Below, in pieces: positions 1 to 64,000 of a DNA stretch of 64,000 nt. Numbering within the stretch: the stretch's first letter is position 1; each line of letters begins with the position of its first letter. Source of the DNA: Spirirestis rafaelensis WJT71-NPBG6. GTDB taxonomy: Bacteria > Cyanobacteriota > Cyanobacteriia > Cyanobacteriales > Nostocaceae. The position numbers were made by a program, and so were the translations under genes. Where the stretch lies: positions 1 to 64,000 of the forward strand of contig JAHHID010000002.1 of NCBI GenBank assembly GCA_019359015.1. Reading direction: 5' to 3'. The notes beneath the pieces are model-generated. The model saw nothing but the letters and a program-made list of their open reading frames with translations. It made no database searches and had not been told where the DNA came from.

Positions 1-110
1 TCTCATCCTCGTCAAGAACTTTGAGAGAACTCTAGAAGACAGCGACTGCCAAGGTTAATCTTTGTTTTATTCGGCTGATGGTTAAGAGACTTGCAACCCC
101 TTCTTAGATC

Positions 111-422
111 TCAAATCGGTTCTATATTATATTCTTGTGTTTTGCGTTCAATTTCAGGAACTATTTTTGTCCAAATGTAGTTGTACATTGGCTGTGGTAG
201 TTCAGCACTGCCGGAAGCAAAACGGTAAGCACCTTCATCTTTAATTAAAATAATTGGCGGTGCCCCTGTATTTTTATTAGATATTTGCGATACCGTATAT
301 TTGGCGCTAGCTATTAAGAGTAAGAAAAGAAGTATCATGAAGGCATTGGACATTAAGTCTGTGAAAGCAGACCAAATATTCAGGTCTTCATTGTAATGAG
401 TATTCCGTGAGCGACGAGGCAT
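111..422 (-). pseudogene. MotB/OmpA-like membrane protein, N-terminal fragment
   Basis: The 103 residues begin with a basic stretch (MPRRSR), a short acidic linker and one transmembrane helix at about residues 24-42 (AFMILLFLLLIASAKY), followed by the first part of a periplasmic domain. This is the N-terminal layout of MotB/TolR/ZorB-like proteins, which carry a C-terminal OmpA-type peptidoglycan-binding domain. Here the frame stops (TGA at 111-113) just where that domain should start, so the protein is truncated or frameshifted. It is the last gene of a minus-strand group behind a vWA protein and a broken coiled-coil gene. MotB-like identity rests on topology and is moderately sure; the function is unknown. 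Confidence 0.5.
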
Positions 423-503
423 AATTGAAAGTTTAGATTATTTTATCTAATATATTGAAGAGGAAATTTGTATCTACCTGAATATTTTTCAATTAAGATT
501 AAT

Positions 504-957
504 CTATATTTTTTTAATTTGAGAAAGTTCTTCTTTGATGTTGCTAAGTTGTTGAATACATTCTTGAAGTTTTGTTCCTAAATTTTAATAACTATTGATG
601 TTATATTGGGTTGCTTGTTGAATACCTTCAAGCAAGCGATCGCTCACAAATTGAGTTGTCTTAAATTCCGCTCCTGTTTCTCATAAACACTTTGCAAATT
701 TTCTACGCTTGCATTAAAAGCAGCTACTTGAGTTGCTCTTTCTTGAACATGCCTTTGCAACTCACTGACAATTCGTAGCGCTTCCTGAAAGACTTCCGAC
801 TCAAAGTTATGCTTAATCAGGTCATAGACTTCCCGTACCGCCCTTTTAGCTTCAGCTTGTACTTGGCTATTTTTATTGTTGAGTAAGGGAATCCCAGCTT
901 TGTGCTCAATTTCTTCAATTATTTGTTCAGCATCACGCCATTTTTTATCTATTCCTC
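504..957 (-). pseudogene. Broken coiled-coil protein between vWA and MotB-like genes
   Basis: No intact reading frame exists here, but conceptual translation of the minus strand gives coiled-coil-like sequence in two frames. The first runs from about 957 (KKWRDAEQIIEEIEHKAG) to a TGA at 644-646. The second picks up at about 655 (VSDRLLEGIQQATQYNINS), meets an in-frame TAA at 585-587, continues (LQECIQQLSNIKEELSQIKK) and ends with TAG at 504-506. At least two frameshifts and one nonsense codon are therefore needed to restore a protein. The first segment begins one frame away from the end of the vWA gene, so the two may once have been one protein or translationally coupled. Confidence 0.6.
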
Positions 958-1937
958 TCTAAATAAGCTCTAACTTCTGAACCTGGACAGTCAATAGAAT
1001 CTGTACAAGAAGCATCATATTCACCAATTGCAATGCGTTTATTGTTTGGCAATCTGCATTTGTGGTCTTCGGGGTTTTCTGTGGCTTCAAAATCAACTTT
1101 CAATTCCCACTTTTTTTGTAAACGCAATAATTTAATTAACCCAAAAACCAAACCCGCGAATATTAACAGTGAAATGAAACTTGGTAGCCACAACTGCTTA
1201 ATTAAATAAGGAGTGACTAAACAAGTTTCTTCACCCCCTGGTGCTGGCGTACAAATTTCTTGGACAGTAGGCGCAATATCAACGACAGTGAGTTTATATT
1301 CTTTATTATTATTGGTTGTAATTGAGCGCGATCGCTCTTTTCTCGGCAAAGCTTTAATCCAAGTTTGTCGCTGTTGACTTTCTGGGGAGTTTGCTATCCG
1401 AAAAGGACTAATAGCCGGAGTTTCCACCCACACTTGTGAGTTAATTCCCGGTTGGGTAAATAAAGGCGCGTCTGTAACCCAAACAACTGACTGCGGCTTG
1501 ATTGGTTGACTTTTCTTGAGACGATTTTGATTGATTTGAGCCAGACCTTGATAAATACTTAATTCAGCGAGCTGAATATCTGTGCCGTAGCGGTTTGGAT
1601 CAAAGGCGAAAGGTATTTTTGCTAATACTTTTTCAATATTTTCTTGACTTTTAATATTAAATTGTATGGGTGTTACCAATGAATTTACACCGGGTGTAAC
1701 TTCTTCTAAAGCTACATTTTTATCAAAAGGAACAACGTAAACCGAATCTCCCGGTTTTAGGCTATCTTCAACAATCTGACGTAAGCGAATACGACCCTCA
1801 TCATTCAATCCGACGCTTTCCGTCAAATCAATAGCCAAGACAACATCCCGTCCGCCATGCAAAACTGAGACTAAATTTAAACCGATTTTTTGTACAGAGC
1901 TAAGTGGTTGTCCAGGGATAACTTGTGTAAATATCAC
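945..1937 (-). CDS. vWA-domain membrane protein
   Basis: 330 residues from a GTG start. A von Willebrand factor A domain occupies roughly residues 30-170. It contains a MIDAS-type metal site (VLAIDLTESVG, i.e. DxTxS instead of the usual DxSxS) and a second strand ending in VWVTDAP. One transmembrane helix lies at about 253-270 (FISLLIFAGLVFGLIKLL), followed by a cytosolic tail with two CxD-type cysteine pairs near the C-terminus. There is no clear signal peptide and no in-frame ATG upstream, so the N-terminus may be truncated. It heads a minus-strand group with a broken coiled-coil gene and a truncated MotB-like gene, suggesting that the whole operon is degenerating. Partner and role are unknown. 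Confidence 0.6.
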   Translation of the reverse strand: MIFTQVIPGQPLSSVQKIGLNLVSVLHGGRDVVLAIDLTESVGLNDEGRIRLRQIVEDSLKPGDSVYVVPFDKNVALEEVTPGVNSLVTPIQFNIKSQENIEKVLAKIPFAFDPNRYGTDIQLAELSIYQGLAQINQNRLKKSQPIKPQSVVWVTDAPLFTQPGINSQVWVETPAISPFRIANSPESQQRQTWIKALPRKERSRSITTNNNKEYKLTVVDIAPTVQEICTPAPGGEETCLVTPYLIKQLWLPSFISLLIFAGLVFGLIKLLRLQKKWELKVDFEATENPEDHKCRLPNNKRIAIGEYDASCTDSIDCPGSEVRAYLERNR

Positions 1938-2480
1938 AAATAATATATTTACTAATCAGTATATTAGACTTATTGCATAAGATACTCGGCGAATGCAACT
2001 CGCGGCACTTGCTTTCATCCCCGTTAGTTAAACAAGAGAGTTTTACTATGTGCTTACTTGCTGTGCATTACTCCTCGCTAAGGTAAGGCACGCGAACTTC
2101 AATGCACAGTGATTTTCGTCACAAGTGTATTATTTTATATTCTATTTATTGATATTGCTATCCTTTCACCACAAGCTCTGCCAAGCATCTGTAAGGACAT
2201 TTAGGTCTAACACTGAAGGTTTTTCTATGTATGCGGGTGCTTATCTAAACCAAAGCTTTTGGAGTATTTTATAACGATATAACAATTAGCCGCCTCACTT
2301 TCATAGGTGTTTGGGAATTCTTAATTACTGCTAAATTTATGAAAGGCGATCGCTTCAAATATAAAAATTCTTAAACAACAAACTACCCAACAAACCATCA
2401 AAGCGTTGGGTAGATCAAACTTCACCCCAATAAATCTTGACTAGCCGACTAGTTCAGGAACTTAAGATAAACCTCAGTTG
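1938..2480. other. Intergenic region, no gene seen
   Basis: About 540 bases with stops in all frames. The right part holds a terminator hairpin for the minus-strand genes above 2481. No RNA gene or element ends were recognised in the remainder. Confidence 0.5.
2383..2413 (-). terminator. Hairpin terminator of the sigF-lipoprotein gene group
   Basis: Perfect 9-bp stem (ctacccaac at 2383-2391 with gttgggtag at 2405-2413) and a 13-base loop. On the minus strand it is followed by a T-rich run. It lies about 70 bases after the stop of the small minus-strand gene, as expected for a rho-independent terminator. Confidence 0.65.
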
Positions 2481-2726
2481 TCAGACACCATAGCGATTTT
2501 GATAGTAAGCCAAAATTTCCTTGACACGTTGCTGACTTTCTGCATTAGAGTTTGGCATCCAAGATATCTCTAAGCCGGCGATTTGGCTTTGATTGTAATC
2601 AAACTGTGGGGACGACTGCGGAATTAAACCGACTTCTACCCCTTCGACTTGACGTAAATGAGCAGCTATTTCTTGATAGACTGCTAAAGGCAGCTCAGGA
2701 AATTCAATTTTTTCCTTTGTCTCCAT
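2481..2726 (-). CDS. Small conserved-type protein of unknown function
   Basis: 81 residues from the ATG at 2726. That start has a GGAG about ten bases upstream inside the end of the previous gene. A TTG at 2735 would overlap the upstream stop as TTGA and add three residues, but its GGAG spacing is too short. The protein is soluble, with no membrane segment or cysteine. Its mix of predicted helix and strand ends in a tyrosine-rich helix (ILAYYQNRYGV). It is tightly coupled to the lipoprotein gene upstream and is probably co-expressed with it. I do not recognise the family. Confidence 0.6.
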   Translation of the reverse strand: METKEKIEFPELPLAVYQEIAAHLRQVEGVEVGLIPQSSPQFDYNQSQIAGLEISWMPNSNAESQQRVKEILAYYQNRYGV

Positions 2727-2731
2727 CTTTA

Positions 2732-3661
2732 TCAAGCTCCGGTACTAACAGGATTTAGGGGTGGTGTTGTCACCGAGACAGGATTTTCCGGTGATGTGGC
2801 AGGGGAAGCTGCGTTGATAGGCGATTCCCCCACCGTTCTCGCAACTTCCATACCGTATTGTTCTAAAATTACAACTGGGTTAGAGCCTTCATTCATTTCA
2901 ATACGTTTGACCAGCAAACCATTTGCCAATCGCTGTCCTGCCTGCACATAGCGACTCGTCGGCTCATTTGGTACTTTGATAATTGCCTGGGGTTCTTGAC
3001 CAATTAGAACTACACCTGTTACAAGAACTGCTCTTGCTAATTCAGGTTGTACTGGCGGTGGTAATACAGACACTAGAGTCGGGTTGGGGACAACTAGAGG
3101 CAAAACCTTGGGTAGGACTGGAGTAAAACCAGGGCTAGGTTTTGGTATTTTTGCAGAAGCGATCGCTCCTCTGTTTATTTTATTCTTTTGTGCCCTCAAA
3201 TGTTGTGGGTCTCTCGGTATTCTAGTTTTGGCTGATATCACTCCGCTGCGTGTGGGAAGTATTCTTGACGCATTTCTTGCACCCCTAGCACCCCTAGCGG
3301 CTGGTAGGGGAGGTAACACTGGAACCGATCTGCCAAATGTAGGCGTGTTCGTGTTAGACGTGCTGGTATAAGTGGGCGATAAAATTTGTCCAAACGGGTC
3401 AGTGCGACCTTTTGACACCACAATTACCCGCTCTGTGGCATTAGTTGATTGAATCAAGTTAGGAGTTGTAGAAGCAACTAAAGGAGCCTGTTTAGCAGGT
3501 ACAACTGGATTTTTAAAAGATTGAATCGCCTCTGGTGGCTGAGTTTGTGCATTGTTGGCAGTTGGCGCAACTTCCTTGCTAGCTTCTTCTGATTCTGAGG
3601 CACAGGAGGCGATAGCTAAAGCCAAAATAGCTGCTACTGCAATTTTTAAATTTCTGCTCAT
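2732..3661 (-). CDS. Proline-rich lipoprotein with PilP-like C-terminal region
   Basis: 309 residues. The N-terminus is a lipoprotein signal peptide with lipobox LAIASC (Cys20), so the protein should be anchored in a membrane facing the periplasm. Residues about 30-215 are a low-complexity spacer rich in Pro, Ser, Thr and Ala. Residues about 216-285 are globular: a strand with VLIGQEPQAIIKV, then VQAGQRLANGLLVKRIE, then VVILEQYGMEVARTVG. This resembles the small beta domain of PilP/GspC pilotin-like proteins, which connect PilNO to the PilQ secretin. That match is by eye only. The gene lies downstream of sigF; a role in type IV pili is inference. Confidence 0.55.
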   Translation of the reverse strand: MSRNLKIAVAAILALAIASCASESEEASKEVAPTANNAQTQPPEAIQSFKNPVVPAKQAPLVASTTPNLIQSTNATERVIVVSKGRTDPFGQILSPTYTSTSNTNTPTFGRSVPVLPPLPAARGARGARNASRILPTRSGVISAKTRIPRDPQHLRAQKNKINRGAIASAKIPKPSPGFTPVLPKVLPLVVPNPTLVSVLPPPVQPELARAVLVTGVVLIGQEPQAIIKVPNEPTSRYVQAGQRLANGLLVKRIEMNEGSNPVVILEQYGMEVARTVGESPINAASPATSPENPVSVTTPPLNPVSTGA

Positions 3662-3783
3662 TAACTGTTCTCAAAAACTATAGGAAAATTTGTTAATTGA
3701 AATCTACCTTGTGAAATTTACATCAAAGGTGAAATCTGTTCCTTTTATAACCTAATTTTTTGATTTTTAAACTTAGTTAAAAG

Positions 3784-3799
3784 TACTGTCAGTACAGTA
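3784..3799. promoter_or_regulatory. Inverted repeat between sigF and the lipoprotein gene
   Basis: tactgt and acagta arms (6 bp) separated by four bases lie in the 170-base gap after sigF and before the lipoprotein gene. A related half-site (ctgtcagtat) occurs about 30 bases further right. This could be an operator for the downstream gene, but the short arms make it a weak call. Confidence 0.25.
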
Positions 3800-3835
3800 A
3801 AATTCCTGTTGAGTTTCTGTCAGTATTATTTACAT

Positions 3836-4612
3836 TTAATCTTCTGCCACAGACATTAGATGTTTCAACAAGTCCAGCCCTTTTTTAACTCTCCGGGAAA
3901 CTGTTACTACACTAATTCCTAAATGTTCTGCAACTTGTTTTTGTGTCAAATCCTGTAAAAATACGCATTCTAAAACTTCGCGGGTGCGTTTTTCTAGCTG
4001 CACCAGTGCTTGTTGCAAGCGAATTTGGTCTTCTTGCGCCAGTTGAAAGCTGCGGTAACGGTTATCTGGAACCAATTCTCCTAGGTTAGTAGAACCTTCT
4101 TCTCCGTCCAGTACAGGCACATCTAGGCTCAAGGGAGCGCGATTGACCCATGCTAATTTAATTTCTTGCCATTCGCTGGCAGAAATTAAGAGCGCTGCTG
4201 ATAATTCCGAGTCAGTTGGCTGGCGATTGTATTTCTCGCGCAAACAACGCGAAACTCCGATTGCTTGCTGTTGCAGCGCTAACCAGCGTCGGGGAATCCG
4301 CACGGTGACACCTTTATCTCGGAGGTAGTGTTGAATTTCACCGCGAATGTAAGGTATGGCAAAAGAACTGAAAGCATGACCTTTGGAAATTTCAAATCTT
4401 TCAATAGCCCGAATTAAACCTAAACAGCCCACCTGGAGCAAGTCTTCATAGTTTTCCTGACATTGATTCATCCAGTAGTGAGCTTCTTTTCTCACCAGCC
4501 CAAAATTAAGTTTTACCAGTTGATTGCGAACAGTTGCCGAGGGAGATTGCTGATATTCTCGCAACAACAGCCAAATTTCATGCTTCAGATCGTAGGTGAC
4601 AGTAGTTGACAT
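3836..4612 (-). CDS. sigF: RNA polymerase sigma factor, SigF family (group 3)
   Basis: 258 residues from the ATG at 4612; a TTG at 4633 would add seven. Region 2 is seen in YEDLLQVGCLGLIRAIERFE followed by FSSFAIPYIRGEIQHYLRD. Region 3 follows with VRIPRRW. Region 4 ends the protein as a helix-turn-helix (LTQKQVAEHLGISVVTVSRRVKKG). Region 1.1 is absent and the length is typical for the SigB/SigF/SigG group. In Synechocystis, SigF is needed for pilin gene expression and phototaxis. The downstream lipoprotein with a PilP-like region and the nearby pilMNOQ operon fit such a role, but the link is inference. No anti-sigma gene is adjacent. Confidence 0.88.
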   Translation of the reverse strand: MSTTVTYDLKHEIWLLLREYQQSPSATVRNQLVKLNFGLVRKEAHYWMNQCQENYEDLLQVGCLGLIRAIERFEISKGHAFSSFAIPYIRGEIQHYLRDKGVTVRIPRRWLALQQQAIGVSRCLREKYNRQPTDSELSAALLISASEWQEIKLAWVNRAPLSLDVPVLDGEEGSTNLGELVPDNRYRSFQLAQEDQIRLQQALVQLEKRTREVLECVFLQDLTQKQVAEHLGISVVTVSRRVKKGLDLLKHLMSVAED

Positions 4613-5014
4613 AGCACCGCTTTTATGAGTCAAACAGACAGTAAGATCGCTTTTAAATCAAGCTGTGATTGCTCCCTGATGCCTTTGGGCAGCCTTACCG
4701 CATTTTTTTATGCTAGAGGGGTGACAATGAAGCTGTAATTAAAAGTCGAAATGGGTATTTTGTTTTTTATTTAGCTTTGGAATGACCTATAGCTTTAGCA
4801 AAGTACCTAGACAAAAAATATAAAATTTATTACTAATAATCAAACCGAAATTGTACTTGATTTTCTTTCATTAATGATTATGTTTTAGCCTGAAGATAAA
4901 CCGAGATTAAAAAGGATTTATGTAGAAATGAGGAGCTTTATTCAGCAAAATTACTTAAATTTAAAAAAGTCATTCATGACATCTTTAAAATTATCAATGG
5001 AAATTTAATTAGCT

Positions 5015-5041
5015 AGAGAGACGCGATAAATCGCCGTCTCT
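5015..5041. repeat. Interspersed palindrome of the agagacgcga...tcgcgtctct family
   Basis: Imperfect palindrome with arms agagacgcga and tcgccgtctct. Relatives of this element occur at 18637-18658, 33285-33320, 38617-38641, 40655-40715 and 45040-45160, some of them inside genes. It is a dispersed repeat of the genome rather than a site belonging to one gene. Confidence 0.6.
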
Positions 5042-5157
5042 ACAGAAAATCTATCCGTCAATTAGTCCTTGACGCACTACTAGTCCCGTGAAAAACTTCT
5101 TCACAACCGCCAATCCCTAGTACTCATTAGCCTTTAGATTCACCTAAGTACAATAAA

Positions 5158-5183
5158 AAAAGGGCTATATAGATAGCCCTTTT
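5158..5183. terminator. Strong hairpin downstream of psbO
   Basis: Perfect 11-bp stem (aaaagggctat with atagccctttt) and an atag tetraloop, flanked by A and T runs on both sides so that it can work in either direction. It lies about 190 bases past the psbO stop. It probably ends the abundant psbO transcript. Confidence 0.65.
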
Positions 5184-5372
5184 GGGATTTAAGAAGCGTT
5201 GTGATGATGCTAAGTAAGTCAAAACTAGCGCCATAAGTAGAGGAAACGCCTTAACCCTCTAACATTTCTCAGATGGAATATAAAAGGGGAAGAACGTGCG
5301 ATCGCGTATGATACCTGATGTGAAAAAAATTACCGTCATGAGTATCATTTATTTTAGATACTCAATCTTGAT

Positions 5373-6203
5373 TTAGGCACTCGGTTCAACCCGACCGTAA
5401 AACAGACCGCGAATTTTAACTTCTTTAGGTTCCCCAGCGCCTAAATCGGTATCGGATGGCTGTTCGCTCTGGAAGGTACCAGCAATTTCACCAGTAGCAC
5501 TATCTACTTTGGCAACCGAAAGAGAAATTTTACCTTGAAGAACTTCTGCACGCTTAACGTTAGTTCGGGTAAGCTCTTTCTTATCTGCTTGGGCTTGGAG
5601 ACCTACTGCATTATCATAGCCACTGACAACACCGCGACCTTTGGGGTCTAAAAAGGCAGCACCGCGATAAGAAGGAACTTTGAAGTCACCTTCAAAATCG
5701 GTGGAAGTATTAATACTGGTCAAACCAGGTTGTGATTGAGCAACCAAGTTTTTGATGGTGAACAGGAAAGGTACTCGTTCACCGCCAGGAAGTTGTACAG
5801 TGGTAGCTTGGAAGTCCAAACCATCTTTTTCCACAAAAGTCAAGCTTTTATCTGGGTTGACTTTTATATCGCCTTGTACTTGGTCAATAGTGGAAGTGTA
5901 TCTGGTCAACAATTTGCCAGCAATAAATTCCGCTTCTTGGCGTTTATTGGCAGGTTCTTCTTTTACAAAGTAATTAGTCGGTTCCAAGCACAGTTCTTTA
6001 AGCACGTAAGACTGGCTAGGATCAATGGGAATGGAACCACGGCTTGTTTCTGTTAATTGGGGGCATTTGTTAGCCAAGCCAGTGCCTCGAATCTGTTCGT
6101 AAGTAAGTAAATCCTTGCTGCTACTCGAGGGAGCATCACTACAAGCAGTTATTAGCCCCAGGCATAAAGCCAAGAATGCAACAATTAAAGCGCGATACCT
6201 CAT
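5373..6203 (-). CDS. psbO: Photosystem II manganese-stabilising protein PsbO
   Basis: 276 residues from the ATG at 6203; a TTG at 6221 would add six. The signal peptide (MRYRALIVAFLALCLGLITAC) directs the protein to the thylakoid lumen. The mature part opens with the family hallmark LTYEQIRGTGLANKCP, including the first of the two disulfide cysteines; the second is in KELCLEP. The remainder forms the PsbO beta barrel, ending in VKIRGLFYGRVEPS. It stabilises the Mn4CaO5 cluster of the oxygen-evolving complex. The peptide ends in an LITAC motif resembling a lipobox, as I recall for other cyanobacterial PsbO proteins. It is monocistronic, with its own terminator. Confidence 0.96.
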   Translation of the reverse strand: MRYRALIVAFLALCLGLITACSDAPSSSSKDLLTYEQIRGTGLANKCPQLTETSRGSIPIDPSQSYVLKELCLEPTNYFVKEEPANKRQEAEFIAGKLLTRYTSTIDQVQGDIKVNPDKSLTFVEKDGLDFQATTVQLPGGERVPFLFTIKNLVAQSQPGLTSINTSTDFEGDFKVPSYRGAAFLDPKGRGVVSGYDNAVGLQAQADKKELTRTNVKRAEVLQGKISLSVAKVDSATGEIAGTFQSEQPSDTDLGAGEPKEVKIRGLFYGRVEPSA

Positions 6204-6853
6204 GGTCAACCTCAATGTCAAAAATTAATATCTCAGTTGTAAAACTGGGTAGAGTAAAGGAAAAATACGGCTATTCTTCCTTTCCCATCCCAAATTGTGT
6301 GCGGTACAAATCGCACACAGCTACGATGATGCGTTTTTACCCTTTTGTCATTATCAGGCTTCAGGCTGCCATCACTAACAGTTTTTTCGTCATGGCATAG
6401 CATCGATAGCGTAGACAATCATTGGTAGATTGTTACGTATGTGTCGCTATTACATACGGCTGATTGTCTTATAAAGTTAAACTAAGCCAGATCATACGAT
6501 TTTTTTTACTCAAAATCTAAGCAGTTTGATTTAAGGTAATAAAATAGCGATCGCGCTAATAATCTTGTTGCCTAATGTGTTAAGAGAGAACATCCGGGCG
6601 ATCGCCTGTGTTCCTTTTCAACCCTAAAGGTACAGATATGTGATGCCAGAAGAACGCACAGCGCAAGCGCTAGCTAGGACATTTATACTATAAGGGCGAT
6701 TACTACTGCCTTTCGTATACATAAATTTATACTTTTGCCTAACTTAGGTAGTCAACAGCAGAAAGCTATCAGACAAAGGTTTGCTAGTAAACAAATGAAA
6801 ACAAAAAATCTCCGGTAAATTTGAGTAGACCTCATTTACAGATATATGGTGGC
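6204..6853. other. Divergent promoter region of psbO and the 6854 gene
   Basis: About 650 bases without a supported gene. It separates psbO (left) from the small plus-strand gene (right) and so must hold both promoters. Several HIP1 octamers are present (around 6546 and 6598). No clear riboswitch or RNA gene was seen. Confidence 0.5.
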
Positions 6854-7201
6854 ATGAACAACGGCATTAGTGTTGATTCAGACAAGTTGTCTTTTAAATT
6901 GCAAGCGATCGCAACTGCGGTACATGATGCATCTAATATTTGTCAAGGGGATACTATCGCGCTTTTGGCGTTGCTACGGCAGTTAGAACAGTTACACCGA
7001 GAGATCCGAGATGGGGCTTTTCAAGAAAGTTTGCCTGATAACCGTCAGGCACTCTACTCACTGCTGAAAGACATTGAGTCTGAGGGGGGTTGGCCTTATA
7101 TTGAGCGCATGAGGCTGCAAGCCTTAAAAGCAAATATGCAGCAAGAAGTTTATAAAGAAAACGAGGAACTGTTAGAAAGCGATCGCAACGTTGATTGGTG
7201 A
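6854..7201 (+). CDS. Small conserved cyanobacterial-type protein, unknown function
   Basis: 115 residues from the ATG at 6854; a TTG at 6821 would add eleven. The protein is soluble, mostly helical and acidic. It contains leucine-rich helices (DTIALLALLRQLEQLHREIRDG) and a central GGWPYIERMRLQALKANMQQEV segment. It has no cysteine, metal site or membrane segment. The composition and codon use match neighbouring core genes, so it is likely real. I do not recognise a named function. It is convergent with the large STAND gene 60 bases away. Confidence 0.65.
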   Translation: MNNGISVDSDKLSFKLQAIATAVHDASNICQGDTIALLALLRQLEQLHREIRDGAFQESLPDNRQALYSLLKDIESEGGWPYIERMRLQALKANMQQEVYKENEELLESDRNVDW

Positions 7202-7262
7202 AGCGATAATACCTTGGGAGAATTGAAAACTCGCCGTGTGTCCTTCTGGGACAATAGCGGTA

Positions 7263-10200
7263 CTAACGCTCTGGGGTAATATCATCACACATATGGCGAT
7301 CGCGCTGTTCAACATTGTGGTTGTGCTTGAGGTAATCACTCATCCAGCTACAACCACGAAGCAGCAGGTCGTCTAAATCTAAATTCCACAAAATTATCCT
7401 GTTGTCATCACTAGCCGATGCTAGTGTATTACCTTGTGGGCTAAAGCTGACACTTAATACTGGACCAGTATGTCCGTTGAGGGTTTTAATCAATTTGCCC
7501 TCATTACTCCAGAGTTTGACGCTGCTGTCCCAACTAGCAGCAGCTAGAAGTTCACCGTTGGGACTAAAAGTCACAGCGTTAACACTATCGCTGTACCCCT
7601 TTAACAAGGTTTTCAACAACGTGCCATCCCAGCGCCACAGCTTGACTGTGTTGTCCCAACTGGCAGAAGCTAGCAGGCGATCGGTAGGGCTAAAACTCAC
7701 GCCTAAAACCCAACTTTCATGGGGTAAAAAACTTTTTAATAAAGTACCATCGCGGCGCCAAACTTTGACCGTTTGGTCATCACTGGCAGAGGCTATAACC
7801 TGACCATCGGGACTGAAATTAACGCTATTCACCCAACCTTGATGCCCGGTCAAGGTTTTTAGCAAGCTTCCCTCACGATTCCAAAGTTTAATTGTTTTAT
7901 CTTTAGAAGCTGATGCCAATAATTGACCATCCGGGCTGAAGCTGACGCTCATCACACTATTATTATGCCCTTGGAGAGTATGAACTAAAGAGCCGTCGCG
8001 CCGCCAAAGTTTCACAGTTTTGTCATAACTTGCTGATGCGAGTATTTGACCTTTCGGGTCAAAAGTGACACTAGCAACTCTATCAGTATGTCCTAAGAGA
8101 GTTTTATAAAGTCGAGTAACAACGCCTTTGCTAGTAGTTTCTCGTTGCCAGAGTTTCACAGTGCGATCGCGACTGCCTGATGCTAACGTTTTGCCATCGG
8201 CACTCCAAGCAACGCTCAAAACGCGATCCTTATGTCCAGTAAGGATGGGCAGTCTGGGAGGATTTAAGCTCCATATTTTTACGCTTTTGTCATAACTTGC
8301 TGATGCCAAAACTTTGTTATCTGGGCTAAAAGCAACACCGGCGACAGCATCGCTATGTCCCTTCAAGGTTTTGAGTAACGTACCGCGAACATTCCAAAGG
8401 TTGATGGTATTGTCTTCACTTCCTGAGGCTAGCTGTTGACCATTGGAACTGAAGTTGAGGCTCCAAATTGTATTGGTATGCTCCTGTAAGGTTCTGTAGG
8501 GACGAAACTTGAGGACATCTTGAGTACTGTTGCCCTCTCGTTGCCAGAGCATCACTTTTTTGTCTCGACCTGCTGTTGCTAACAGTTGACTGTCGGGGCT
8601 AAAATCGACAACTGTCACACCATTTTGATGTCCTAACAAAGTTGTGACTAAACTACCGTCCCGTCGCCAGATTTTCACTGTTTTGTCATCACTTGCCGAA
8701 GCGATGAACTTACCATCAGGGCTGAAAGTTACCCAATTAACTCCTGCTTTATGTCCTTTCAGCATTTTTACTAACCTTCCGTCGCGTCGCCAAAGTTTGA
8801 TGGTTGAATCTTTACTGCCAGTAGCTAACAACTCGCCATCAGGACTGAAATTAACGCTATAAACCCAATTTCCGTGTTTTTGTAAGGTTTTATATGGCAG
8901 TTCGTAAAATTCGCCATTGGTGGGGTTTCTGTGCCAAAGAAGCACTGTTTTGTCGAGACTGGCGGAAGCCAGAGTTTGACCATCTGGGCTGAAACTAACG
9001 CTAGTAACTGCATCCCTATGACCTTTAAGGGTTTGGACTAAGGTGCCATTTTGACGCCACAGTTTCACTGTTTTGTCGCGGCTACCTGATGCCAGCCACT
9101 GACCATCTGGGCTGAAAGTTATACCCCAGACAATATCAGTATGTCCTTCCAAGCGGTTTACCTCGGTTACTCCATAAACTGCTTGCTGGAGTGCTGTCAC
9201 TACCCGCATCCGAGTATCTGGTTGGATTTTATCTGCCTGTTTGAGTCGCTGCCAAGCCCGCAAACTTTCTAAGAGGGCATCAAACTCTTTATTTGAGGCA
9301 AATAGGGCTTCACTAGTAGCTGTGAGGGCACTAATTTTAAAGTTGCTCTCGCTGCGTTCGGCTCGTAGAGTTTGGAGAACTGCGGCTCTTTTTTGTGAGT
9401 CTGCTTGCCACCATAATGTTGCAATTGTGCCTAGCATGATGAAGAGCGATAAGCCTGCTATGCGTGCTTCTCGCAGCCGACGATGCAAAACTAAATTTAA
9501 TTGCTCTTGAGAGAGTTTTTGGGCTACTTCTGCTCTAGTTTTTTCAAAGCGAACTTTTTCTAGTTCGGCAACCATTCCATAATCGTTTTTTTGGCGAATT
9601 GGTTCAACTAAATAATCGTGAACTAGCTGGAAGCGATCGCCTGATTCTTCCCACATTCGCAATACTAAGCCTGAACCGACCAAAATTTCTAAAATCAATT
9701 CCAGACTGGAGACACAAAGATGCGTAATTTCTTCTTTTTTATTGTCTTTATCTTCCTGGTTTTCTTCTATCTCTATAGGAAATTTCTCTTCATCGCATTT
9801 TAGGGAAAAGTCGTTGTCTCCTATTACCAAAGCAGTGACTAAATCAGCTTTTGTTTTTAATGGTCTTGTGCCTTTTTCATCAGTTAACTCAAACAATAAT
9901 TTCCAACTAAGTTGTTCGTTTTCTTGACCACAATCTTTAATTACTTCCTCAAGCCATCGCTGGACTAGTTTTTTCGATCCGCCACAAAGCTTGTATTGTT
10001 TCAGTGTGGTAATGTTTTCTGCTTGAAGTTGAGCGCCGACTATTTGTAATTCTATTGGATGTACTTCGCCCAACTCTCCTGCTAAATCTTCGACTAGTTG
10101 ATGAATTAATTCATCAGTCAGTTCATAATGTGAATGTTGAGTTAAACTCTGGATAATGCTAATTGCATCTTGGCTAGAAAAATTTCCTAAGTAGTAACGA

Positions 10201-12467
10201 ATATTTTTATCGAGAATATTTTTATTAATTATTCCTAAATCGTATAAATTTGTTTGTTTGTTTTCTTGACTCAAGCGTTCAAATTCTAATAAATAATGTA
10301 GATAATCTTCTCGTAAAGAAATTATTATTTTTACAAATGAAATATTTAAGCAATTGCTAAAAAAATGATAAAATTCTTTTATTTGTGTTGGATGTCTATT
10401 CAAAAAAAACAATTCTTCAAATTGGTCTAATATAATAACTATTATGTAATTTCTGTCGGCTAATAAACGAATTTTTTCTAGCAGTGTCCTAGAAGAAAAT
10501 TCTCCAGTAATGGATATTTCTGTTTGTGCAAATGCATTATTAATACTACGTCCTAAAGCTGTAACCCAATCAGTATAAACAGATAAAATAATCGGCAAAG
10601 GTATGCGTTCCCCAATTACTTTATCTTTCAAAACTGGTACTAAACCAGCTTTGAGAATTGAACTTTTACCAACGCCTGAGGGTCCATGAATTACTGTAAG
10701 TTTGCAGTCAGCACGGGCAATTCTTTCAATCAAGCGATTGATATCTTGCTGCCTTCCAGAAGCGGCTATTTCTTGAGCAAGTCCCTCAGGAATAAACGGT
10801 CTTTTTTGCGGCTCCAAAACTGGATTAATTCTGTAGCGTTGTGACTGCAATTGACTAGGACCGATAAAAGCGCGAAAGCCGTACTGATGCTCTATTTGAA
10901 TTTTTTCTTGCTTGAGGCTAAAAGCTTCGGTGTAATCATGGCGTCCAAAAAAGTAGAGCGATCGCAGCTGCTCTAAAATCTGCAAGTATAGCGATGGCTC
11001 GTACTGTACTTCACAAACTACTCTCGCCCATTCCAGATTATTAATGGCTTCCTCCCACTCACCCAAATGTCGCTGAGTGCGTGCCAGCAATAAAAGATAC
11101 CAACTTTCCTGCTGTCGGGAAACGTCGGCGGCATTTTCGGAAATAGAAAGTGCTGTATTTGCTAATTCATAAGCTAGTAACCAATTAGACTCAGAAGCCG
11201 CCACATCTGCTAAAAAACCATAATCTTGAGCCACTTGTGCGGGAGTACCATAAGTTTCATGCAGTCGCAGAGACTTTTGAGCTAATTCCTGTAATTCTTC
11301 CCAGGCTTGTAGACGTTGCAGCATATCAAGCGCAGGCAAAATAAACTTGGCAACTAAGTCTTTTCTTTGCGCTGTTTCCAATACCTCGAGACATTGCTTA
11401 AACCACAATAAAGCGTCTTGCCAGTAGGTTTTGCCCAGAGTTGGGTGTAAGTCTGCCATTCGGCGATAACACAGCCCTAGGTGGAATAGTACTACCGCCT
11501 GTCGAAGTTCGGGAGATGGGGGGCTTTGGGGTCCCCACGAAGTGGAGATGGGGGGAGATGAGGAACTAATAGTAGTCTCTTCCTTGTCCACGCCAGTCGC
11601 TATAACGTTCGTGACGTCCGCAACGAGAAAGGGGCTCCCCTTGTCTCCAAGGAGTCCCCCTGCCCTGTTATCGCCTTGTCTAGTTGTTTGTTTCCAAAGT
11701 GCTAAACTTTTTTGATAATGAATTAAAGCATCATCTATTTGGTCGTCGGCATATTCGTCGCGCCCCAGCACGAATTCTAAACTCGCTTCTAATTCTGGTT
11801 CTAAAGTAAGGCTATATAGGCGTTGCAAATCATTACGGGCTGACTCAATTTCGCGGCGATGTTGAGATTTGGGAGCTAAATCAAGAGCAGCATTAGATAA
11901 AAAGTTTTCGGCACCAGCTTCTAAAACTTTGGCAAAGATAAATTGTGTTTCTTGCTGCACTAAAGTAATTAAATCGGATGCAGCCATTTCAAATTTAATC
12001 GTGGTTGCCGCCCAGCTTTTAAAATCGGGTGCTAACCGAGAAAGCGATGTTGCTACTTCATCTTGTAGCCACAAAACTAATGGAAAAGGAAGACTGGTAG
12101 CATAGATATCTCGTGCTTGGTTAATGTTAGTGAGTAGGTCTTCAAGCTCAATTACTGATTCTAGACCAGAAATCATCACAGCTGACGGCAATGAATCTGT
12201 GGCAACGGTAGGATTATCTAGAAATAGTTCTGATGCTATTGTCGTGTGTAAGGCAGTAGTTGATGGCTGAAGAAAGATTTCTCGTAAATTGATATCTTTG
12301 GTGAGCGAGCGCAGATGCTCCAACATTGAAGTGCGTAATTGCTCATAATTACACCTAACTAAAATCAGGGCAAATTGATTTTGTGAGAGTGCGATCGCCC
12401 TAATCAGCCTTTGTAGAGAATGCTGATTTTCGCTTTGTTTGCTTGCATTTGTTAATTGCCGTGTCAT
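7263..12467 (-). CDS. Giant STAND NTPase with TPR-like region and 14 WD40 repeats
   Basis: 1734 residues. Residues 1-190 form a domain resembling a P-loop fold without a Walker A motif. About 205-520 is TPR-like helical repeat sequence, interrupted by a low-complexity insert near 264-320. A STAND-type NTPase follows, with Walker A GPSGVGKSS (about 595-603) and Walker B IIVIILDQFEE (about 676-686). A transmembrane helix (IAGLSLFIMLGTIATLWW) lies near 1000. From about 1110 I count 14 WD40 repeats, enough for two seven-bladed propellers. The tail LRGCSWMSDYLKHN is typical of large cyanobacterial WD40 NTPases. Such proteins are thought to sense ligands and oligomerise in signalling or conflict. 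A P-loop ATPase gene lies upstream on the same strand. Confidence 0.85.
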   Translation of the reverse strand: MTRQLTNASKQSENQHSLQRLIRAIALSQNQFALILVRCNYEQLRTSMLEHLRSLTKDINLREIFLQPSTTALHTTIASELFLDNPTVATDSLPSAVMISGLESVIELEDLLTNINQARDIYATSLPFPLVLWLQDEVATSLSRLAPDFKSWAATTIKFEMAASDLITLVQQETQFIFAKVLEAGAENFLSNAALDLAPKSQHRREIESARNDLQRLYSLTLEPELEASLEFVLGRDEYADDQIDDALIHYQKSLALWKQTTRQGDNRAGGLLGDKGSPFLVADVTNVIATGVDKEETTISSSSPPISTSWGPQSPPSPELRQAVVLFHLGLCYRRMADLHPTLGKTYWQDALLWFKQCLEVLETAQRKDLVAKFILPALDMLQRLQAWEELQELAQKSLRLHETYGTPAQVAQDYGFLADVAASESNWLLAYELANTALSISENAADVSRQQESWYLLLLARTQRHLGEWEEAINNLEWARVVCEVQYEPSLYLQILEQLRSLYFFGRHDYTEAFSLKQEKIQIEHQYGFRAFIGPSQLQSQRYRINPVLEPQKRPFIPEGLAQEIAASGRQQDINRLIERIARADCKLTVIHGPSGVGKSSILKAGLVPVLKDKVIGERIPLPIILSVYTDWVTALGRSINNAFAQTEISITGEFSSRTLLEKIRLLADRNYIIVIILDQFEELFFLNRHPTQIKEFYHFFSNCLNISFVKIIISLREDYLHYLLEFERLSQENKQTNLYDLGIINKNILDKNIRYYLGNFSSQDAISIIQSLTQHSHYELTDELIHQLVEDLAGELGEVHPIELQIVGAQLQAENITTLKQYKLCGGSKKLVQRWLEEVIKDCGQENEQLSWKLLFELTDEKGTRPLKTKADLVTALVIGDNDFSLKCDEEKFPIEIEENQEDKDNKKEEITHLCVSSLELILEILVGSGLVLRMWEESGDRFQLVHDYLVEPIRQKNDYGMVAELEKVRFEKTRAEVAQKLSQEQLNLVLHRRLREARIAGLSLFIMLGTIATLWWQADSQKRAAVLQTLRAERSESNFKISALTATSEALFASNKEFDALLESLRAWQRLKQADKIQPDTRMRVVTALQQAVYGVTEVNRLEGHTDIVWGITFSPDGQWLASGSRDKTVKLWRQNGTLVQTLKGHRDAVTSVSFSPDGQTLASASLDKTVLLWHRNPTNGEFYELPYKTLQKHGNWVYSVNFSPDGELLATGSKDSTIKLWRRDGRLVKMLKGHKAGVNWVTFSPDGKFIASASDDKTVKIWRRDGSLVTTLLGHQNGVTVVDFSPDSQLLATAGRDKKVMLWQREGNSTQDVLKFRPYRTLQEHTNTIWSLNFSSNGQQLASGSEDNTINLWNVRGTLLKTLKGHSDAVAGVAFSPDNKVLASASYDKSVKIWSLNPPRLPILTGHKDRVLSVAWSADGKTLASGSRDRTVKLWQRETTSKGVVTRLYKTLLGHTDRVASVTFDPKGQILASASYDKTVKLWRRDGSLVHTLQGHNNSVMSVSFSPDGQLLASASKDKTIKLWNREGSLLKTLTGHQGWVNSVNFSPDGQVIASASDDQTVKVWRRDGTLLKSFLPHESWVLGVSFSPTDRLLASASWDNTVKLWRWDGTLLKTLLKGYSDSVNAVTFSPNGELLAAASWDSSVKLWSNEGKLIKTLNGHTGPVLSVSFSPQGNTLASASDDNRIILWNLDLDDLLLRGCSWMSDYLKHNHNVEQRDRHMCDDITPER
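11500..11690. repeat. Low-complexity repeat insert inside the STAND gene
   Basis: G-rich runs (gggagatgggggg) and a mirrored section (gaaaggggctccccttgtctccaaggag) lie inside the coding frame and encode about 55 Gly/Ser/Pro-rich residues between TPR-like helices. The same type of sequence is found between genes in Nostocales, so this looks like an in-frame repeat insertion that the protein tolerates. Confidence 0.55.
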
Positions 12468-12509
12468 AACTAAAAACTGGGCTATTAAATAAAGAAAAAT
12501 CCCACATCA

Positions 12510-12546
12510 AAAATTCAAGTATGCGCTGGCAGCATACTTGAATTTT
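12510..12546 (-). terminator. Perfect hairpin between the two NTPase genes
   Basis: A 15-bp perfect stem (aaaattcaagtatgc at 12510-12524 with its complement at 12532-12546) closes a 7-base loop. It lies 60 bases after the ATPase stop and 40 bases before the start of the giant gene. It can terminate or attenuate transcription between them, or set the ratio of the two products. Confidence 0.6.
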
Positions 12547-12606
12547 CAAGTTCTCAATTCTGGTATATACAGCCAGCAAAGTGCAAAATGCGTCGTTCAG
12601 AGACGC

Positions 12607-13947
12607 TTATAGTTTTGTCTTATTTTGCTGCCAAGTCACGACTTTTTCTGTTTCTGCTAAGGCGGGACTGATGCCAAACCAGCGTCCGATACGATCGCGA
12701 TATTCAAATACCAACATGCTTCGCAGTAATCTTTGGTAATCAGACTCGCCTTGAACGCTTTGCTGGTGTACTACTTCAAATAACAATTCCCATTCTTGTT
12801 CGTTAATCGCTAACAGCAAATCGTCACGGTAATCTTTAATCACTGCTTCTAAACAGTTTCTAGTAAAAGGTGGGTCTTGCCGTTGCAGGCAACTATAAAG
12901 CAGTCCCAGTAAGTTACGGATGTGACCGCCACTCACCCGGCATAGACGATCTAGTGTTTCTGGCTCGTCGAATAATTCGCCTATTAACGAGGGTCTGGTA
13001 TTCCAAGGAACTTGAGGAAACGCTCTGGCTAATACTAGCTGGCTTAGTAGTGACATACCTGGTTCGTAGTCAATACCATCTCTTTGCCGCACCAATACCA
13101 TTGGCAAGACTTTGGGAGCAATTCCTCCCCCTAGACGATTTTTTAATGTTTCGTACTCGTTGGAGAAAATTAATGGTAGGGGAATTGTGTAAACTAGATG
13201 GCATTTGAGCCGGCGCAGTTGTTCGCCTCGGTCGATGAAGAGATACTCTGGTTGCGATCGGCCGGATGCTAATGTACGCATATCTACTCGATCCAAGTTA
13301 TCGATGATGACAACCAGTCCTTTTTGACCCCTCAGCTTTAGCTGTTCTATGCCTTTTTCTAAGACTTCTTCGTTAATCGCTTGCAAAATACTATTGGTAC
13401 GCGGTTCCAGATATTGCCTCAACTGAGTACGCATCTGAGGGCTATCTTTTGCTTTGGCGCTGATTTTGGCAATACCTAAGGAAAACTCTGCTTCTGCTGA
13501 TAACTGTATGGGTGTTTGTAAAAAATCCCCAATTTCTTTAAACAAATTCGCAAAGTAGCCTGGTTTCAGTTTGATGCCAATCGCTTCTAAACTTACACTG
13601 ACTTGACGGGCTACACTTAGCAAAATGTCGCTAATATCTATATCTGCCATGTCAAGATCTTGACTTGACTCAAAATAAACCACATGAAATCCCGCCAACT
13701 CCAACTCGGCTTTAAGGCGCTGCAATTCTGTTGATTTACCGCAGCCAATATGACCCGTAAATAACTGGCAGGTGGGCTCATCCGGAGAAATACGGACGAT
13801 TGTTCGTTGCAATTCTTCCACAATCTTGCAACCACGTACATCAGAAAAATCTATGTAGTACTGCCGATCCAGGGCATTACTCATATTTAACGTATAGCTT
13901 GGATTACACGCTTTATAAAAAGTTGACAAATTTAGTGCGGTTTTCAT
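12607..13947 (-). CDS. P-loop ATPase paired with the STAND protein
   Basis: 446 residues from the ATG at 13947 (MKTALNLSTFYKACNP), which matches the way I recall this family starting; an ATG at 13980 would add eleven. An N-terminal FYKACNP...YYIDFSDVRG segment precedes Walker A TGHIGCGKST (about residues 64-73). Walker B is VVIIDNLDRV at about 200-210. A C-terminal helical lid ends in ALAETEKVVTWQQNK. The body resembles the KAP/AAA-type ATPases found widely in cyanobacteria. No transmembrane helix is apparent. Its position, strand and close spacing suggest that it works with the giant STAND protein downstream, but that is inference. Confidence 0.75.
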   Translation of the reverse strand: MKTALNLSTFYKACNPSYTLNMSNALDRQYYIDFSDVRGCKIVEELQRTIVRISPDEPTCQLFTGHIGCGKSTELQRLKAELELAGFHVVYFESSQDLDMADIDISDILLSVARQVSVSLEAIGIKLKPGYFANLFKEIGDFLQTPIQLSAEAEFSLGIAKISAKAKDSPQMRTQLRQYLEPRTNSILQAINEEVLEKGIEQLKLRGQKGLVVIIDNLDRVDMRTLASGRSQPEYLFIDRGEQLRRLKCHLVYTIPLPLIFSNEYETLKNRLGGGIAPKVLPMVLVRQRDGIDYEPGMSLLSQLVLARAFPQVPWNTRPSLIGELFDEPETLDRLCRVSGGHIRNLLGLLYSCLQRQDPPFTRNCLEAVIKDYRDDLLLAINEQEWELLFEVVHQQSVQGESDYQRLLRSMLVFEYRDRIGRWFGISPALAETEKVVTWQQNKTKL

Positions 13948-14521
13948 GTAGATGCAATTAACTTGTACGTTTACATACAAATAATCTCTACCTAGACTGT
14001 GCTTGATGATTAACTCACAAGTTTGGTCTTAAGAAGAACAGTGCCGGACGCAAAGACGCGTTTCACCTGCAACTATCCTTCTCTAGTAAAGATTAGTTGT
14101 CGTCCCTGATACATTAAGTCTACCTGTTATTTTTACAGATACTGTTGCCCTTTTAACAATTTGAAGTTAAACAATTCTTCTGTAACTGAGTTAATCTTGC
14201 ACAGAAAGGTACTTATCAGTATAGCTCTTTAGTATTAATTGTTACAAAAAAAATAAGCATGAATTCTCGCAAGATGCCAATAATTTACATAAGGCTTGTA
14301 TACTATAATTTTGCATTATTGTCAATTATACTTAGAGTCTATATTATATAATATATGTCTAAATAAAAATTTGCAATCTTTTCGAGAAAAATTTCCGATA
14401 ACTTTATGTACCAAATGTCACTTTTTCATACAAGTTTGGCAATATTTTTTCTGGTTCATTCTTTGATCGGCATCCAAATTCGCAACAAGCATAATACCTT
14501 CGCCTTGGTCTTCCCTTCTCC

Positions 14522-14973
14522 CTCATAGAGAGGCAGTTCGCCAAGAAAGAAGAAATAAATGCTTTTGTTTGCTTCTTCTCCTTGTTTATTTACACGTATT
14601 GTGGCAACGCCATATCGACAGTGGGGCGCATTCTCATGGCAAGTGGCAAGTGTGATCGCTCGTGTACACAAATGGCGCGTAAGCACACGGAGAAAACGCT
14701 TTATTTTTATGAATTACTCCAATAGATTTGGTGTCCCTTTGAAGGCAAATTTAATATATACAGAAAAATAATAATAGTGTAAATTAATACTTATTCTCTT
14801 AAAAATCAAACTCGCAACTGTCGTTCTTTAGAGTGATCCATAAAAAGAAATGCTTTTCACCGTGTGATTACCTCCCACGCAGCGGAGGTTCGTGCAGCGT
14901 GTCGAAGACAGGATCGCTTGTTTGACGTAGTGCTATTTGTTTCTTCTCCCTTGGCGAACTGCCTCTCTATGAG
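14522..14973. repeat. 24-base inverted repeats enclosing about 400 bases
   Basis: The 24 bases at 14522-14545 (starting ctcatagagaggc) are the exact reverse complement of those at 14950-14973. Each copy is followed on the same strand by a gaagaaataaatgc motif (14548-14561 and 14985-14998), so only the inner part is flipped between copies. This could be a small non-coding mobile element or two independently placed repeats. Confidence 0.5.
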
Positions 14974-15134
14974 AAAGAAGGGGAGAAGAAATAAATGCCT
15001 AACTCTGTTCATCCGAAATCTTCAGTACTCTAGGAGCAATGTTTGACACACGAAGACAAACATTTATTTTTATAGATTACTCGCTCTGGCTGCGATCGCC
15101 CGTATGTTGCCGAAGGGTTGCCTCTCGCCAACCC

Positions 15135-15180
15135 CTGCCCTGTTCCACAGGAACAGGGCAGCCTTCCTTTGACGAAGGCT
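15135..15180. repeat. Nested GC-rich hairpins upstream of the IscB locus
   Basis: A perfect 12-bp stem (ctgccctgttcc with ggaacagggcag, 3-base loop) is directly followed by a second 7-bp stem (agccttc with gaaggct). Similar tightly packed hairpins occur before ftsZ (19240-19330), so these belong to a dispersed repeat class. Confidence 0.55.
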
Positions 15181-15326
15181 GGGCAACTGAGCGCGCTACG
15201 CTATCGCACAGGAAAAAGGCTACATTGGGTTCTAATTCAAGACAGCATTTAACTTCAGTTCAAATTACAAGCACCATAATCTTTATCAGAAGTGTGGTTG
15301 CTGTAAAGTGTTACATGCAAGCGTCA

Positions 15327-15566
15327 GCAACCCAGGTCTAAAGACACTGGGCTTCTAGCTTAAAAATCTAGGAAGCCGTGCTGACCAGATCACCTGTAAA
15401 AAGGTAGCCGTTATCCTAGTCACGACACCTTCAAATGCTCCCGCTAGTTTGTCGCTCTGTCACTTGTAATTAAACAGTTCTAAGGTCACTGGAACAGTGT
15501 TGCAAGTTTAACAAGCCAGGATAACATGATCGAAGCTAACATTACCCTGCAAAGGAGTTTTTAACA
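15327..15566 (+). ncRNA. Omega RNA (guide scaffold) of IscB
   Basis: The region directly upstream of iscB folds as expected for an omega RNA. The first hairpin is cccag (15331-15335) with ctggg (15347-15351). The second is gcttctag (15351-15358) with ctaggaagc (15368-15376). A later hairpin is cactg-gaa-cagtg (15487-15499). A perfect long-range 8-bp pairing joins gttatcct (15410-15417) to aggataac (15518-15525), about 100 bases apart. IscB omega RNAs lie 5-prime of the gene with the guide at their 5-prime end, so the native guide should be the 16-20 bases just left of 15327. Boundaries are approximate. Confidence 0.65.
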
Positions 15567-16841
15567 ATGTCCAACTACGTTTTGGTTATTGATACTAACA
15601 AAAAACCTTGTAACCCCGTTCATCCCGGAATCGCTAGAAAATTACTGAACGACAGGAAAGCATCTGTATTTCGTAGATATCCGTTCACAATCATTCTCAA
15701 AACTGTTTCAACAACTGTATTAAAACCGATTCAAATTAAAATAGATCCTGGTTCAAAAACAACTGGAATCGCTTTAACTCAAGGCTCTAAAGTAATATTC
15801 GGCGTGGAATTAACTCATAGAGGTGCTGCAATCAAAGCGTCTTTAGAGTCTCGTAAATCTTTGCGCCGTGGTAGACGTTCACGACATACTCGCTATCGGA
15901 TGGCTCGATTTCTTAACCGCACTAGACGTAAGGGATGGTTGGCACCATCTTTACAACATCGTGTAGAAACTACTATTACTTGGGTAAATCGTCTAATCAA
16001 GTTTGCACCCGTAACTTGTATTTATCAAGAATTAGTTAGATTCGATTTGCAACAATTAGAAAATCCAGAAATCTCAGGTGTTCAGTATCAGCAAGGCGAG
16101 TTACTAGGGTATGAAGTTAGAGAATATCTTCTCAACAAATGGAATAGAAAATGCTCGTATTGCGACGTTGAAAACGTTGCGTTACAAATAGAACACATTC
16201 ATCCGTCTAGTAAAGGAGGTACTAATCGAATATCCAATTTATGCTTGGCTTGCGATAAATGTAACAATAAAAAAGGAACTCAAGATATTGAGAAATTTTT
16301 AGCGAAGAAACCTGACGTGCTAAAACGAATTCTATCTCAAGCAAAACGTCCCTTAAAAGATGCTGCTGCCGTTAATTCTACACGATGGGCATTATTCAGT
16401 CGATTAAAAGATACTGGATTACCCGTTGTTACAGGTTCTGGTGGATTGACAAAGTTTAATCGGACTCGTTTAAAACTGCCTAAAACTCATTGGTTAGATG
16501 CTGCTTGTGTTGGGAAAGTTGAAACATTAGAAATACTAACAACTAAACCATTGTTAATAAAAGCTACAGGATATGGAACCAGACAAATGTGTGGAACAAA
16601 TAAATTCGGATTACCGATAAGACACCGAGAAAGAAAAAAGTTTCATTTTGCATTTAAAACAGGAGATATTGTTAAAGCTGTTGTACTTTGCGGCAAAAAG
16701 ATTGGTGTTTATGTTGGAAGGATCGCAACTCGTTCTACTGGTAGTTTTAATATTTCAACAAACAACGGATTAGTACAAGGTATTTCTTATAAATATTGCA
16801 AAATTATCCATAGAAACGATGGTTATGGATATTCAAGTTAA
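15567..16841 (+). CDS. iscB: IscB RNA-guided endonuclease
   Basis: 424 residues with every IscB domain in order. The N-terminal PLMP domain is VLVIDTNKKPCNPVHPG. RuvC-I is KIDPGSKTTGIAL (catalytic Asp60). The arginine-rich bridge helix covers about residues 97-117. RuvC-II is YQELVRFD (Glu155). The HNH domain has the CxxC pairs CSYC (196-199) and CLAC (226-229) and the core IEHIHPSSKGG (His210). RuvC-III is HWLDAACVG (His308, Asp311). A C-terminal target-motif-interacting region follows. All catalytic residues are present, so it is probably active. IscB is the ancestor-like relative of Cas9 and is guided by the upstream omega RNA. The ribosome site AAAGGAG lies at 15551-15557. Confidence 0.93.
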   Translation: MSNYVLVIDTNKKPCNPVHPGIARKLLNDRKASVFRRYPFTIILKTVSTTVLKPIQIKIDPGSKTTGIALTQGSKVIFGVELTHRGAAIKASLESRKSLRRGRRSRHTRYRMARFLNRTRRKGWLAPSLQHRVETTITWVNRLIKFAPVTCIYQELVRFDLQQLENPEISGVQYQQGELLGYEVREYLLNKWNRKCSYCDVENVALQIEHIHPSSKGGTNRISNLCLACDKCNNKKGTQDIEKFLAKKPDVLKRILSQAKRPLKDAAAVNSTRWALFSRLKDTGLPVVTGSGGLTKFNRTRLKLPKTHWLDAACVGKVETLEILTTKPLLIKATGYGTRQMCGTNKFGLPIRHRERKKFHFAFKTGDIVKAVVLCGKKIGVYVGRIATRSTGSFNISTNNGLVQGISYKYCKIIHRNDGYGYSS

Positions 16842-17042
16842 CAAACATCCACAGCGATTAAAATCGCTTGGGTCGTGTTTCCTCCGCGCTTTAAAAAGAC
16901 GCAGCTTCCACACTTACCAGGAAGTCTTGTGAAAAAAGTTTTGAAGATAACCGCTATTGACGGCTAAAAGTGGGTTTACTTAAATTAATTAACAATACAA
17001 CCGCATCAACTAATTAAACTTCGATGTGTGAAAGGAGTTTGA

Positions 17043-17891
17043 ATGGCTGGCATGATATCAGTTTCCCGCACCGATTTGCAAGTGAGGCGTCAGAAATTAC
17101 GTCGGCAACGGCAAATGAAAATTATTCAGGCTATTTGGCGAACCTTTGCCGTTAGTAGTCTGTTAGGTGGTTTACTATGGGTGGCAAGTCAACCGATGTG
17201 GGTGCTAGAAAGTCCCAAACAAATTGAAATCACTTCAGGCGATCGCTCACTTTCTCCTGAAGCGATCCAAAGAGTGCTGGTGTTATCCTATCCGCAGTCT
17301 TTATGGAGGATTGAACCTTATGCGATCGCTGAATCTTTGACAAAACAACCAACTATTGCCAAAGCAACCGTCAACCGTCGCTTGTTTCCACCTGGATTAA
17401 TTATTCATATTCAGGAGCGAGTACCTGTGGCGATCGCGCAAACGCATCAACAAGCAACTCTCAATCGCGACACAAACATTGCTTCATCAACGGGGCTATT
17501 AGATGCAAATGGAATTTGGATGAATAAAGAAAAATACACATTACTGAACCCTACCGTAAAGTTGCCCAGTCTCATAGTTATTGGTTCCTTTGAACAATAC
17601 CGTTCTTACTGGAATCAGCTTTATCAATCTGTGAGCCAAAGTTCGGTTAAAGTCATGGAAATTAATTGCCAAGATCCAACAAATATAATTCTGAAAACAG
17701 AACTAGGATATGTGCATCTCGGTGCTGCGAGTCCCCAAATAACCGAACAAATCAAAGTACTCGCCCAAATCAGCCATTTACCCACACAACTCAATCCCAA
17801 TCAGATAGAATATATCGACCTGAAAAATCCTGAATCTCCTTTAGTACAAATGAACCAAAAAATAGTAAAGTCCAACTCTCAAACTCGTTAA
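17043..17891 (+). CDS. ftsQ: Cell division protein FtsQ
   Basis: 282 residues. A basic cytosolic N-terminus is followed by one membrane helix at about residues 36-52 (VSSLLGGLLWVASQPMW). A POTRA domain comes next (IEITSGDRSLSPEAIQRVLVL to about residue 130, with RLFPPGLIIHIQERVPVA), then the FtsQ/DivIB beta domain (WMNKEKYTLL..., EYIDLKNPESPLVQM). It bridges early and late divisome proteins in the periplasm. The start is fixed by AAAGGAG at 17031-17037, five bases ahead of the ATG. It lies upstream of ftsZ on the same strand, as in other filamentous cyanobacteria, but here with an unusually long 1.6-kb spacer. Confidence 0.92.
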   Translation: MAGMISVSRTDLQVRRQKLRRQRQMKIIQAIWRTFAVSSLLGGLLWVASQPMWVLESPKQIEITSGDRSLSPEAIQRVLVLSYPQSLWRIEPYAIAESLTKQPTIAKATVNRRLFPPGLIIHIQERVPVAIAQTHQQATLNRDTNIASSTGLLDANGIWMNKEKYTLLNPTVKLPSLIVIGSFEQYRSYWNQLYQSVSQSSVKVMEINCQDPTNIILKTELGYVHLGAASPQITEQIKVLAQISHLPTQLNPNQIEYIDLKNPESPLVQMNQKIVKSNSQTR

Positions 17892-18213
17892 AAACATTGG
17901 ACGGATGAGAACTAACAATTGCTCAGAGTCAATAAATAAGTTTTATGCCAATAAATAAATATTTATTATTTTTGGTTTTCCCATAAATACACAAAAATCG
18001 GCGTTAACTTCGCTCTTACAATAGGAGAAATGATTATAAAACCTTCATGCATGGGAGTAAAACCCCGCTTGTTGTTACCCTAACATAAGCGTCAAGAGAG
18101 TACGAGTGCGAGTGCGGCGGTTCCAGAGGCAGCGCGTTGCGGTGAAACATCGGCGCAGATGCCTTAACCGTCCCGCGCTTCTCTTTCACCTGAAAGGGAG
18201 TTTCCAAGGCACG

Positions 18214-18241
18214 TTTTCGCTCTTAAGCTTAAAAGCGAAAA
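18214..18241. repeat. 28-base near-perfect palindrome downstream of ftsQ
   Basis: ttttcgct, c, ttaag / cttaa, a, agcgaaaa: only one base pair is mismatched across 14 pairs. It could be a terminator of ftsQ (about 320 bases past its stop), a cruciform-forming repeat, or part of a structured RNA. Confidence 0.45.
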
Positions 18242-18636
18242 GCTGCCGATAAAGAGGTTTTTACTTCTGGACTACTCAAAATAAAAGGATAGTCTCCGTC
18301 ACAACCCAACAAGGGTTTGGTTGAGTCTTCTACTCCAGGAGAGTTAATGAGGCTCGTGTGAATACTACTAGAGATTTTCTCGTTCATCTGAAGGCAGGTA
18401 AGTAGGTAGGTGCAATTAATACAATAAATATGCGACTTTCCATAGGATAAAATTTAACCGCAATTATTATGTCGTTTGACTCACAGCAAACAGTAAATCA
18501 ATCAGCGAGTTCGATAAATGATAAGTAAATTATTTGTTACCTCCATTTAAGGATAAGTAACTATAAGGTAAATTTTGTGTTCTAAGTTGCAATAATTTGA
18601 ATGCTCAAACTGATTAACCATATCATTAAGCAAGAC

Positions 18637-18658
18637 AAGACGCGCGAGGGCGCGTCTT
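18637..18658. repeat. Interspersed palindrome (aagacgcg...cgcgtctt)
   Basis: Perfect 8-bp arms with a 6-base loop, a member of the dispersed agagacgcg palindrome family also seen at 5015, 33285, 38617, 40693 and 45040. Confidence 0.55.
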
Positions 18659-19499
18659 TACAAGTTAGACAATTTACCCATAATTGTGCTCATCAAATTG
18701 GTACTATAAAAATTACGTGTATACTAAATAACTCTAAGTTATTCAGGATAGGTGATTGGGAGGCACTTTCACTTTCAGAATTTGGACAGCCTTGTTTACT
18801 AAATCCACAAGTCCCCACGACTATTTCGCATGTTCGCGCTTCTCTTCTCCTGTCCCAGAGCCAACGCGAACCAGAGGCTCCGCCAACGCGAACGCGTCTC
18901 CCGTCGGAAGAAGGCTGTCCACATTTGTCGTGGGTTTGTGTAGCGGCAACAAGAAGAAATTGGTGGTATCAGTGGTTGTATTGCTCATGCAATTTCATAT
19001 CATACAGCAAATTTCAAGTGGTCGGCGCTAGAACTCCTAAGAGTGAAAATGGTAAATTTAATCACCAATATAAATTATTAGTAGGAAAAAGGAGAGGTAA
19101 TTGGGGATACAAAATAAAAGCTGAGAAAAATAGCATTAAAAATATTAAGGAGGAGTGGAAGTTATACAAGTCAATTTTACGTAGATATAGGTATACTTCT
19201 CTAAAATTGGCTGTGGGATCACCTTGCGGATTATGCATAAGAGGCTTACCTTGGGCAAGGTTGCCCTGTCCTATAGGAATAGGGGATAAGTTGTCTTGGG
19301 GCAACTTATCGATAAGAGGCAGGCGATCCCGTCCCTTAGTGGTCGCTCCAAGAGTAAAATTTAGCTTTTGTAATCCTGTTACGGTTGCAATAAGCGAGAA
19401 CAAGAAAGAACATAGCCATAGATTATGGCATCGTCAAATATAGTTAACTCTTAGGTGAATAACACCTGAAAAAGTCGTTTATCTACCCTTTTCAATCCA

Positions 19500-20780
19500 A
19501 TGACACTTGATAATAACCAAGGACTTAGTTATAAAAACTCCCAATCTCCGGGACAGCCAGGAATCTCACTGGCAGTTAACTCCACCAATCCTTTTAATCA
19601 TTCCGGACTGAATTTCGGACAAAATAACGATAGTAAAAGAATCCCTACTGAAGATCCCCGAATTGGCGATATTGTTCCCGGTCGGGTTGCCAACATCAAA
19701 GTAATTGGCGTAGGTGGTGGTGGCGGAAATGCCGTAAACCGAATGATCGCCTCTGATGTCAGTGGTATAGAGTTTTGGACAACAAACACCGATGCCCAAG
19801 CTTTAACACAAGCGCAGGCTTCTAAACGCTTACAAATAGGACAAAAGCTGACGCGAGGTTTAGGCGCGGGTGGCAATCCAGCCATTGGTCAAAAAGCTGC
19901 TGAGGAATCGCGCGATGAAATTGCTACGGCATTAGAAGGTGCCGATTTAGTGTTTATCACTGCTGGCATGGGTGGGGGTACTGGTACGGGTGCAGCTCCA
20001 ATTGTCGCCGAAATCGCTAAAGAAATGGGCGCTCTCACAGTTGGTGTAGTAACACGTCCATTTTTGTTTGAGGGACGCCGGCGCACCAGCCAAGCCGAAC
20101 AAGGTATTGAAGCTCTCAAAGGTAGGGTAGATACGCTAATCATCATCCCAAATAACAAGCTGCTGGAAGTAATTCCAGAGCAAACGCCGATGCAAGAGGC
20201 TTTTCGTTATGCGGATGATGTGCTGCGTCAAGGGGTGCAAGGTATCTCTGATATCATCTTGATCCCCGGTTTGATCAACGTAGACTTTGCCGATGTACGA
20301 GCGGTAATGGCTGATGCAGGATCGGCACTAATGGGGATTGGTGTTAGTTCTGGAAAATCAAGAGCCAGAGAAGCAGCGATCGCTGCTATTTCTTCACCCT
20401 TACTAGAATGTTCTATTGAAGGAGCCAGAGGAGTTGTCTTTAACATTACTGGTGGTAGCGACCTCACCCTACATGAAGTTAATGCTGCCGCAGAAACAAT
20501 CTACGAAGTAGTCGATCCCAACGCCAATATTATTTTTGGTGCGGTCATTGATGACAGGCTGCAAGGTGAAGTGAGACTTACCGTAATTGCCACAGGATTT
20601 ACAGGTGAAATGCAAGCCACGCCACCCCAAAACGTAGCCAATTCGAGGGTAGTAAGCCCACCACCAAGACGACAGGCATCTCAGCCACCAGTAACCCCGC
20701 CAACACCAGTTGTAGAACCCAAAGAAAAACCCGGATTGGATATTCCTGATTTTCTACAACGACGGCGACCCAAGCCTTAA
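19500..20780 (+). CDS. ftsZ: Cell division GTPase FtsZ
   Basis: 426 residues. An N-terminal extension of about 65 residues precedes the GTPase core ([17 protein letters not shown]). The tubulin signature GMGGGTGTG lies at about 156-164. The T7 loop with catalytic Asp is [13 protein letters not shown]. The C-terminal conserved peptide is [16 protein letters not shown], the docking site for partners such as SepF/ZipN. It polymerises at midcell to form the division ring. The N-terminal extension is a known feature of cyanobacterial FtsZ. The long upstream region with repeats and hairpins suggests its own promoters rather than simple read-through from ftsQ. Confidence 0.98.
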
Positions 20781-20802
20781 GGTGACAGCATTAGGTTAAG
20801 GC

Positions 20803-21027
20803 TTACTGAATGCTTAATTCCACTTCCACTTTTTTCACGGGAGCAGGGATAAGCAATTGAGCTGTCATCCCCGATCTTGCTAATTCAAAGACGAAATTCG
20901 TCAACGCTACCCCAGACTGAATTAACTTAGGTAGGAGTCCGCTTGCTCGGATATCCCCCAGTTGGTCTGGTATAAAAAAGCGGGGGCGAAGAGTTTTGAC
21001 CAAAGTGATTGCCTCGTGTGTTCTCAT
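20803..21027 (-). pseudogene. C-terminal remnant, possibly MBL-fold hydrolase
   Basis: The frame opens just after a TAA and gives about 74 residues from an ATG at 21027, with no ribosome site. The pattern (ITLVKTLRPRFFIPDQ, then SGLLPKLIQ, then LLIPAPVKKVEVEL) resembles the end of UlaG-like metallo-beta-lactamase-fold hydrolases, where a lysine/arginine-Pro-x-x-x-x-Pro segment follows the last metal ligands. No metal-binding core is found upstream, so this is at most a leftover of a lost gene. It could also be a chance frame. Confidence 0.35.
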
Positions 21028-21042
21028 AATCACTTGTCCCAA

Positions 21043-21731
21043 AAAGGAAAATTCTTGCGCTTACTACGGGTGCCTTAGGGCTTTGGCTTTGGCGGAGCCA
21101 TAGCAGTTGTCCACTTTTGAGCGATCCGTTGTCCTATGCTGTAGCGACAGTCAAATGGGGGTGTGGTTGATAAGAAACGTTTGTTTTGCTGTGTTCGTCT
21201 TTCAATACATAGCCATTTTCGTTTCTGACCGGGTTGAGTTTCCGCACTCGGTACTGCTGTAATTTCTGATCTCTTTAGAATTGTGTATTTTTGCCAAGTA
21301 CTAGGGAAATTACGCAGGTGCAGCCTTTAACTGAAAGCTACTACTGGGATGTTACGGTCTAATTGAGAAAGGCGTAGGTTTATGGCAACGATCGCCTAAA
21401 TATAGCAGAAAGTAGAATTAAATCCACCTTTGGTAATGTAGGTAGACTAACCAAGGGTCGATGAGAATTGTTTGGTCAGCAATTTGCACTCGTCCAGCTA
21501 TTTTGCTCAATTCGAGTGAGTTTTATATTTTTTTGACGTAGACGTGATGCTACCGTACTCTTACGCACAGAGAAGGCAGCAGCAAAGGTTACGAGCCTCT
21601 CGTTCTTATTGGTCTGTGACAGGAGAAGACAACACAAGGCATCAGAACTTCTCCTTATCAATCGCACTTTCTTCGCTGCGCGAACAAAGACCAATAAGAA
21701 TGGTGGAACACAGAGGAAGGAAAAAAAGAAA
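21043..21731. other. Intergenic region between ftsZ side and gshB
   Basis: About 690 bases with no supported gene. Short frames on both strands around 21476-21772 show no family features. No RNA gene was recognised. Confidence 0.45.
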
Positions 21732-22718
21732 TTAAAAAACGGTTTCTTTTTTGCCTTGTAAAGCTTGCTCAACCCATTGAATTACCTGTTGAGCAAGGTG
21801 GGTGTTGTCCAGGCGATCAATTTCGCGAATTCCGGTGGGACTAGTGACGTTGACTTCAGTCAGGTAGCCACCGATGACGTCAATGCCCACAAAAATTAAG
21901 CCGTCTTTACGTAGGGTTTCGGCTAATTGGGTACAAATTTCATGTTCTCTGGGAGTGATTTCGGTTTGAGCAACTGTGCCACCAGTTGCCATGTTATTAC
22001 GAAAGTCACTTCCACTAGAAAGGCGATTGAGGGCACCAATCGGTTCCCCATCAAGCAAGATAATTCGTTTGTCTCCTTCTTTTGCTTGGGGTAGATAAGT
22101 TTGCACCATAACTGGAACTCGACCGAGGAGGGTACTGAGTTCGACTATCGAGTTGAAATTGCGATCGCCTGCTTGCAAAAATAAAATCCCTTCCCCAGCT
22201 TTGTTACCCAACGGTTTGAGAATTGCTGCACCTTTTGCTTCGACAAATTCCCGAATAAATTGCTTATCGGCGCTGACAATGGTTTCTGGAATTGCTTTGG
22301 TAAACTGGAGGGCATACATTTTTTCGTTTGCCGCTCTAATACCACTGGGACTATTAATTACCAGGGTTTTGTTTTGGTCAATGTAGTCCAGAATGTAGGT
22401 GGCATAAAGATAGGGAACATTGACTGGTGGATCTGTCCGCATAAAGACAGCATCCATTGTTTCCAAGTTAGTCAAGGTACGTTCGCTCAACTTGTACCAA
22501 GGATTTGCCGCCAAATAGCGTTTATCCACCAATTGCACTGGTACGAGTTCCACCCGTTCTAACAATGCCCAAGCTTTGCTATCTACCACACTCAGCAAAT
22601 TTGCTTGAGTTACCCAAATTTCATGTCCCAAGATTTGGGCTGCTTCCATCAGAGCAACGCTGGTATCATGACACGGGTCAAGACTAGGGATGGGATCTAT
22701 TATAAAAGCCAGTTTCAC
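21732..22718 (-). CDS. gshB: Glutathione synthetase
   Basis: 328 residues, an ATP-grasp ligase that joins gamma-glutamylcysteine and glycine. The N-terminal substrate domain opens with MKLAFIIDPIPSLDPCHDTS. It is followed by MRTDPPVNVPYLYATYILD and the ATP-grasp core (AAILKPLGNKAGEGILFL, MVQTYLPQAKEGDKRIILLDG). The metal-binding C-terminal motif is GGYLTEVNVTSPTGIREID. The length is typical of the bacterial GshB family. It lies upstream of a glutaredoxin gene transcribed in the same direction, whose product uses glutathione; grxC (22833-23105) is in fact the first gene and gshB follows it by about 115 bases, so they may form an operon. Confidence 0.96.
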   Translation of the reverse strand: MKLAFIIDPIPSLDPCHDTSVALMEAAQILGHEIWVTQANLLSVVDSKAWALLERVELVPVQLVDKRYLAANPWYKLSERTLTNLETMDAVFMRTDPPVNVPYLYATYILDYIDQNKTLVINSPSGIRAANEKMYALQFTKAIPETIVSADKQFIREFVEAKGAAILKPLGNKAGEGILFLQAGDRNFNSIVELSTLLGRVPVMVQTYLPQAKEGDKRIILLDGEPIGALNRLSSGSDFRNNMATGGTVAQTEITPREHEICTQLAETLRKDGLIFVGIDVIGGYLTEVNVTSPTGIREIDRLDNTHLAQQVIQWVEQALQGKKETVF

Positions 22719-22832
22719 GCTATTTGCCTCAATCGCCAGGAAATTCCGCTTGTTATCAATTTAGATTATCGCCTGATGATTTGACCGATGTGCATAGCAT
22801 TTTGTCGCAAGACATCGCTAAATATGATGAAC

Positions 22833-23105
22833 CTAGACATTATTAGTAGCAGCTAGTAACTCATCCAGCTTGCCTTGGGCATGTAAGGCGTGTATATCAT
22901 CACAACCACCTACGTGGCGATCGTTGATGAAAATTTGCGGCACAGAGCGTCGTCCATTTGCCCTTTGAGCCATTTTATCGCGTGCTGCCTCGTCTCCATC
23001 AATGCTGTATTCAACAAATTCAACGCCTTTTCTCGTCAGTAAACTTTTGGCACGGATGCAAAACGGGCAAGTTCTCCAAGTGTAAATTTCTACTTTAGCA
23101 GCCAT
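22833..23105 (-). CDS. grxC: Glutaredoxin 3
   Basis: 90 residues, a complete thioredoxin fold. The dithiol active site CPFC lies at residues 14-17 (YTWRTCPFCIRAKSLL). The cis-proline motif is SVPQIFIND and the glutathione-binding GGCDD follows. The dithiol form points to general reductase activity rather than iron-sulfur carriage. It sits about 115 bases upstream of gshB on the same strand, giving a compact glutathione module. Confidence 0.95.
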   Translation of the reverse strand: MAAKVEIYTWRTCPFCIRAKSLLTRKGVEFVEYSIDGDEAARDKMAQRANGRRSVPQIFINDRHVGGCDDIHALHAQGKLDELLAATNNV

Positions 23106-23377
23106 AACACATCCTCTATTTTATTGAATACTTCTTAATTTTAGAACTTTGCTATCGGCTGTAGCTGCTCTATCCCATCTTGAGGTCATCCTCTAAAGCT
23201 ATTAGCTAGGTCTAAATTTACATCAGTTCAGTGGTCAACATAACTTTGATTTTTTGACTTTTGACAATAGATCAATGGCATCTTTGTTAATGTGAAACCC
23301 TTATTTTTAGGTTAGTTACTGAAAGTTTGTGATAAAGCTGTAATACCAATTCTGTATGGAGATGCGCCTCATGAACC

Positions 23378-23426
23378 CCCCTGTAGTCCCCCCTTAGTAA
23401 GGGGGGACGGCGTTAGCCGGGGGGTA
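23378..23426. repeat. GC-rich inverted repeat (cccccctta...taaggggggg type)
   Basis: ccccccttagtaagggggg is a near-perfect palindrome followed by a mirrored ggcgttagccgggggg section. It is a dispersed intergenic repeat type common in Nostocales. Confidence 0.55.
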
Positions 23427-23465
23427 AAATATGTTGCAGTTTCATCAAGAAACGGTATAAATAGC

Positions 23466-23501
23466 AAAATTCCGTAGTAGTTTTATTGACTACGGAATTT
23501 T
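23466..23501 (-). terminator. Terminator of hflX
   Basis: Perfect 13-bp stem (aaaattccgtagt with actacggaatttt) and a 10-base loop, 32 bases beyond the hflX stop on the minus strand. A-T rich arms provide the T run in the direction of hflX transcription. Confidence 0.7.
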
Positions 23502-23532
23502 TAACTGAAAGTTAATAAGTTATTTTCAGTAT

Positions 23533-25275
23533 TTACCGAGGAGAAGTGGCATATTCAATTAGTAGAGCAAGCCGCTGGCGGAGAGTTTCTAATCCCAGGC
23601 GATCGCTTGCGGAAATAAACACCGCTAAGGGAAACTCTTCTTGAGCTAAAGCTAGGATTTCACTATCGACTTGATCTATCTTGTTAAAAGCAACTATCGC
23701 CGGTCCTGGAGTCACTGGCATTGCCGCTAAAATTTCTCTGACGGCGCGAATATGACTCAACCAGGCAGGATGTGACAAATCTACTAAATGCAGTAGGGCA
23801 TCAGCTTCTGTAACTTCCTCTAAGGTGGCGCGGAAGGCATCCATTAATGATGCAGGCAGTTCGTGGATAAATCCGACTGTATCTGTCAGAAGAATTTCCT
23901 GAGTTTCACCTGTATCAGCATGGGGAATAATTAGCCGACGTGTAGTCGGGTCGAGTGTGGCAAACAGCTGGTCAGCCGTGTAAATTTCCGCATTGGTTAG
24001 GGCATTGAGCAAGGTAGACTTGCCAGCGTTGGTATAACCAACCAAAGCCACTGAAGGAACTTCACGATGTTGTCGCTTTTGCCGCAGTCGCGAACGATGT
24101 GCTTGCAGCTGGTTGACTTCTTGTTGTAGTCGCGAAATGCGTCGCCCAATACCACGGCGTTCGGTTTCTAGTTTGGTTTCACCAGGACCGCGAGTACCAA
24201 TACCACCACCCAACCTAGACATCGCCTGACCTCTACCTGTAAGTCGCGGCAGCATATATTCTAACTGTGCCAGTTCTACTTGCAATTTACCTGCACGAGA
24301 CTGAGCGCGTTGGGCAAAGATATCTAAAATAACTTCGGTGCGGTCAACTACCCGGACACCAATTTGTAATTCTAAGTTACGGACTTGTGCGGGTGAGAGG
24401 TCGCGGTCAAAAACGACAAGGTTTGCGCCGATGGTTTGGGCGGTGAGGGCAATTTCTTGCACTTTACCTTCGCCGACTACTGTTTGCGGATGAATGCGCG
24501 ATCGCTTTTGTTGCACTGTCTGCAATACATCTCCCCCGGCGGTATCGACCAACCGTGCCAATTCCGCTAATGTATCTTGGAATTGTTGGGGTGTCGTATC
24601 ATTAGTAAATACACCGACAATCAAAACGCTATCGCGATCGGCATCTACTTCTTGAGCAACAAATTGCCGCCCGAAGTCTGCTTCTAGTGCTTCCACCAAG
24701 TCCAGAAAATCCTGGTCTGTCAGCACGTCTAAGCTCAGAGGCGGTGATATATTCCAACTTGGAGATGGAATATTGCTCGATGCTGTAAGCGAAGCCGGAC
24801 TTGCGATCGCTACGCGGGATTCTTGAGCCGTCAGGTGCGCTAAATAAGCTTCTTTGACGTACCCAGTAGCGCCACCACCCCGCTTTTGAAATCCCGTTCC
24901 GGTTATATTTAGCACAACTAGGGCATCTAGGCGTTGCAGTGCCATCGATGTCAGCGCCGCTTCATTTGGTGGTTCTGACTTGAGATGAGTAGAGATACAA
25001 CGAATACCGCTGAGTCGTTCTGCACCATAACGGGGCAATTCCAACAGTGGGATTTGCGTTTGACGCGGTGAACCTACCCCAACGCGGATAACTTGTCCAC
25101 GACGATTGAGGTAGGCACACACCGCTTGATTGATTTCTGTACTAATTGCTGCCAGTCGCTGGGAAAATTCGGGCGTCGTCAGGCGATCGCCCGGTATGCG
25201 CTGGTGATACAGCCTAGCTAGTTGTTTCAGCTGGCTGGATTTTAGTCCTTGGAGATTACCAAAGATAGTCTCTAT
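23533..25275 (-). CDS. hflX: GTPase HflX, apparently with an ATA start codon
   Basis: About 580 residues as annotated here. The GTPase domain shows G1 GYTNAGKST, G3 DTVGFI and G4 NKID. The glycine-rich HflX linker is LGGGIGTRGPGETKLE. HflX binds ribosomes and rescues stalled ones under stress. The first standard start is a GTG at 25122, but family-like sequence continues without interruption for 51 codons upstream (NLQGLKSSQLKQLARLYHQR, then PGDRLTTPEFSQRLAAIS). It ends at ATA GAG ACT ATC, where I recall relatives having Met-Glu-Thr-Ile; the codon before is preceded by a stop. Either ATA is used as a rare start, or the protein now starts at GTG and lacks its N-terminus. Confidence 0.85.
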   Translation of the reverse strand: METIFGNLQGLKSSQLKQLARLYHQRIPGDRLTTPEFSQRLAAISTEINQAVCAYLNRRGQVIRVGVGSPRQTQIPLLELPRYGAERLSGIRCISTHLKSEPPNEAALTSMALQRLDALVVLNITGTGFQKRGGGATGYVKEAYLAHLTAQESRVAIASPASLTASSNIPSPSWNISPPLSLDVLTDQDFLDLVEALEADFGRQFVAQEVDADRDSVLIVGVFTNDTTPQQFQDTLAELARLVDTAGGDVLQTVQQKRSRIHPQTVVGEGKVQEIALTAQTIGANLVVFDRDLSPAQVRNLELQIGVRVVDRTEVILDIFAQRAQSRAGKLQVELAQLEYMLPRLTGRGQAMSRLGGGIGTRGPGETKLETERRGIGRRISRLQQEVNQLQAHRSRLRQKRQHREVPSVALVGYTNAGKSTLLNALTNAEIYTADQLFATLDPTTRRLIIPHADTGETQEILLTDTVGFIHELPASLMDAFRATLEEVTEADALLHLVDLSHPAWLSHIRAVREILAAMPVTPGPAIVAFNKIDQVDSEILALAQEEFPLAVFISASDRLGLETLRQRLALLIEYATSPR

Positions 25276-25387
25276 AGGCGTTTATGACCAGTAATATGGT
25301 CCCCCGAATCCTTCTATGTCTATTTTACAACACAGATTTCGCCTCAAACTCTTACTTTTGGGGGATGCGATGGTTTTTAAGGTTTGT

Positions 25388-25726
25388 TCATTGGTTCAGC
25401 AGATTATACAATTTGTTAACAATTTGAGCTTGTGTATCAGGTGACAATGTGCCTAGTTCCCGCTGGATAATTGATTTGCGAAGTGTTATCAAATGATCCA
25501 ACCTGATTGTAGAGGGTTTATGCAAACCACTACTGGCAAAGTCGGGATGGTTAATATCGAGAACAAAGTCAGTGTCCAGCAGATCCGCAGGAATCCGACT
25601 GGTAATCAGAGCCAGAATAATGTGGTGATTCGATCCTATAGGATTAGTTAGACAAACGGCTGGACGCACCTTGGAAGAGGATAAATCATCAAATGGAAAC
25701 TTGACTAAAACAACTTTACCTTTCAT
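25388..25726 (-). CDS. MazF/PemK-family endoribonuclease toxin
   Basis: 112 residues with the hallmark opening of the family (KGKVVLVKFPFDDLSSSKVRPAVCLTN). The arginine and the following strand form the RNase active site, and LVKFPF is the first barrel strand. A threonine/serine strand (LALITSR) and a helix ending in LYNLL complete the fold. Such toxins cut mRNA at short sequences. It overlaps its upstream antitoxin gene by 11 bases, as expected for a type II toxin-antitoxin pair. The pair lies beside the Z1 locus. Confidence 0.85.
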   Translation of the reverse strand: MKGKVVLVKFPFDDLSSSKVRPAVCLTNPIGSNHHIILALITSRIPADLLDTDFVLDINHPDFASSGLHKPSTIRLDHLITLRKSIIQRELGTLSPDTQAQIVNKLYNLLNQ

Positions 25727-25958
25727 TGTTCAGTGGTTTTCCATCTTCTAAAGTATAGATGTCTTCCTCTGGATCATGGAGAAAGGCAAAAACTGGATTA
25801 GTAGCTGCGGCTTTTAGCCATTCATTTTCATCTATATCTTCTGCTTCGGGAAATAGAAGAATTACACGAACGCGACCAGTTTGTTCTACAGGTAATGGTT
25901 GATCTAAATGCAATTCACCTTTTGCGTTAACCGTTCCAGTAATTTCTAACGCTTTCAT
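25716..25958 (-). CDS. Antitoxin partner of the MazF-like toxin
   Basis: 80 residues. The N-terminal half forms a small beta unit (LEITGTVNAKGELHLDQPLPV, RVRVILLFP) like the swapped-hairpin or DUF2281-type antitoxins. The C-terminal half is acidic and disordered (EDIDENEWLKAAATNP, DPEEDIYTLEDGKPL), suited to wrap the toxin. It is first in the operon and overlaps the toxin start, which allows translational coupling and autoregulation. The assignment rests on position and size as much as on sequence. Confidence 0.75.
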   Translation of the reverse strand: MKALEITGTVNAKGELHLDQPLPVEQTGRVRVILLFPEAEDIDENEWLKAAATNPVFAFLHDPEEDIYTLEDGKPLNNER

Positions 25959-26113
25959 AATTTTTACCTGGTTTTATCTAAAGTTTATCGGTGCTAGCTT
26001 ATGGGCGATCGCTTTTAATTTAAGTTGCTGTTGTAAGTGGAGCGAGAAGGCGATCGCTTCTGCTTTGAATAATGCAGCGATCAAGTGCGATCGCTTTCAC
26101 ACTCCCTTGTCTT

Positions 26114-28321
26114 TTAATCCTGCAAGCCCATATCATCTTCGAGTTCTTCAGCAGCTTCTGAGTAATTGAACATGAAGACAAACTTGCTTTTAGGCAGAAT
26201 CAACCTGGGTAGATATAAAGGATTCTGCCAATTCCTTTTCTCCTCGCCTTTCTCATACATCACAACTAAAGTTGGAATATTGGGGTATTTGTTTCTAGGC
26301 TTACTTATCCATTCACTTTGCGCGAAACCTGAACCTTGCCAAGGTCTATCAGTTTTGTTTGATAATTCAAGTCCCTCTCCTTTTTGCCCCCGGCGAATAT
26401 TTAGCATTCCCTTGTAAATGTCTTTTGCCTCCATTGCCTTTAGGACTTCTTTTACTCGTTTATCCTCCCATGAATATCCAGGGCAACGACCACTCGGCAT
26501 ATGCTCTAGAATCTGCAACAAAAAGCTGATCTCAACCTCATAGTATTTGTCGTCACCTTTGTATTCAGAGAGCAGCTTATCTAAAGCTTCTGTGTGTTGC
26601 CTTACTTCCGAAGCTTTCCAAAGCGGATCGCGAGGGAAAATTGATGAGCCGGGTGTGAATGCATTAATTGCTGCTGGGTTTAAGACATTAGAACCGGTTG
26701 GCTTAAGTTTTGCTCCTACCCAAACAGGCGTTATTTTAATATTGCTAGGATCGTCACCAATAGCCTGACGCATTCCCTCATCAGCTTCATGAATTGCCCG
26801 GAAATCTTCTAAAATGTTCTGGGGTAGGAACAGACGAGTAACATCCTTGAGTTCTTGACGATAACCAAACATTCGTGCGTGTTGATGTACTGTATCCATC
26901 ATTTTTTGCTTGGCATCACGTCCGTAGTAAGTTACGATCAAGCCATCAATTGTAACACCCCGCCCAAGTCTGTTACCCCCTATGAGAATGTTTATTCCTG
27001 GGTTATAGTTAGGCTCTTTATCTGGATTATTCGCATTGATAACTTTTGGCGTAACACTGCTTAATTCATGTTTTAATTCTTCAATAAGGTTATCGAGGGG
27101 TGGTAAATTCGGTGTTGTTTTGCTTAATTCTCTATGAGCCTGACTTAGCCATTTAAATGCCTCTTCTCGCTTTGTTGCAGATGATTTTTCTCGAATAGCT
27201 TTATCAAGCTTTACAACAAAGTCACTAATTATTTTTTCTAAGTTGCTATGGTTGTCCTTCTTGTAGCATATGTGAGCCAGAAAAGAATATTTAGCATCTT
27301 CATCTTTTCCTGACTGCATCTTGTAAATTGCACCTAAGAAGAAACAGCATAAAGCTAGTCTTAGACCTTCAGGTATATCGCAGTTATTACCAGGGTTATC
27401 TCCTTCCTGTTTTTTAAGGCGCTCTAGTTCCTCAGCTTTTACCGTGCAACAATATGGGCTATTCTCTTTAAAAAACAAATCTCCCCCCATGTAACTATCA
27501 CCGGGTTTAGGGAGAGCAGCACAGAAAACTGGTTTACAAGGATGATCAAGATTTTGCAACAGCAAGCTTTGAGGAGTTGCGGTAATTTGCAAATAGATGT
27601 GATTGGCAACCTCTTCCCGAATATTACCTATTTTTTTAAAAATTGCACTGTCTGGAGCCGTATCTTTACCCTTTTTTGATTGCTTTGATTCGTTAGTATT
27701 CAGGCTAGCATTATCAGCCTCATCATCAAACATCAGAGTCGCTACACTACTGGCTTTGGCAAACTTGAGAACCTGAAGTAAGTTATCTAGGTGGTGGACA
27801 TTCTTCGTAGATACCAGGACAACACCAGTGTCTTTAATATAGGGAGACAATCTATTTTCAGCAAAATATTTGGGGTCATTTTTCCAATCTTCCCAATTAA
27901 AAACACGAGGTCCACCTCTAAGCTGATGATTAAAACGAGCAGCAGTTTGTTTACCAAGCCAAGTATTATCAGAAGTCAACACAATGAAGCAACGAAATTG
28001 ATTAGCCTGAGCAAGTGCCAGTGTCGCAATGGTACTATTAGTCTTGCCGCTTTGGACTTTGCCGTAAATTAGTCCAGTAGTGCCATAAGGTATTTTATCA
28101 TCCTTATTTTTACCCTTATAAAGCTTACTGACAATACCTATACCTTCGGCACCAACATCACCTGATCCAAATGTTTTGGAGTATACATCAACGCAATTTT
28201 GGACGATTTCAATCGCAGTTTGTTTTAATTGCTCTGCTGCTTTATCGTCAATTTTGCTTTTAACTCTCTCAATAAACTTGTTAATACAATATCCATCAGT
28301 TTTAATAGGAATTTGACTCAT
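26114..28321 (-). CDS. Z1-domain superfamily II helicase-like protein
   Basis: 735 residues with the full set of Z1-domain helicase motifs. Walker A is GKVQSGKT (87-94) and Walker B/motif II is MFDDEAD (197-203). Motif III is QITATPQ (245-251). A motif V-like GGNRLGRGVTIDG lies at 448-460, and motif VI is QHARMFGYR (480-488). Z1 proteins are known from restriction-like defence loci, usually with a MORC ATPase, a PD-(D/E)xK nuclease and a methyltransferase. None of those genes is present here. The only close partner is the upstream gene at 28302, which overlaps this start by 20 bases. A two-gene defence unit is therefore possible. The activity, DNA translocation or remodelling, is inferred from motifs. 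Confidence 0.85.
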   Translation of the reverse strand: MSQIPIKTDGYCINKFIERVKSKIDDKAAEQLKQTAIEIVQNCVDVYSKTFGSGDVGAEGIGIVSKLYKGKNKDDKIPYGTTGLIYGKVQSGKTNSTIATLALAQANQFRCFIVLTSDNTWLGKQTAARFNHQLRGGPRVFNWEDWKNDPKYFAENRLSPYIKDTGVVLVSTKNVHHLDNLLQVLKFAKASSVATLMFDDEADNASLNTNESKQSKKGKDTAPDSAIFKKIGNIREEVANHIYLQITATPQSLLLQNLDHPCKPVFCAALPKPGDSYMGGDLFFKENSPYCCTVKAEELERLKKQEGDNPGNNCDIPEGLRLALCCFFLGAIYKMQSGKDEDAKYSFLAHICYKKDNHSNLEKIISDFVVKLDKAIREKSSATKREEAFKWLSQAHRELSKTTPNLPPLDNLIEELKHELSSVTPKVINANNPDKEPNYNPGINILIGGNRLGRGVTIDGLIVTYYGRDAKQKMMDTVHQHARMFGYRQELKDVTRLFLPQNILEDFRAIHEADEGMRQAIGDDPSNIKITPVWVGAKLKPTGSNVLNPAAINAFTPGSSIFPRDPLWKASEVRQHTEALDKLLSEYKGDDKYYEVEISFLLQILEHMPSGRCPGYSWEDKRVKEVLKAMEAKDIYKGMLNIRRGQKGEGLELSNKTDRPWQGSGFAQSEWISKPRNKYPNIPTLVVMYEKGEEKRNWQNPLYLPRLILPKSKFVFMFNYSEAAEELEDDMGLQD

Positions 28322-28793
28322 AGCTGTTGTCTTTATTTGATAAAATTATCCGAGGAAAATCATTTTGAGGTACGGTCTGATCCATCCGTTGTCTACCAGG
28401 ACCACTTATATGATAGCTACCATGTGTTTGCCGAGACACGGATATGTGCTGACCAGCAATACCAGTGTCTGTGTCTAAGACACTCCAAAGCCGCTGTTTA
28501 CCGATGCAGCAGATGCCGTCTTTGTGACAGATGAGGGCTATGAATACTGAAACACTAGGATACCTGCTATTGAGAGTATCTAAGGCTGACTCTTCCTGAC
28601 TGCTTAAGGTGAAAGACCATGCAGATTTTGGTTTTTTGGAAATCTTCAAGAGAATAGCCGATTTAGTGCTATCAGCTTCAATCAGATATACCGATGTATG
28701 TATCCAAGAGGCATGAGTAACTGTAATACTTTTTCCATAGTTAATTAGCCGCAAAAATGCAGCGCCATAAAGGAACTCCTGATCATTGATCAT
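28302..28793 (-). CDS. Unrecognised partner of the Z1 protein
   Basis: 163 residues from an ATG at 28793. Alternating strands and helices are suggested by SITVTHASWIHTSVYLIEAD, then SAILLKISKKPKSAWSFTLS and VSVFIALICHKDGICCI, then an Arg/Gly-rich end (ISVSRQTHGSYHISGPGRQRM). The K-x-x-x-x-x-SAW-x-F pattern and the LICxxDGI strand could belong to a nuclease-like or DNA-recognition fold, but no catalytic triad can be named. It overlaps the Z1 gene by 20 bases and so should be translated together with it. I do not recognise the family, which is why the pair is flagged. Confidence 0.6.
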   Translation of the reverse strand: MINDQEFLYGAAFLRLINYGKSITVTHASWIHTSVYLIEADSTKSAILLKISKKPKSAWSFTLSSQEESALDTLNSRYPSVSVFIALICHKDGICCIGKQRLWSVLDTDTGIAGQHISVSRQTHGSYHISGPGRQRMDQTVPQNDFPRIILSNKDNSYESNSY

Positions 28794-29096
28794 CGTGAAA
28801 TTTGAACAAGGTTTGTGAGTAAATCTGTATCATTAACCATAGGTAAAAAATATTGCACTGTTACTCATGGTAGCGAATATTATAAGTAATTTAGGTGTTG
28901 GGGAACAGATGAATAAGATCAGCGGAGAATCTGGCTTTTACCTGTTGCTGCTGTAATCGTTATATTAAAGGCGATCGCTCACACCACCCGCTAAAGTAAA
29001 CTTATCACTATATTGTCTAATTACCCATGCTAGATAAAGCATTATTTTTAATTTAAGTAATCATAATACTTCAAAAAATAAGTGCAATATTTAATA
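28794..29096. other. Intergenic region between divergent genes
   Basis: About 300 AT-rich bases between the divergently transcribed Z1 partner and the cysteine hydrolase. It must contain both promoters. No repeat or RNA gene was recognised, apart from one HIP1 octamer near 28972. Confidence 0.45.
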
Positions 29097-30128
29097 ATGA
29101 ACACCCAAATAACAACCCAACTTCCCATTCCCTCGCATTATCACCCCGAAAAAGTAAGCGAAGTCTGGCGCGTACCTTATCAACAACGTGCAGCAGAAGC
29201 CCAAGCATGGGCTAAAGAACACAATATCAAACCCGCATCAACAGACAATACTCGCGTTTGTCTACTTTTAATTGATGTGCAAAACACCTTTTCCATCCCC
29301 GATTTTGAATTATTTGTAGGTGGAAAATCCGGTACTGGCGCGGTGGATGATAATCAGCGATTGTGTGAATTTATCTATCGTAATTTAGGCGTGATTACGA
29401 CAATTGTACCGACGATGGACACTCACACAGCAATGCAAATTTTCCATCCTATTTTCTGGATAAACTCCACAGGTGAACATCCCACACCCGCTGCTTCTAG
29501 CATCACGCCGGCAGACATTGAAAAAGGAATTTGGAAAGTTAACCCCGCAGTTGCTTTCAGTCTTGGCTATAGTTATGATTTTTTAGAAAAACACGCTTAC
29601 CATTACGTTAAACAACTAACTGAAAATGGCAAATATCCGCTAACAGTTTGGTTTTATCATTCAATGTTAGGTGGTATTGGTCACGCTTTGGTTTCATCTG
29701 TCGAGGAAGCGATATTTTTTCACTGTATAGCTCGTAATAGTCAAACGCAATTTGAAATCAAAGGCGATAATCCTTTAACTGAAAATTATTCTGTGCTGCG
29801 TCCAGAGGTTTTAGAAGGTGTAGATAAAAGTGCGATCGCCCAAAAGAATACACGTTTAATTAAACAGCTTTTAGACTATGATGCTGTTATCATTGCCGGA
29901 CAAGCTAAAAGTCACTGCGTTGCTTGGACTATTGACGATTTGTTAACAGAAATTCAGCAGATAGATTCTACGCTTGCTAAAAAAATCTATCTGCTGGAAG
30001 ATTGCACTTCGCCTGTCGTTGTGGACGGGGTGGTGGATTATACAGAGCAAGCTGATGCGGCGTTTGAAAGGTTTGCAGCAGCGGGGATGCATCTAGTAAA
30101 ATCTACGGAAGCGATTAGCTTTATTTAA
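29097..30128 (+). CDS. Isochorismatase-family cysteine hydrolase
   Basis: 343 residues from the ATG at 29097; a GTG at 29082 would add five. The fold is the cysteine hydrolase of nicotinamidases and isochorismatases. The catalytic Asp is in [11 protein letters not shown] and a conserved Asp/His region is [13 protein letters not shown]. The catalytic Lys/Cys region is [17 protein letters not shown], with the nucleophile Cys in SHC. It is longer than the usual 180-220 residues because of insertions near the middle. The substrate is not clear; a nicotinamidase role is possible but not shown by the sequence. Confidence 0.82.
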
Positions 30129-30245
30129 CGCACTCGTAGCGCGGAGTAACTCGCAGAGAAACGCGGAGGGAATTTTTGCGTTTCTAGGGAAGTTCTGAGG
30201 GGGACACTTTGCGCTCGTATTTATCTGTGCGTTTAAAAACAAGCG

Positions 30246-31124
30246 TCAACGCTGCATATACTGATTTGGGTCTTTGGCTACCCAACCTAAATCTGAACTG
30301 GAACGTATTTCAAAATGGAGATGGGGTTGGGTGGCAGTAGGTTTTCCGGTTGTACCTACGGTTCCTATTTCGTCTTGCTGTTTGACTTGCTGACCGACGG
30401 AGACTTTGATATTTTCAAGATGGGCGTAGCGGCTTTGTAATTTGCCGGCGTGATTAATTATTACTAAGTTGCCGTAAGTGCCTTGATTACCAGCAAAGAC
30501 TACGGCTCCTGGTGCGATCGCTTCAACAGAAGTTCCCACAGTTGCTAACAAATCTACACCACTGTGAAAGAAAACTTCACTTGTCGAAGGATTAATCTGC
30601 CAACCATAAGGTAATGCCACTTTCGCAGCTTGTGGCAAAGGATACCCAGTAAACTTAATAGGAGTTGTGCTACTAGCTGTGGTGGAATTAGTTACTGGAC
30701 GACTCCGCGATGAATTCCCCTGCGGTACAAACACGACTCTAGGATCTTTTTCACAGCCATTGACTTCAAACAGGGCGTCAGCACGGATTTTATACTTTGC
30801 TGCGACTTCTCGCCAACTTTGTCCGCGAGGCACTTCCACCACAATTCCATCGTAGGGAGGAATCAAAATTTCGTTACCCACGGCTACTTTGCGGTTTCGC
30901 AAATCCGGATTCATGCCGATAATAGTTGTTGGGGTGAGATTGTACCGCTGGGCTATGCTTTCTAAAGTTTCGCCAGAAGCAACTTTATGGCGTTGGAAAC
31001 GTTCAAGGGCTGGGGTGGGACAACCTGGAACAGCAGCGTTAGCGCTTTTTGATGGGATTGTGGACACTAGCCCAAGGACACTGACTAGGAAACACAAAAA
31101 CTGTTGACGAAAGGGAAAAGTCAT
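30246..31124 (-). CDS. LysM and M23 peptidase, cell-wall hydrolase
   Basis: 292 residues with a signal peptide (LCFLVSVLGLVSTIPSKSANA). Two LysM domains follow, at about 45-90 (HKVASGETLESIAQRYNL) and about 95-140 (EVPRGQSWREVAAKYKI), which bind peptidoglycan. The C-terminal M23 zinc peptidase shows HSGVDLLA and HLHFEI, giving the zinc ligands His, Asp and His. It is therefore a periplasmic murein endopeptidase or an EnvC-like regulator of amidases. The zinc ligands are present, so enzymatic activity is expected. It is convergent with the cysteine hydrolase and forms a single-gene unit. Confidence 0.92.
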   Translation of the reverse strand: MTFPFRQQFLCFLVSVLGLVSTIPSKSANAAVPGCPTPALERFQRHKVASGETLESIAQRYNLTPTTIIGMNPDLRNRKVAVGNEILIPPYDGIVVEVPRGQSWREVAAKYKIRADALFEVNGCEKDPRVVFVPQGNSSRSRPVTNSTTASSTTPIKFTGYPLPQAAKVALPYGWQINPSTSEVFFHSGVDLLATVGTSVEAIAPGAVVFAGNQGTYGNLVIINHAGKLQSRYAHLENIKVSVGQQVKQQDEIGTVGTTGKPTATQPHLHFEIRSSSDLGWVAKDPNQYMQR

Positions 31125-31398
31125 GTATACAAGTCAAGAGAGCCTTAATTTTAGATTTTAGTTTGGGTTTTGGGGATTGGTTGATGGTTGGTAGAACAAG
31201 TTACCACTAATAACAGTTAGTTGATAGTGCATAGTGGTTAGTAGAACAACTCTCCACTAACAAATAACTACTAAGTACTAACAACTCCCCATAAAATCCA
31301 AAATTTGACCGTCTTTATTCTGAAATTAGGCTCTCAAGCATCTGTTAACTAGCCCCTAGCTTGACTAAACTTAGAAGTTAGCATCTGCATTGCTGTCT

Positions 31399-32619
31399 AT
31401 GAAAGTAAAAATTATGAAGTTAACCGTAAAAAAACTAGCCCTTTATCTGTCCTTATTGGCGATCGGCGGCGGTGCAGGATTGTTAGGCGGTCGCTTTATC
31501 CTGCCACAAAGTCGCCCGTTTCAAGATCTAAAAGCTGTGACAGTGGCTTTGCCTCCACAAACTGTAGCACCTAATCCCGTTGGGGGAATGATGGGTGCTA
31601 CTGGCGGTGATAATGTAAATTTTATTGCCACTGCTGTGCAAAAAACTGGACCTGCGGTGGTGCGAATTAATGCTACTCGGAAAGTCGCCAATCCGATTTC
31701 TGACGCTTTAAAAAATCCCCTTTTGCGGCGATTTTTTGGGGAGGATGAACAACCAGTTCCGCAAGAGCGAATCGAACGCGGTACGGGGTCTGGATTTATT
31801 TTGAGTCAAAATGGAGAATTGCTAACTAATGCTCATGTGGTAGCAGACACAGACACAGTATTAGTTACTCTCAAAGATGGTCGGACTTTTGAGGGTAAAG
31901 TTTCGGGAGTCGATCCGATTACAGATGTGGCAGTAGTAAAAATTAATGCTGATAAGTTGCCAACTGTCAAGCTGGGTAATTCGCAAAACTTAATACCCGG
32001 ACAGTGGGCGATCGCTATTGGTAATCCTCTCGGTTTAGATAATACTGTCACTATTGGCATCATCAGCGCAACCGATCGCACTAGTGTTCAAGTCGGTATC
32101 CCAGATAAGCGAGTCAGTTTTATCCAAACTGATGCGGCGATTAACCCAGGTAATTCCGGTGGACCTTTGTTAAACGCCCAAGGCGAGGTGATTGGCGTTA
32201 ACACTGCTATCCGCGCCGATGCTCAAGGACTCGGTTTTGCTATTCCCATCGAAACTGCCGCCCGCATCGCGTCAGAACTGTTTACTAAAGGGCGTGCTGA
32301 ACATCCTTTTTTAGGCATTGAAATGGTTGATCTTTCTCCCAGCAAAAAACAACAGATTAATCAAGAAAGTAATCTGAACATTCGCCAAGACAGCGGTGTT
32401 GTCGTTAAGGGAGTTCTAGAAAAATCACCAGCACAAAAGGGAGGACTACTTCCTGGAGACTTGATTCAAAAACTTAACGGAAAACCAATCAAAACAGCGG
32501 CTCAAGTACAGAAGGTGGTAGAGTCCAGTTCAGTTGGAGACATCCTACAGATAGAAGTGAATCGCAATGGAAAAATTCAAGCGGTCAAAGTAGTGTCTGG
32601 GGCTTATCCTCAAAAATAG
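31399..32619 (+). CDS. HtrA/Deg-family serine protease with PDZ domain
   Basis: 406 residues from the ATG at 31399; a TTG at 31390 would add three. A membrane or signal segment (LYLSLLAIGGGAGLLGG) leads to a trypsin-like domain with the full catalytic triad: His in TNAHVVAD, Asp in DPITDVAVVKI and Ser in NPGNSGGPLL. A single PDZ domain follows (GVVVKGVLEKSPAQKGGLLPGD). Such proteases remove damaged proteins in the periplasm or thylakoid lumen. The cyanobacterial paralogues are HhoA, HhoB and HtrA; which one this is cannot be told from sequence alone. No operon partner is visible. Confidence 0.93.
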   Translation: MKVKIMKLTVKKLALYLSLLAIGGGAGLLGGRFILPQSRPFQDLKAVTVALPPQTVAPNPVGGMMGATGGDNVNFIATAVQKTGPAVVRINATRKVANPISDALKNPLLRRFFGEDEQPVPQERIERGTGSGFILSQNGELLTNAHVVADTDTVLVTLKDGRTFEGKVSGVDPITDVAVVKINADKLPTVKLGNSQNLIPGQWAIAIGNPLGLDNTVTIGIISATDRTSVQVGIPDKRVSFIQTDAAINPGNSGGPLLNAQGEVIGVNTAIRADAQGLGFAIPIETAARIASELFTKGRAEHPFLGIEMVDLSPSKKQQINQESNLNIRQDSGVVVKGVLEKSPAQKGGLLPGDLIQKLNGKPIKTAAQVQKVVESSSVGDILQIEVNRNGKIQAVKVVSGAYPQK

Positions 32620-32711
32620 TCTGTTGGATGGAGCGTTGTTGAATGGAGCGTGGGCACGCTTACACGCTCACATTCCCCTTTCCCCTTCTTCAAATTCCCA
32701 CTATCCACTGA

Positions 32712-33059
32712 CTATTGATTGTTACTCAAATTTTCTAACTGCATCCGCTGTTCCATCTGGCGCAAGAAATACCCTGTCATCATCGCCGATGCTAAAAGAC
32801 CAGCTAGATTCTCCCGGTCTGTTGTAATTTGCACGTGGAAGTTTTCCGCTGGGAGCATTCCCACAAGCCCTTGAACGTTTTGGGAAATTATTTGTTTAAT
32901 TTCCGGGCTGACGGACTGCGCGACACGCGCTAAAACTTCAGGAGACTGGTGCTGTAGATATTTGAGTAACTGATTTGGGTATTCGTCAGAATTGTCGGAA
33001 ACAAGCTGATTAGGGTGTTCCTCAGAGTTGTCATTCAAAAAGTTAGGATTAAACACCAT
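32712..33059 (-). CDS. DUF760 family protein
   Basis: 115 residues, opening with a tandem degenerate repeat of about 13 residues (EEHPNQLVSDNSD, DEYPNQLLKYLQ). The DUF760 core is SPEVLARVAQSVSPEIKQIISQNVQGLVG and LPAENFHVQITT. A helical end follows (LAGLLASAMMTGYFLRQMEQRM). DUF760 proteins occur in cyanobacteria and plant chloroplasts; their role is unknown. It is convergent with the HtrA gene and has no obvious operon partner. Confidence 0.85.
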   Translation of the reverse strand: MVFNPNFLNDNSEEHPNQLVSDNSDEYPNQLLKYLQHQSPEVLARVAQSVSPEIKQIISQNVQGLVGMLPAENFHVQITTDRENLAGLLASAMMTGYFLRQMEQRMQLENLSNNQ

Positions 33060-33234
33060 TGGCAGTTATGCTAGCTGAGTTGCTATTTCTACTCTAAACC
33101 ATTCAACGAGGCTAATGCATTCCCCACAGGTATTAGGCGGGAACTTATCCGAAAGACAACCTCTGACACTTCTACATCTGTCCTCAGGCTGATGTTTTTA
33201 GCTTTCTTTGCAGTGCCATTTATGGAGAAGGAGT

Positions 33235-33330
33235 CAGAAGTCAGGGGTCAGGAGTCAGGAGTCAGGAGGCACGGAGTTAGGAGTTGTAGAGACGCAATTA
33301 ATCGCGTCTGTACGGAAGTCAGGAGGCACG
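33235..33330. repeat. Heptanucleotide repeat (gtcagga) and palindrome at the scpB end
   Basis: Several copies of gtcagga / gtcaggag in tandem form a short tandemly repeated repeat of the kind common in Nostocales. The tract encloses a copy of the agagacgc palindrome (gtagagacgc...gcgtctgtac). It overlaps the 3-prime end of scpB and supplies its last codons. A second tract lies at 39710-39770. Confidence 0.65.
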
Positions 33331-33869
33331 GAGTCAGGTTTTTCTGGTTCAGCTTTGAAGTCTAGTTCTAATTGTCGTTGTTCTTGGCTGCGGTCGAATG
33401 GTTCGGGAAGTTGCTCAATTTGGAAATATTGATGAAATTTCGGAGTAATTTGTAGTGAATAAGACCGAGATTCATTATCTCGGCGTTTTCGGACAAAACC
33501 GAGTTCGACTAGTTCGGGAACGTGTTGATATACTCCCGAACCCCGCAGGTTAATCAAATCGGTTTGAAGGATCGGGCTATTAAGAGCGATCGCTGCTAAA
33601 GTTCGCAATGCCCCCAAGCCCAATTCCACTGGTATGATGGTTTGCACTAATTCATGAAAATCTGACCGCAGTTGCAGACAGTAACCTGCTGGGGTTTCTA
33701 CAACTTCTAAAGCGCCATCTCTGTGGGCATAGTTGTCGATTAATTCGATTATGCCTTCCTCAACAGTAGCGCGATCGCACGCGGCATACTCGGCGATTTC
33801 ACCGAGCGACAAGGGTTTACCTTTTAAATAGAGAATCGCTTCTATCTTGTTGGCTGTGGCTGTAATCAT
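33255..33869 (-). CDS. scpB: Segregation and condensation protein ScpB
   Basis: 204 residues with two winged-helix domains typical of ScpB (IEAILYLKGKPLSLGEIAEYAAC; LGALRTLAAIALNSPILQTDLINLRG; LVELGFVRKRR). ScpB dimers bind ScpA and the SMC ATPase to form the chromosome condensin. The last 25 or so residues (DSVPPDFRTD ... TPNSVPPDS) are written by the adjacent repeat tract and have no family counterpart, so the ancestral protein was probably shorter. No scpA is in the window. Confidence 0.9.
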   Translation of the reverse strand: MITATANKIEAILYLKGKPLSLGEIAEYAACDRATVEEGIIELIDNYAHRDGALEVVETPAGYCLQLRSDFHELVQTIIPVELGLGALRTLAAIALNSPILQTDLINLRGSGVYQHVPELVELGFVRKRRDNESRSYSLQITPKFHQYFQIEQLPEPFDRSQEQRQLELDFKAEPEKPDSVPPDFRTDAINCVSTTPNSVPPDS

Positions 33870-34092
33870 TGGTCACTAGTCATTGGTGAACCACTGCGTT
33901 GGACGGGTTTCCCGGCAGTCACGCATGTGGTGTTAGCGCAGCGTTAGCGACGGAGGAGCGTCACCCGAAGGGTCAAGAGTCATTAGTCAGAGAGCAAATG
34001 ACAACTGACTGACTCATACTTACACAGTTAGAAGTAAGTGTGTGGGATTGTATCATTATTTTGCATAAATATTAAAATGAGAAATTATTTTT

Positions 34093-34779
34093 TTACCCCT
34101 GCTCTCTGGCTTTGAGGATGAATTCGGCGATCGCTAAATCTTGTGGAGTAGTCACCTTCAAATTTGTTTCTTCCCCTTGGACAATTGCAACGCTGTAGCC
34201 GCACTTTTCAAACAAAGCTGCATCGTCAGTCACTTCCCAACCCTGACGGACACCTTCAGCGTGGCATTGTTTCAACAATTTGACATCAAAACCTTGGGGA
34301 GTTTGTGCGGCACGCAGCTGCCGTCGGTCAGGAGTACTTTGAATTATGCCATTTTCATCGACAACTTTGATAGTATCCTTGACAGGTATGGCGGCGATCA
34401 AACCAGAATGATGGCGAATGGCTTCTGCACAAGAATCAAATAAATCCGGTGTGGCAAGACATCTGGCTCCATCGTGAATCAAGACTTGCTCTGCGGCAGT
34501 TGGTAATGCCAGTAAGCCATTGTAAACTGATTCTTGGCGTGTGGAGCCGCCTTTGATCAATTCCACAGGTTTAGTTAATTTTTCTTTTTGAATAATTGTC
34601 TGGAGGTCTTGCCAGTCGGTAGGTTGAGCAATAATCCCAATCCAAGTGATTTTACACGCTGCTTCAGCGGCTTTGAGAGTCCAACTAATTATCGGTTGCG
34701 ATCGCACGAGTAACAAAAGTTTATTGCGATCGCTTCCCATCCTTCGTCCCATTCCCGCAGCTGGAATTAGTAAATGCAC
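34093..34779 (-). CDS. ispD: 2-C-methyl-D-erythritol 4-phosphate cytidylyltransferase
   Basis: 228 residues from a GTG at 34779. The frame stays open to 35022, but that extension is written by repeats and has no family features. The nucleotide-binding start is LLIPAAGMGRRMGSDRNK. It is followed by HDGARCLA, IPVKDTIKVV and the C-terminal TDDAALFEKCGYSVAIVQGEE and LKVTTPQDLAIAE. It transfers CMP to methylerythritol phosphate in the MEP isoprenoid pathway, which supplies carotenoids and the chlorophyll tail. It is divergent from the GT9 gene to the right. The length matches the family once the extension is removed. Confidence 0.94.
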   Translation of the reverse strand: MHLLIPAAGMGRRMGSDRNKLLLLVRSQPIISWTLKAAEAACKITWIGIIAQPTDWQDLQTIIQKEKLTKPVELIKGGSTRQESVYNGLLALPTAAEQVLIHDGARCLATPDLFDSCAEAIRHHSGLIAAIPVKDTIKVVDENGIIQSTPDRRQLRAAQTPQGFDVKLLKQCHAEGVRQGWEVTDDAALFEKCGYSVAIVQGEETNLKVTTPQDLAIAEFILKAREQG

Positions 34780-34794
34780 AGTTTTCCTCAATCT

Positions 34795-35050
34795 AGGGAT
34801 TAGGGACTGGGTACTGGGGACTGGGGATTTGAAGAGGGGAAAAGGGTAAAGGGTAAAGGACAAGAAAAAAGAAATATTTTCCCTTTTTCCCTTCCCCTTT
34901 CCCCCTTCACCCTTCCTCCTGCCCCATGCCCCATGACGGCAGTTGCTTCTCCTTACGGAGACGCTAGCCTGCGGCAACGCCAAGGGCGAACGCGAACAAG
35001 CCGGGAAACCCGTCCAACGCACTGCCTCCCCTATACCCTATGCCCCAATC
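34795..35050. repeat. Repeat cluster upstream of ispD
   Basis: Tandem short motifs (aaagggtaaaggg; gactgggtactggggactgggg; ccctttttccc) merge into a GC-rich dispersed element (ggagacgctagcctgcggcaacgcc ... cgggaaacccgtccaacgcactgcctcccc) also seen in parts at 33900 and 55700. The cluster separates ispD from the GT9 gene and must contain or displace their promoters. Confidence 0.6.
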
Positions 35051-35095
35051 CTATATTCTCCTAAAATAAGTAGCGAGTAAGCGTAAATAAATCTT

Positions 35096-36052
35096 ATGCG
35101 AATAGTAGCCCTTGTTCCCGGTGGAATTGGCGACCAAATTCTCTTCTTTCCGACTCTAGATGACCTGAAGCGCTCATTACCTTCAGCTCAGATAGATGTT
35201 GTTATTGAACCCCGATCAAAAGCTGCCTACCGGGTGAGCAAGTCAGTTAACGAGATACTGACATTTGATTTCCAAGACCGCAACAGTATGGCAGATTGGG
35301 GTAACTTGGTGGGTATGATTCGCGATCGCGAGTACGATGCAGCCATTATTTTAGAACAAAGCTGGTTAATTGGTCTTATACTTTGGTTGACCGGAATCCC
35401 TACACGGATAGGCTACCAAGGCAAAGGATCTGTTTTTCTTACCAACTCAGTGCGGCTTAAACAATCGCAGTATACTGCACAAATGTATCATGACCTACTT
35501 ACAGCTTTGGGCATTCAATCTACTTGCCCGGATTTAACGGTCAATATACCTTTAAGCGATATTGAATGGGCAGAAAAAGAACAAAAACGTTTAGATGTAC
35601 ATGAAACAGGTTACATCTTGATTTACGCGGGTTCTAGCGAGTTAGCCCAAAGCAAAGGTGCCGATAATGTCTATCCTGTGGAAAGTTGGCTGCAAATTAT
35701 TCAAGATTTCCGCAGCAAGCAACCAGAAATGCCTGTGGTAGTAGTCAAACAAGCAGAAGATGAATTCCTACGCTCAATTGTTGAGTCCTCGTCATATGTT
35801 AAAATAACCTCCCCAGATGATATCGGCAAGTTAGCCGCCATGATTGGCGGGGCAAATTTGATGTTGTGTACTGAGAGTCCACCTATGCAGCTGAGTGTAG
35901 CGGTACAAACTTATACAATTGCTTTATTTGGTTCCACAGAGCCAGCCAAGTTGTTACCCAAGAGTGATAAATTTTTGGCAATCAAATCTCCTACGGATAG
36001 AGTCGCTGATATTTCACCGAATACCGTTTTGCAGAAAGTTTGGGGTAGCTAG
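35096..36052 (+). CDS. Glycosyltransferase family 9 (heptosyltransferase-like)
   Basis: 318 residues. The opening RIVALVPGGIGDQILFFPTLDDLK is the GT9 signature loop. The second Rossmann domain has YILIYAGSSELAQSKG and, near the end, AMIGGANLMLCTESPPMQLSVA, then TIALFGSTEPAKLLP, which bind the nucleotide sugar. GT9 enzymes add heptose or related sugars to lipopolysaccharide or other surface glycans. The acceptor here is unknown, and cyanobacteria usually lack heptose in their LPS core. It is a single-gene unit, with about 1.1 kb of gene-free DNA behind it. Confidence 0.88.
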   Translation: MRIVALVPGGIGDQILFFPTLDDLKRSLPSAQIDVVIEPRSKAAYRVSKSVNEILTFDFQDRNSMADWGNLVGMIRDREYDAAIILEQSWLIGLILWLTGIPTRIGYQGKGSVFLTNSVRLKQSQYTAQMYHDLLTALGIQSTCPDLTVNIPLSDIEWAEKEQKRLDVHETGYILIYAGSSELAQSKGADNVYPVESWLQIIQDFRSKQPEMPVVVVKQAEDEFLRSIVESSSYVKITSPDDIGKLAAMIGGANLMLCTESPPMQLSVAVQTYTIALFGSTEPAKLLPKSDKFLAIKSPTDRVADISPNTVLQKVWGS

Positions 36053-37148
36053 TACTGCAATCGTTAGTGTTTTGGCAGTTTCCACCTTTTGTCAAATGCT
36101 AGGTTGATTTCTGATGATTAAATAGGCTGTTTTTTATTTAGCGCGATCGCTTATTCAATATCAAGGTAGGCTACATTTGCCACGTAGAATATTTGAACAT
36201 CACATCGGGTATTCCTCAAGCCATGTTTTAGTTAAGCGATCGCCAAATATTCTTTTGTTTGAGTTCCGATTACCCTAGTTCATATAAGAGTTATTACTTA
36301 ACGGAAATTTTTAAATAGTTACTAATGTGACTTGACTAACTTTTTCTTGCACAGGCTGCGACAAAGTTAAATGCGCTATACTATTTTTCCTATCTTAATT
36401 TTTCTTTCCAAAACTATTGAGTCAGAACATACTCGATAATTAACAATCAACCTAGTGCAAGCCGAAAATTCCGAACTAAGACCACACAAAATCTGATGAC
36501 ATTGCCAAAAATTTAGTTTTAATAGTTGAGTTGATTTTGCAGCAAATTTTACTTTAAAACAAAAAAATAAATAACTATTCTAAGCAGATGTTGTCAAATC
36601 TTTTTTGTTAACACCTTGCCAGTATTTTAGAGAATTTCTTTACACAAATTTACAAATATTTCATTAACAAAGATAAGTTAAGAAAATTATATTTTTTCCA
36701 AACTGTTAGTTTATATATACTTGTGGGAACAATATCTTTGGCATTCGTACATAGTATGCATTTAACCCAGTTGTCAAAATTGGAAAATGGCTACTCGTGA
36801 ATGCTCAAAGCATGATAGTTGGCAGTGAACTGTTAACCATCAATTAAATTTTCAATAAAAAAAATCAATAGTAAGAAATACTTCTTGATTCAGCAGGAAA
36901 TATGAGGCTTTTTTACAAAACTAATCAACCACAACTAGAGATTTCAGTTAAAAGAAAAACTAGCAACCTTAATACACAAGATTAAGGATTCTCAGCAAGC
37001 AGTGCAAACACTGATTGCCGAAAATCCTTGATGTGATTAGCTTAAGGGTGGCTCTAATAAGCGATATTTTGTGTTCCTTAACTTACCTTTCGCGCTTATG
37101 CTAATGCATCTGCCAACAATGTGATGAACGATACAAAAGGAAAAATAA
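36053..37148. other. AT-rich intergenic region
   Basis: About 1.1 kb, clearly lower in G+C than its surroundings, with no supported gene on either strand. It ends with a structured hairpin at 36981-37032. The AT richness continues into the following orphan gene, which suggests that both arrived together, but this is inference. Confidence 0.5.
36981..37032 (+). promoter_or_regulatory. Composite hairpin upstream of the orphan gene at 37149
   Basis: Outer stem attaaggatt / aatccttgat (10 pairs, one G-T). Then an internal loop, gcaa / ttgc (4 pairs), a single-base mismatch, and cagtg / cactg (5 pairs) closed by a caaa tetraloop. The mirror order is exact, so this is a deliberate-looking RNA or DNA structure. 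It could be a small RNA, an attenuator or the scaffold of a reverse-transcribed or mobile unit. It lies about 115 bases ahead of the gene. Confidence 0.4.
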
Positions 37149-37913
37149 ATGGCAATTTGTTTACATGGCTTTATTAGTAGTGGAAAACGGTATATCCAAG
37201 TAGAGACTCAGACTCATCATATTGCTGGAATTTTTCTTCATATTATGCGTTCCTCACCGAGGAAGAGTTTTTCTACATTAGAAAATATTAAAAGTGCATA
37301 TTTCAAGTGTAAGGAAGACGCAACAATAACTTTTTACCAGAGGGAAATTGCAGATGAAACTAACCCAGGAATTTGGACTTATCTTGTGTATGAATGTTCG
37401 CTTATGGAAGAAAAAGTATTCCGTGACTTATCTATCGACACAAGCGCAAATCTTCTTGAGGAATTGTTAGCTGGTAAAAAAATAGTTCGATTAGCCGAAA
37501 ATATTCATGATTATATCAACAGTAAATATAATCAATCCGAGTATTTTGATATACAACTTCCTTTCAACTGGAATACTTGCGAAGGAAGAAAAATTGCCGA
37601 TTTGCTTTTAGTAGAATTTAAGGCTTTCAAAGCATCATCTGTGTTTACAGAAAATGCCGGAAAAAAATATATGCAAATAGTTTTAGATAGCTTTATTAAA
37701 GCCGCACACGAAGTTTTAGAATTCGGTGGTACAGCAAAACATTTTGAAGCTAAACAATACAAAGTGCTGAATAAAATCAGAATTGATGAAATAGTAAATA
37801 TAATTATTGGCTATAACGATTATCGAATCTGGCAAGAAGCTTTACCAAGTAAATCAAAAGCAGTTGAATACGCTTTCAATACTGCATTAAGTTTTATATA
37901 TCGCATTAAGTGA
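37149..37913 (+). CDS. Orphan protein of unknown function
   Basis: 254 residues, AT-rich codon use unlike its neighbours. The start ATG is preceded by AAAGGAAAA. The sequence is mixed alpha/beta without a signal peptide or membrane helix. Visible segments are an N-terminal beta part (ICLHGFISSGKRYIQVETQTHHIAGIF) and a repeated K-x-Y motif region, with helices (ESLM..., VEFKAFKASSVF, DSFIKAAHEVLEFGG) in the second half. No catalytic motif is recognised. Isolation, low G+C and a large gene-free region upstream hint at acquisition. A strong terminator follows. Confidence 0.6.
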   Translation: MAICLHGFISSGKRYIQVETQTHHIAGIFLHIMRSSPRKSFSTLENIKSAYFKCKEDATITFYQREIADETNPGIWTYLVYECSLMEEKVFRDLSIDTSANLLEELLAGKKIVRLAENIHDYINSKYNQSEYFDIQLPFNWNTCEGRKIADLLLVEFKAFKASSVFTENAGKKYMQIVLDSFIKAAHEVLEFGGTAKHFEAKQYKVLNKIRIDEIVNIIIGYNDYRIWQEALPSKSKAVEYAFNTALSFIYRIK

Positions 37914-37957
37914 ATTGTTAGTACTTGGTTGTTGGTGCTTAGTGGATAGTAGTTAGT

Positions 37958-38006
37958 AAAATGTAGGGTACGTTACGACCAATGTCTGTAACGTACCCTA
38001 CATTTT
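37958..38006. terminator. Bidirectional terminator between convergent genes
   Basis: Perfect 19-bp stem (aaaatgtagggtacgttac with its complement) and an 11-base loop. A and T runs at both ends allow termination in both directions. It lies 45 bases after the orphan gene and 46 bases after the crr6 stop, exactly between the two convergent genes. Confidence 0.75.
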
Positions 38007-38051
38007 ATGTTTTTTAATGTTGACTTACTTATCAACCATCAACTAACCACT

Positions 38052-38525
38052 TCAAAACATCTCAAACAATGTATCATCTAAGTCATAACCCAGTAGTTGA
38101 GCCATTGACTTAAGACGGAATTGATTGGGTATACCTTGCTGTTTGAGCCAATCGCTTAAAATAAAGATTCTGTGCATCAAAAAGATTTCTAAAGCTTCAG
38201 GATTATACTGAATGCCTTCTTTTTCACTGAATTGGTGCGGTACGAGCATAGCGACGTAACGAACAAGTTCCCCAGCTTTCCAATCTAGTAAAAATGGCAA
38301 CCAAGGATAACGAGCATCGAGACGGAGAAACCATAAGCGTACCTCTGGAATTTCTGAAAATTCCCGTGGATCGCCAGGTTCTTGAGAATAGTTTATCTCA
38401 AAGTGTAGCTGCTGTTCGTGGGATGCGATCGCCCCATCTTGCAGCAGTTGTGAAATCACCGTTAATGCGGGTGATAGATCCAGATTATTAATGCAGTCGG
38501 TATTAAGTGCGATCGCGATCGTCAT
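38052..38525 (-). CDS. crr6: CRR6 family NdhI maturation factor
   Basis: 157 residues from the ATG at 38525 (MTIAIALNTDCINNLDLSPA). An upstream ATG at 38597 would add a 24-residue hydrophobic stretch that the family lacks. The middle part has EINYSQEPGDPREFSEIPEVRLWFLRLDARYPWLPF and the end has LMHRIFILSDWLKQQGIPN, both typical of CRR6. In Synechocystis and chloroplasts this protein helps to mature the NdhI subunit of the photosynthetic NDH-1 complex. It is a single-gene unit with a shared terminator. Confidence 0.88.
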   Translation of the reverse strand: MTIAIALNTDCINNLDLSPALTVISQLLQDGAIASHEQQLHFEINYSQEPGDPREFSEIPEVRLWFLRLDARYPWLPFLLDWKAGELVRYVAMLVPHQFSEKEGIQYNPEALEIFLMHRIFILSDWLKQQGIPNQFRLKSMAQLLGYDLDDTLFEMF

Positions 38526-38640
38526 TGGCATCCATACGATTCTGTTCAACAGTAAGATCGAGAATACACAGTAGCAGCTTTCAGGTATTAACGCCACACC
38601 CCATCGATAAAAAATAAAGACGCGAGGAACCGGAGCGTCT
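38526..38640. other. Short spacer with palindrome
   Basis: The spacer carries a copy of the agagacgc palindrome family at 38617-38641, which abuts the truncated LuxR-type remnant. The crr6 promoter must lie here. Confidence 0.4.
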
Positions 38641-38988
38641 CTATTTCAAGGCGCTTTTCTCCTAAGGCACTTACAAGTAATAAAATGTCCCGCGCTCAAT
38701 ATTCGTACTGATTCTCCCGTTGGGCGGGACATTTTATTTTTTGGATCTCCCCAAAATAATCTCAGCCTCCGCGAACAGCCGATCGCTAAATTAGTAGCAC
38801 AGGGTCTTTGTGACGAATGTATTGCCATTCGCCTTCACATTAGCTCTTGGACTGTGGCTACCCACCTGCGGCGTATTTTTTTTGTCAAGCTGGGTGTCAC
38901 TTCCACAAAGCCCTATGATTACTTACCTTCTAGAGGAAAATCGCCTACACAATTAGCACAGCAGTTTATCTATATAGCCGTAACATAA
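38641..38988 (+). pseudogene. LuxR-type regulator remnant
   Basis: A reading frame of about 115 codons with no start codon. Its second half is a clear LuxR/NarL helix-turn-helix (LSLREQPIAKLVAQGLCDE, then AIRLHISSWTVATHLRRIFF, then VKLGV). The first half (HLQVIKCPALNIRTDSPVGRDILF) also reads like the family. The 5-prime end stops at the palindromic repeat at 38617-38641, so the gene has probably lost its beginning to repeat insertion. A run of eight T inside the helix region adds one Phe. It is no longer translatable in full. Confidence 0.6.
38682..38735. repeat. Inverted repeat inside the LuxR remnant
   Basis: 12-bp perfect arms (aaaatgtcccgc at 38682-38693 and its complement at 38724-38735) around a 30-base loop. 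The right arm is followed by a T-rich run. It overlaps remnant coding sequence and could now act as a terminator. Confidence 0.45.
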
Positions 38989-39266
38989 CTTGCTAGCCCT
39001 AATTTGGCTACTTAAACGCCTGCCTAAAGTAGACGTTTACAGTGATTTTAAGCTAAAGTTGTAATGAGTTTGTTTTAGATTAGGGTGTGAGAAAGCAACT
39101 CTCAAGAAGCACAAAAAATAATCGCTCAAGTTTGTGCTTGCGTAGCAATCAAAAGCAAAAACACAGATACAGACTTGGCTTGCAAGGTACAAAAACATTG
39201 CATAGATAAAAGAAAAATTAGACATTCAAACATAGGAAATAACCTCAAGAGTTAAGAAATTTAAAT

Positions 39267-39716
39267 ATGCAAAAACAAGTAATCTCTACAAAACCAATTC
39301 GTTCCCTAGAAGATGCTATTGACAGATGCCAAACGCTGGGTATGCGCGTTAGCCGCCAGCGTCGCTTTATTTTAGAACTACTGTGGCAAGCAGAAGAGCA
39401 CCTTTCCGCTAGAGAAATTTACGATCGCCTAAACCAACAAGGCAAAGAGATCGGACATACCTCTGTATATCAAAACTTAGAAGCCTTATCTAGTCAAAAC
39501 ATTATTGAGTGCATCGAACGCTGCGATGGACGTTTATACGGTAATATCAGTGATTCCCACAGTCATGTTAACTGCATAGATACAAATCAAATTTTGGATG
39601 TTCATCTCGAATTACCAGAAGATTTTATCCGCAAAGTTGAAGAACAAACAGGAGTGCGAATTACTGAGTATAGTATTAACTTCTATGGCTATCGGCAAAA
39701 CAAAACCGAAAGTTAG
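39267..39716 (+). CDS. perR: Fur-family regulator, PerR/FurC-like
   Basis: 149 residues. A winged-helix DNA-binding half (RVSRQRRFILELLWQAEEHLSAREIYDRL; GHTSVYQNLEALSSQNII) is followed by a dimerisation half with the regulatory metal site HSHVNCIDTNQILDVH. The CxxC pairs of structural zinc sites are absent. This combination, and the Ser-rich His-x-His motif, resembles the peroxide sensor FurC/PerR of Anabaena rather than Fur or Zur. The protein should repress peroxide-defence genes and be inactivated by metal-catalysed histidine oxidation. The name PerR is by similarity from memory and could be wrong for a sister paralogue. Confidence 0.8.
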   Translation: MQKQVISTKPIRSLEDAIDRCQTLGMRVSRQRRFILELLWQAEEHLSAREIYDRLNQQGKEIGHTSVYQNLEALSSQNIIECIERCDGRLYGNISDSHSHVNCIDTNQILDVHLELPEDFIRKVEEQTGVRITEYSINFYGYRQNKTES

Positions 39717-40212
39717 AAGTCAGGAGTTAGGAGAATGGAGTCAGGAGTCAGGAGTCAGGAGTCAGAGTATTATTCTCGTTATCACCCCATCACCCTCATC
39801 CCCCTCTCCCCACTCCCTCATACTTTGATAATGTTGCGAGTGTCATCCGTCAATTCGTTTGATTTCTGCAAGCGCCACACTCGTGAGTTATAGTCATGAG
39901 TTAATCGTAAAGAAATTTTGAGCGATCGCGCAACGACTGTACTGTCGCTTTTGTCCCGTTATCCTGTGATTATCGCCCAGCCTAACCAAAGTTTTTGTAT
40001 GCTTACTTCTTGGTCTATAACTTGTTGGAAAGCTTGTAGATAAGCAATTTGAAACGCCAGTCATGTGACTTCGGTATCTTTTCAGGGCATTTTTTGGCTG
40101 AACTCACGCATCAGCCATGAGCGTGAATTGGGCAATAATGAGGGGATTAAGCTAACTATCACAGCTGTTTTCTAAAAGCGCGAAAAATAGCATCTATATT
40201 TTTGAGTGGACT
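39717..40212. other. Intergenic region with short tandem repeats
   Basis: The first 60 bases continue the gtcagga-type tandem repeat that also marks the scpB end. The rest, up to the response regulator gene, shows nothing recognisable. The regulator promoter must lie near 40100-40212. Confidence 0.45.
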
Positions 40213-42009
40213 ATGAGCGATCGCCCTCTAAAAGTATTATTAATCGACCAAGACCCTATTTTCCGGTTAGGGCTGAGAGTAGCTTTAGAACAAGTTCCTA
40301 ATTTGGAAGTTACATCCGAGGCTCAAACAGATACCGTTGCTCTGCACATTTTGGCAGAATTTGCCAAAAAAGACCCAAAAGCAGTGAATTTGGTAATTTT
40401 GGAACTCGGTAATAGTCGTTATTTGCAACTTTGTCGCCAACTCAAGGCTCAGTACCCCAATTTACCGATTTTACTGCTCAGTTCTGTTTCTGAACCAGGG
40501 CTGCTGATGGCAGCAAGAGATGCTGGTGTCAATGGCTACTGCCCCAAAGGCACACCTGTTTCTGAGTTGGTTGAGGCAATGCAACAGATAGCATCTGGTG
40601 GTAGTTATTGGGATGGGGAAGAGGGGAGGAGTGGACAAAAAATAACTTCTAACTCCCGTACAGAAGCGATTAGTCGTGTCTCTAGAAGTACAGACGCGAT
40701 TAATCGCGTCTCTGCTCAATCCTCGCGTCTTCCTTTCGCAAGGCTGCGGAATAATTGGCGTTTGTCAGGAATTAATTACATTAACGCTACTTTGGCAGAA
40801 GTGACGGCACAATTGCAAGTCCCCGGTTTGCCAGTACTAGATCGGGCAATTTTAGCTGGACAGCGACGCGAATTATTGGCGGCAGGTTGGCTAGTCAATC
40901 AGCTGTTGGCTGCACCACAGGAAAGGCAACAAGATAAAGTGCGTAGCCAGACATGGCTTACTACTCAAGATTCACCTGCGAATCCTTCACTTAGTAGTGC
41001 TGTTGTCATATCACCAGAAAGGCAAAATTATCCTTCTTTACTTAGCCCAAGAGCGCTACAAGCGACATTATTCTCATCTTGTGTTGCTAAACTTCAATTA
41101 CCTTTACAAAACTTATGCGATGAACCTCTAGAAATTGACATTTTTCGCCAAGATAAAAAACGTGAGTTACTTTATCTCATTTTGCAAAAGCTTGCTAATT
41201 CTTTGGATGAACTGCGTACTTCTCAAATAGAAGTTCATCGATTAAATGAATTGAAAAATATCATATTATGTGATTTATGGCAAGCGTCAACAACAGATTT
41301 TTTTGGTAAATTTACCAAAGTGCAAGTAGGTAATCAAAATTTAGAGATTGTCACCTTCTTGCTACAAGCTAATAAAGTGGTAGAAACAGAAATTATCATA
41401 AAGATTCCTCTGGTAGTAGAGTTATTTTCTTATCTACTATTTCAAACAGATTTATCTATTGATAATGCCATTTACCCAGCAGGTAGCTTAGAGGCGATGG
41501 AGCAATCTTTAATAATTTTAGAAAACTTATTAATTCAAGTAGCAAATGGTGTAGTGCAGCCACTGCTTAACACTTTAGCAGATGTAGAAGCGGTTAAAGA
41601 AAGTTTTTACGATCGCCAATTTATTTCCACGCGAGAAATCGAACGTTTCCGCAATGATTTATCATGGAAATACCGCTTGCGAAATTATGTAAGCGAAGCT
41701 CAGGCGATTTTTGAAAGTCGTTATGAACTACTTGTATTTACACCTCGCGGTATTGCCAAAATTTCAATTTATGCTCCGCGCAATCAAGAGTTAGCGCAAC
41801 TTTCTGGGATTCCGCTATTAGTGACATTAGCATTAGAATTTCGGGATGCGATCGCTCCTCGCCTAAAATCAGTATTATCTTTCGCAGGTAGTGGTATTGT
41901 TTTTGTTCTCACCCAAGTAATTGGTAGAGGTTTGGGGTTAATTGGTCGTGGTATTCTCCAAGGTATTGGTAGTGTATCTTTGTCAGAACGAAAAAATAAA
42001 AATTTATGA
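40213..42009 (+). CDS. Response-regulator-like protein with DUF3685
   Basis: 598 residues. The N-terminal receiver domain (residues 1-125: VLLIDQDPIFRLGLRVAL; VILELGN; LLLSS; CPKGTP) has Glu64 where the phosphorylated Asp is expected, while the acidic pair and the switch Lys remain, so it may be a pseudo-receiver. From about residue 165 the DUF3685 domain follows (INYINATLAEVTAQLQVPGLPVLDRAIL), a cyanobacterial family of unknown role. It includes FLEIVTFLLQ and LLFQTDLSIDNAIYP blocks, and a C-terminal hydrophobic segment (SFAGSGIVFVLTQVIGRGLGLIG). The linker contains a translated palindromic repeat at about 150-175. Confidence 0.85.
   Translation: MSDRPLKVLLIDQDPIFRLGLRVALEQVPNLEVTSEAQTDTVALHILAEFAKKDPKAVNLVILELGNSRYLQLCRQLKAQYPNLPILLLSSVSEPGLLMAARDAGVNGYCPKGTPVSELVEAMQQIASGGSYWDGEEGRSGQKITSNSRTEAISRVSRSTDAINRVSAQSSRLPFARLRNNWRLSGINYINATLAEVTAQLQVPGLPVLDRAILAGQRRELLAAGWLVNQLLAAPQERQQDKVRSQTWLTTQDSPANPSLSSAVVISPERQNYPSLLSPRALQATLFSSCVAKLQLPLQNLCDEPLEIDIFRQDKKRELLYLILQKLANSLDELRTSQIEVHRLNELKNIILCDLWQASTTDFFGKFTKVQVGNQNLEIVTFLLQANKVVETEIIIKIPLVVELFSYLLFQTDLSIDNAIYPAGSLEAMEQSLIILENLLIQVANGVVQPLLNTLADVEAVKESFYDRQFISTREIERFRNDLSWKYRLRNYVSEAQAIFESRYELLVFTPRGIAKISIYAPRNQELAQLSGIPLLVTLALEFRDAIAPRLKSVLSFAGSGIVFVLTQVIGRGLGLIGRGILQGIGSVSLSERKNKNL
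40655..40715. repeat. Palindromic repeats inside the DUF3685 gene
   Basis: Two neighbouring copies, including a perfect 18-base palindrome (gacgcgattaatcgcgtc, 40693-40710), lie in frame between the receiver and DUF3685 domains. They encode about 20 Ser/Arg/Ala-rich residues (RTEAISRVSRSTDAINRVS). The frame stays open, so the element is tolerated in the linker. Confidence 0.65.
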
Positions 42010-42591
42010 ATTCAAATCAGTTACAAGCCATTGCCACTCAGTTACAACAGATGCGGGAATTTGTAAAACTAAACGTTGTTTACCAGATAGTGGTACATAA
42101 AGTTTTAGAGAATCGGTTGTTGTCAATTTAAATAAAACATCTGTTAATTTGTAATCTCCCACATTAGGAGAAGGTGATTTTTCTGCATACACATCAGATG
42201 CACTTAATAGCTTATTCTTTGCTGTGACAATTTCCAAAGGTCGAGGATGAGCTAACTCAAATACACCAGGAAAACCGACTAACCTAAGATTGAACTCTAC
42301 AGGTTTACCTGGTGGAAATAATTTGAAAAGTACCACTTGCCAAGTGTAGCCGAAATCATCTTTAATAGACACTTGAGAATGATAACGTAAAACTCCGGGC
42401 GCATCGTGATGCTGGCGCAGCAAAGCAAACGCAGAATCTGTGAAAAATACTCCCGAAGATAGTAGTATTAGTAGCGTTAGATGAATGCACAAAATTAAAC
42501 ATAAAATATTTTTCGTAGTGAGGGCTTCAGCCCTCCTCTTCATTGTTTTCAGGTCTAAATTCCTCACTAGCTTTTCTTTATTTATATCCAT
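42004..42591 (-). CDS. DUF3122 family protein
   Basis: 195 residues. A membrane helix near residues 29-48 (ILCLILCIHLTLLILLSSG) is followed by the DUF3122 domain (LLRQHHDAPGVLRYHSQVSI; DDFGYTWQVVLFKLFPPGK; LRLVGFPGVFELAHPRPLEI; a C-terminal LQIPASVVTEWQWL). The domain is cyanobacterial, of unknown role, and should face the periplasm or lumen. The N-terminal MKRRAEALTTKN is written by a gagggcttcagccctc hairpin repeat, so the real start is uncertain. The stop codon overlaps the end of the convergent DUF3685 gene by six bases. Confidence 0.8.
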   Translation of the reverse strand: MDINKEKLVRNLDLKTMKRRAEALTTKNILCLILCIHLTLLILLSSGVFFTDSAFALLRQHHDAPGVLRYHSQVSIKDDFGYTWQVVLFKLFPPGKPVEFNLRLVGFPGVFELAHPRPLEIVTAKNKLLSASDVYAEKSPSPNVGDYKLTDVLFKLTTTDSLKLYVPLSGKQRLVLQIPASVVTEWQWLVTDLNS

Positions 42592-42617
42592 TTAGTTAGT
42601 AAAATCTGAGAAAATAT

Positions 42618-44120
42618 TTAAATATTCCAATTGCGGCGAAAGTCAAAGAAGCCTTCCAGAAAGTCTTGCAAAGCAATATTACTATTTAACCTTTGTCGCT
42701 CCCATTCCCGTGCAGTTTGTTCAATAATTTCGGAGAAACCCGGATAAACTGAAGATAAATTTCCTAATTGATTAATTTTAATTTTTTGAGATATAGCTAA
42801 AGCAATGAGATTAATTAATTCTCCAGCTTCTGCCCCTAGTAATGAAGCACCTAAAATTTCGCCATTGCGGAGGACAATTAATTTACATATACCCGTGGTT
42901 TCTTCGCTGATTTGGGCTGCTGTTACTGTTTTAAAATACTGTCGTAAAACTAAAACTTCATCTTGAATATATCGACGTTTGGCTTGTTTTTCTGTTAAAC
43001 CGACTTGTGCCACCATTGGATAAGAAAACAGCCCCCAAGGAATACATTGATAATTGACTTTATTTCCTGGAAAAAATAGAGCATTATTCAGAGCAATTTT
43101 TGCTTCAGAATTAGCAATATTGGCTAATTCATAACCACCAAGAACATCACCACAAGCATAAATGCGGCGATTAGTTGTTTGTAATTTATCATTTACCATC
43201 AAGCGGTGTTGATGCCATTTGACACCTACCGCAGCCAAATTTAAAGATTCAATATTCGGCTGCTGTGCGATCGCCACCAAAATTTCATCAGTTTCAATCG
43301 CTTTATCTCCAGCCTGAATCCACTTTTGGTTATCAATTCGTCTCACCTGAGTTACGGTTGTTTGCGTCAGCAAGCGTACACCATCGACTTCTAACTGCGC
43401 TTGCAGCAATTGAGTTATCTCTGGCTCAAGATTTGGCAAAATATAGGGATGGTTGACAACCAGCGTCACGCTGCAACCCAACCGCGCTAAAATTTGCGCT
43501 ACTTCGATGCTTTGGGGAACACCGCCAATTATCACCCAGTTTTTGGGTAAAATTGGAGACTCACATAAAGCCTGCCAAATATTAGATAAAGTAAAAAAGC
43601 CGATATTTTCCAACCCTTCAATCTCTGGAATTGCTGGACGGGAACCACTAGCAAGCAAATAGGTACGTGCGCGAAGCTGACGCTTATTAACGGCAAAAGC
43701 GAGGTGAGGTGACACTACAAATTCACCGCTACCAAGGATGACATCGACACCTTGGGCAGCTAGGATGGCGAGTGAATTCTGTTCTTGAACATTTGAGACG
43801 ACACCGCGAGCATAAAGCATCGCTTCTTGCCATTCTATAGATATTTGGGACTTTTCTGAGAACACTGTTGTGGGTGTTCTCCCCTTGAGGTAGTTGTCCT
43901 GTGCAGTATCCGCAGAATAAGAATGAATACCAAAATTAGCCGCACCATTAAGACGCTGGGCAAGTTTGGCAATTTCCCCAAGCGCGTGGTGATAAATAAG
44001 CCCATAGTTGACTTTGGGTTCCACTAGGGCAACAGTGGCGTGTAGATGGGTTGCAGCAAGGGCTGCATTGCGTCCAGCGAGACTACCGCCAATAATCACG
44101 ACATCGTAGTCAATAGTCAT
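42618..44120 (-). CDS. Pyridine nucleotide-disulfide oxidoreductase relative without redox cysteines
   Basis: 500 residues. FAD-binding opens the protein (YDVVIIGGSLAGRNAALAATHL). The NAD(P) motif is VIIGGVPQSIEVAQILARLGCSVTLV and the second FAD motif is IYACGDVLGGYELANIA. A dimerisation domain ends it. In this superfamily (mercuric reductase, dihydrolipoamide dehydrogenase) a CxxxxC pair should lie near residue 40; here the segment reads PKVNYGLIYHHALGE, with no cysteine. It therefore cannot perform disulfide chemistry and probably transfers hydride from NAD(P)H to another acceptor. It lies next to the DUF3122 gene on the same strand. Confidence 0.85.
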   Translation of the reverse strand: MTIDYDVVIIGGSLAGRNAALAATHLHATVALVEPKVNYGLIYHHALGEIAKLAQRLNGAANFGIHSYSADTAQDNYLKGRTPTTVFSEKSQISIEWQEAMLYARGVVSNVQEQNSLAILAAQGVDVILGSGEFVVSPHLAFAVNKRQLRARTYLLASGSRPAIPEIEGLENIGFFTLSNIWQALCESPILPKNWVIIGGVPQSIEVAQILARLGCSVTLVVNHPYILPNLEPEITQLLQAQLEVDGVRLLTQTTVTQVRRIDNQKWIQAGDKAIETDEILVAIAQQPNIESLNLAAVGVKWHQHRLMVNDKLQTTNRRIYACGDVLGGYELANIANSEAKIALNNALFFPGNKVNYQCIPWGLFSYPMVAQVGLTEKQAKRRYIQDEVLVLRQYFKTVTAAQISEETTGICKLIVLRNGEILGASLLGAEAGELINLIALAISQKIKINQLGNLSSVYPGFSEIIEQTAREWERQRLNSNIALQDFLEGFFDFRRNWNI

Positions 44121-44392
44121 TAGTCAATAGTCATTAGACGAATGGCACTCATTATATTTTTTGGATGTTAAACCTGAGTCGTCAGCCTTTGTTTGCCTAG
44201 CCCCATTAAGCGCTTGAACGCGATCGCGTGCGCTTGGCGCAGGGCATTTACCGATTTTTGCTTATAGGTATATTACTCAAGAGTTAACAGAAGGACACTG
44301 ATTTAGACGCCTTTTTGAGACGGCTTTTTGTAGGGTAGACAGTCCCTACGGCAACCAAGTGTCCGTTCGGGAGTCAAAAGTCAATATTTTCA

Positions 44393-45640
44393 CTATGGAC
44401 TCTGGACTAATGCTTTCAACCCTGTTAGTAAACGCTGGTTATCTGATTCTGAGCGTACAGCAACTCGGAAGTAGCGATCGCCTAATTCTTTAAAACTAAG
44501 ACAATCGCGAATATAAATCTGATACTCCTTAAGCAATTGTTCTTGCAATTGAGAAACAGATTGTTGTGACTCAACAAGTAAAAAATTAGCAGCACTATCC
44601 TTTGGTTGCAACCCTGGTAAATTAGCTAAACCCTGAAAGAGTTGGTTTCGTGCAGGTGGTAGCCATTCCCAGGTTGCAGACTGAAACTCTTTATCGCCGA
44701 GTGCAGCGATCGCTGCTGCTGCTGCTAAAGTGTTAACGGGCCAAGGGTCGCGCCACAACTGCCATTTAGACAAGCGCTCAGGGTGAGCGATCGCATATCC
44801 CAGTCGCAGTCCAGGCAGACTGTAAAATTTTGTCAGCGATCGCAAAACCACCAAATTCGGATATTTCTGAATTACCGGAATTAGACTTTGTTCCTCATCG
44901 GGAGGCAGAAAATCCATAAACGCTTCATCCACCACCACCAAAGCAAACTGTTCCAAGTAAGGCAAAATCTCTTCTACCGAAAACAGCTTACCCGTTGGGT
45001 TATGAGGATTATTCAGCAATAACCCGCTTTGGTCAGGAGTAGAGACGCGATTAATGAGCCAGCGCGTTGCGGAGGTTTCCGAGGCAGCGCGTTGCGCGGG
45101 TTCCCCGCGTTGTAGCGACTGCCGTTCCGTTGTAGCGTCTGGCGTCGCGTCTGTACAGGAGTGGAGGAGAAATTTTTCGTTGTCCTTCCTGTCCCCCCCT
45201 CTCCTTGTCCCCCCCTCTCCTTGTCCCCCCCTCTCCTTGTCCCCCTCTCCTCTTTTCAAATCAATCGGATACTCCAGCACTTTGGCATCATATGCCGCCA
45301 GCGATCGGTAATAATCGCCAAAAGCTGGAGTAATTAAAGTTGTTGCGGTTAATTGTGAAAATTCTTTACCTGATAACGTAAGTAATTCTGCCGAACCGTT
45401 ACCCGGCAGAATCCATTCAGGCGGCAATTGATGGAAGTGACTGAGAGCCAGTCTCAGTTCACTGTAATCAGGGTCTGGATAGTGATTAAGATTACCCAAT
45501 TGAGATGTAATAGCAGCGATCGCGCTGTTTGGTGGTCCCAACGGGCTGATGCTTGCAGAAAAATCCAGAATAGCACTAGGGGGACAGCCAGCCAGTGCTG
45601 CTGCCCAAGTTAAATTTCCCCCGTGTGCTTTTTGCCGCAT
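44393..45640 (-). CDS. cobD: Threonine-phosphate decarboxylase, CobD/HisC-like, with inserted repeat
   Basis: 415 residues, a fold-type I PLP enzyme. The N-terminus is HGGNLTWAAALAGCPPSAILDFSASISPLGPP and the substrate/PLP pocket includes NPNNPTG-like LLNNPHNPTGKL. The PLP lysine is in LTKFYSLPGLRLGYA. Threonine-phosphate decarboxylation supplies aminopropanol phosphate for cobalamin, and the histidinol-phosphate aminotransferases are close relatives. About 70 residues near the middle (RGEGDKERGGQGEGG ... NRVSTPDQSG) come from repeats and are absent in the family. Since the frame is intact and all key residues remain, the enzyme may still work. Confidence 0.8.
   Translation of the reverse strand: MRQKAHGGNLTWAAALAGCPPSAILDFSASISPLGPPNSAIAAITSQLGNLNHYPDPDYSELRLALSHFHQLPPEWILPGNGSAELLTLSGKEFSQLTATTLITPAFGDYYRSLAAYDAKVLEYPIDLKRGEGDKERGGQGEGGTRRGGDRKDNEKFLLHSCTDATPDATTERQSLQRGEPAQRAASETSATRWLINRVSTPDQSGLLLNNPHNPTGKLFSVEEILPYLEQFALVVVDEAFMDFLPPDEEQSLIPVIQKYPNLVVLRSLTKFYSLPGLRLGYAIAHPERLSKWQLWRDPWPVNTLAAAAAIAALGDKEFQSATWEWLPPARNQLFQGLANLPGLQPKDSAANFLLVESQQSVSQLQEQLLKEYQIYIRDCLSFKELGDRYFRVAVRSESDNQRLLTGLKALVQSP
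45030..45260. repeat. Repeat block inserted in frame into cobD
   Basis: It consists of tandem cctctccttgtccccccct-type motifs, the GC-rich gccagcgcgttgcggaggtttccgag element and the gtagagacgcgattaatga palindrome. About 230 bases encode about 75 residues without a stop. The same components occur alone in spacers (18110-18150, 33900, 58600). Confidence 0.65.
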
Positions 45641-45666
45641 AAAAAAAGAGTTTCCTAAGAAAGAAC

Positions 45667-45951
45667 CTATGCTTTTGGGGGTGCAACTCTTTCTCTAAAC
45701 ATTTTGCCAGCTGAAAAAGCAGGAACCTTGGTTGCGGGAATTTCCATCTTTTCGTTTGTTTTCGGGTTACGACCTTCACGAGCCTTACGTTCGCGTGATT
45801 CAAACGAACCGAATCCCACCAGCGTTACCTTATCACCAGAAGAGACAGCTTCGATAATAGTTTCCAAAGCCGCAGTTAAGACTGCATCAGCTTGCTTTTT
45901 CGTAACACTAGCCTTTTCAGCCACCGCATCAACCAATTCACCTTTGTTCAT
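45667..45951 (-). CDS. hup: Histone-like DNA-binding protein HU
   Basis: 94 residues from the ATG at 45951. The start is confirmed by AAGGAG at spacing of about seven; the longer frame to 46065 has no support. The typical HU start is MNKGELVDAVAEKASVTKKQ. The DNA-binding arm shows GFGSFESRERKAREGRNPKTNEKMEIPATKVPAFSAGK, with the conserved RNP motif. It is the cyanobacterial single-chain HU, which forms a homodimer, bends DNA and supports chromosome compaction. It is tightly next to cobD but transcribed as its own unit, with about 300 bases upstream. Confidence 0.96.
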   Translation of the reverse strand: MNKGELVDAVAEKASVTKKQADAVLTAALETIIEAVSSGDKVTLVGFGSFESRERKAREGRNPKTNEKMEIPATKVPAFSAGKMFRERVAPPKA

Positions 45952-46239
45952 GTGAAACTCCTTGAAGTTTATTTTCGATTGTCTACAGACACGCTCCAAG
46001 AGCGCATCACAAGCGTAAATCTCTGTTTGGAGATTTAGAAAAAGCGGACTTTGGGAGCATTCCACATAAAATGCCTGTAAATCCCGTAGACTGCACTTTT
46101 CAAAGAATCATTCTAAGGTGTTGTAGCCAGATGTGGATAGATGAAACCATTAATTTATATAGATTTCGGCATTTTTTCTTTTTATAAAGCGATTGTTTGA
46201 CTAAAAACTAGGAAAAAGTACTTAGTAAACACAGTGGCT

Positions 46240-46581
46240 TTAGGGGCGATCGCTAATTTCGACGATAGCTTCATTTTGTCGCAAACGTTCTAAAGCATCA
46301 GGAAACGTAGTAATGAGAATCTGCCTCAGGTTACGATTTGTGACATTGCCACAAGTTAGCCAAATAATTTGTGGAGGTGTTCCTAACCGACAAACCAAAT
46401 CGACAAAATCACTGTCCTTCGTCATAATCACTGCGAAATTTGCACGCGCTGCATCAAAGATTTCTGTGTCTTGGGCATCTCGTAAGCCTAAATCTCTTAA
46501 AGCGGTAGCACTGACTCCAAAGGTATCACTTAACCAACCTGCCAATGTTGGAGGTAACTGAGCATCGATCCAGATATTCAT
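46240..46581 (-). CDS. DUF5615 PIN-like toxin
   Basis: 113 residues from the ATG at 46581; the longer frame to 46629 reads into the neighbouring gene. The DUF5615 pattern (MNIWIDAQLPPTLAGWL; DFVDLVCRLGTPPQIIWLTCGN; TTFPDALERL) contains Asp residues at the N-terminus and in SDFVDL that resemble a PIN ribonuclease active site. It overlaps the upstream DUF433 gene by the four bases ATGA and forms a toxin-antitoxin-like pair with it. Confidence 0.85.
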   Translation of the reverse strand: MNIWIDAQLPPTLAGWLSDTFGVSATALRDLGLRDAQDTEIFDAARANFAVIMTKDSDFVDLVCRLGTPPQIIWLTCGNVTNRNLRQILITTFPDALERLRQNEAIVEISDRP

Positions 46582-46811
46582 GCAGTCAACCGAGGAAAGT
46601 CTGTACGTCGCGCTGCAAATAATAGACAAGCCTGAATGTCTTCTAGCTCCAGATCGGGAAAATCTTCTAAAATTTCGGCTGCACTTACATTTTCAGCCAG
46701 CATTTCTAAAATGTCACTCACACGGATTCGCATTCCTCGAATACAAGGACGACCTCCGCATTGCCCAGGATTTTGCGTAATCCGGCTCAGAAAGGTAGCT
46801 GCTTGAGTCAT
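46578..46811 (-). CDS. DUF433 antitoxin
   Basis: 77 residues with the DUF433 pattern: SRITQNPGQCGGRPCIRGMRIRVSDIL, then LEDFPDLELEDIQACLLFAA, a small winged-helix-like DNA-binding domain. It is first in the pair and overlaps the toxin-like gene by ATGA, which supports translational coupling. The sequence GRPCIRGMRI is the family's most typical segment. Such proteins repress their own operon and neutralise the DUF5615 partner. Confidence 0.88.
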   Translation of the reverse strand: MTQAATFLSRITQNPGQCGGRPCIRGMRIRVSDILEMLAENVSAAEILEDFPDLELEDIQACLLFAARRTDFPRLTA

Positions 46812-47131
46812 TATTCTAGTCTTGCCTGAATTAGTTGTATGTTAACAAAACATACCATTCCTAATATGGGTCGGTTGATCTGATATCTTGCACTAGTGCT
46901 ATCTTCCGCCAGGGGTTATAAACCGCTGTCTCATAGCTAAAGCCCTCGCGCATAGGACTAAACACTGGTAATCTCAGAATTTCAGTCCATTTTAATGGAC
47001 TTACGCTATTAGCCCGGAATTTGAATTCCGGGCGGGTTTGGATGCTAGTTGAGAATAATGCAAAATATCGGCTCAGGCTAGTTTGTAGCTCAAAAAGCCT
47101 AGTTTCTGCACCGAATTTTATTCGCCAAGGC
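46812..47131. other. Spacer with paired hairpin repeats upstream of the toxin pair
   Basis: About 320 bases with dispersed hairpins (cagtccattttaatggactt; agcccggaatttgaattccgggc) between the pilQ end and the DUF433 start. No gene was seen. The right end must hold the DUF433 promoter. Confidence 0.5.
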
Positions 47132-49402
47132 TTATTTCCCTGGAACCTTCAACCCACTCCGCTCTAAAGTTCGCCGCACCTCAGGGCTAGGAGTGTAGTT
47201 ATAGCCGTAAGAGGAGCGCTCTGAGTCATCCATAATTTGCGGTGTGAGCAATACAATCACCTCATTGCGCTGATTAGCTCTGTTTGTTCTTCTAAACAGC
47301 GAACCTAGCAGCGGAATATCACCCAAAATGGGAATCTTGGAGACACTTGTCCGATCTGAGTCTTGAATTATCCCACTGAGAATTAGCGTCTGACCATCTC
47401 GCAAGCGGATTGCTCCAGATTGAAGACTTCTTTTTGATAGTAAAGTTATCTCACCATCAGTAGTGGCTACTGAACCGTTAGGTGCAGACACAGTAGGTGC
47501 TACAGATAAAGAAACAAAACCATTGTCATCAATTCGATCAACTTTAACTGAAAGGGTCAAACCAGCTTCTCTGATGATCGGTTCTCTGGTAAAGATGACT
47601 TGTGCATTTTGTCCTGCACTTGTCTGTACTTGTTTTAAACCTGCATACACTTCTTGGGTTAAATTCACCAGAGCTTGCTGTCCTTCTTGTACTGTTAAGG
47701 TTGGATCGGTGAGAATCTTGGCGTTACCGCTTGTTACCTGAGCTTGCAAACTAGCCAGAAAACGTTTGGGGAATTGATACAAAGATGCCAGACTGAATTC
47801 AGAGGTAGCAGGAGCTCCAGCAGTTCCGGGGGTAAAGGCTGTAACACCTGTGGTTAGTGGATTCGAGCTGACACCAGCATTAGCTGTTGTTCCATTTGGA
47901 TTAACAAAAATATTTGATTCTTCTTGAAGTGGATTCTGGATGATAGGTGTACTAGTTAGACTATTTGCCGCCTCAGCAGTAGTAGCTGGTCTGGAACCAC
48001 CAAAATTTAGAGATGCTACACCGCCACTATTGGAGAAGAAGTTATTGCCAACCCCAAAGGAAAAGCTGGTATTTTGGTCTTGAGTATTCAAGAGGTTAAC
48101 GTCGATAATTTTGACGTTGATTGACACTTGACGACGCCGGATATCAAGTTGACCTAGTTGCGCGATCGCCATCTCAACTAACTTAGGAGAACCAATCAAG
48201 GTTAGAGAATTGGTGCGCTCGTCTCCTAGTGCTTGCAAACCTCTTAGTAATGGCTTTGAATCTTCAAAGTTAATGCGTTGATTTTCAACTCTGTTTTCTA
48301 CCGTCGTCTGAGTTTGAGTGATTGATGCAACTCCACTACCAACAGGCACAGCACTGACGCTGGTAACTTGGCGTTCTCGGCTGACGGCACTTTCTGCCCC
48401 CAAGCCGACCAAAAAGTTCAAAGCGACTCCCACCGTTACCTGATTGAGTCGCAGGTTACGCATCACCGTATCACGAGTAGCGTTAGGTAGGTTAGATCCT
48501 ACAAAAATTGTCCGTCCGCTGCGGTTAGCCTCTAAACCACTCAGCCGCAAAACGTAGTTAAAAACATCTTGCACTGGCTCGTTTTCAATATCTAAAGAAA
48601 TTGTCGGTCCATCAGCCCCAGCAGCAGCAGCCGGCTTACCGTCAGCACCTTGTCCCCCTGCTGCGTAAGCCAAGTTCAAATTAGCAGCACGGGCAAGCAG
48701 TGATAAAACTTCACGTACTGGAGCATCTCGTAATACCAAGCGCGGAACACGTTCTTGAGTTCCCAAATCAATCACGCTGGGAGAAGCATCAGTATTAGAA
48801 ATGGCAATATCTCCCACTGGTGGGGCAACGGCTCTGGGTAAGAAAGGCGGTGCCGCTGTCCCAGGTTGACCTGGACCGGCTGCTTGTGCGGGTGTCCCAT
48901 CCACACTCACTTGCGGATTAGGGACAAGAGGAGCCGGTTGGGATGGGGTAGAAGCAGCCGGCGCTGTGGGAATTGGTGCGCCTGCGGCTACTTCCGTTCC
49001 TGGGCTATAGCTGAGGGTAATTCCGCTGTCTCCTCGCTTCACAGGCTGAGTGTTGGGAACTCCGCTCTCTCCAGTCACCGTTACGCGGATGCTATTGGTA
49101 TCAAGCTGATTGATTACTACAGAGGTAATTCCCGGAGCGGGGTTGTCTTGGCGGAAACTATTGCCTTGAGGTAAACGTAATTGCGTATTAATAATATCTG
49201 CAACTAGACTTTTGCCTCGTTTTGTGGTAAATACTTGTGGGCGCGAACCTGAGGAAGTTTTTAGAACAACATTAATTCCCCCATCAACGGGATTTAACTG
49301 TACGTCAGTAATTTCAGAAGTCTGTGCTGACACAGGTTGAGTTGCCAAGAATACAAAAGTAGCGGCTCCGAATATAAAACTATTACCGTGAAGTTGTTTC
49401 AC
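47132..49402 (-). CDS. pilQ: Type IV pilus secretin PilQ
   Basis: 756 residues with a signal peptide (FVFLATQPVSAQ). An AMIN domain follows at about 30-130 (ITDVQLNPVDGGINVVLKTSSG). A proline-rich linker leads to a secretin/TonB short N-terminal domain at about 220-310 (PVREVLSLLARAANLNLAYA). An N1-like domain comes next. The C-terminal secretin is GFVSLSVAPTVSAPNG, then LSGIIQDSDRTSVSKIPILGDIPLLGSLFR, ending in a beta-barrel. It forms the outer-membrane channel for type IV pili used in phototaxis and DNA uptake. It is last in the pilMNOQ cluster, separated from pilO by a repeat. Confidence 0.93.
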   Translation of the reverse strand: MKQLHGNSFIFGAATFVFLATQPVSAQTSEITDVQLNPVDGGINVVLKTSSGSRPQVFTTKRGKSLVADIINTQLRLPQGNSFRQDNPAPGITSVVINQLDTNSIRVTVTGESGVPNTQPVKRGDSGITLSYSPGTEVAAGAPIPTAPAASTPSQPAPLVPNPQVSVDGTPAQAAGPGQPGTAAPPFLPRAVAPPVGDIAISNTDASPSVIDLGTQERVPRLVLRDAPVREVLSLLARAANLNLAYAAGGQGADGKPAAAAGADGPTISLDIENEPVQDVFNYVLRLSGLEANRSGRTIFVGSNLPNATRDTVMRNLRLNQVTVGVALNFLVGLGAESAVSRERQVTSVSAVPVGSGVASITQTQTTVENRVENQRINFEDSKPLLRGLQALGDERTNSLTLIGSPKLVEMAIAQLGQLDIRRRQVSINVKIIDVNLLNTQDQNTSFSFGVGNNFFSNSGGVASLNFGGSRPATTAEAANSLTSTPIIQNPLQEESNIFVNPNGTTANAGVSSNPLTTGVTAFTPGTAGAPATSEFSLASLYQFPKRFLASLQAQVTSGNAKILTDPTLTVQEGQQALVNLTQEVYAGLKQVQTSAGQNAQVIFTREPIIREAGLTLSVKVDRIDDNGFVSLSVAPTVSAPNGSVATTDGEITLLSKRSLQSGAIRLRDGQTLILSGIIQDSDRTSVSKIPILGDIPLLGSLFRRTNRANQRNEVIVLLTPQIMDDSERSSYGYNYTPSPEVRRTLERSGLKVPGK

Positions 49403-49466
49403 AGTTCATTCCTCACTTTATAAAATTATTTAGACAAATTTGGATTTAGCTTTTATTCTCGTTCCC

Positions 49467-49582
49467 CCGCCCGCAGGCTATAAGCCTGGGGCTAATCTTA
49501 CGAAGCCCACCTTCGTGGGCTAAAAATCCAGCCCACGAAGGTGGGCTTTGTTTGTGTAGCTCCAGGCTTCCAGCCTGAGGGC
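49467..49582. repeat. Long inverted repeat between pilO and pilQ
   Basis: A perfect 19-bp stem (49503-49521 with 49530-49548; each arm also folds on itself as agcccac-cttc-gtgggct). It is flanked by an imperfect outer repeat (caggctataagcctggggcta with tagctccaggcttccagcctg). Copies with the same layout lie at 53789-53902 and 55193-55248, so this is a dispersed element. Here it stands inside the pil operon and may lower pilQ expression. Confidence 0.7.
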
Positions 49583-49625
49583 TTTGCGAGAATCAAACTT
49601 GTTCTTAAAGGGGGTTAGGTCTCAT

Positions 49626-50390
49626 TTACTTCTTCGCTTGCCCCGCTTTAGCTGCTGCTGCTACTTCCTCAGAGTTCAAAGGCATCAACGCTTGTAACAC
49701 GAAGGATGTAGTAATCGGTGCAGGTCCAATTCGACGTATGCCTTTACCTGGTTCAACAGGAGGTTCTGTCGCCAAAGTTGATTGATAATCTTTAACTAGC
49801 AACAAAGGCTGTAAACGTTCAATATTGCGGAAAATTGATTGTGTTTGTTCATAGGTTCCTTGAATTTCAATATTGATAGTGCTGCGTTTCAGCTTGCCGT
49901 TAACCAGTGGTCCCAAACTACTATCGGTAATCGGTTCTGGTTTCTGTCCGGATGGCGCAAACTTCTTCAGTTTGGCTTTGACTGCATTTGCCGGAATTTG
50001 AGCATTACCAGATTCAACTAAGCGATTCAAATCGAGTAGCAATGTATCCAAGGTTTTCTCATTCGCAAATAAAGATAAAACTTGGATTTGTTGCTGTTTT
50101 GCTTGCGCTAGTTCTTCTTTAACTTTGCCAATTTGTTGGATGCTGTCGTTCTTTTGCTGAATTTGTGCTTCCAAATCTTGGCTTTTTGCTTGCTGTTGTT
50201 GAAAAGTATCCCAAGCGGGCATCACTAGGTTAGAAAGTATAAAAGCTGCTACCCCCAAACCCAAAACCCCAGCCAGGATGCCAATGATTTTTGGTGTGAA
50301 GGTAATGCCGAATGCGGTAGGATAAGCAGAACCAGCAGTTTCAAACGCGTCGTCTTGCTCACCAAAATTTAAATCATCACTATATGTCAT
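49626..50390 (-). CDS. pilO: Type IV pilus inner-membrane protein PilO
   Basis: 254 residues. One transmembrane helix at about 31-52 (KIIGILAGVLGLGVAAFILSNLV) is followed by a coiled coil (about 65-105, QQQAKSQDLEAQIQQKNDSI) and a periplasmic ferredoxin-like fold (INIEIQGTYEQTQSIFRNIERLQPLLLVKDY). PilO pairs with PilN and links the cytoplasmic PilM to the secretin. The start overlaps the pilN stop by four bases (ATGA), so translation is coupled. Confidence 0.9.
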   Translation of the reverse strand: MTYSDDLNFGEQDDAFETAGSAYPTAFGITFTPKIIGILAGVLGLGVAAFILSNLVMPAWDTFQQQQAKSQDLEAQIQQKNDSIQQIGKVKEELAQAKQQQIQVLSLFANEKTLDTLLLDLNRLVESGNAQIPANAVKAKLKKFAPSGQKPEPITDSSLGPLVNGKLKRSTINIEIQGTYEQTQSIFRNIERLQPLLLVKDYQSTLATEPPVEPGKGIRRIGPAPITTSFVLQALMPLNSEEVAAAAKAGQAKK

Positions 50391-51157
50391 CTAGAAATGA
50401 CTCCTGTTTGTTGCAGACTGCGAATTCGACTTACTAATCCGACTGTGCCTTTTTGCTCCAACTCACGGGTTAACTCAGAAGCCGGAACATCACTCATGCT
50501 GGATTGAATCGTATATTTGACTATTTGTGGTGGTTTAATTAATACAGTATTTGCAGGTTGAAGACCGGGAGGTATGGGGGCATCTACTAACTCTGCTATT
50601 GTAATTTTGCCCTCGGTGGATTTGAGGAAACGGGACTGTTGCAGACTAAGTAAGAAATCGTTGACATCGTTAAAAGAGCGAGCATAGCCAGTAATTTCCA
50701 CTCCTCCAGCGGGATTGGGTGGTGGCTGCCCTTCAACAGCAGCAGTGGGTGCGATTTGCTTGATGTTTTCAATTTGCACAGTTGTGGGAATGCGATCGCG
50801 CATATCTTGCAACATCGCTGACCAAGGTCGAATTTGGTCAAATACAGTAACTAAAGCTTGTGTTTCCCCCTTAACTTTGTTCGTTTCTTCCCTGATTTTG
50901 TTAATACTCCCAATTTTCGCCTCTAATTCTTGGTTCTTTTGCTCGAGTTTGGCTATGTTCTCTGCTAACTCAGTATTTTTCGCTTCCAAAAACCACCATC
51001 CACCCGCGACCAAAGCCGGTAAAATCACACCAATAGCAACTCCTATATATATCGGTGTTAAATCACCAAGAGCAATTGCTGGTCCTCTTGGTGTCTTGCC
51101 AGGTTTTGTCTTTTCAGGTTGGCGATCTTTAAGAAAATTAACCTCTAAACTGTACAT
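50387..51157 (-). CDS. pilN: Type IV pilus inner-membrane protein PilN
   Basis: 256 residues. The N-terminal MYSLEVNFLKDRQPE binds the cleft of PilM. A transmembrane helix (about 34-54, PIYIGVAIGVILPALVAGGWWFLEA) is followed by a coiled coil (LAENIAKLEQKNQELEAKIGSINK). The periplasmic fold is GVEITGYARSFNDVNDFLLSLQQSRF. The start lies four bases after the pilM stop. The gene overlaps pilO by four bases, so the three genes are one translational unit. Confidence 0.9.
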   Translation of the reverse strand: MYSLEVNFLKDRQPEKTKPGKTPRGPAIALGDLTPIYIGVAIGVILPALVAGGWWFLEAKNTELAENIAKLEQKNQELEAKIGSINKIREETNKVKGETQALVTVFDQIRPWSAMLQDMRDRIPTTVQIENIKQIAPTAAVEGQPPPNPAGGVEITGYARSFNDVNDFLLSLQQSRFLKSTEGKITIAELVDAPIPPGLQPANTVLIKPPQIVKYTIQSSMSDVPASELTRELEQKGTVGLVSRIRSLQQTGVISR

Positions 51158-51161
51158 TTTG

Positions 51162-52271
51162 TTAAGCCTCCCGCATTCCTAGACCAAGTACTATTCCCAG
51201 TCCAGGACGTTGCACCAAGGGGTATTTTTCCTCGTCAATTTCCAAGGACAGCGCATCGACTGGATCGATTTGGGTGGTTGGTAAACTTAATCTTTGGGTG
51301 AAAAACTCATTTAACTGCCCCAGTCCCCCTCCTGAACCTGCCAGCATAATCTCCGCTACCTCCAAATTTTCAGCTTGATTGAGGTAAAAATCGATTGAGC
51401 GGCGCAGTTCATCTGTTAACTCTCCTAATACTCGCACTATCGCTGCCATACCAGGATTAACGCCAGTAACACCGTTTTTTCCTCCAGCCTCCATCGGTGT
51501 TGAAGGAATAATCATTCCCTGTAACAGTTCCGTGTCTCGTGACGCGGGTAAATTCATCGCTTTTGATAAAGCAGCTTGCATTTGATAAGTGCCTATCGAC
51601 ACTGTGCGCGAAAATTGCGGCACTCCGTTGACAACGATCGCTATCTCTGTGCTGTCGAATTCGATATCAACTAGCACTACGGCTTCTTGCGGTCCGAATT
51701 GCCGTAATTTTTCGCGAATTGTCCGAATTAAGGCAAAACTGCTAATCTCTAAAATATCAACTTGCAATCCTGCCTGCTCAAACGTACTTACGTAAGAATC
51801 AGTGATATCTTTACGAGTGGCAACTAAAAGCACGTCTACTTTTTCAATGCCATCTTCATCTACACGGTATCCAAGTTTCTGATAATCGACATCAGCTTCT
51901 TCGCGGGGATAAGGCAAATACAAACCTGCTTCGTGGTTTAGCACCATTTCCCGCAATTCTTTGTCATCTAACTCTGCTGGCACAGGAATCAAACGTATAA
52001 TTGATTCTCGTCCCGGTACAGCAGTCGCAACGCGAGAAGCTTTAATTTGACTTTCAGCTAATGCCTGCTGAATTAATTGCGCCATTGCAGCGGGATCGGT
52101 AATTTGACCATCGACAAAAATGCCTTCTGGAACTGGCACCGATGTTAAGGAGTCTAATTTTAAGCCTTGACGCTGCTTGCGTAGTTGAGCTATGTTCACC
52201 CGTTCAGGAGCAAGTTCTATCCCGACCCCTTTATTTGATTTGCTAAAGAATTTCTGGAAATTTTTAACCAC
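51162..52271 (-). CDS. pilM: Type IV pilus assembly ATPase-like protein PilM
   Basis: 369 residues from a GTG start, actin-like fold. Key segments are VGIELAPERVNIAQLRKQ, then AVPGRESIIRLIPVP, then LVDIEFDSTEIAIVVNGVPQFSRTVSIG and LAGSGGGLGQLNEFFTQRLSLPT. PilM sits in the cytosol, binds the PilN N-terminus and organises the pilus base. It is the first gene of the pilMNOQ operon. No consensus promoter was recognised upstream; the spacer to the divergent binding-protein gene is about 190 bases and contains a short repeat (tagtggttattggatagtgg). Confidence 0.92.
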   Translation of the reverse strand: MVKNFQKFFSKSNKGVGIELAPERVNIAQLRKQRQGLKLDSLTSVPVPEGIFVDGQITDPAAMAQLIQQALAESQIKASRVATAVPGRESIIRLIPVPAELDDKELREMVLNHEAGLYLPYPREEADVDYQKLGYRVDEDGIEKVDVLLVATRKDITDSYVSTFEQAGLQVDILEISSFALIRTIREKLRQFGPQEAVVLVDIEFDSTEIAIVVNGVPQFSRTVSIGTYQMQAALSKAMNLPASRDTELLQGMIIPSTPMEAGGKNGVTGVNPGMAAIVRVLGELTDELRRSIDFYLNQAENLEVAEIMLAGSGGGLGQLNEFFTQRLSLPTTQIDPVDALSLEIDEEKYPLVQRPGLGIVLGLGMREA

Positions 52272-52463
52272 AGTTTTTTGCGTTGCACTGTTTAGTAGAA
52301 AATTTAGTTTGGTAATTTGTTATTGCTTAGTGGTTATTGGATAGTGGTTAGTGGATGATTGTTAACCGTCAACGCTCCAACCGACAACTAACCAATTAAT
52401 CTATAATCTCGACAATTCTGCATAAAGGTTTCACCCTGATAAAGCGTAAAAACTATTAGCACA

Positions 52464-53765
52464 ATGATTCAAATTCAAAAATTAAAACGATTGAGTGTTT
52501 ATGTCCTGCTTGGCTTATTAACCAGCTGGATTGTCAGCTGCGGCACAGGTAATGTCGGCACAAGTACAAAACAAGCTTCTTCAGGGGCAACTATTGAGTT
52601 TTGGACAATGCAACTTCAACCTCAATTTACCAATTACTTTCAAAGCTTAATTGCGACTTTTCAATCGCAAAATCCTGGTGTAAAGGTGAACTGGGTTGAT
52701 GTACCTTGGGCAGCGATGGAGAACAAAATCTTAACAGCTGTCTCTGGGAAAACGCCACCTGATGTTGTGAATTTAAATCCCGATTTTGCATCTCAACTTG
52801 CAGGACGAAATGCCTGGTTGAATTTGGATGCAAAAGTCCCAAACGAAACACGCTCCTTTTATTTGCCGAATATATGGAAAGCAAGCACGCTTAATGGTAA
52901 GAGTTTTGGGATTCCCTGGTATCTCACCACGCGGCTAACTATATATAACACCGCTTTATTAAAACAGTTAAATCTTAATAAAGTACCCAGTACTTACACG
53001 GAATTAGCAGTTTTTGCGGAACAAATTAAGGAAAAAACTGGAAAATATGCTTTTTTTGTGACTTTCGTACCAGAAGATTCGGGTGAGGTAATTGAGTCTT
53101 TGGTGCAGATGGGGGTAACTTTGGTAGATGCTGAAGGCAAAGCGGCTTTTAATACTCCCCAAGGGAAAGCGGCGTTTCAATATTGGGTAGACTTGTACAA
53201 GAAAAAACTTTTACCACAAGAGGTGTTAACTCAAGGTCATCGTCATGCGATCGATTTGTATCAAGCTGGAGAAACCGCTTTACTTGCTTCAGGTCCTGAA
53301 TTTTTAAAGCAGATCGCGATAAATGCGCCTAAAATAGCTGAAGTTTCGGCAACCGCACCGCAAATCACAGGTGAAACGGGCAAGAAAAATGTCGCTGTGA
53401 TGAACATAGTTATCCCCCGCGACACTAAACAACCAGATGCGGCTGTTAAATTCGCGCTATTTGTCACTAATGATGAGAATCAGTTAGCTTTTGCTAAAGC
53501 CGCAAATGTTCTACCATCGACAACTAAAGCGCTGTCTGACAGCTACTTTAAAGATGTGCCAGCTAAGGCTTCAACGTTGGAGTTGGCGCGGGCGATGAGT
53601 GCTAAAGAGTTGCAACAAGCAGAGATTTTAACTCCGACTTTGAAGGATTTCAATAAGCTGCAAAAGGCAATTTATGAAAATCTGCAAGCAGCGATGCTGG
53701 GCGAGAAAACGGTAGATAAAGCTGTTGAGGATGCGGCCCAGGAATGGAATAGCAGTAGGAGTTAG
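52464..53765 (+). CDS. ABC sugar transporter solute-binding lipoprotein
   Basis: 433 residues of the family-1 extracellular solute-binding proteins. A lipoprotein signal ends in WIVSCGTG. Domain 1 starts IEFWTMQLQPQFTNYFQSLIATFQSQNPGVKVNWVDVPW. The hinge and domain 2 carry GIPWYLTTRLTIYNTALL and INIVIPRDTKQPDAAVKFALFVT. This family binds sugars or oligosaccharides (MalE-like) or glucosylglycerol-type solutes in cyanobacteria. No permease or ATPase gene is adjacent, so the rest of the transporter must be elsewhere. The repeat element at 53789 lies directly behind the stop. Confidence 0.9.
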   Translation: MIQIQKLKRLSVYVLLGLLTSWIVSCGTGNVGTSTKQASSGATIEFWTMQLQPQFTNYFQSLIATFQSQNPGVKVNWVDVPWAAMENKILTAVSGKTPPDVVNLNPDFASQLAGRNAWLNLDAKVPNETRSFYLPNIWKASTLNGKSFGIPWYLTTRLTIYNTALLKQLNLNKVPSTYTELAVFAEQIKEKTGKYAFFVTFVPEDSGEVIESLVQMGVTLVDAEGKAAFNTPQGKAAFQYWVDLYKKKLLPQEVLTQGHRHAIDLYQAGETALLASGPEFLKQIAINAPKIAEVSATAPQITGETGKKNVAVMNIVIPRDTKQPDAAVKFALFVTNDENQLAFAKAANVLPSTTKALSDSYFKDVPAKASTLELARAMSAKELQQAEILTPTLKDFNKLQKAIYENLQAAMLGEKTVDKAVEDAAQEWNSSRS

Positions 53766-53788
53766 GAGTCGTTCAATTCTCAAAGATA

Positions 53789-53902
53789 CCCTCAGACTGG
53801 AAGTCTGGGGCTATACGAACAAAGCCCGCCTTCGCGGGCTTCATTTCATGGAGTCCGCGAAGGCGGACTTAGTTCGTGTAGCCGCACCCTTCAGGGTGTT
53901 GG
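53789..53902. repeat. Dispersed long inverted repeat (second copy)
   Basis: It has the layout of the pilO-pilQ element: cctcagactggaagtctggggc, a stem aagcccgccttcgcgggct with agtccgcgaaggcggactt (one C-A and one G-T pairing), then gtgtagcc...cagggtgt. The right edge overlaps the end of folC, so the last folC residues (NTTTLPTP) are encoded by it. Confidence 0.65.
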
Positions 53903-55165
53903 GAGCGTTGTGGTATTTGCGGTTGCGAAAAAATGCCCGATCAGATATAGTGAACCGCACAAAATGACTAAATTATCGGTTGCGCTAAAAGCTGTTTCTA
54001 GTGCTGATAATAAATCTGGATAAGTTTGGCAATAGCTCAATTGTGGGCAAATGTTTTGAGCTAGTTTTGCTAATTCACTTGTATCGGCTGAACTATGATC
54101 TGGTACTAGCGTTAAGTATAAACTGTCCTTTGGTCGCAGTAAAGCTTGGAAGATGTCGGCATGTTCTTTGGTGGAAAGCATTCCCATTACCCAATTAACT
54201 TTGGGAATATCTAGGGTATCTACATATTCGCGTAAGGCTTGGGCAGCGGCTGGGTTATGAGCGCCATCAATTAATAGTTTATGATTTCTCCAGGTTGTCC
54301 ATTGCATTCGTCCTAGCCATTTAGTTTTGGCGATGCCGTTGATAATGGCTTCTTCAGATATCTGCCAATTTTTTTGTTGTAGAATCTCTAAAGTGGCTAA
54401 AGCTAAACTTGAATTAGCTAACTGTATCTGTCCTTCTAAGGGCAATGGATATTTAATTATTTTTTCATTTTCAATTGTTTGATATTCTGCCCATCCTGGC
54501 GATATTTGACGGGCAGGTTGAGGGACAATATACGGGCATTGTAATTCTAGAGTACGCGATCGCACGACTTTTTCTGCATCCGGTGGCAATATTCCCACAA
54601 CAGCCGGACATCCAGGCTTCAAAATCCCAGCTTTTTCTCCAGCAATCTCAGCGACTGTAGAACCAAGTTGTTGCCAATGTTCGCGGCTGATGGAAGTAAT
54701 GATAGTTACCAAAGGCTGCGAACAAACATTAGTCGCATCTAAACGTCCTCCCAATCCAACTTCTACTACCGCCACATCAACTTTAGCTTGTGCAAAATAT
54801 AACCAAGCTGCTGCGGTAATTACTTCAAACTGAGTTGGTGATTCTTCATCTGGGCTGATTGCCGCTTTAACTTTTAGTAACAGTTCATACAAGGTATCTA
54901 AGGCGATCGCTTGTTCATTCAAACAAATGCGTTCCGTCCAATCGACCAAATGAGGTGACGTGTAGCGTCCTGTGCGATAACCTGCCTCAGTAAGTACCGA
55001 GGATAGATAGGCGCAAACAGAACCTTTTCCATTCGTACCGGCAACGTGAATTACCGGAACTTGATGATGAGGGTTGCCAAGATTTGCCAAAAGTTTGACA
55101 ATGCGATCCAATCCCAGATTAACGCCGAAGCGTTGGAAGGGTTCTAGTAATAAGTCAATATTCAC
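53891..55165 (-). CDS. folC: Bifunctional folylpolyglutamate/dihydrofolate synthase
   Basis: 424 residues, Mur-ligase-like fold. The P-loop is VAGTNGKGSVCAYLSSVL. The central motif is VDVAVVEVGLGGRLDATNVC, then SREHWQQLGSTVAEIAGEKAGI. The C-terminal domain has LLIDGAHNPAAAQALREY and VILCGSLYLIGHF. It attaches glutamate to dihydropteroate and to folates. The extreme C-terminus is written by a dispersed repeat. It is divergent from nothing close and convergent with the binding-protein gene. The length is normal for the family. Confidence 0.93.
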   Translation of the reverse strand: MNIDLLLEPFQRFGVNLGLDRIVKLLANLGNPHHQVPVIHVAGTNGKGSVCAYLSSVLTEAGYRTGRYTSPHLVDWTERICLNEQAIALDTLYELLLKVKAAISPDEESPTQFEVITAAAWLYFAQAKVDVAVVEVGLGGRLDATNVCSQPLVTIITSISREHWQQLGSTVAEIAGEKAGILKPGCPAVVGILPPDAEKVVRSRTLELQCPYIVPQPARQISPGWAEYQTIENEKIIKYPLPLEGQIQLANSSLALATLEILQQKNWQISEEAIINGIAKTKWLGRMQWTTWRNHKLLIDGAHNPAAAQALREYVDTLDIPKVNWVMGMLSTKEHADIFQALLRPKDSLYLTLVPDHSSADTSELAKLAQNICPQLSYCQTYPDLLSALETAFSATDNLVILCGSLYLIGHFFATANTTTLPTP

Positions 55166-55192
55166 AAGCCGTTAGTGAGGTTGCGCTTTATT

Positions 55193-55248
55193 CGCCCTCA
55201 GGCTGGAAGCCTGGGGCTACACAAACGAAGCCCACGGAGGTGGGCTAT
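55193..55248. repeat. Dispersed repeat, third (partial) copy
   Basis: ccctcaggctggaagcctggggctac and cgaagcccacggaggtgggct correspond to the left half of the element at 49467 and 53789. The right half is missing here. Confidence 0.6.
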
Positions 55249-55273
55249 AATGGTGCATCTTCATAAAAAAATG

Positions 55274-55311
55274 GTAGCTAGTGGTTATTTGTCAAAATAA
55301 CCACTAGCTAC
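55274..55311 (-). terminator. Terminator of psbY
   Basis: Perfect 17-bp stem (gtagctagtggttattt with its complement) and a 4-base loop. On the minus strand the stem is followed by CATTTTTTT. It lies 25 bases beyond the psbY stop codon, the classic layout of a rho-independent terminator. Confidence 0.75.
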
Positions 55312-55335
55312 TAACTACTAACAACCATGTCCAGT

Positions 55336-55464
55336 TTAAGCTTCTCTGTCTAAAAAGCCTTGAACTTGTCTTAAAGCAGCAGCACCGATGTTGAATGCTG
55401 CCCAACCAGCAGCAATGGCAATTGGTGCTAAAACGATCGCAACACGCATATCAATGTTTTCCAT
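55336..55464 (-). CDS. psbY: Photosystem II protein PsbY
   Basis: 42 residues, too short for most gene finders. The sequence has the PsbY layout: a short N-terminus (MENIDMRV), one membrane helix ([19 protein letters not shown]) and the conserved end [14 protein letters not shown]. PsbY is a peripheral low-molecular-weight subunit near cytochrome b559. A terminator lies just downstream and a clean spacer upstream, so it is a single-gene unit. The match to PsbY is from memory of the family's C-terminal AALRQVQ motif and is strong. Confidence 0.9.
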
Positions 55465-55584
55465 ATTTAGAATCCCTCTGTTAAGTAGAAATTAAAGTTT
55501 TGTCAACTCTTCTCATTTTTATTGTTAGCCGAAGTGGGAAATTTTTCCAGACCCATTTGTAAAGAATGTTTACAAATTTATTAT

Positions 55585-55830
55585 TAGGGCATGGGGCATC
55601 GGGCATGGGGCATCGGGTATAGGACATGGAAAAAATCTCCCATTGCCCCCTTCGGGGTTCGCCAGTCGCTCATGGGGGAGACCACGGCAGGTGCTTCAAG
55701 TCGGGAAACCCGCCCAACGCACTGCCTCCCCTTGGCGTTAGCCTCTCCCTTTGGGAGAAGACCGCGCTGGCTCACCATTGCCCAATGCCCATTGCCCATT
55801 GCCCGATGCCCAATGCCCAATGCCCTATTC
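55585..55830. repeat. Tandem heptamer repeats (ggcatgg / gcccatt) beside the carbonic anhydrase gene
   Basis: It comprises tandem gggcatg / gggcatc motifs (55588-55625), a GC-rich dispersed element (gggaaacccgcccaacgcactgcctcccc) and tandem cccattgcccaatg motifs (55780-55830). The last part abuts the 3-prime end of the carbonic-anhydrase-like gene. Similar cattgccc motifs occur at 60690-60715. Confidence 0.65.
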
Positions 55831-56358
55831 CTCAGCCTTTGTAAAACCGATATCAGTACCTTTGCCAGCATGAACCAAAGCTAACTTTTGGTAACGTTGA
55901 GCGTGTTCGATAAGTTCAGCGGCTTCGGTTTCTGTGACTTGGCGCAGGACTTTGCCTGGAACGCCAGTTACCAAAGATAAAGGAGGTACATTTTTAGTTA
56001 CGACTGCGCCGGCACCAATAATGCTACCAGCGCCTACCCGCACATTGTTTAAAATAATCGCGCCAATTCCAATCAAGCTGCCACGTTCAATGTAGGCAGA
56101 ATGTATTACAGCCCGATGCCCTACGGTTACATAATCTTCTAAAATTGTGGGAAAGCCAGGATCGCCGTGTAGAATTGCCCCATCCTGAATATTGGTGCAT
56201 TCGCCAATTTCAATGCTTTCTACATCTGCCCTAACTACTGCTTGATACCAAATGCTCACTCCAGCGCCTATCTTTACCGAACCCATAACCACAGCATTAG
56301 CTGCAACGAAGGCAGCTTGAGAAATATCAGGAGAAGACCAGTAAGAAGCGGTAGACAC
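55825..56358 (-). CDS. Gamma carbonic anhydrase family protein
   Basis: 177 residues from a GTG at 56358 (VSTASYWSSPDISQ), which matches how I recall related proteins starting; an ATG at 56403 would add fifteen residues without family character. The left-handed beta-helix built of hexapeptide repeats is seen as VVMGSVKIGAGVSIWYQAVVRADVESIEIGECTNIQDGAILH, then VTVGHRAVIHSAYIERGSLIGIGAIILNN. The zinc ligands are histidines in LHGD, VGHRAVIH. The C-terminus has SLVTGVPGKVLRQVT. Function as a carbonic anhydrase or an acyl transferase relative is not decided by the sequence. Confidence 0.86.
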   Translation of the reverse strand: MSTASYWSSPDISQAAFVAANAVVMGSVKIGAGVSIWYQAVVRADVESIEIGECTNIQDGAILHGDPGFPTILEDYVTVGHRAVIHSAYIERGSLIGIGAIILNNVRVGAGSIIGAGAVVTKNVPPLSLVTGVPGKVLRQVTETEAAELIEHAQRYQKLALVHAGKGTDIGFTKAEE

Positions 56359-56597
56359 GATAGAATATGAATATGGTACCCAGGAACACTGGAAAAACTC
56401 CAACCTTGGAAGCTGGTTGCATTCAACAGAATATCACGGTGTAAAGCCTTGATGTTGAAAGGGCACGCTTTGTGGAAACCTGACAGCGCAACTTAATTTG
56501 TGTGCAGCAACAAGTAATTACCCCAAGGAGGCGGAGTAGAAGTGTAAACTAAAACCAATTTTGCGGGTTAAAACAAAAGTATGTTTGTACGCACTTC

Positions 56598-57110
56598 ATG
56601 ATGAATCCAGGCTTGCAGTACCCAATATTTGGTCCAGAAATACAGTGTCCCCACTGCCGTCAAACAATTCCGGCACTGACACTAACAGATACATATCTAT
56701 GTCCTCGGCATGGCGCTTTTGAAGCGAATCCGAAAGATGGTGAATTGATTCATCTTCAGTCCGGGCGTCATTGGCGAAGATGGAATAATGAATGGTATCG
56801 GCAACATACGCATCCCGATGGCATTCGCTTTGAAATTCACGAAGCGCTAGACAAGCTGTATACTCAAGGATACCGAGCAACAAAAGTGATTATTGCCAAA
56901 CGGTATGAAGAATTGATGAGTGGCTACTTGGAACGCAGCACACCTTGGCGTTCTGGTCAACCAGAGATAAGATCTGCGCGGCTTTATGGCTTACCAGTAG
57001 AGTTTAGCCCAGATTCGGCAGAAGAACCGTGCTGGGAAGTGATAAATTTTGATTTGGAAAAAGAGCCGGGTGTGCCTGTGCGCTATCCTTATTTTCGGTT
57101 GTTTGAGTAA
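56598..57110 (+). CDS. TIGR02652 family protein with zinc-finger-like start
   Basis: 170 residues. The N-terminus has a CPHC ... CPRHG pattern (residues 18-42), which suggests a small zinc-binding knuckle. The core (HLQSGRHWRRWNNEWYRQHTHPDGIRFEIHEALDKLY; ATKVIIAKRYEELMSGYLERSTPW) is the cyanobacterial family I know as TIGR02652, of unknown function. It is divergent from the carbonic-anhydrase-like gene across 240 bases and precedes the VOC gene by 90 bases. Confidence 0.8.
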   Translation: MMNPGLQYPIFGPEIQCPHCRQTIPALTLTDTYLCPRHGAFEANPKDGELIHLQSGRHWRRWNNEWYRQHTHPDGIRFEIHEALDKLYTQGYRATKVIIAKRYEELMSGYLERSTPWRSGQPEIRSARLYGLPVEFSPDSAEEPCWEVINFDLEKEPGVPVRYPYFRLFE

Positions 57111-57198
57111 TGGTTGTGAGTCATTAGTCATTAGTCATTGGCACTCGGATAAATGACTTTTGACTACGGACTTTTGACTACGGACTTTTGACAAAATT

Positions 57199-57633
57199 AT
57201 GCATCACGCTTCTATTCGTACCGCGAATATCCATCGAGCGATCGCCTTTTACGAACAGTTAGGGTTTACTGTCTGTGAACGCTTCACTACAGGGTATACT
57301 CTGGCTTGCTGGATGGAAGGATTAGGCGGCAGAATCGAGCTGATCCAAATTCCCGAACCAAAGCCAGCCCCGGATGCATTCGCAGATGAGCATTATGTGG
57401 GGTATTATCATCTGTCATTTGATTTAACACAAACAACGGCAGATTTACCTAGTTGGTTAACAAATCTAAAAGAACGTATGGCGATCGCCTCACAATCTGA
57501 AGGGGAACAATCGCAACCGTTGGTAGTGCTTTTAGAACCAACACAGCAGCAAATAGGCTCGCGTATCTACGAAGTTGCTTTTATTGCGGATACTGACGGA
57601 TTACCCCTGGAATTTCTACGCGTTTTATCATAA
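57199..57633 (+). CDS. VOC (glyoxalase-like) family protein
   Basis: 144 residues. Two beta-alpha-beta-beta-beta units are seen: HHASIRTANIHRAIAFYEQLGFTVCERF, then YHLSFDLTQTTADLPSWLTNLKERM, then YEVAFIADTDGLPLEFLRVL. Metal ligands His at the N-terminus and in YYHLSF and Glu in GLPLEF fit the family. The specific reaction cannot be inferred. It lies on the same strand as the neighbouring TIGR02652 gene. Confidence 0.85.
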   Translation: MHHASIRTANIHRAIAFYEQLGFTVCERFTTGYTLACWMEGLGGRIELIQIPEPKPAPDAFADEHYVGYYHLSFDLTQTTADLPSWLTNLKERMAIASQSEGEQSQPLVVLLEPTQQQIGSRIYEVAFIADTDGLPLEFLRVLS

Positions 57634-57783
57634 ATGGGCGAATAGTAGCTTATATTTACTACTGACGGTAGAATAATCTTTCTATGTAGTCTTGCGGAGG
57701 CAACAGATTAGAGAGAAAGATTAAGCTATTGTCAATGCTTAAAAATTCTGTAATGGAATTTACAGATCAAGTTTACAAAATAA

Positions 57784-60621
57784 ATGTCGATGTTTTCTAC
57801 ATTGCGTAGGTATCGTTTTCTATTCTTGATGTTGAGCGTCTGGCTGATTGTGGTGGGCTTACTCAGTCATAAACCTCTTGAGAGCGAGCTTATGGCTGCT
57901 TACAACCAGGTAAATACCCAGCAAACATTAGTAGCAAAAAAGCCAACATCCCTAACAGCGACAGAAAACGTCAACAAAACGGTGCTGGAAAATGGTCTGA
58001 CTATCCTCACAAAAGAAGTGCATACTGCGCCAGTTGTAACAGTACAAGTCTGGTATAAAGTCGGTTCGCGGAATGAAGAACCAGGAGTGAATGGTATTGC
58101 CCACCAGTTAGAACACATGATGTTTAAGGGCACATCATATCGTCCGATTCAATTTGGACGATTGTTTAGTGCTTTGGGTAGCGACTCGAATGCTTTCACT
58201 AGCTATGACCAAACAGCATATTATGGCACTTTGGAACGAGAAAAGCTCAAAGCGCTTTTAGTCCTGGAAGCAGACAGAATGCAAAACTCTGTGATTGATG
58301 CCGAACAATTAGCGAGTGAAAAACGGGTAGTAATTTCCGAGTTGCAAGGTTACGAAAATAGTCCTGATTACCGCCTAAACCGCGCCGTAATGCAAGCGGC
58401 ATTTCCTCAAAGTCCATATGGATTGCCTGTGGGTGGTACGAAAGCCGATGTCGAGAAGTTTCAAGTTGAGCAAGTACGTAAGTATTACCGTAACTTCTAC
58501 TCTCCCAACAACGCTGTTTTGGTGATTGTCGGGGATTTTGACGCTGCAAAAACATTGAAAGCAGTACAAGAGATATTTGGGAAAATTCCTAAGAGTCAAC
58601 AGTCAACAGTCAACAGTCCCCCCCTCCCCCTCTCCCCCCCTCTCCCCCCCTCCTCTTCACCCATTGTGTTGCGAGAACCGGGATCGGCAGCGTTGTTACA
58701 AGCAGTCTACCCACTGCCGCAGGTGAATCACCCGGATGTGCCAGCGTTGGAAGTGATGGATTATATCTTGACAGAAGGACGGAATTCTCGGTTTTATCAG
58801 GCATTAGTAAAATCAGGTTTGGCTAGTGATGTTACCGCTTCTGTTGCTAGCTTGCTCTCGTCTGGCTGGTATAAGATTTCGGTGACAGCGGCGCCTCATC
58901 AAGATTTACGAAAAATTGACTCAGTGCTAAGAAGTGAAATCACCAAGCTGGCTGGGGTGACTTCAAAAGAAGTGAAACAAGCCAAGACGCAGCTAGAAGC
59001 TTCTGCAATTTTGAATAACCGTGATATTAGCAATCAGGCGAGGCAACTGGCTAACGATGAGCTTACTACTGGTGATTATCTCTACACAAAACGCTATTTA
59101 GAAGCGGTTCGCAAAGTAACTGAGGTCGATGTTAGGCGTGTAGTGAATAAATATCTCCAACAAGAAGTACGCACGGTGGGCTTTTTTGAACCAACTCAGA
59201 AGCCGGTTAAAGGAAATGGCGGCAAAGCAAATTCTGTACAAACTAGAGATAATTTTACTTTACTGCCACCTATAGCCTCGGCTGAGGTGATGAAGTATTT
59301 ACCAGATGTGGATTCAACTACAGACATTGTTCAGAAGACTTCCTCTGAAAAAGCAACGCTAGCACTACCACAAGAATTTACTTTATCCAACGGTTTGCGA
59401 GTATTGCTGTTGCCCGATAAAAGTACTCCTACGGTGACGCTGAGTGGTTATCTGAAAGCTGGGGCAGAATTTGATCCAGAGGATAAAGCAGGATTGGCAT
59501 CTCTTGTAGCAGACAACTTGATGAATGGTACAAAAAACAAGGATGTTTTAACTCTTGCCCAAGCTTTGGAAGAACGCGGAGCAAATCTGGATTTAGAAAC
59601 GTATCGCGAAGGTGTGCGAATTGAGGGTAATAGTTTAGCCGCAGATTTGCCTGTTTTGATTGAGACTTTAGCTGATGCTGTAAAAAATGCGACTTTTCCT
59701 GGGAAAGAGTTGGAATTGACTCGTAAACAAGCTTTGAATGCTTTGGAACTGGAATTAGATGATCCATCTGAAGTAGCAGAAAGAACATTTTTACAATCTA
59801 TTTATCCCAAAAATCATCCATCACACACTTTTCCTACCGAAAAGAGTTTGCAGAAAATTAGCCGTGAAGATGTGCTTAATTTCAAAGCAAAACATTATCG
59901 TCCAGATACGACAGTGTTAGTGTTGGTGGGAGATTTTGAACCGGCGAAAGTGCGATCGCTTCTTAAAAGAGAGTTTAGTGATTGGCAAGTTAGCGGAGAA
60001 CCACCAAAATTAAAATATCCGGCTGTATCTGTACCCGAAAAAGTAGTGCGTGTCAATTCAGTGCTTCCTGGTAAAGCGCAAGCGATTACTTATATGGGTT
60101 ACATAGGTATTAACCGTCAAGATCCAAGATTTTATGCAGCATTAATATTAAATCAGATTTTGGGTGGCGATACACTTTCGAGTAGATTGGGTGCAGAAGT
60201 ACGCGATCGCCTAGGTCTGACTTATGGAATTTATAGCTACTTCCAAGCTGGAAAAAATATAGGGACATTTTTGATAGAAATGCAAACCAGCCCAGAAGAT
60301 GCACATAATGCGATCGCTAGCACCCGCAATCTGCTACAACAACTGCATACTGATGGTGTCAGCACCCAAGAAGTAGAGACAGCTAAACGCACCTTAATCA
60401 GCAATTACACCGTAACTCTTGCAAACCCACAGGAATTAACTAAAAGAATTCTCATGAACGAAGTCTACGGGTTGGATGAAATGGAATTACGTTCTTTTAC
60501 CCAAAAAATCCAGACCGTCAATCTTGCCCAAGTAAATCTTGCTGCTCGTGAGTTACTTCATCCAGATAAAATTGTAGTAGTGACAGCTGGTCCGGCTGTC
60601 TTAGCACAACGCATTAAGTAA
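57784..60621 (+). CDS. M16 family zinc metallopeptidase, two-domain
   Basis: 945 residues. A signal or membrane segment near residues 10-27 precedes an N-terminal M16 half with the inverted zinc motif HQLEHMMFKGT (HxxEH) and a downstream Glu in ASEKRVVISELQGYE. The C-terminal half (GLRVLLLPDKSTPTVTLSGYLKAG; AGLASLVADNLMNGTKNK) lacks the motif and is the inactive partner half, as in processing peptidases and pitrilysin-like enzymes. An insert of Ser and Pro (QSTVNSPPLPLSPPLPPSSS) from a repeat lies near residue 275. It should degrade peptides in the periplasm. Confidence 0.9.
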   Translation: MSMFSTLRRYRFLFLMLSVWLIVVGLLSHKPLESELMAAYNQVNTQQTLVAKKPTSLTATENVNKTVLENGLTILTKEVHTAPVVTVQVWYKVGSRNEEPGVNGIAHQLEHMMFKGTSYRPIQFGRLFSALGSDSNAFTSYDQTAYYGTLEREKLKALLVLEADRMQNSVIDAEQLASEKRVVISELQGYENSPDYRLNRAVMQAAFPQSPYGLPVGGTKADVEKFQVEQVRKYYRNFYSPNNAVLVIVGDFDAAKTLKAVQEIFGKIPKSQQSTVNSPPLPLSPPLPPSSSPIVLREPGSAALLQAVYPLPQVNHPDVPALEVMDYILTEGRNSRFYQALVKSGLASDVTASVASLLSSGWYKISVTAAPHQDLRKIDSVLRSEITKLAGVTSKEVKQAKTQLEASAILNNRDISNQARQLANDELTTGDYLYTKRYLEAVRKVTEVDVRRVVNKYLQQEVRTVGFFEPTQKPVKGNGGKANSVQTRDNFTLLPPIASAEVMKYLPDVDSTTDIVQKTSSEKATLALPQEFTLSNGLRVLLLPDKSTPTVTLSGYLKAGAEFDPEDKAGLASLVADNLMNGTKNKDVLTLAQALEERGANLDLETYREGVRIEGNSLAADLPVLIETLADAVKNATFPGKELELTRKQALNALELELDDPSEVAERTFLQSIYPKNHPSHTFPTEKSLQKISREDVLNFKAKHYRPDTTVLVLVGDFEPAKVRSLLKREFSDWQVSGEPPKLKYPAVSVPEKVVRVNSVLPGKAQAITYMGYIGINRQDPRFYAALILNQILGGDTLSSRLGAEVRDRLGLTYGIYSYFQAGKNIGTFLIEMQTSPEDAHNAIASTRNLLQQLHTDGVSTQEVETAKRTLISNYTVTLANPQELTKRILMNEVYGLDEMELRSFTQKIQTVNLAQVNLAARELLHPDKIVVVTAGPAVLAQRIK

Positions 60622-60639
60622 AAACGTAAGTGGATGGTG

Positions 60640-60730
60640 GAAATTTGAAGAGGGGAAAAGGGGAAAGGGAAAAGGGTTATTATTAATGCCCATTGCCCAT
60701 TGCCCATTGCCCACCAACAACCAACAACCA
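60640..60730. repeat. Short tandem repeats between M16 and map
   Basis: gaggggaaaaggggaaaggg, then tandem cccattgcccattgccc, then ccaacaaccaacaacc. These are the same motif types as at 55585-55830. No gene was seen in the spacer. Confidence 0.6.
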
Positions 60731-60824
60731 AATAAGTTAACTTAAATATAGATATTGTTTCTCAATTAATCTAAAAAAATCATTGACTCTTAAGCGGCAA
60801 GGCGCAAATAATTATTAATATCCC

Positions 60825-61652
60825 ATGAACATTTTCACTAACCTGCTTTCTCAATCAACTCAGCCTAATGTTTCCAAGCGACAACGCCGAGGAATTGAAA
60901 TTAAATCGCCGCGTGAAATTGAAATTATGCGGCAATCTGCAAAAATTGTGGCTACCGTATTGAAAGAAATTTCTCAGTTGGTACAGCCAGGAATGACTAC
61001 TGCTGACTTAGATGCTCATGCGGAAAAACGCATCCGAGAAATGGGTGCAACACCAAGCTTTAAGGGATATCACGGTTTTCCTGGTTCTATCTGCTCCAGC
61101 ATTAATAATGAAGTTGTACATGGTATCCCCAGTCCCAAAAAACTCATCCGTTTGGGGGATGTTTTAAAAGTAGATACAGGTGCTTTTTACCAAGGTTTTC
61201 ATGGTGACTCCTGCATTACTATTGCCGTGGGAGATGTCACCCCAGAAGCTGCAAAACTGATTCGCATCGCTGAAGAATCGCTTTTCAAAGGCATTGAACA
61301 AGTTAAAGCGGGGAATTACCTCATAGATATTGCTGGAGCAATTGAAGACCATGTGAAAGGTAATGGCTTTAGTGTAGTAGAAGACTTCACCGGACACGGT
61401 GTTGGTCGCAACTTGCACGAAGAACCTTCTGTTTTCAACTTCCGCACGCGGGAAATGCCAAATGTAAAGCTGCGTGCAGGAATGACGCTGGCTATTGAGC
61501 CAATTTTGAATGCAGGTTCTAAGGTGACGCGGACTTTATCTGACCGCTGGACTGCTGTAACGGTAGATAATTCTTTGTCGGCTCAGTTTGAGCATACCGT
61601 GTTGGTGACGGATACTGGCTATGAAATTTTGACAGACCGTTCTAAAGTTTAA
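60825..61652 (+). CDS. map: Methionine aminopeptidase, type I
   Basis: 275 residues. Dinuclear metal ligands Asp ([15 protein letters not shown], two Asp), His ([16 protein letters not shown]), Glu (MTLAIEPIL) and Glu ([11 protein letters not shown]) are all present. The substrate histidine is in [12 protein letters not shown]. It removes the starting methionine from new proteins. The N-terminal 25 residues before [14 protein letters not shown] are an extension without catalytic role. A hairpin terminator follows. Cyanobacteria often carry several map genes, and this one may be a paralogue. Confidence 0.95.
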
Positions 61653-61678
61653 TTGCTAACAATATTAATTGTTGAGAG

Positions 61679-61721
61679 AGGCAAAGCGTTAAAAGTGGGC
61701 GTTTTGCCTTTTCATTTTTTA
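61679..61721 (+). terminator. Terminator of map
   Basis: Ten-pair stem (aggcaaagcg with cgttttgcct, one G-T) and an 11-base loop, followed by ttcatttttt. It lies 27 bases after the map stop codon, a typical rho-independent terminator. Confidence 0.75.
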
Positions 61722-61901
61722 GTGTTGTGTAGCGATCGCAGTATATTTAGTTTGAGAAATAGAAAGCTTTAGAGAATGTTGAAGTTGCAAATCTTAGCTA
61801 TAGATTTAAACTTGCCAGTAATTATGCAAAAATAACAACTTCAAACTGAAAATTGCAACAGATAATGGTACGAATAGATAAAACTACTCATTAACTAACG
61901 C

Positions 61902-63308
61902 ATGACTCAAATTGACTTAGCTTTTACCCCAGCATTGCAGCAAGCAGAATTAATTCGTCAGCGCCAAGTGTCACCGTTGGAGTTGGTGGAATTATATCTA
62001 GAACGAATTCAGCGCTTAGATCCGCAATTAGGAAGTTATTTTACGGTCATGGCAGACAGTGCGATCACCGATGCCAGAGCCAAAACAGAAATGTTGTCTG
62101 GGGGTGGGCAAACTTCATCCCTACCACCGTTTTTTGGGGTGCCGATTTCTATTAAAGACCTTAACCCATTGGCTGGTGTTGCTTGTACCTACGGAAATCC
62201 GGCATTGTTGAATAACATTGCTGGGTATGATGATGGCATAGTGACGCGGATACGCTCCGCTGGGTTTGTTGTTTTGGGTAAAACTGCAACTTCAGAACTT
62301 GGTTCATTTCCTTACACAGAACCTACGGGTTTTCCCCCAACAAGAAATCCGTGGAATTTGGAATACACTCCAGGTGGTTCCAGTGGGGGAGCAGCGGCAG
62401 CACTAGCAGCAGGATTGTCTGCGATCGCTCAAGGTTCCGATGGTGGTGGATCGGTTCGCGGTCCGGCAGCTTGTTGTGGTTTGGTGGGCATCAAGCCGAA
62501 TCGTGGAAGAGTGACAAATGCCCCAGCAGGCGATCGCCTCAGTGGAATTGCTACCAATGGTCCCATAGCCCGTACTGTCGCTGATGCAGCCGCTCTTTTG
62601 GATGTCATGTCTGGCTATGTCACCGGCGATCCTTACTGGTTGCCCGATCCAAAACCATCATTTCTCACTGCTAGTAAAGAAAAAATCGGTGCTTTACGAA
62701 TTGCCTTTGCGGCTAGCATCCCTCCTCTAGGAAAAGCTGACGCAAGCTGTGAGCAAGCCGTTCTGAAAACAGTTAAGTTATTAGAAGAACTCGGTCATAC
62801 AGTTGAAGAACAATGCCCCGATTTCAGCGGTTTAGTTGAACCATTTCAAGTTGTGTGGCAAACCAGCGTCGCTGCATCGGGAATTCCGGCTGAAGTTTTG
62901 CAGCCAATGAATCGCTTTTTGTTGGCGCGAACAGGTTCTGCTGGTGAATATCTGCAAGCAGTTTTTCAAATGCAAATGGTGTCGCGGCAAATCGTGGCAT
63001 TTTTTGATACTGTGGACGTGTTGGTATTGCCAGTTTATCTGCATTCACCCATCCGTATCGGGGAATGGGCAAATTTGAGTCCGGAAGAGACGTTCCAAAG
63101 AATTATACACTGGATTGCACCTTGTCCACCTGCAAATGCTACTGGACAACCAGCGATCGCCATTCCGGTTGGTTTTGACGATAATAATTTACCTATGAGC
63201 GTTCAGTTAGTCGGCAAACCTGCGGCTGAAGCTACTCTCATCAGCCTAGCAGCGCAACTCGAAGCCGTCTTACCTTGGATTTCGCATCGTCCAGCATTTG
63301 CGACATAA
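61902..63308 (+). CDS. Amidase
   Basis: 468 residues of the amidase-signature family. The catalytic triad Lys-Ser-Ser is present: Lys in SIKDLNPL, the glycine-serine stretch in GGSSGGAAAALAAG and Ser in SDGGGSVRGPAACCGLVGIKPNRGRV. The C-terminus has NATGQPAIAIPVG. The family hydrolyses amides; it is related to GatA of tRNA amidotransferase, but lacks context for that role. The substrate is unknown. The gene is followed after only seven bases by a Crp-type regulator. Confidence 0.92.
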   Translation: MTQIDLAFTPALQQAELIRQRQVSPLELVELYLERIQRLDPQLGSYFTVMADSAITDARAKTEMLSGGGQTSSLPPFFGVPISIKDLNPLAGVACTYGNPALLNNIAGYDDGIVTRIRSAGFVVLGKTATSELGSFPYTEPTGFPPTRNPWNLEYTPGGSSGGAAAALAAGLSAIAQGSDGGGSVRGPAACCGLVGIKPNRGRVTNAPAGDRLSGIATNGPIARTVADAAALLDVMSGYVTGDPYWLPDPKPSFLTASKEKIGALRIAFAASIPPLGKADASCEQAVLKTVKLLEELGHTVEEQCPDFSGLVEPFQVVWQTSVAASGIPAEVLQPMNRFLLARTGSAGEYLQAVFQMQMVSRQIVAFFDTVDVLVLPVYLHSPIRIGEWANLSPEETFQRIIHWIAPCPPANATGQPAIAIPVGFDDNNLPMSVQLVGKPAAEATLISLAAQLEAVLPWISHRPAFAT

Positions 63309-63315
63309 TGCAAAA

Positions 63316-64000
63316 ATGGCTATGCAGGCAACAATTGAACAACTCTCTCAAATTATAATTTTGGCTGGTTTAGAAAAGCAAGATCAGATAAATCTGCAAC
63401 CTCACACCCAGGTGCAACGCTACAGCAAAGGAGAGATTATCCTGCATGAGGGCGATCGCCTACTACCCAAATTATATACTCTTGTGACTGGCTCAATTCA
63501 AGTCACTAAAACAGCAAAGACCGGAAAAGAAACGATTCTTCGCACGCTTTCTGCCGGGGAAATGTTTGCTGCCCCTGCATTGTTAGGAAATGGCATTTCT
63601 CCCGCAACTGTGACTGTTGAATCTGATTGCGAAATTGTAACTGTAGAGCGAGATGCTTTACTTAAGGTTATACAGCAGAATCCCGAAATTGCCCTGCGGA
63701 TGCTGATGGTTTTTAATGCTCGAATTCAGCAAATGCATGAAATAGTTCATGGATTAGTTTCAGAAAGAGCCATTGTGCGTTTAGCGAGATTAATTCAATA
63801 TTTTGCCGCTGAATATGGCACTGAATCAAGTTCAGAGGGTGAGAGTTTAAAATTCAAGTTATCTTATTATCAAATGGCACGAACTATCGGGATTACTTAC
63901 GAAGAATGCGTGCGTTTAATTAAAACTATCAAACCAACACTTGCCTACAGTCGAGGTGGCAAAATCACGATACTTGATGTTAATAAACTCGAAGATATCG
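63316..64000 (+). CDS. Crp/Fnr-type transcription regulator, cut by the window end
   Basis: The frame is open from an ATG at 63316 to the end of the window (about 228 codons). The N-terminal cyclic-nucleotide-binding domain has GEIILHEGDRLLPKLYTLVTG, then RTLSAGEMFAAPALL. A dimerisation helix (ALRMLMVFNARIQQMHEIVH) leads to an HTH_CRP domain (LSYYQMARTIGITYEECVRLIKTIKP; TILDVNKLEDI). The typical Arg-Ser pair for cAMP is not evident. It follows the amidase stop by seven bases, so it is probably co-transcribed with it. The C-terminus lies outside. Confidence 0.85.
   Translation, partial: MAMQATIEQLSQIIILAGLEKQDQINLQPHTQVQRYSKGEIILHEGDRLLPKLYTLVTGSIQVTKTAKTGKETILRTLSAGEMFAAPALLGNGISPATVTVESDCEIVTVERDALLKVIQQNPEIALRMLMVFNARIQQMHEIVHGLVSERAIVRLARLIQYFAAEYGTESSSEGESLKFKLSYYQMARTIGITYEECVRLIKTIKPTLAYSRGGKITILDVNKLEDI

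Follow-up and report, generated by a model that had tools for sequence, protein, structure and literature searches.

Z1 motors, as far as they have been characterised or were inspected here, belong to systems that also include a methyltransferase, together with a nuclease or ATPase that can be recognised as such. In the 64-kb stretch of DNA analysed in this study (the window), a Z1 gene overlaps a small gene of another kind, here called the partner. The locus raises the question of whether these two genes constitute a system of their own and what such a system would do. A compact two-gene defence system had been suggested as a possibility from the DNA letters alone (the original prediction). 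The comparisons reported below indicate that the pair probably is a compact defence against foreign DNA.

The Z1 motor gene and its partner

The coordinates of the two genes and of the features within them are listed in Table 1. The original prediction of a Z1 helicase-like gene with intact motor motifs was confirmed by the Pfam scan (PF10593, E 4e-53) and by an alignment of six homologues; the 20-base overlap with a 163-residue gene follows from the ORF coordinates. Z1 also matched the PADLOC model Helicase_II (E 2e-88), which we read as a model of CglI-type motors. The alignment placed the motor motifs at residues 87-94 (G(K/R)VQSGKT), 199-203 (DDEAD), 247-250 (TATP), 448-455 (GGNRLGRG), and 476-483 (DTVHQHAR). 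All six homologues keep Walker A, Walker B, TATP, and DTVHQHARMFGYR; they vary between K and R at a single Walker A residue and between F and Y at a single residue of DTVHQHARMFGYR. By PF10593 and this alignment, the protein is a DEAD-Z1 motor with intact motifs, as in CglI/NgoAVII-type systems. A record from Neisseria gonorrhoeae, which we take to be N.NgoAVII, matched Z1 in the search of plasmid records (E 2e-42). N.NgoAVII and H.CglI are the nearest characterised motors. In Iyer 2008, the third helicase type has the motif DThhQXuRhFG, with which DTVHQHAR and the longer DTVHQHARMFGYR agree. PDB sequence searches with Z1 and with the partner returned nothing significant. An AlphaFold2 model of Z1 was set aside (pLDDT 42).

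Table 1. Features of the Z1-partner locus; positions are those of the window
Feature	Position	Strand	Basis
MazF-type toxin	25388-25726		PF02452, E 1.1e-12
Z1 (DEAD-Z1-like SF2) motor gene, 735 aa	26114..28321	(-)	ORF, Pfam, PADLOC, aligned motifs
Exchanged segment D of Z1, C-terminal region, about residues 556-735	26117..26656	(-)	segment identities, variability, trees
Motif-VI-like DTVHQHARMFGYR, Z1 residues 476-488	26858..26896	(-)	alignment, Iyer 2008 motif
Exchanged segment C of Z1, about residues 279-475	26897..27487	(-)	segment identities, trees
Walker B DDEAD, Z1 residues 199-203	27713..27727	(-)	alignment
Exchanged segment B of Z1, about residues 120-200	27722..27964	(-)	segment identities, trees
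Walker A GKVQSGKT, Z1 residues 87-94	28040..28063	(-)	alignment
Overlap of partner end and Z1 start, 20 bases	28302..28321	(-)	ORF coordinates
Partner gene, 163 aa, phrog_28860 family, predicted PD-(D/E)xK-like fold	28302..28793	(-)	ORF, profile match, model, 29-partner alignment, Ka/Ks

The partner had been described as unassignable. This holds for Pfam, NCBIfam, and PADLOC, which gave no family match worth the name, but not for the phage protein family phrog_28860 (function unknown), which was matched by the window's partner (E 1.4e-12) and by all ten partner proteins tested, with E-values of 1.3e-7 and 2.7e-7 for two remote members. One remote member, from genome G114, adjoins a very divergent Z1, the two lying on opposite strands. 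The other is encoded on the Salimicrobium jeotgali plasmid pSJ25, in a type I RM-like locus where it is flanked by two DNA methyltransferase genes. These proteins scored 54.6 and 32.6 bits, respectively, against the profile of 29 cyanobacterial partners (best of 1000 shuffles, 5.5 bits).

No relative of the partner was found in the viral contigs scanned. Searches of phages by tblastn with the partner protein of the window, G114, or L006 gave no match, so that the phage members of phrog_28860 were not recovered; the Salimicrobium protein gave four matches, all at E 4-8. A match to phage BUCT-ZZ01 fitted other PHROGs and was discarded, as were three Lactococcus plasmid records (E 0.2). Plasmid searches with the two remote proteins returned just the two cyanobacterial plasmids or the query itself. 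The charge of the partner proteins is near neutral to basic (pI 6.7-9.6), which was not taken as evidence.

The Ka/Ks values of Z1 were 0.08-0.23 in eight of nine comparisons (L006 saturated), and those of the partner were 0.10-0.21 in seven of nine (L005 and L006 saturated in Ks). These values indicate purifying selection on both genes. The junction between them varies: the 20-base overlap recurs in L002, an 8-base overlap is present in L004 and L053, and gaps of 8-18 bases separate the genes in L003, L005, L006, and L052.

Co-occurrence and genomic context

The Z1 and partner profiles were used to scan 217 genomes of the host family. Z1 matched 47 of them at E <= 1e-30, and 27 of these 47 possess a full-length Z1 of the window's subfamily (> 1290 bits; next best 1080). 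The partner profile matched 36 genomes. Co-occurrence of the two homologues, on which the original prediction depended, was complete among the full-length carriers: the partner was located directly 5' of Z1, on the same strand, in 27 of 27 genomes, 12-20 bases from the Z1 match by coordinates. Two of these pairs are damaged, by an in-frame stop in the partner of G466 and by a split Z1 in G167. Stops were flagged in the Z1 matches of G398, G455, G517, and G518; those of G398 and G455 proved to be uninterrupted, with ORFs of 736 and 724 aa, respectively. The other nine partner matches comprise seven with a broken or partial Z1 (G465, G376, G488, G493, G501, G545, and G385) and fragments in two genomes with no Z1 match (G522 and G556). 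The Z1 matches of 13 family genomes with no partner represent other Z1 subfamilies or fragments, including a truncated Z1 of the window's subfamily in G526.

Across the phylum, Pfam Z1 was detected in 15 of the 386 genomes scanned, nine of which had no detected partner. The partner profile gave 11 matches at E <= 0.01 in the same set. Six are intact and each adjoins Z1, those in G376 and G385 are remnants, and the three weak ones (G240, G333, and G060) had no corresponding protein among the listed ORFs and were taken as chance. Within the family of G114, the partner was found in one of 390 genomes, G114 itself. A relative 50-95% identical to the partner likewise immediately precedes Z1, on its 5' side, in five named cyanobacterial contigs and on two plasmids described below; the named-contig and genome sets overlap (L002/G300, L003/G496, L004/G409, L006/G398, and L052/G395). 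Taken together, these distributions indicate that Z1 and the partner travel between genomes as one unit, and conserved adjacency and the Ka/Ks values of 0.10-0.21 mark the partner as a real gene and not the fragment that the original prediction had allowed for. Many copies of the pair genes are broken.

In a tree of 19 Z1 proteins, which left out L048-L051, the eight pair rows formed one clade (support 100/99). The Z1 of G114 fell outside this clade on a very long branch of unsure placement, so the Z1-partner association either dates far back or has two separate origins.

Neighbourhoods of about 12-24 kb were compared for 27 loci, belonging to 24 genomes of the family, G336, L005, and L053; 23 of these family genomes, besides the window's own, are among the 27 full-length carriers. 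Z1 was recovered in 27 neighbourhoods and the partner in 26; the exception was G074, whose partner is seen in the family scan. No third gene family was present in more than 13 of the 27. One chromosomal site, recognised by eye near genes for glutamine synthetase and an allophycocyanin-like protein, is common to 13 loci, and hflX is nearby in five; the remaining loci are situated elsewhere or on plasmids. Two plasmids carrying the pair, plasmid5 of Calothrix brevissima NIES-22 and p057_D of Nostoc sp. C057, were typed as mobilizable. Integrase genes accompany the pair in some settings, and restriction-type neighbours occur at some loci.

The view of this patch as accessory agrees with its state in three genomes of the same genus that lack the pair (G445, G446, and G447, the last 54% complete), where the hflX-adjacent interval carries ATPase-like and TPR genes instead. 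Homology with these genomes restarts at about window position 28808, just past the partner start. Of the MazF-type pair said to lie beside Z1, the toxin was verified (Table 1), but its 80-aa neighbour had no Pfam match. Conserved adjacency, the lack of a third shared family, and the lack of a linked C5 methyltransferase characterise the unit, by sequence comparison, as one of two genes recurring at several sites.

Methyltransferase and nuclease genes

The profile for C5 methyltransferases was built from ten Z1-linked C5 methyltransferases. It recovered all ten control loci that contain such a gene; five had gone into the model, and the remaining five belong to the window's own genome and had not. 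With this profile, neither the 64-kb window nor any of the 32 pair loci (31 of the window's Z1 subfamily, including five repeats, and that of G114) showed a C5 methyltransferase. The Pfam scan of 15 window proteins, namely the pair and 13 neighbours at 19.5-36 kb, revealed no methyltransferase, GHKL (MORC) ATPase, PD-(D/E)xK, or DUF4420-type family, as the original prediction had stated for MORC ATPase, PD-(D/E)xK nuclease, and methyltransferase genes. A search of the loci for adenine methyltransferases with two type I sequences gave one match, on plasmid L053, which was rejected as a 72-residue piece.

Elsewhere in the genome there are eight C5 methyltransferase matches, which fall into seven frames; the closest lies about 150 kb off on the same contig. 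The PLD-type R protein (PF09565) gave no match in this genome; C. glutamicum and two other control genomes matched. The DUF4420 profile matched neither the genome nor any control.

Other Z1 loci have a different composition. Seven of 25 more distant plasmid records were opened, and in all seven Z1 and a C5 methyltransferase gene are at most a few genes apart; a PLD nuclease, a PD-(D/E)XK protein, Vsr, HNH, or an ATPase is also nearby. Among cyanobacteria, a C5 methyltransferase adjoins a different Z1 in G008 and G251, and the Z1 locus of G243 combines a methyltransferase with a GHKL ATPase and with a DUF4420-like protein (E 0.001, under Pfam's cut-off).

Predicted fold of the partner

The AlphaFold2 model of the partner, built from six sequences, had a pLDDT of 71.8 and a pTM of 0.70, with pLDDT about 55 for the first 20 residues (helix 1) and below 50 for the last 20. 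Its best structural match was the archaeal Holliday junction resolvase Hjc (Foldseek E 8e-4; VIA Z 10.1, rmsd 2.7, 109 residues). Lower matches, at the Z < 8 level that VIA calls common, were RecU, SPARDA chains, splicing endonucleases, and I-Ssp6803I. We take Hjc and the other matched proteins to be of the PD-(D/E)xK class, and the core fold of the partner is accordingly predicted to be PD-(D/E)xK-like. The viral fold library had no match to the model at E <= 0.001. Sequence relation was demonstrable neither to Hjc nor to DUF4420-like proteins, three of which could not be aligned with the partner; the idea of a DUF4420 remnant found no support in this alignment.

The active-site register against Hjc was set from secondary structure, not superposition, using the Hjc active-site residues. 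By this register, K50 is at the Lys of ExK and is present in all 29 partners and both remote members. Y36 and L48 occupy the usual acidic (Asp, Glu) positions and are hydrophobic in 29 of 29, so that the canonical catalytic Asp and (D/E)xK of the superfamily do not appear in this register. The conserved acids that remain are E6 (E or D in 29 of 29) and E67 (29 of 29; N in G114). The canonical acidic site therefore seems to be lost, and the partner may have an unusual one. A search for a nuclease or DNA-binding fold, as originally proposed, thus led to a predicted nuclease-like fold, but one from which the usual acidic residues seem absent. If catalytically dead, the partner would leave the pair without any known nuclease.

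Mosaic structure of Z1

DNA identity between the window and L002 was 95-98% across the partner and residues 1-119 of Z1, fell to 74% at residues 120-158 and to 69-78% at residues 279-475, and was 91-98% from residue 556. L136 and L140 share 97% of partner residues; the values for segments B, C, and D of their Z1 proteins are 72, 65, and 54%. The split Z1 of G167 (L040) was 88-97% identical to L052 over most of the first 515 residues and 56-64% from residue 556; relative to L003 it showed 61-75% over residues 279-435 and 88-91% at the C-terminus. Segment D is the most variable part of Z1 overall, and the segments contrast less with one another when only the 13 loci at the shared site are compared.

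The trees of segments C and D contradict each other over L142, a conflict with 100/100 support. In the C tree this locus clusters with the window, L053, and L136; in the D tree it clusters with L137-L141. Rate variation alone cannot produce such reversed groupings; exchange between lineages can. In the pairs examined, the partner showed no identity jump comparable to those of Z1. These patterns characterise Z1 as a recombination mosaic, in which segments including the C-terminal region were swapped between lineages and the partner was not. Because the exchange affects segments of Z1 and not the partner, it suggests that recognition lies in the motor. Segment exchange could also reflect evasion of phage inhibitors and not recognition.

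Proposed function and alternatives

We tentatively favour the reading that the pair is a single mobile two-component DNA-interference (restriction-like) module. Z1 would be an ATP-driven DNA translocase of the H.CglI/N.NgoAVII kind, and the partner would be the DNA-engaging subunit in place of the CglI R protein. Because the canonical metal site seems absent, the partner would either cut via a non-canonical site or hold DNA while the motor disrupts it. Recognition of the target or trigger would reside mainly in the exchangeable motor segments, above all the C-terminal region. Since no methyltransferase is linked, self would probably be spared because the trigger, as in type IV systems, is not an unmodified site but something characteristic of foreign DNA; a trigger of this kind would be the least complicated means of sparing self. 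It is possible, but doubtful, that the pair goes further and represents a methyltransferase-less restriction-like system with swappable recognition segments in the motor and a constant pseudo-nuclease or unconventional-nuclease partner, an architecture apart from CglI and types I, III, and IV. If this were true, segments would be shuffled between strains much like the target-recognition domains of type I specificity subunits.

Much depends on the partner. Were it an active nuclease with a migrated or unusual site (e.g. K50 with E67 of helix 2 and E6 of helix 1), the pair would be a familiar motor-plus-nuclease restriction enzyme. Shifted acidic residues occur in some restriction enzymes, the three residues are conserved as described above, and the predicted fold matches active nucleases; we nevertheless regard this as unlikely, given Y36 and L48 at the usual Asp/Glu positions of the secondary-structure register and the loss of E67 in the G114 relative. 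The same fold prediction, with Hjc as best match, could also speak for a helicase and a resolvase-like protein serving DNA repair, recombination, or element maintenance for the host or a mobile element, and the plasmid locations and integrase genes would fit such a role. The patchy distribution, frequent decay, and chromosomal exchange sites of the pair, the RM affiliation of the other opened Z1 loci, and the resolvase active-site acids not kept in the partner make this decidedly improbable.

The other two alternatives concern the methyltransferase. A split CglI-like RM system, in which self is protected by a methyltransferase encoded elsewhere, could draw on the C5 methyltransferase matches in other parts of the genome, and a linked enzyme accompanied Z1 in every other plasmid locus opened. 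We consider it quite unlikely, as no C5 methyltransferase was detected in the window or the 32 loci, across varied contexts and plasmids, in which losing the protecting enzyme would do harm. A decaying relic of an RM system, with methyltransferase and nuclease lost, would explain the partial or broken copies in eight genomes (the seven with a broken or partial Z1 and G526), the split Z1 of G167, and the partner stop of G466. Purifying selection on both genes, the intact pairs of most carriers, and the single supported clade of the eight compared pair Z1 rows render this hardly credible.

Comparison with known systems

Two CglI studies (PMC4267653, PMC5737866) describe an R2N2 assembly of R and N proteins, in which the motor is dimerised by its Z1 domains and the DEAD domain touches R; cleavage is preceded by ATP hydrolysis and probably by translocation. 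CglI/NgoAVII systems consist of a C5 methyltransferase, a PLD-B3 R protein, and a DEAD-Z1 N/H protein. Our pair shares the motor class (Z1 domain, SF2 motifs, and Helicase_II) and the combination of a motor with one small companion. It differs in having no linked C5 methyltransferase and no PLD R protein in the genome, and its companion is an unrelated protein of 163 aa.

The MORC/Mza-like sets and the sets of Z1, PD-(D/E)XK, and C5 methyltransferase genes of Miller 2022 likewise place Z1 next to a protein of PD-(D/E)xK fold, a fold that is predicted for the partner described here. The DUF4420-like proteins of Z1 sets retain D...ExK, whereas the companion described here has half their length, lacks D...ExK, and cannot be aligned with them; the pair also has no methyltransferase or GHKL gene among the scanned neighbours. 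Archaeal Hjc resembles the partner in predicted structure, but no sequence relation was demonstrable and, by the register used, its catalytic Asp/Glu positions are non-acidic in the partner. Among the matches listed for open-licence full texts, there was no two-gene Z1 system with such a partner and nothing on exchange of recognition domains in CglI-type systems.

The best reading is that the pair represents a new variant of Z1-motor restriction-like systems with no linked C5 methyltransferase, for which we infer a role in defence. If a two-gene version of this kind is indeed stable, a Z1 motor can be aimed in another way, and the natural segment exchanges make this aiming testable via natural alleles with the same partner. 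The pair also provides a first cellular context for the phage family phrog_28860.

Genomic context of the Z1 gene pair

The interval adjoining hflX in the window is an exchange site, since three same-genus genomes (L124, L125 and L126) carry an ATPase-like gene and a TPR gene beside hflX in place of the Z1 pair. The stretch between the Z1 gene and hflX also contains a MazF-type toxin gene with a short neighbour. At L002, another locus with the pair, their place is occupied by different small genes, which appear toxin-antitoxin-like by eye.

Genes of 111 and 139 aa, XisI- and XisH-like by eye, adjoin the pair at L143, L144 and L145; at L146 and L147, the 111-aa gene of this set does so. The fold matches of the predicted partner model include an Anabaena fdxN-excision factor (2okf, Z 5.1). 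At L003, a gene close to the pair codes for a 932-aa protein in which PLD-like domains occur together with SF2 helicase domains.

Features of the Z1 pair loci and of related records
Feature	Record	Position
Exchange site adjoining hflX	window	25370-28810
MazF-type toxin (PF02452) and short neighbour	window	25388-25958
Small toxin-antitoxin-like genes (by eye)	L002	12251-13463
PLD-like/SF2 helicase protein	L003	13582-16380
Open frame with partner start and Z1 end	G545, C66	303313-303942
phrog_28860 relative and restriction genes	pSJ25 (L054)	6052-14372
Z1-like proteins	MT837793, MT836127, MT835579, MT836482, MT837621	

Damaged and remote relatives

In the host-family genome G545, a single open frame of 222 aa joins the partner start to the Z1 end, as if produced by internal deletion. 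Z1-like proteins (23-29% identity) are encoded in five fecal 'Bacteriophage sp.' records that carry no annotation. On the Salimicrobium jeotgali plasmid pSJ25, two DNA methyltransferase genes flank a relative of the partner, a phrog_28860 family protein, and are followed by HsdS and HsdR genes. This setting suggests that the phrog_28860 family is more widely linked with restriction.
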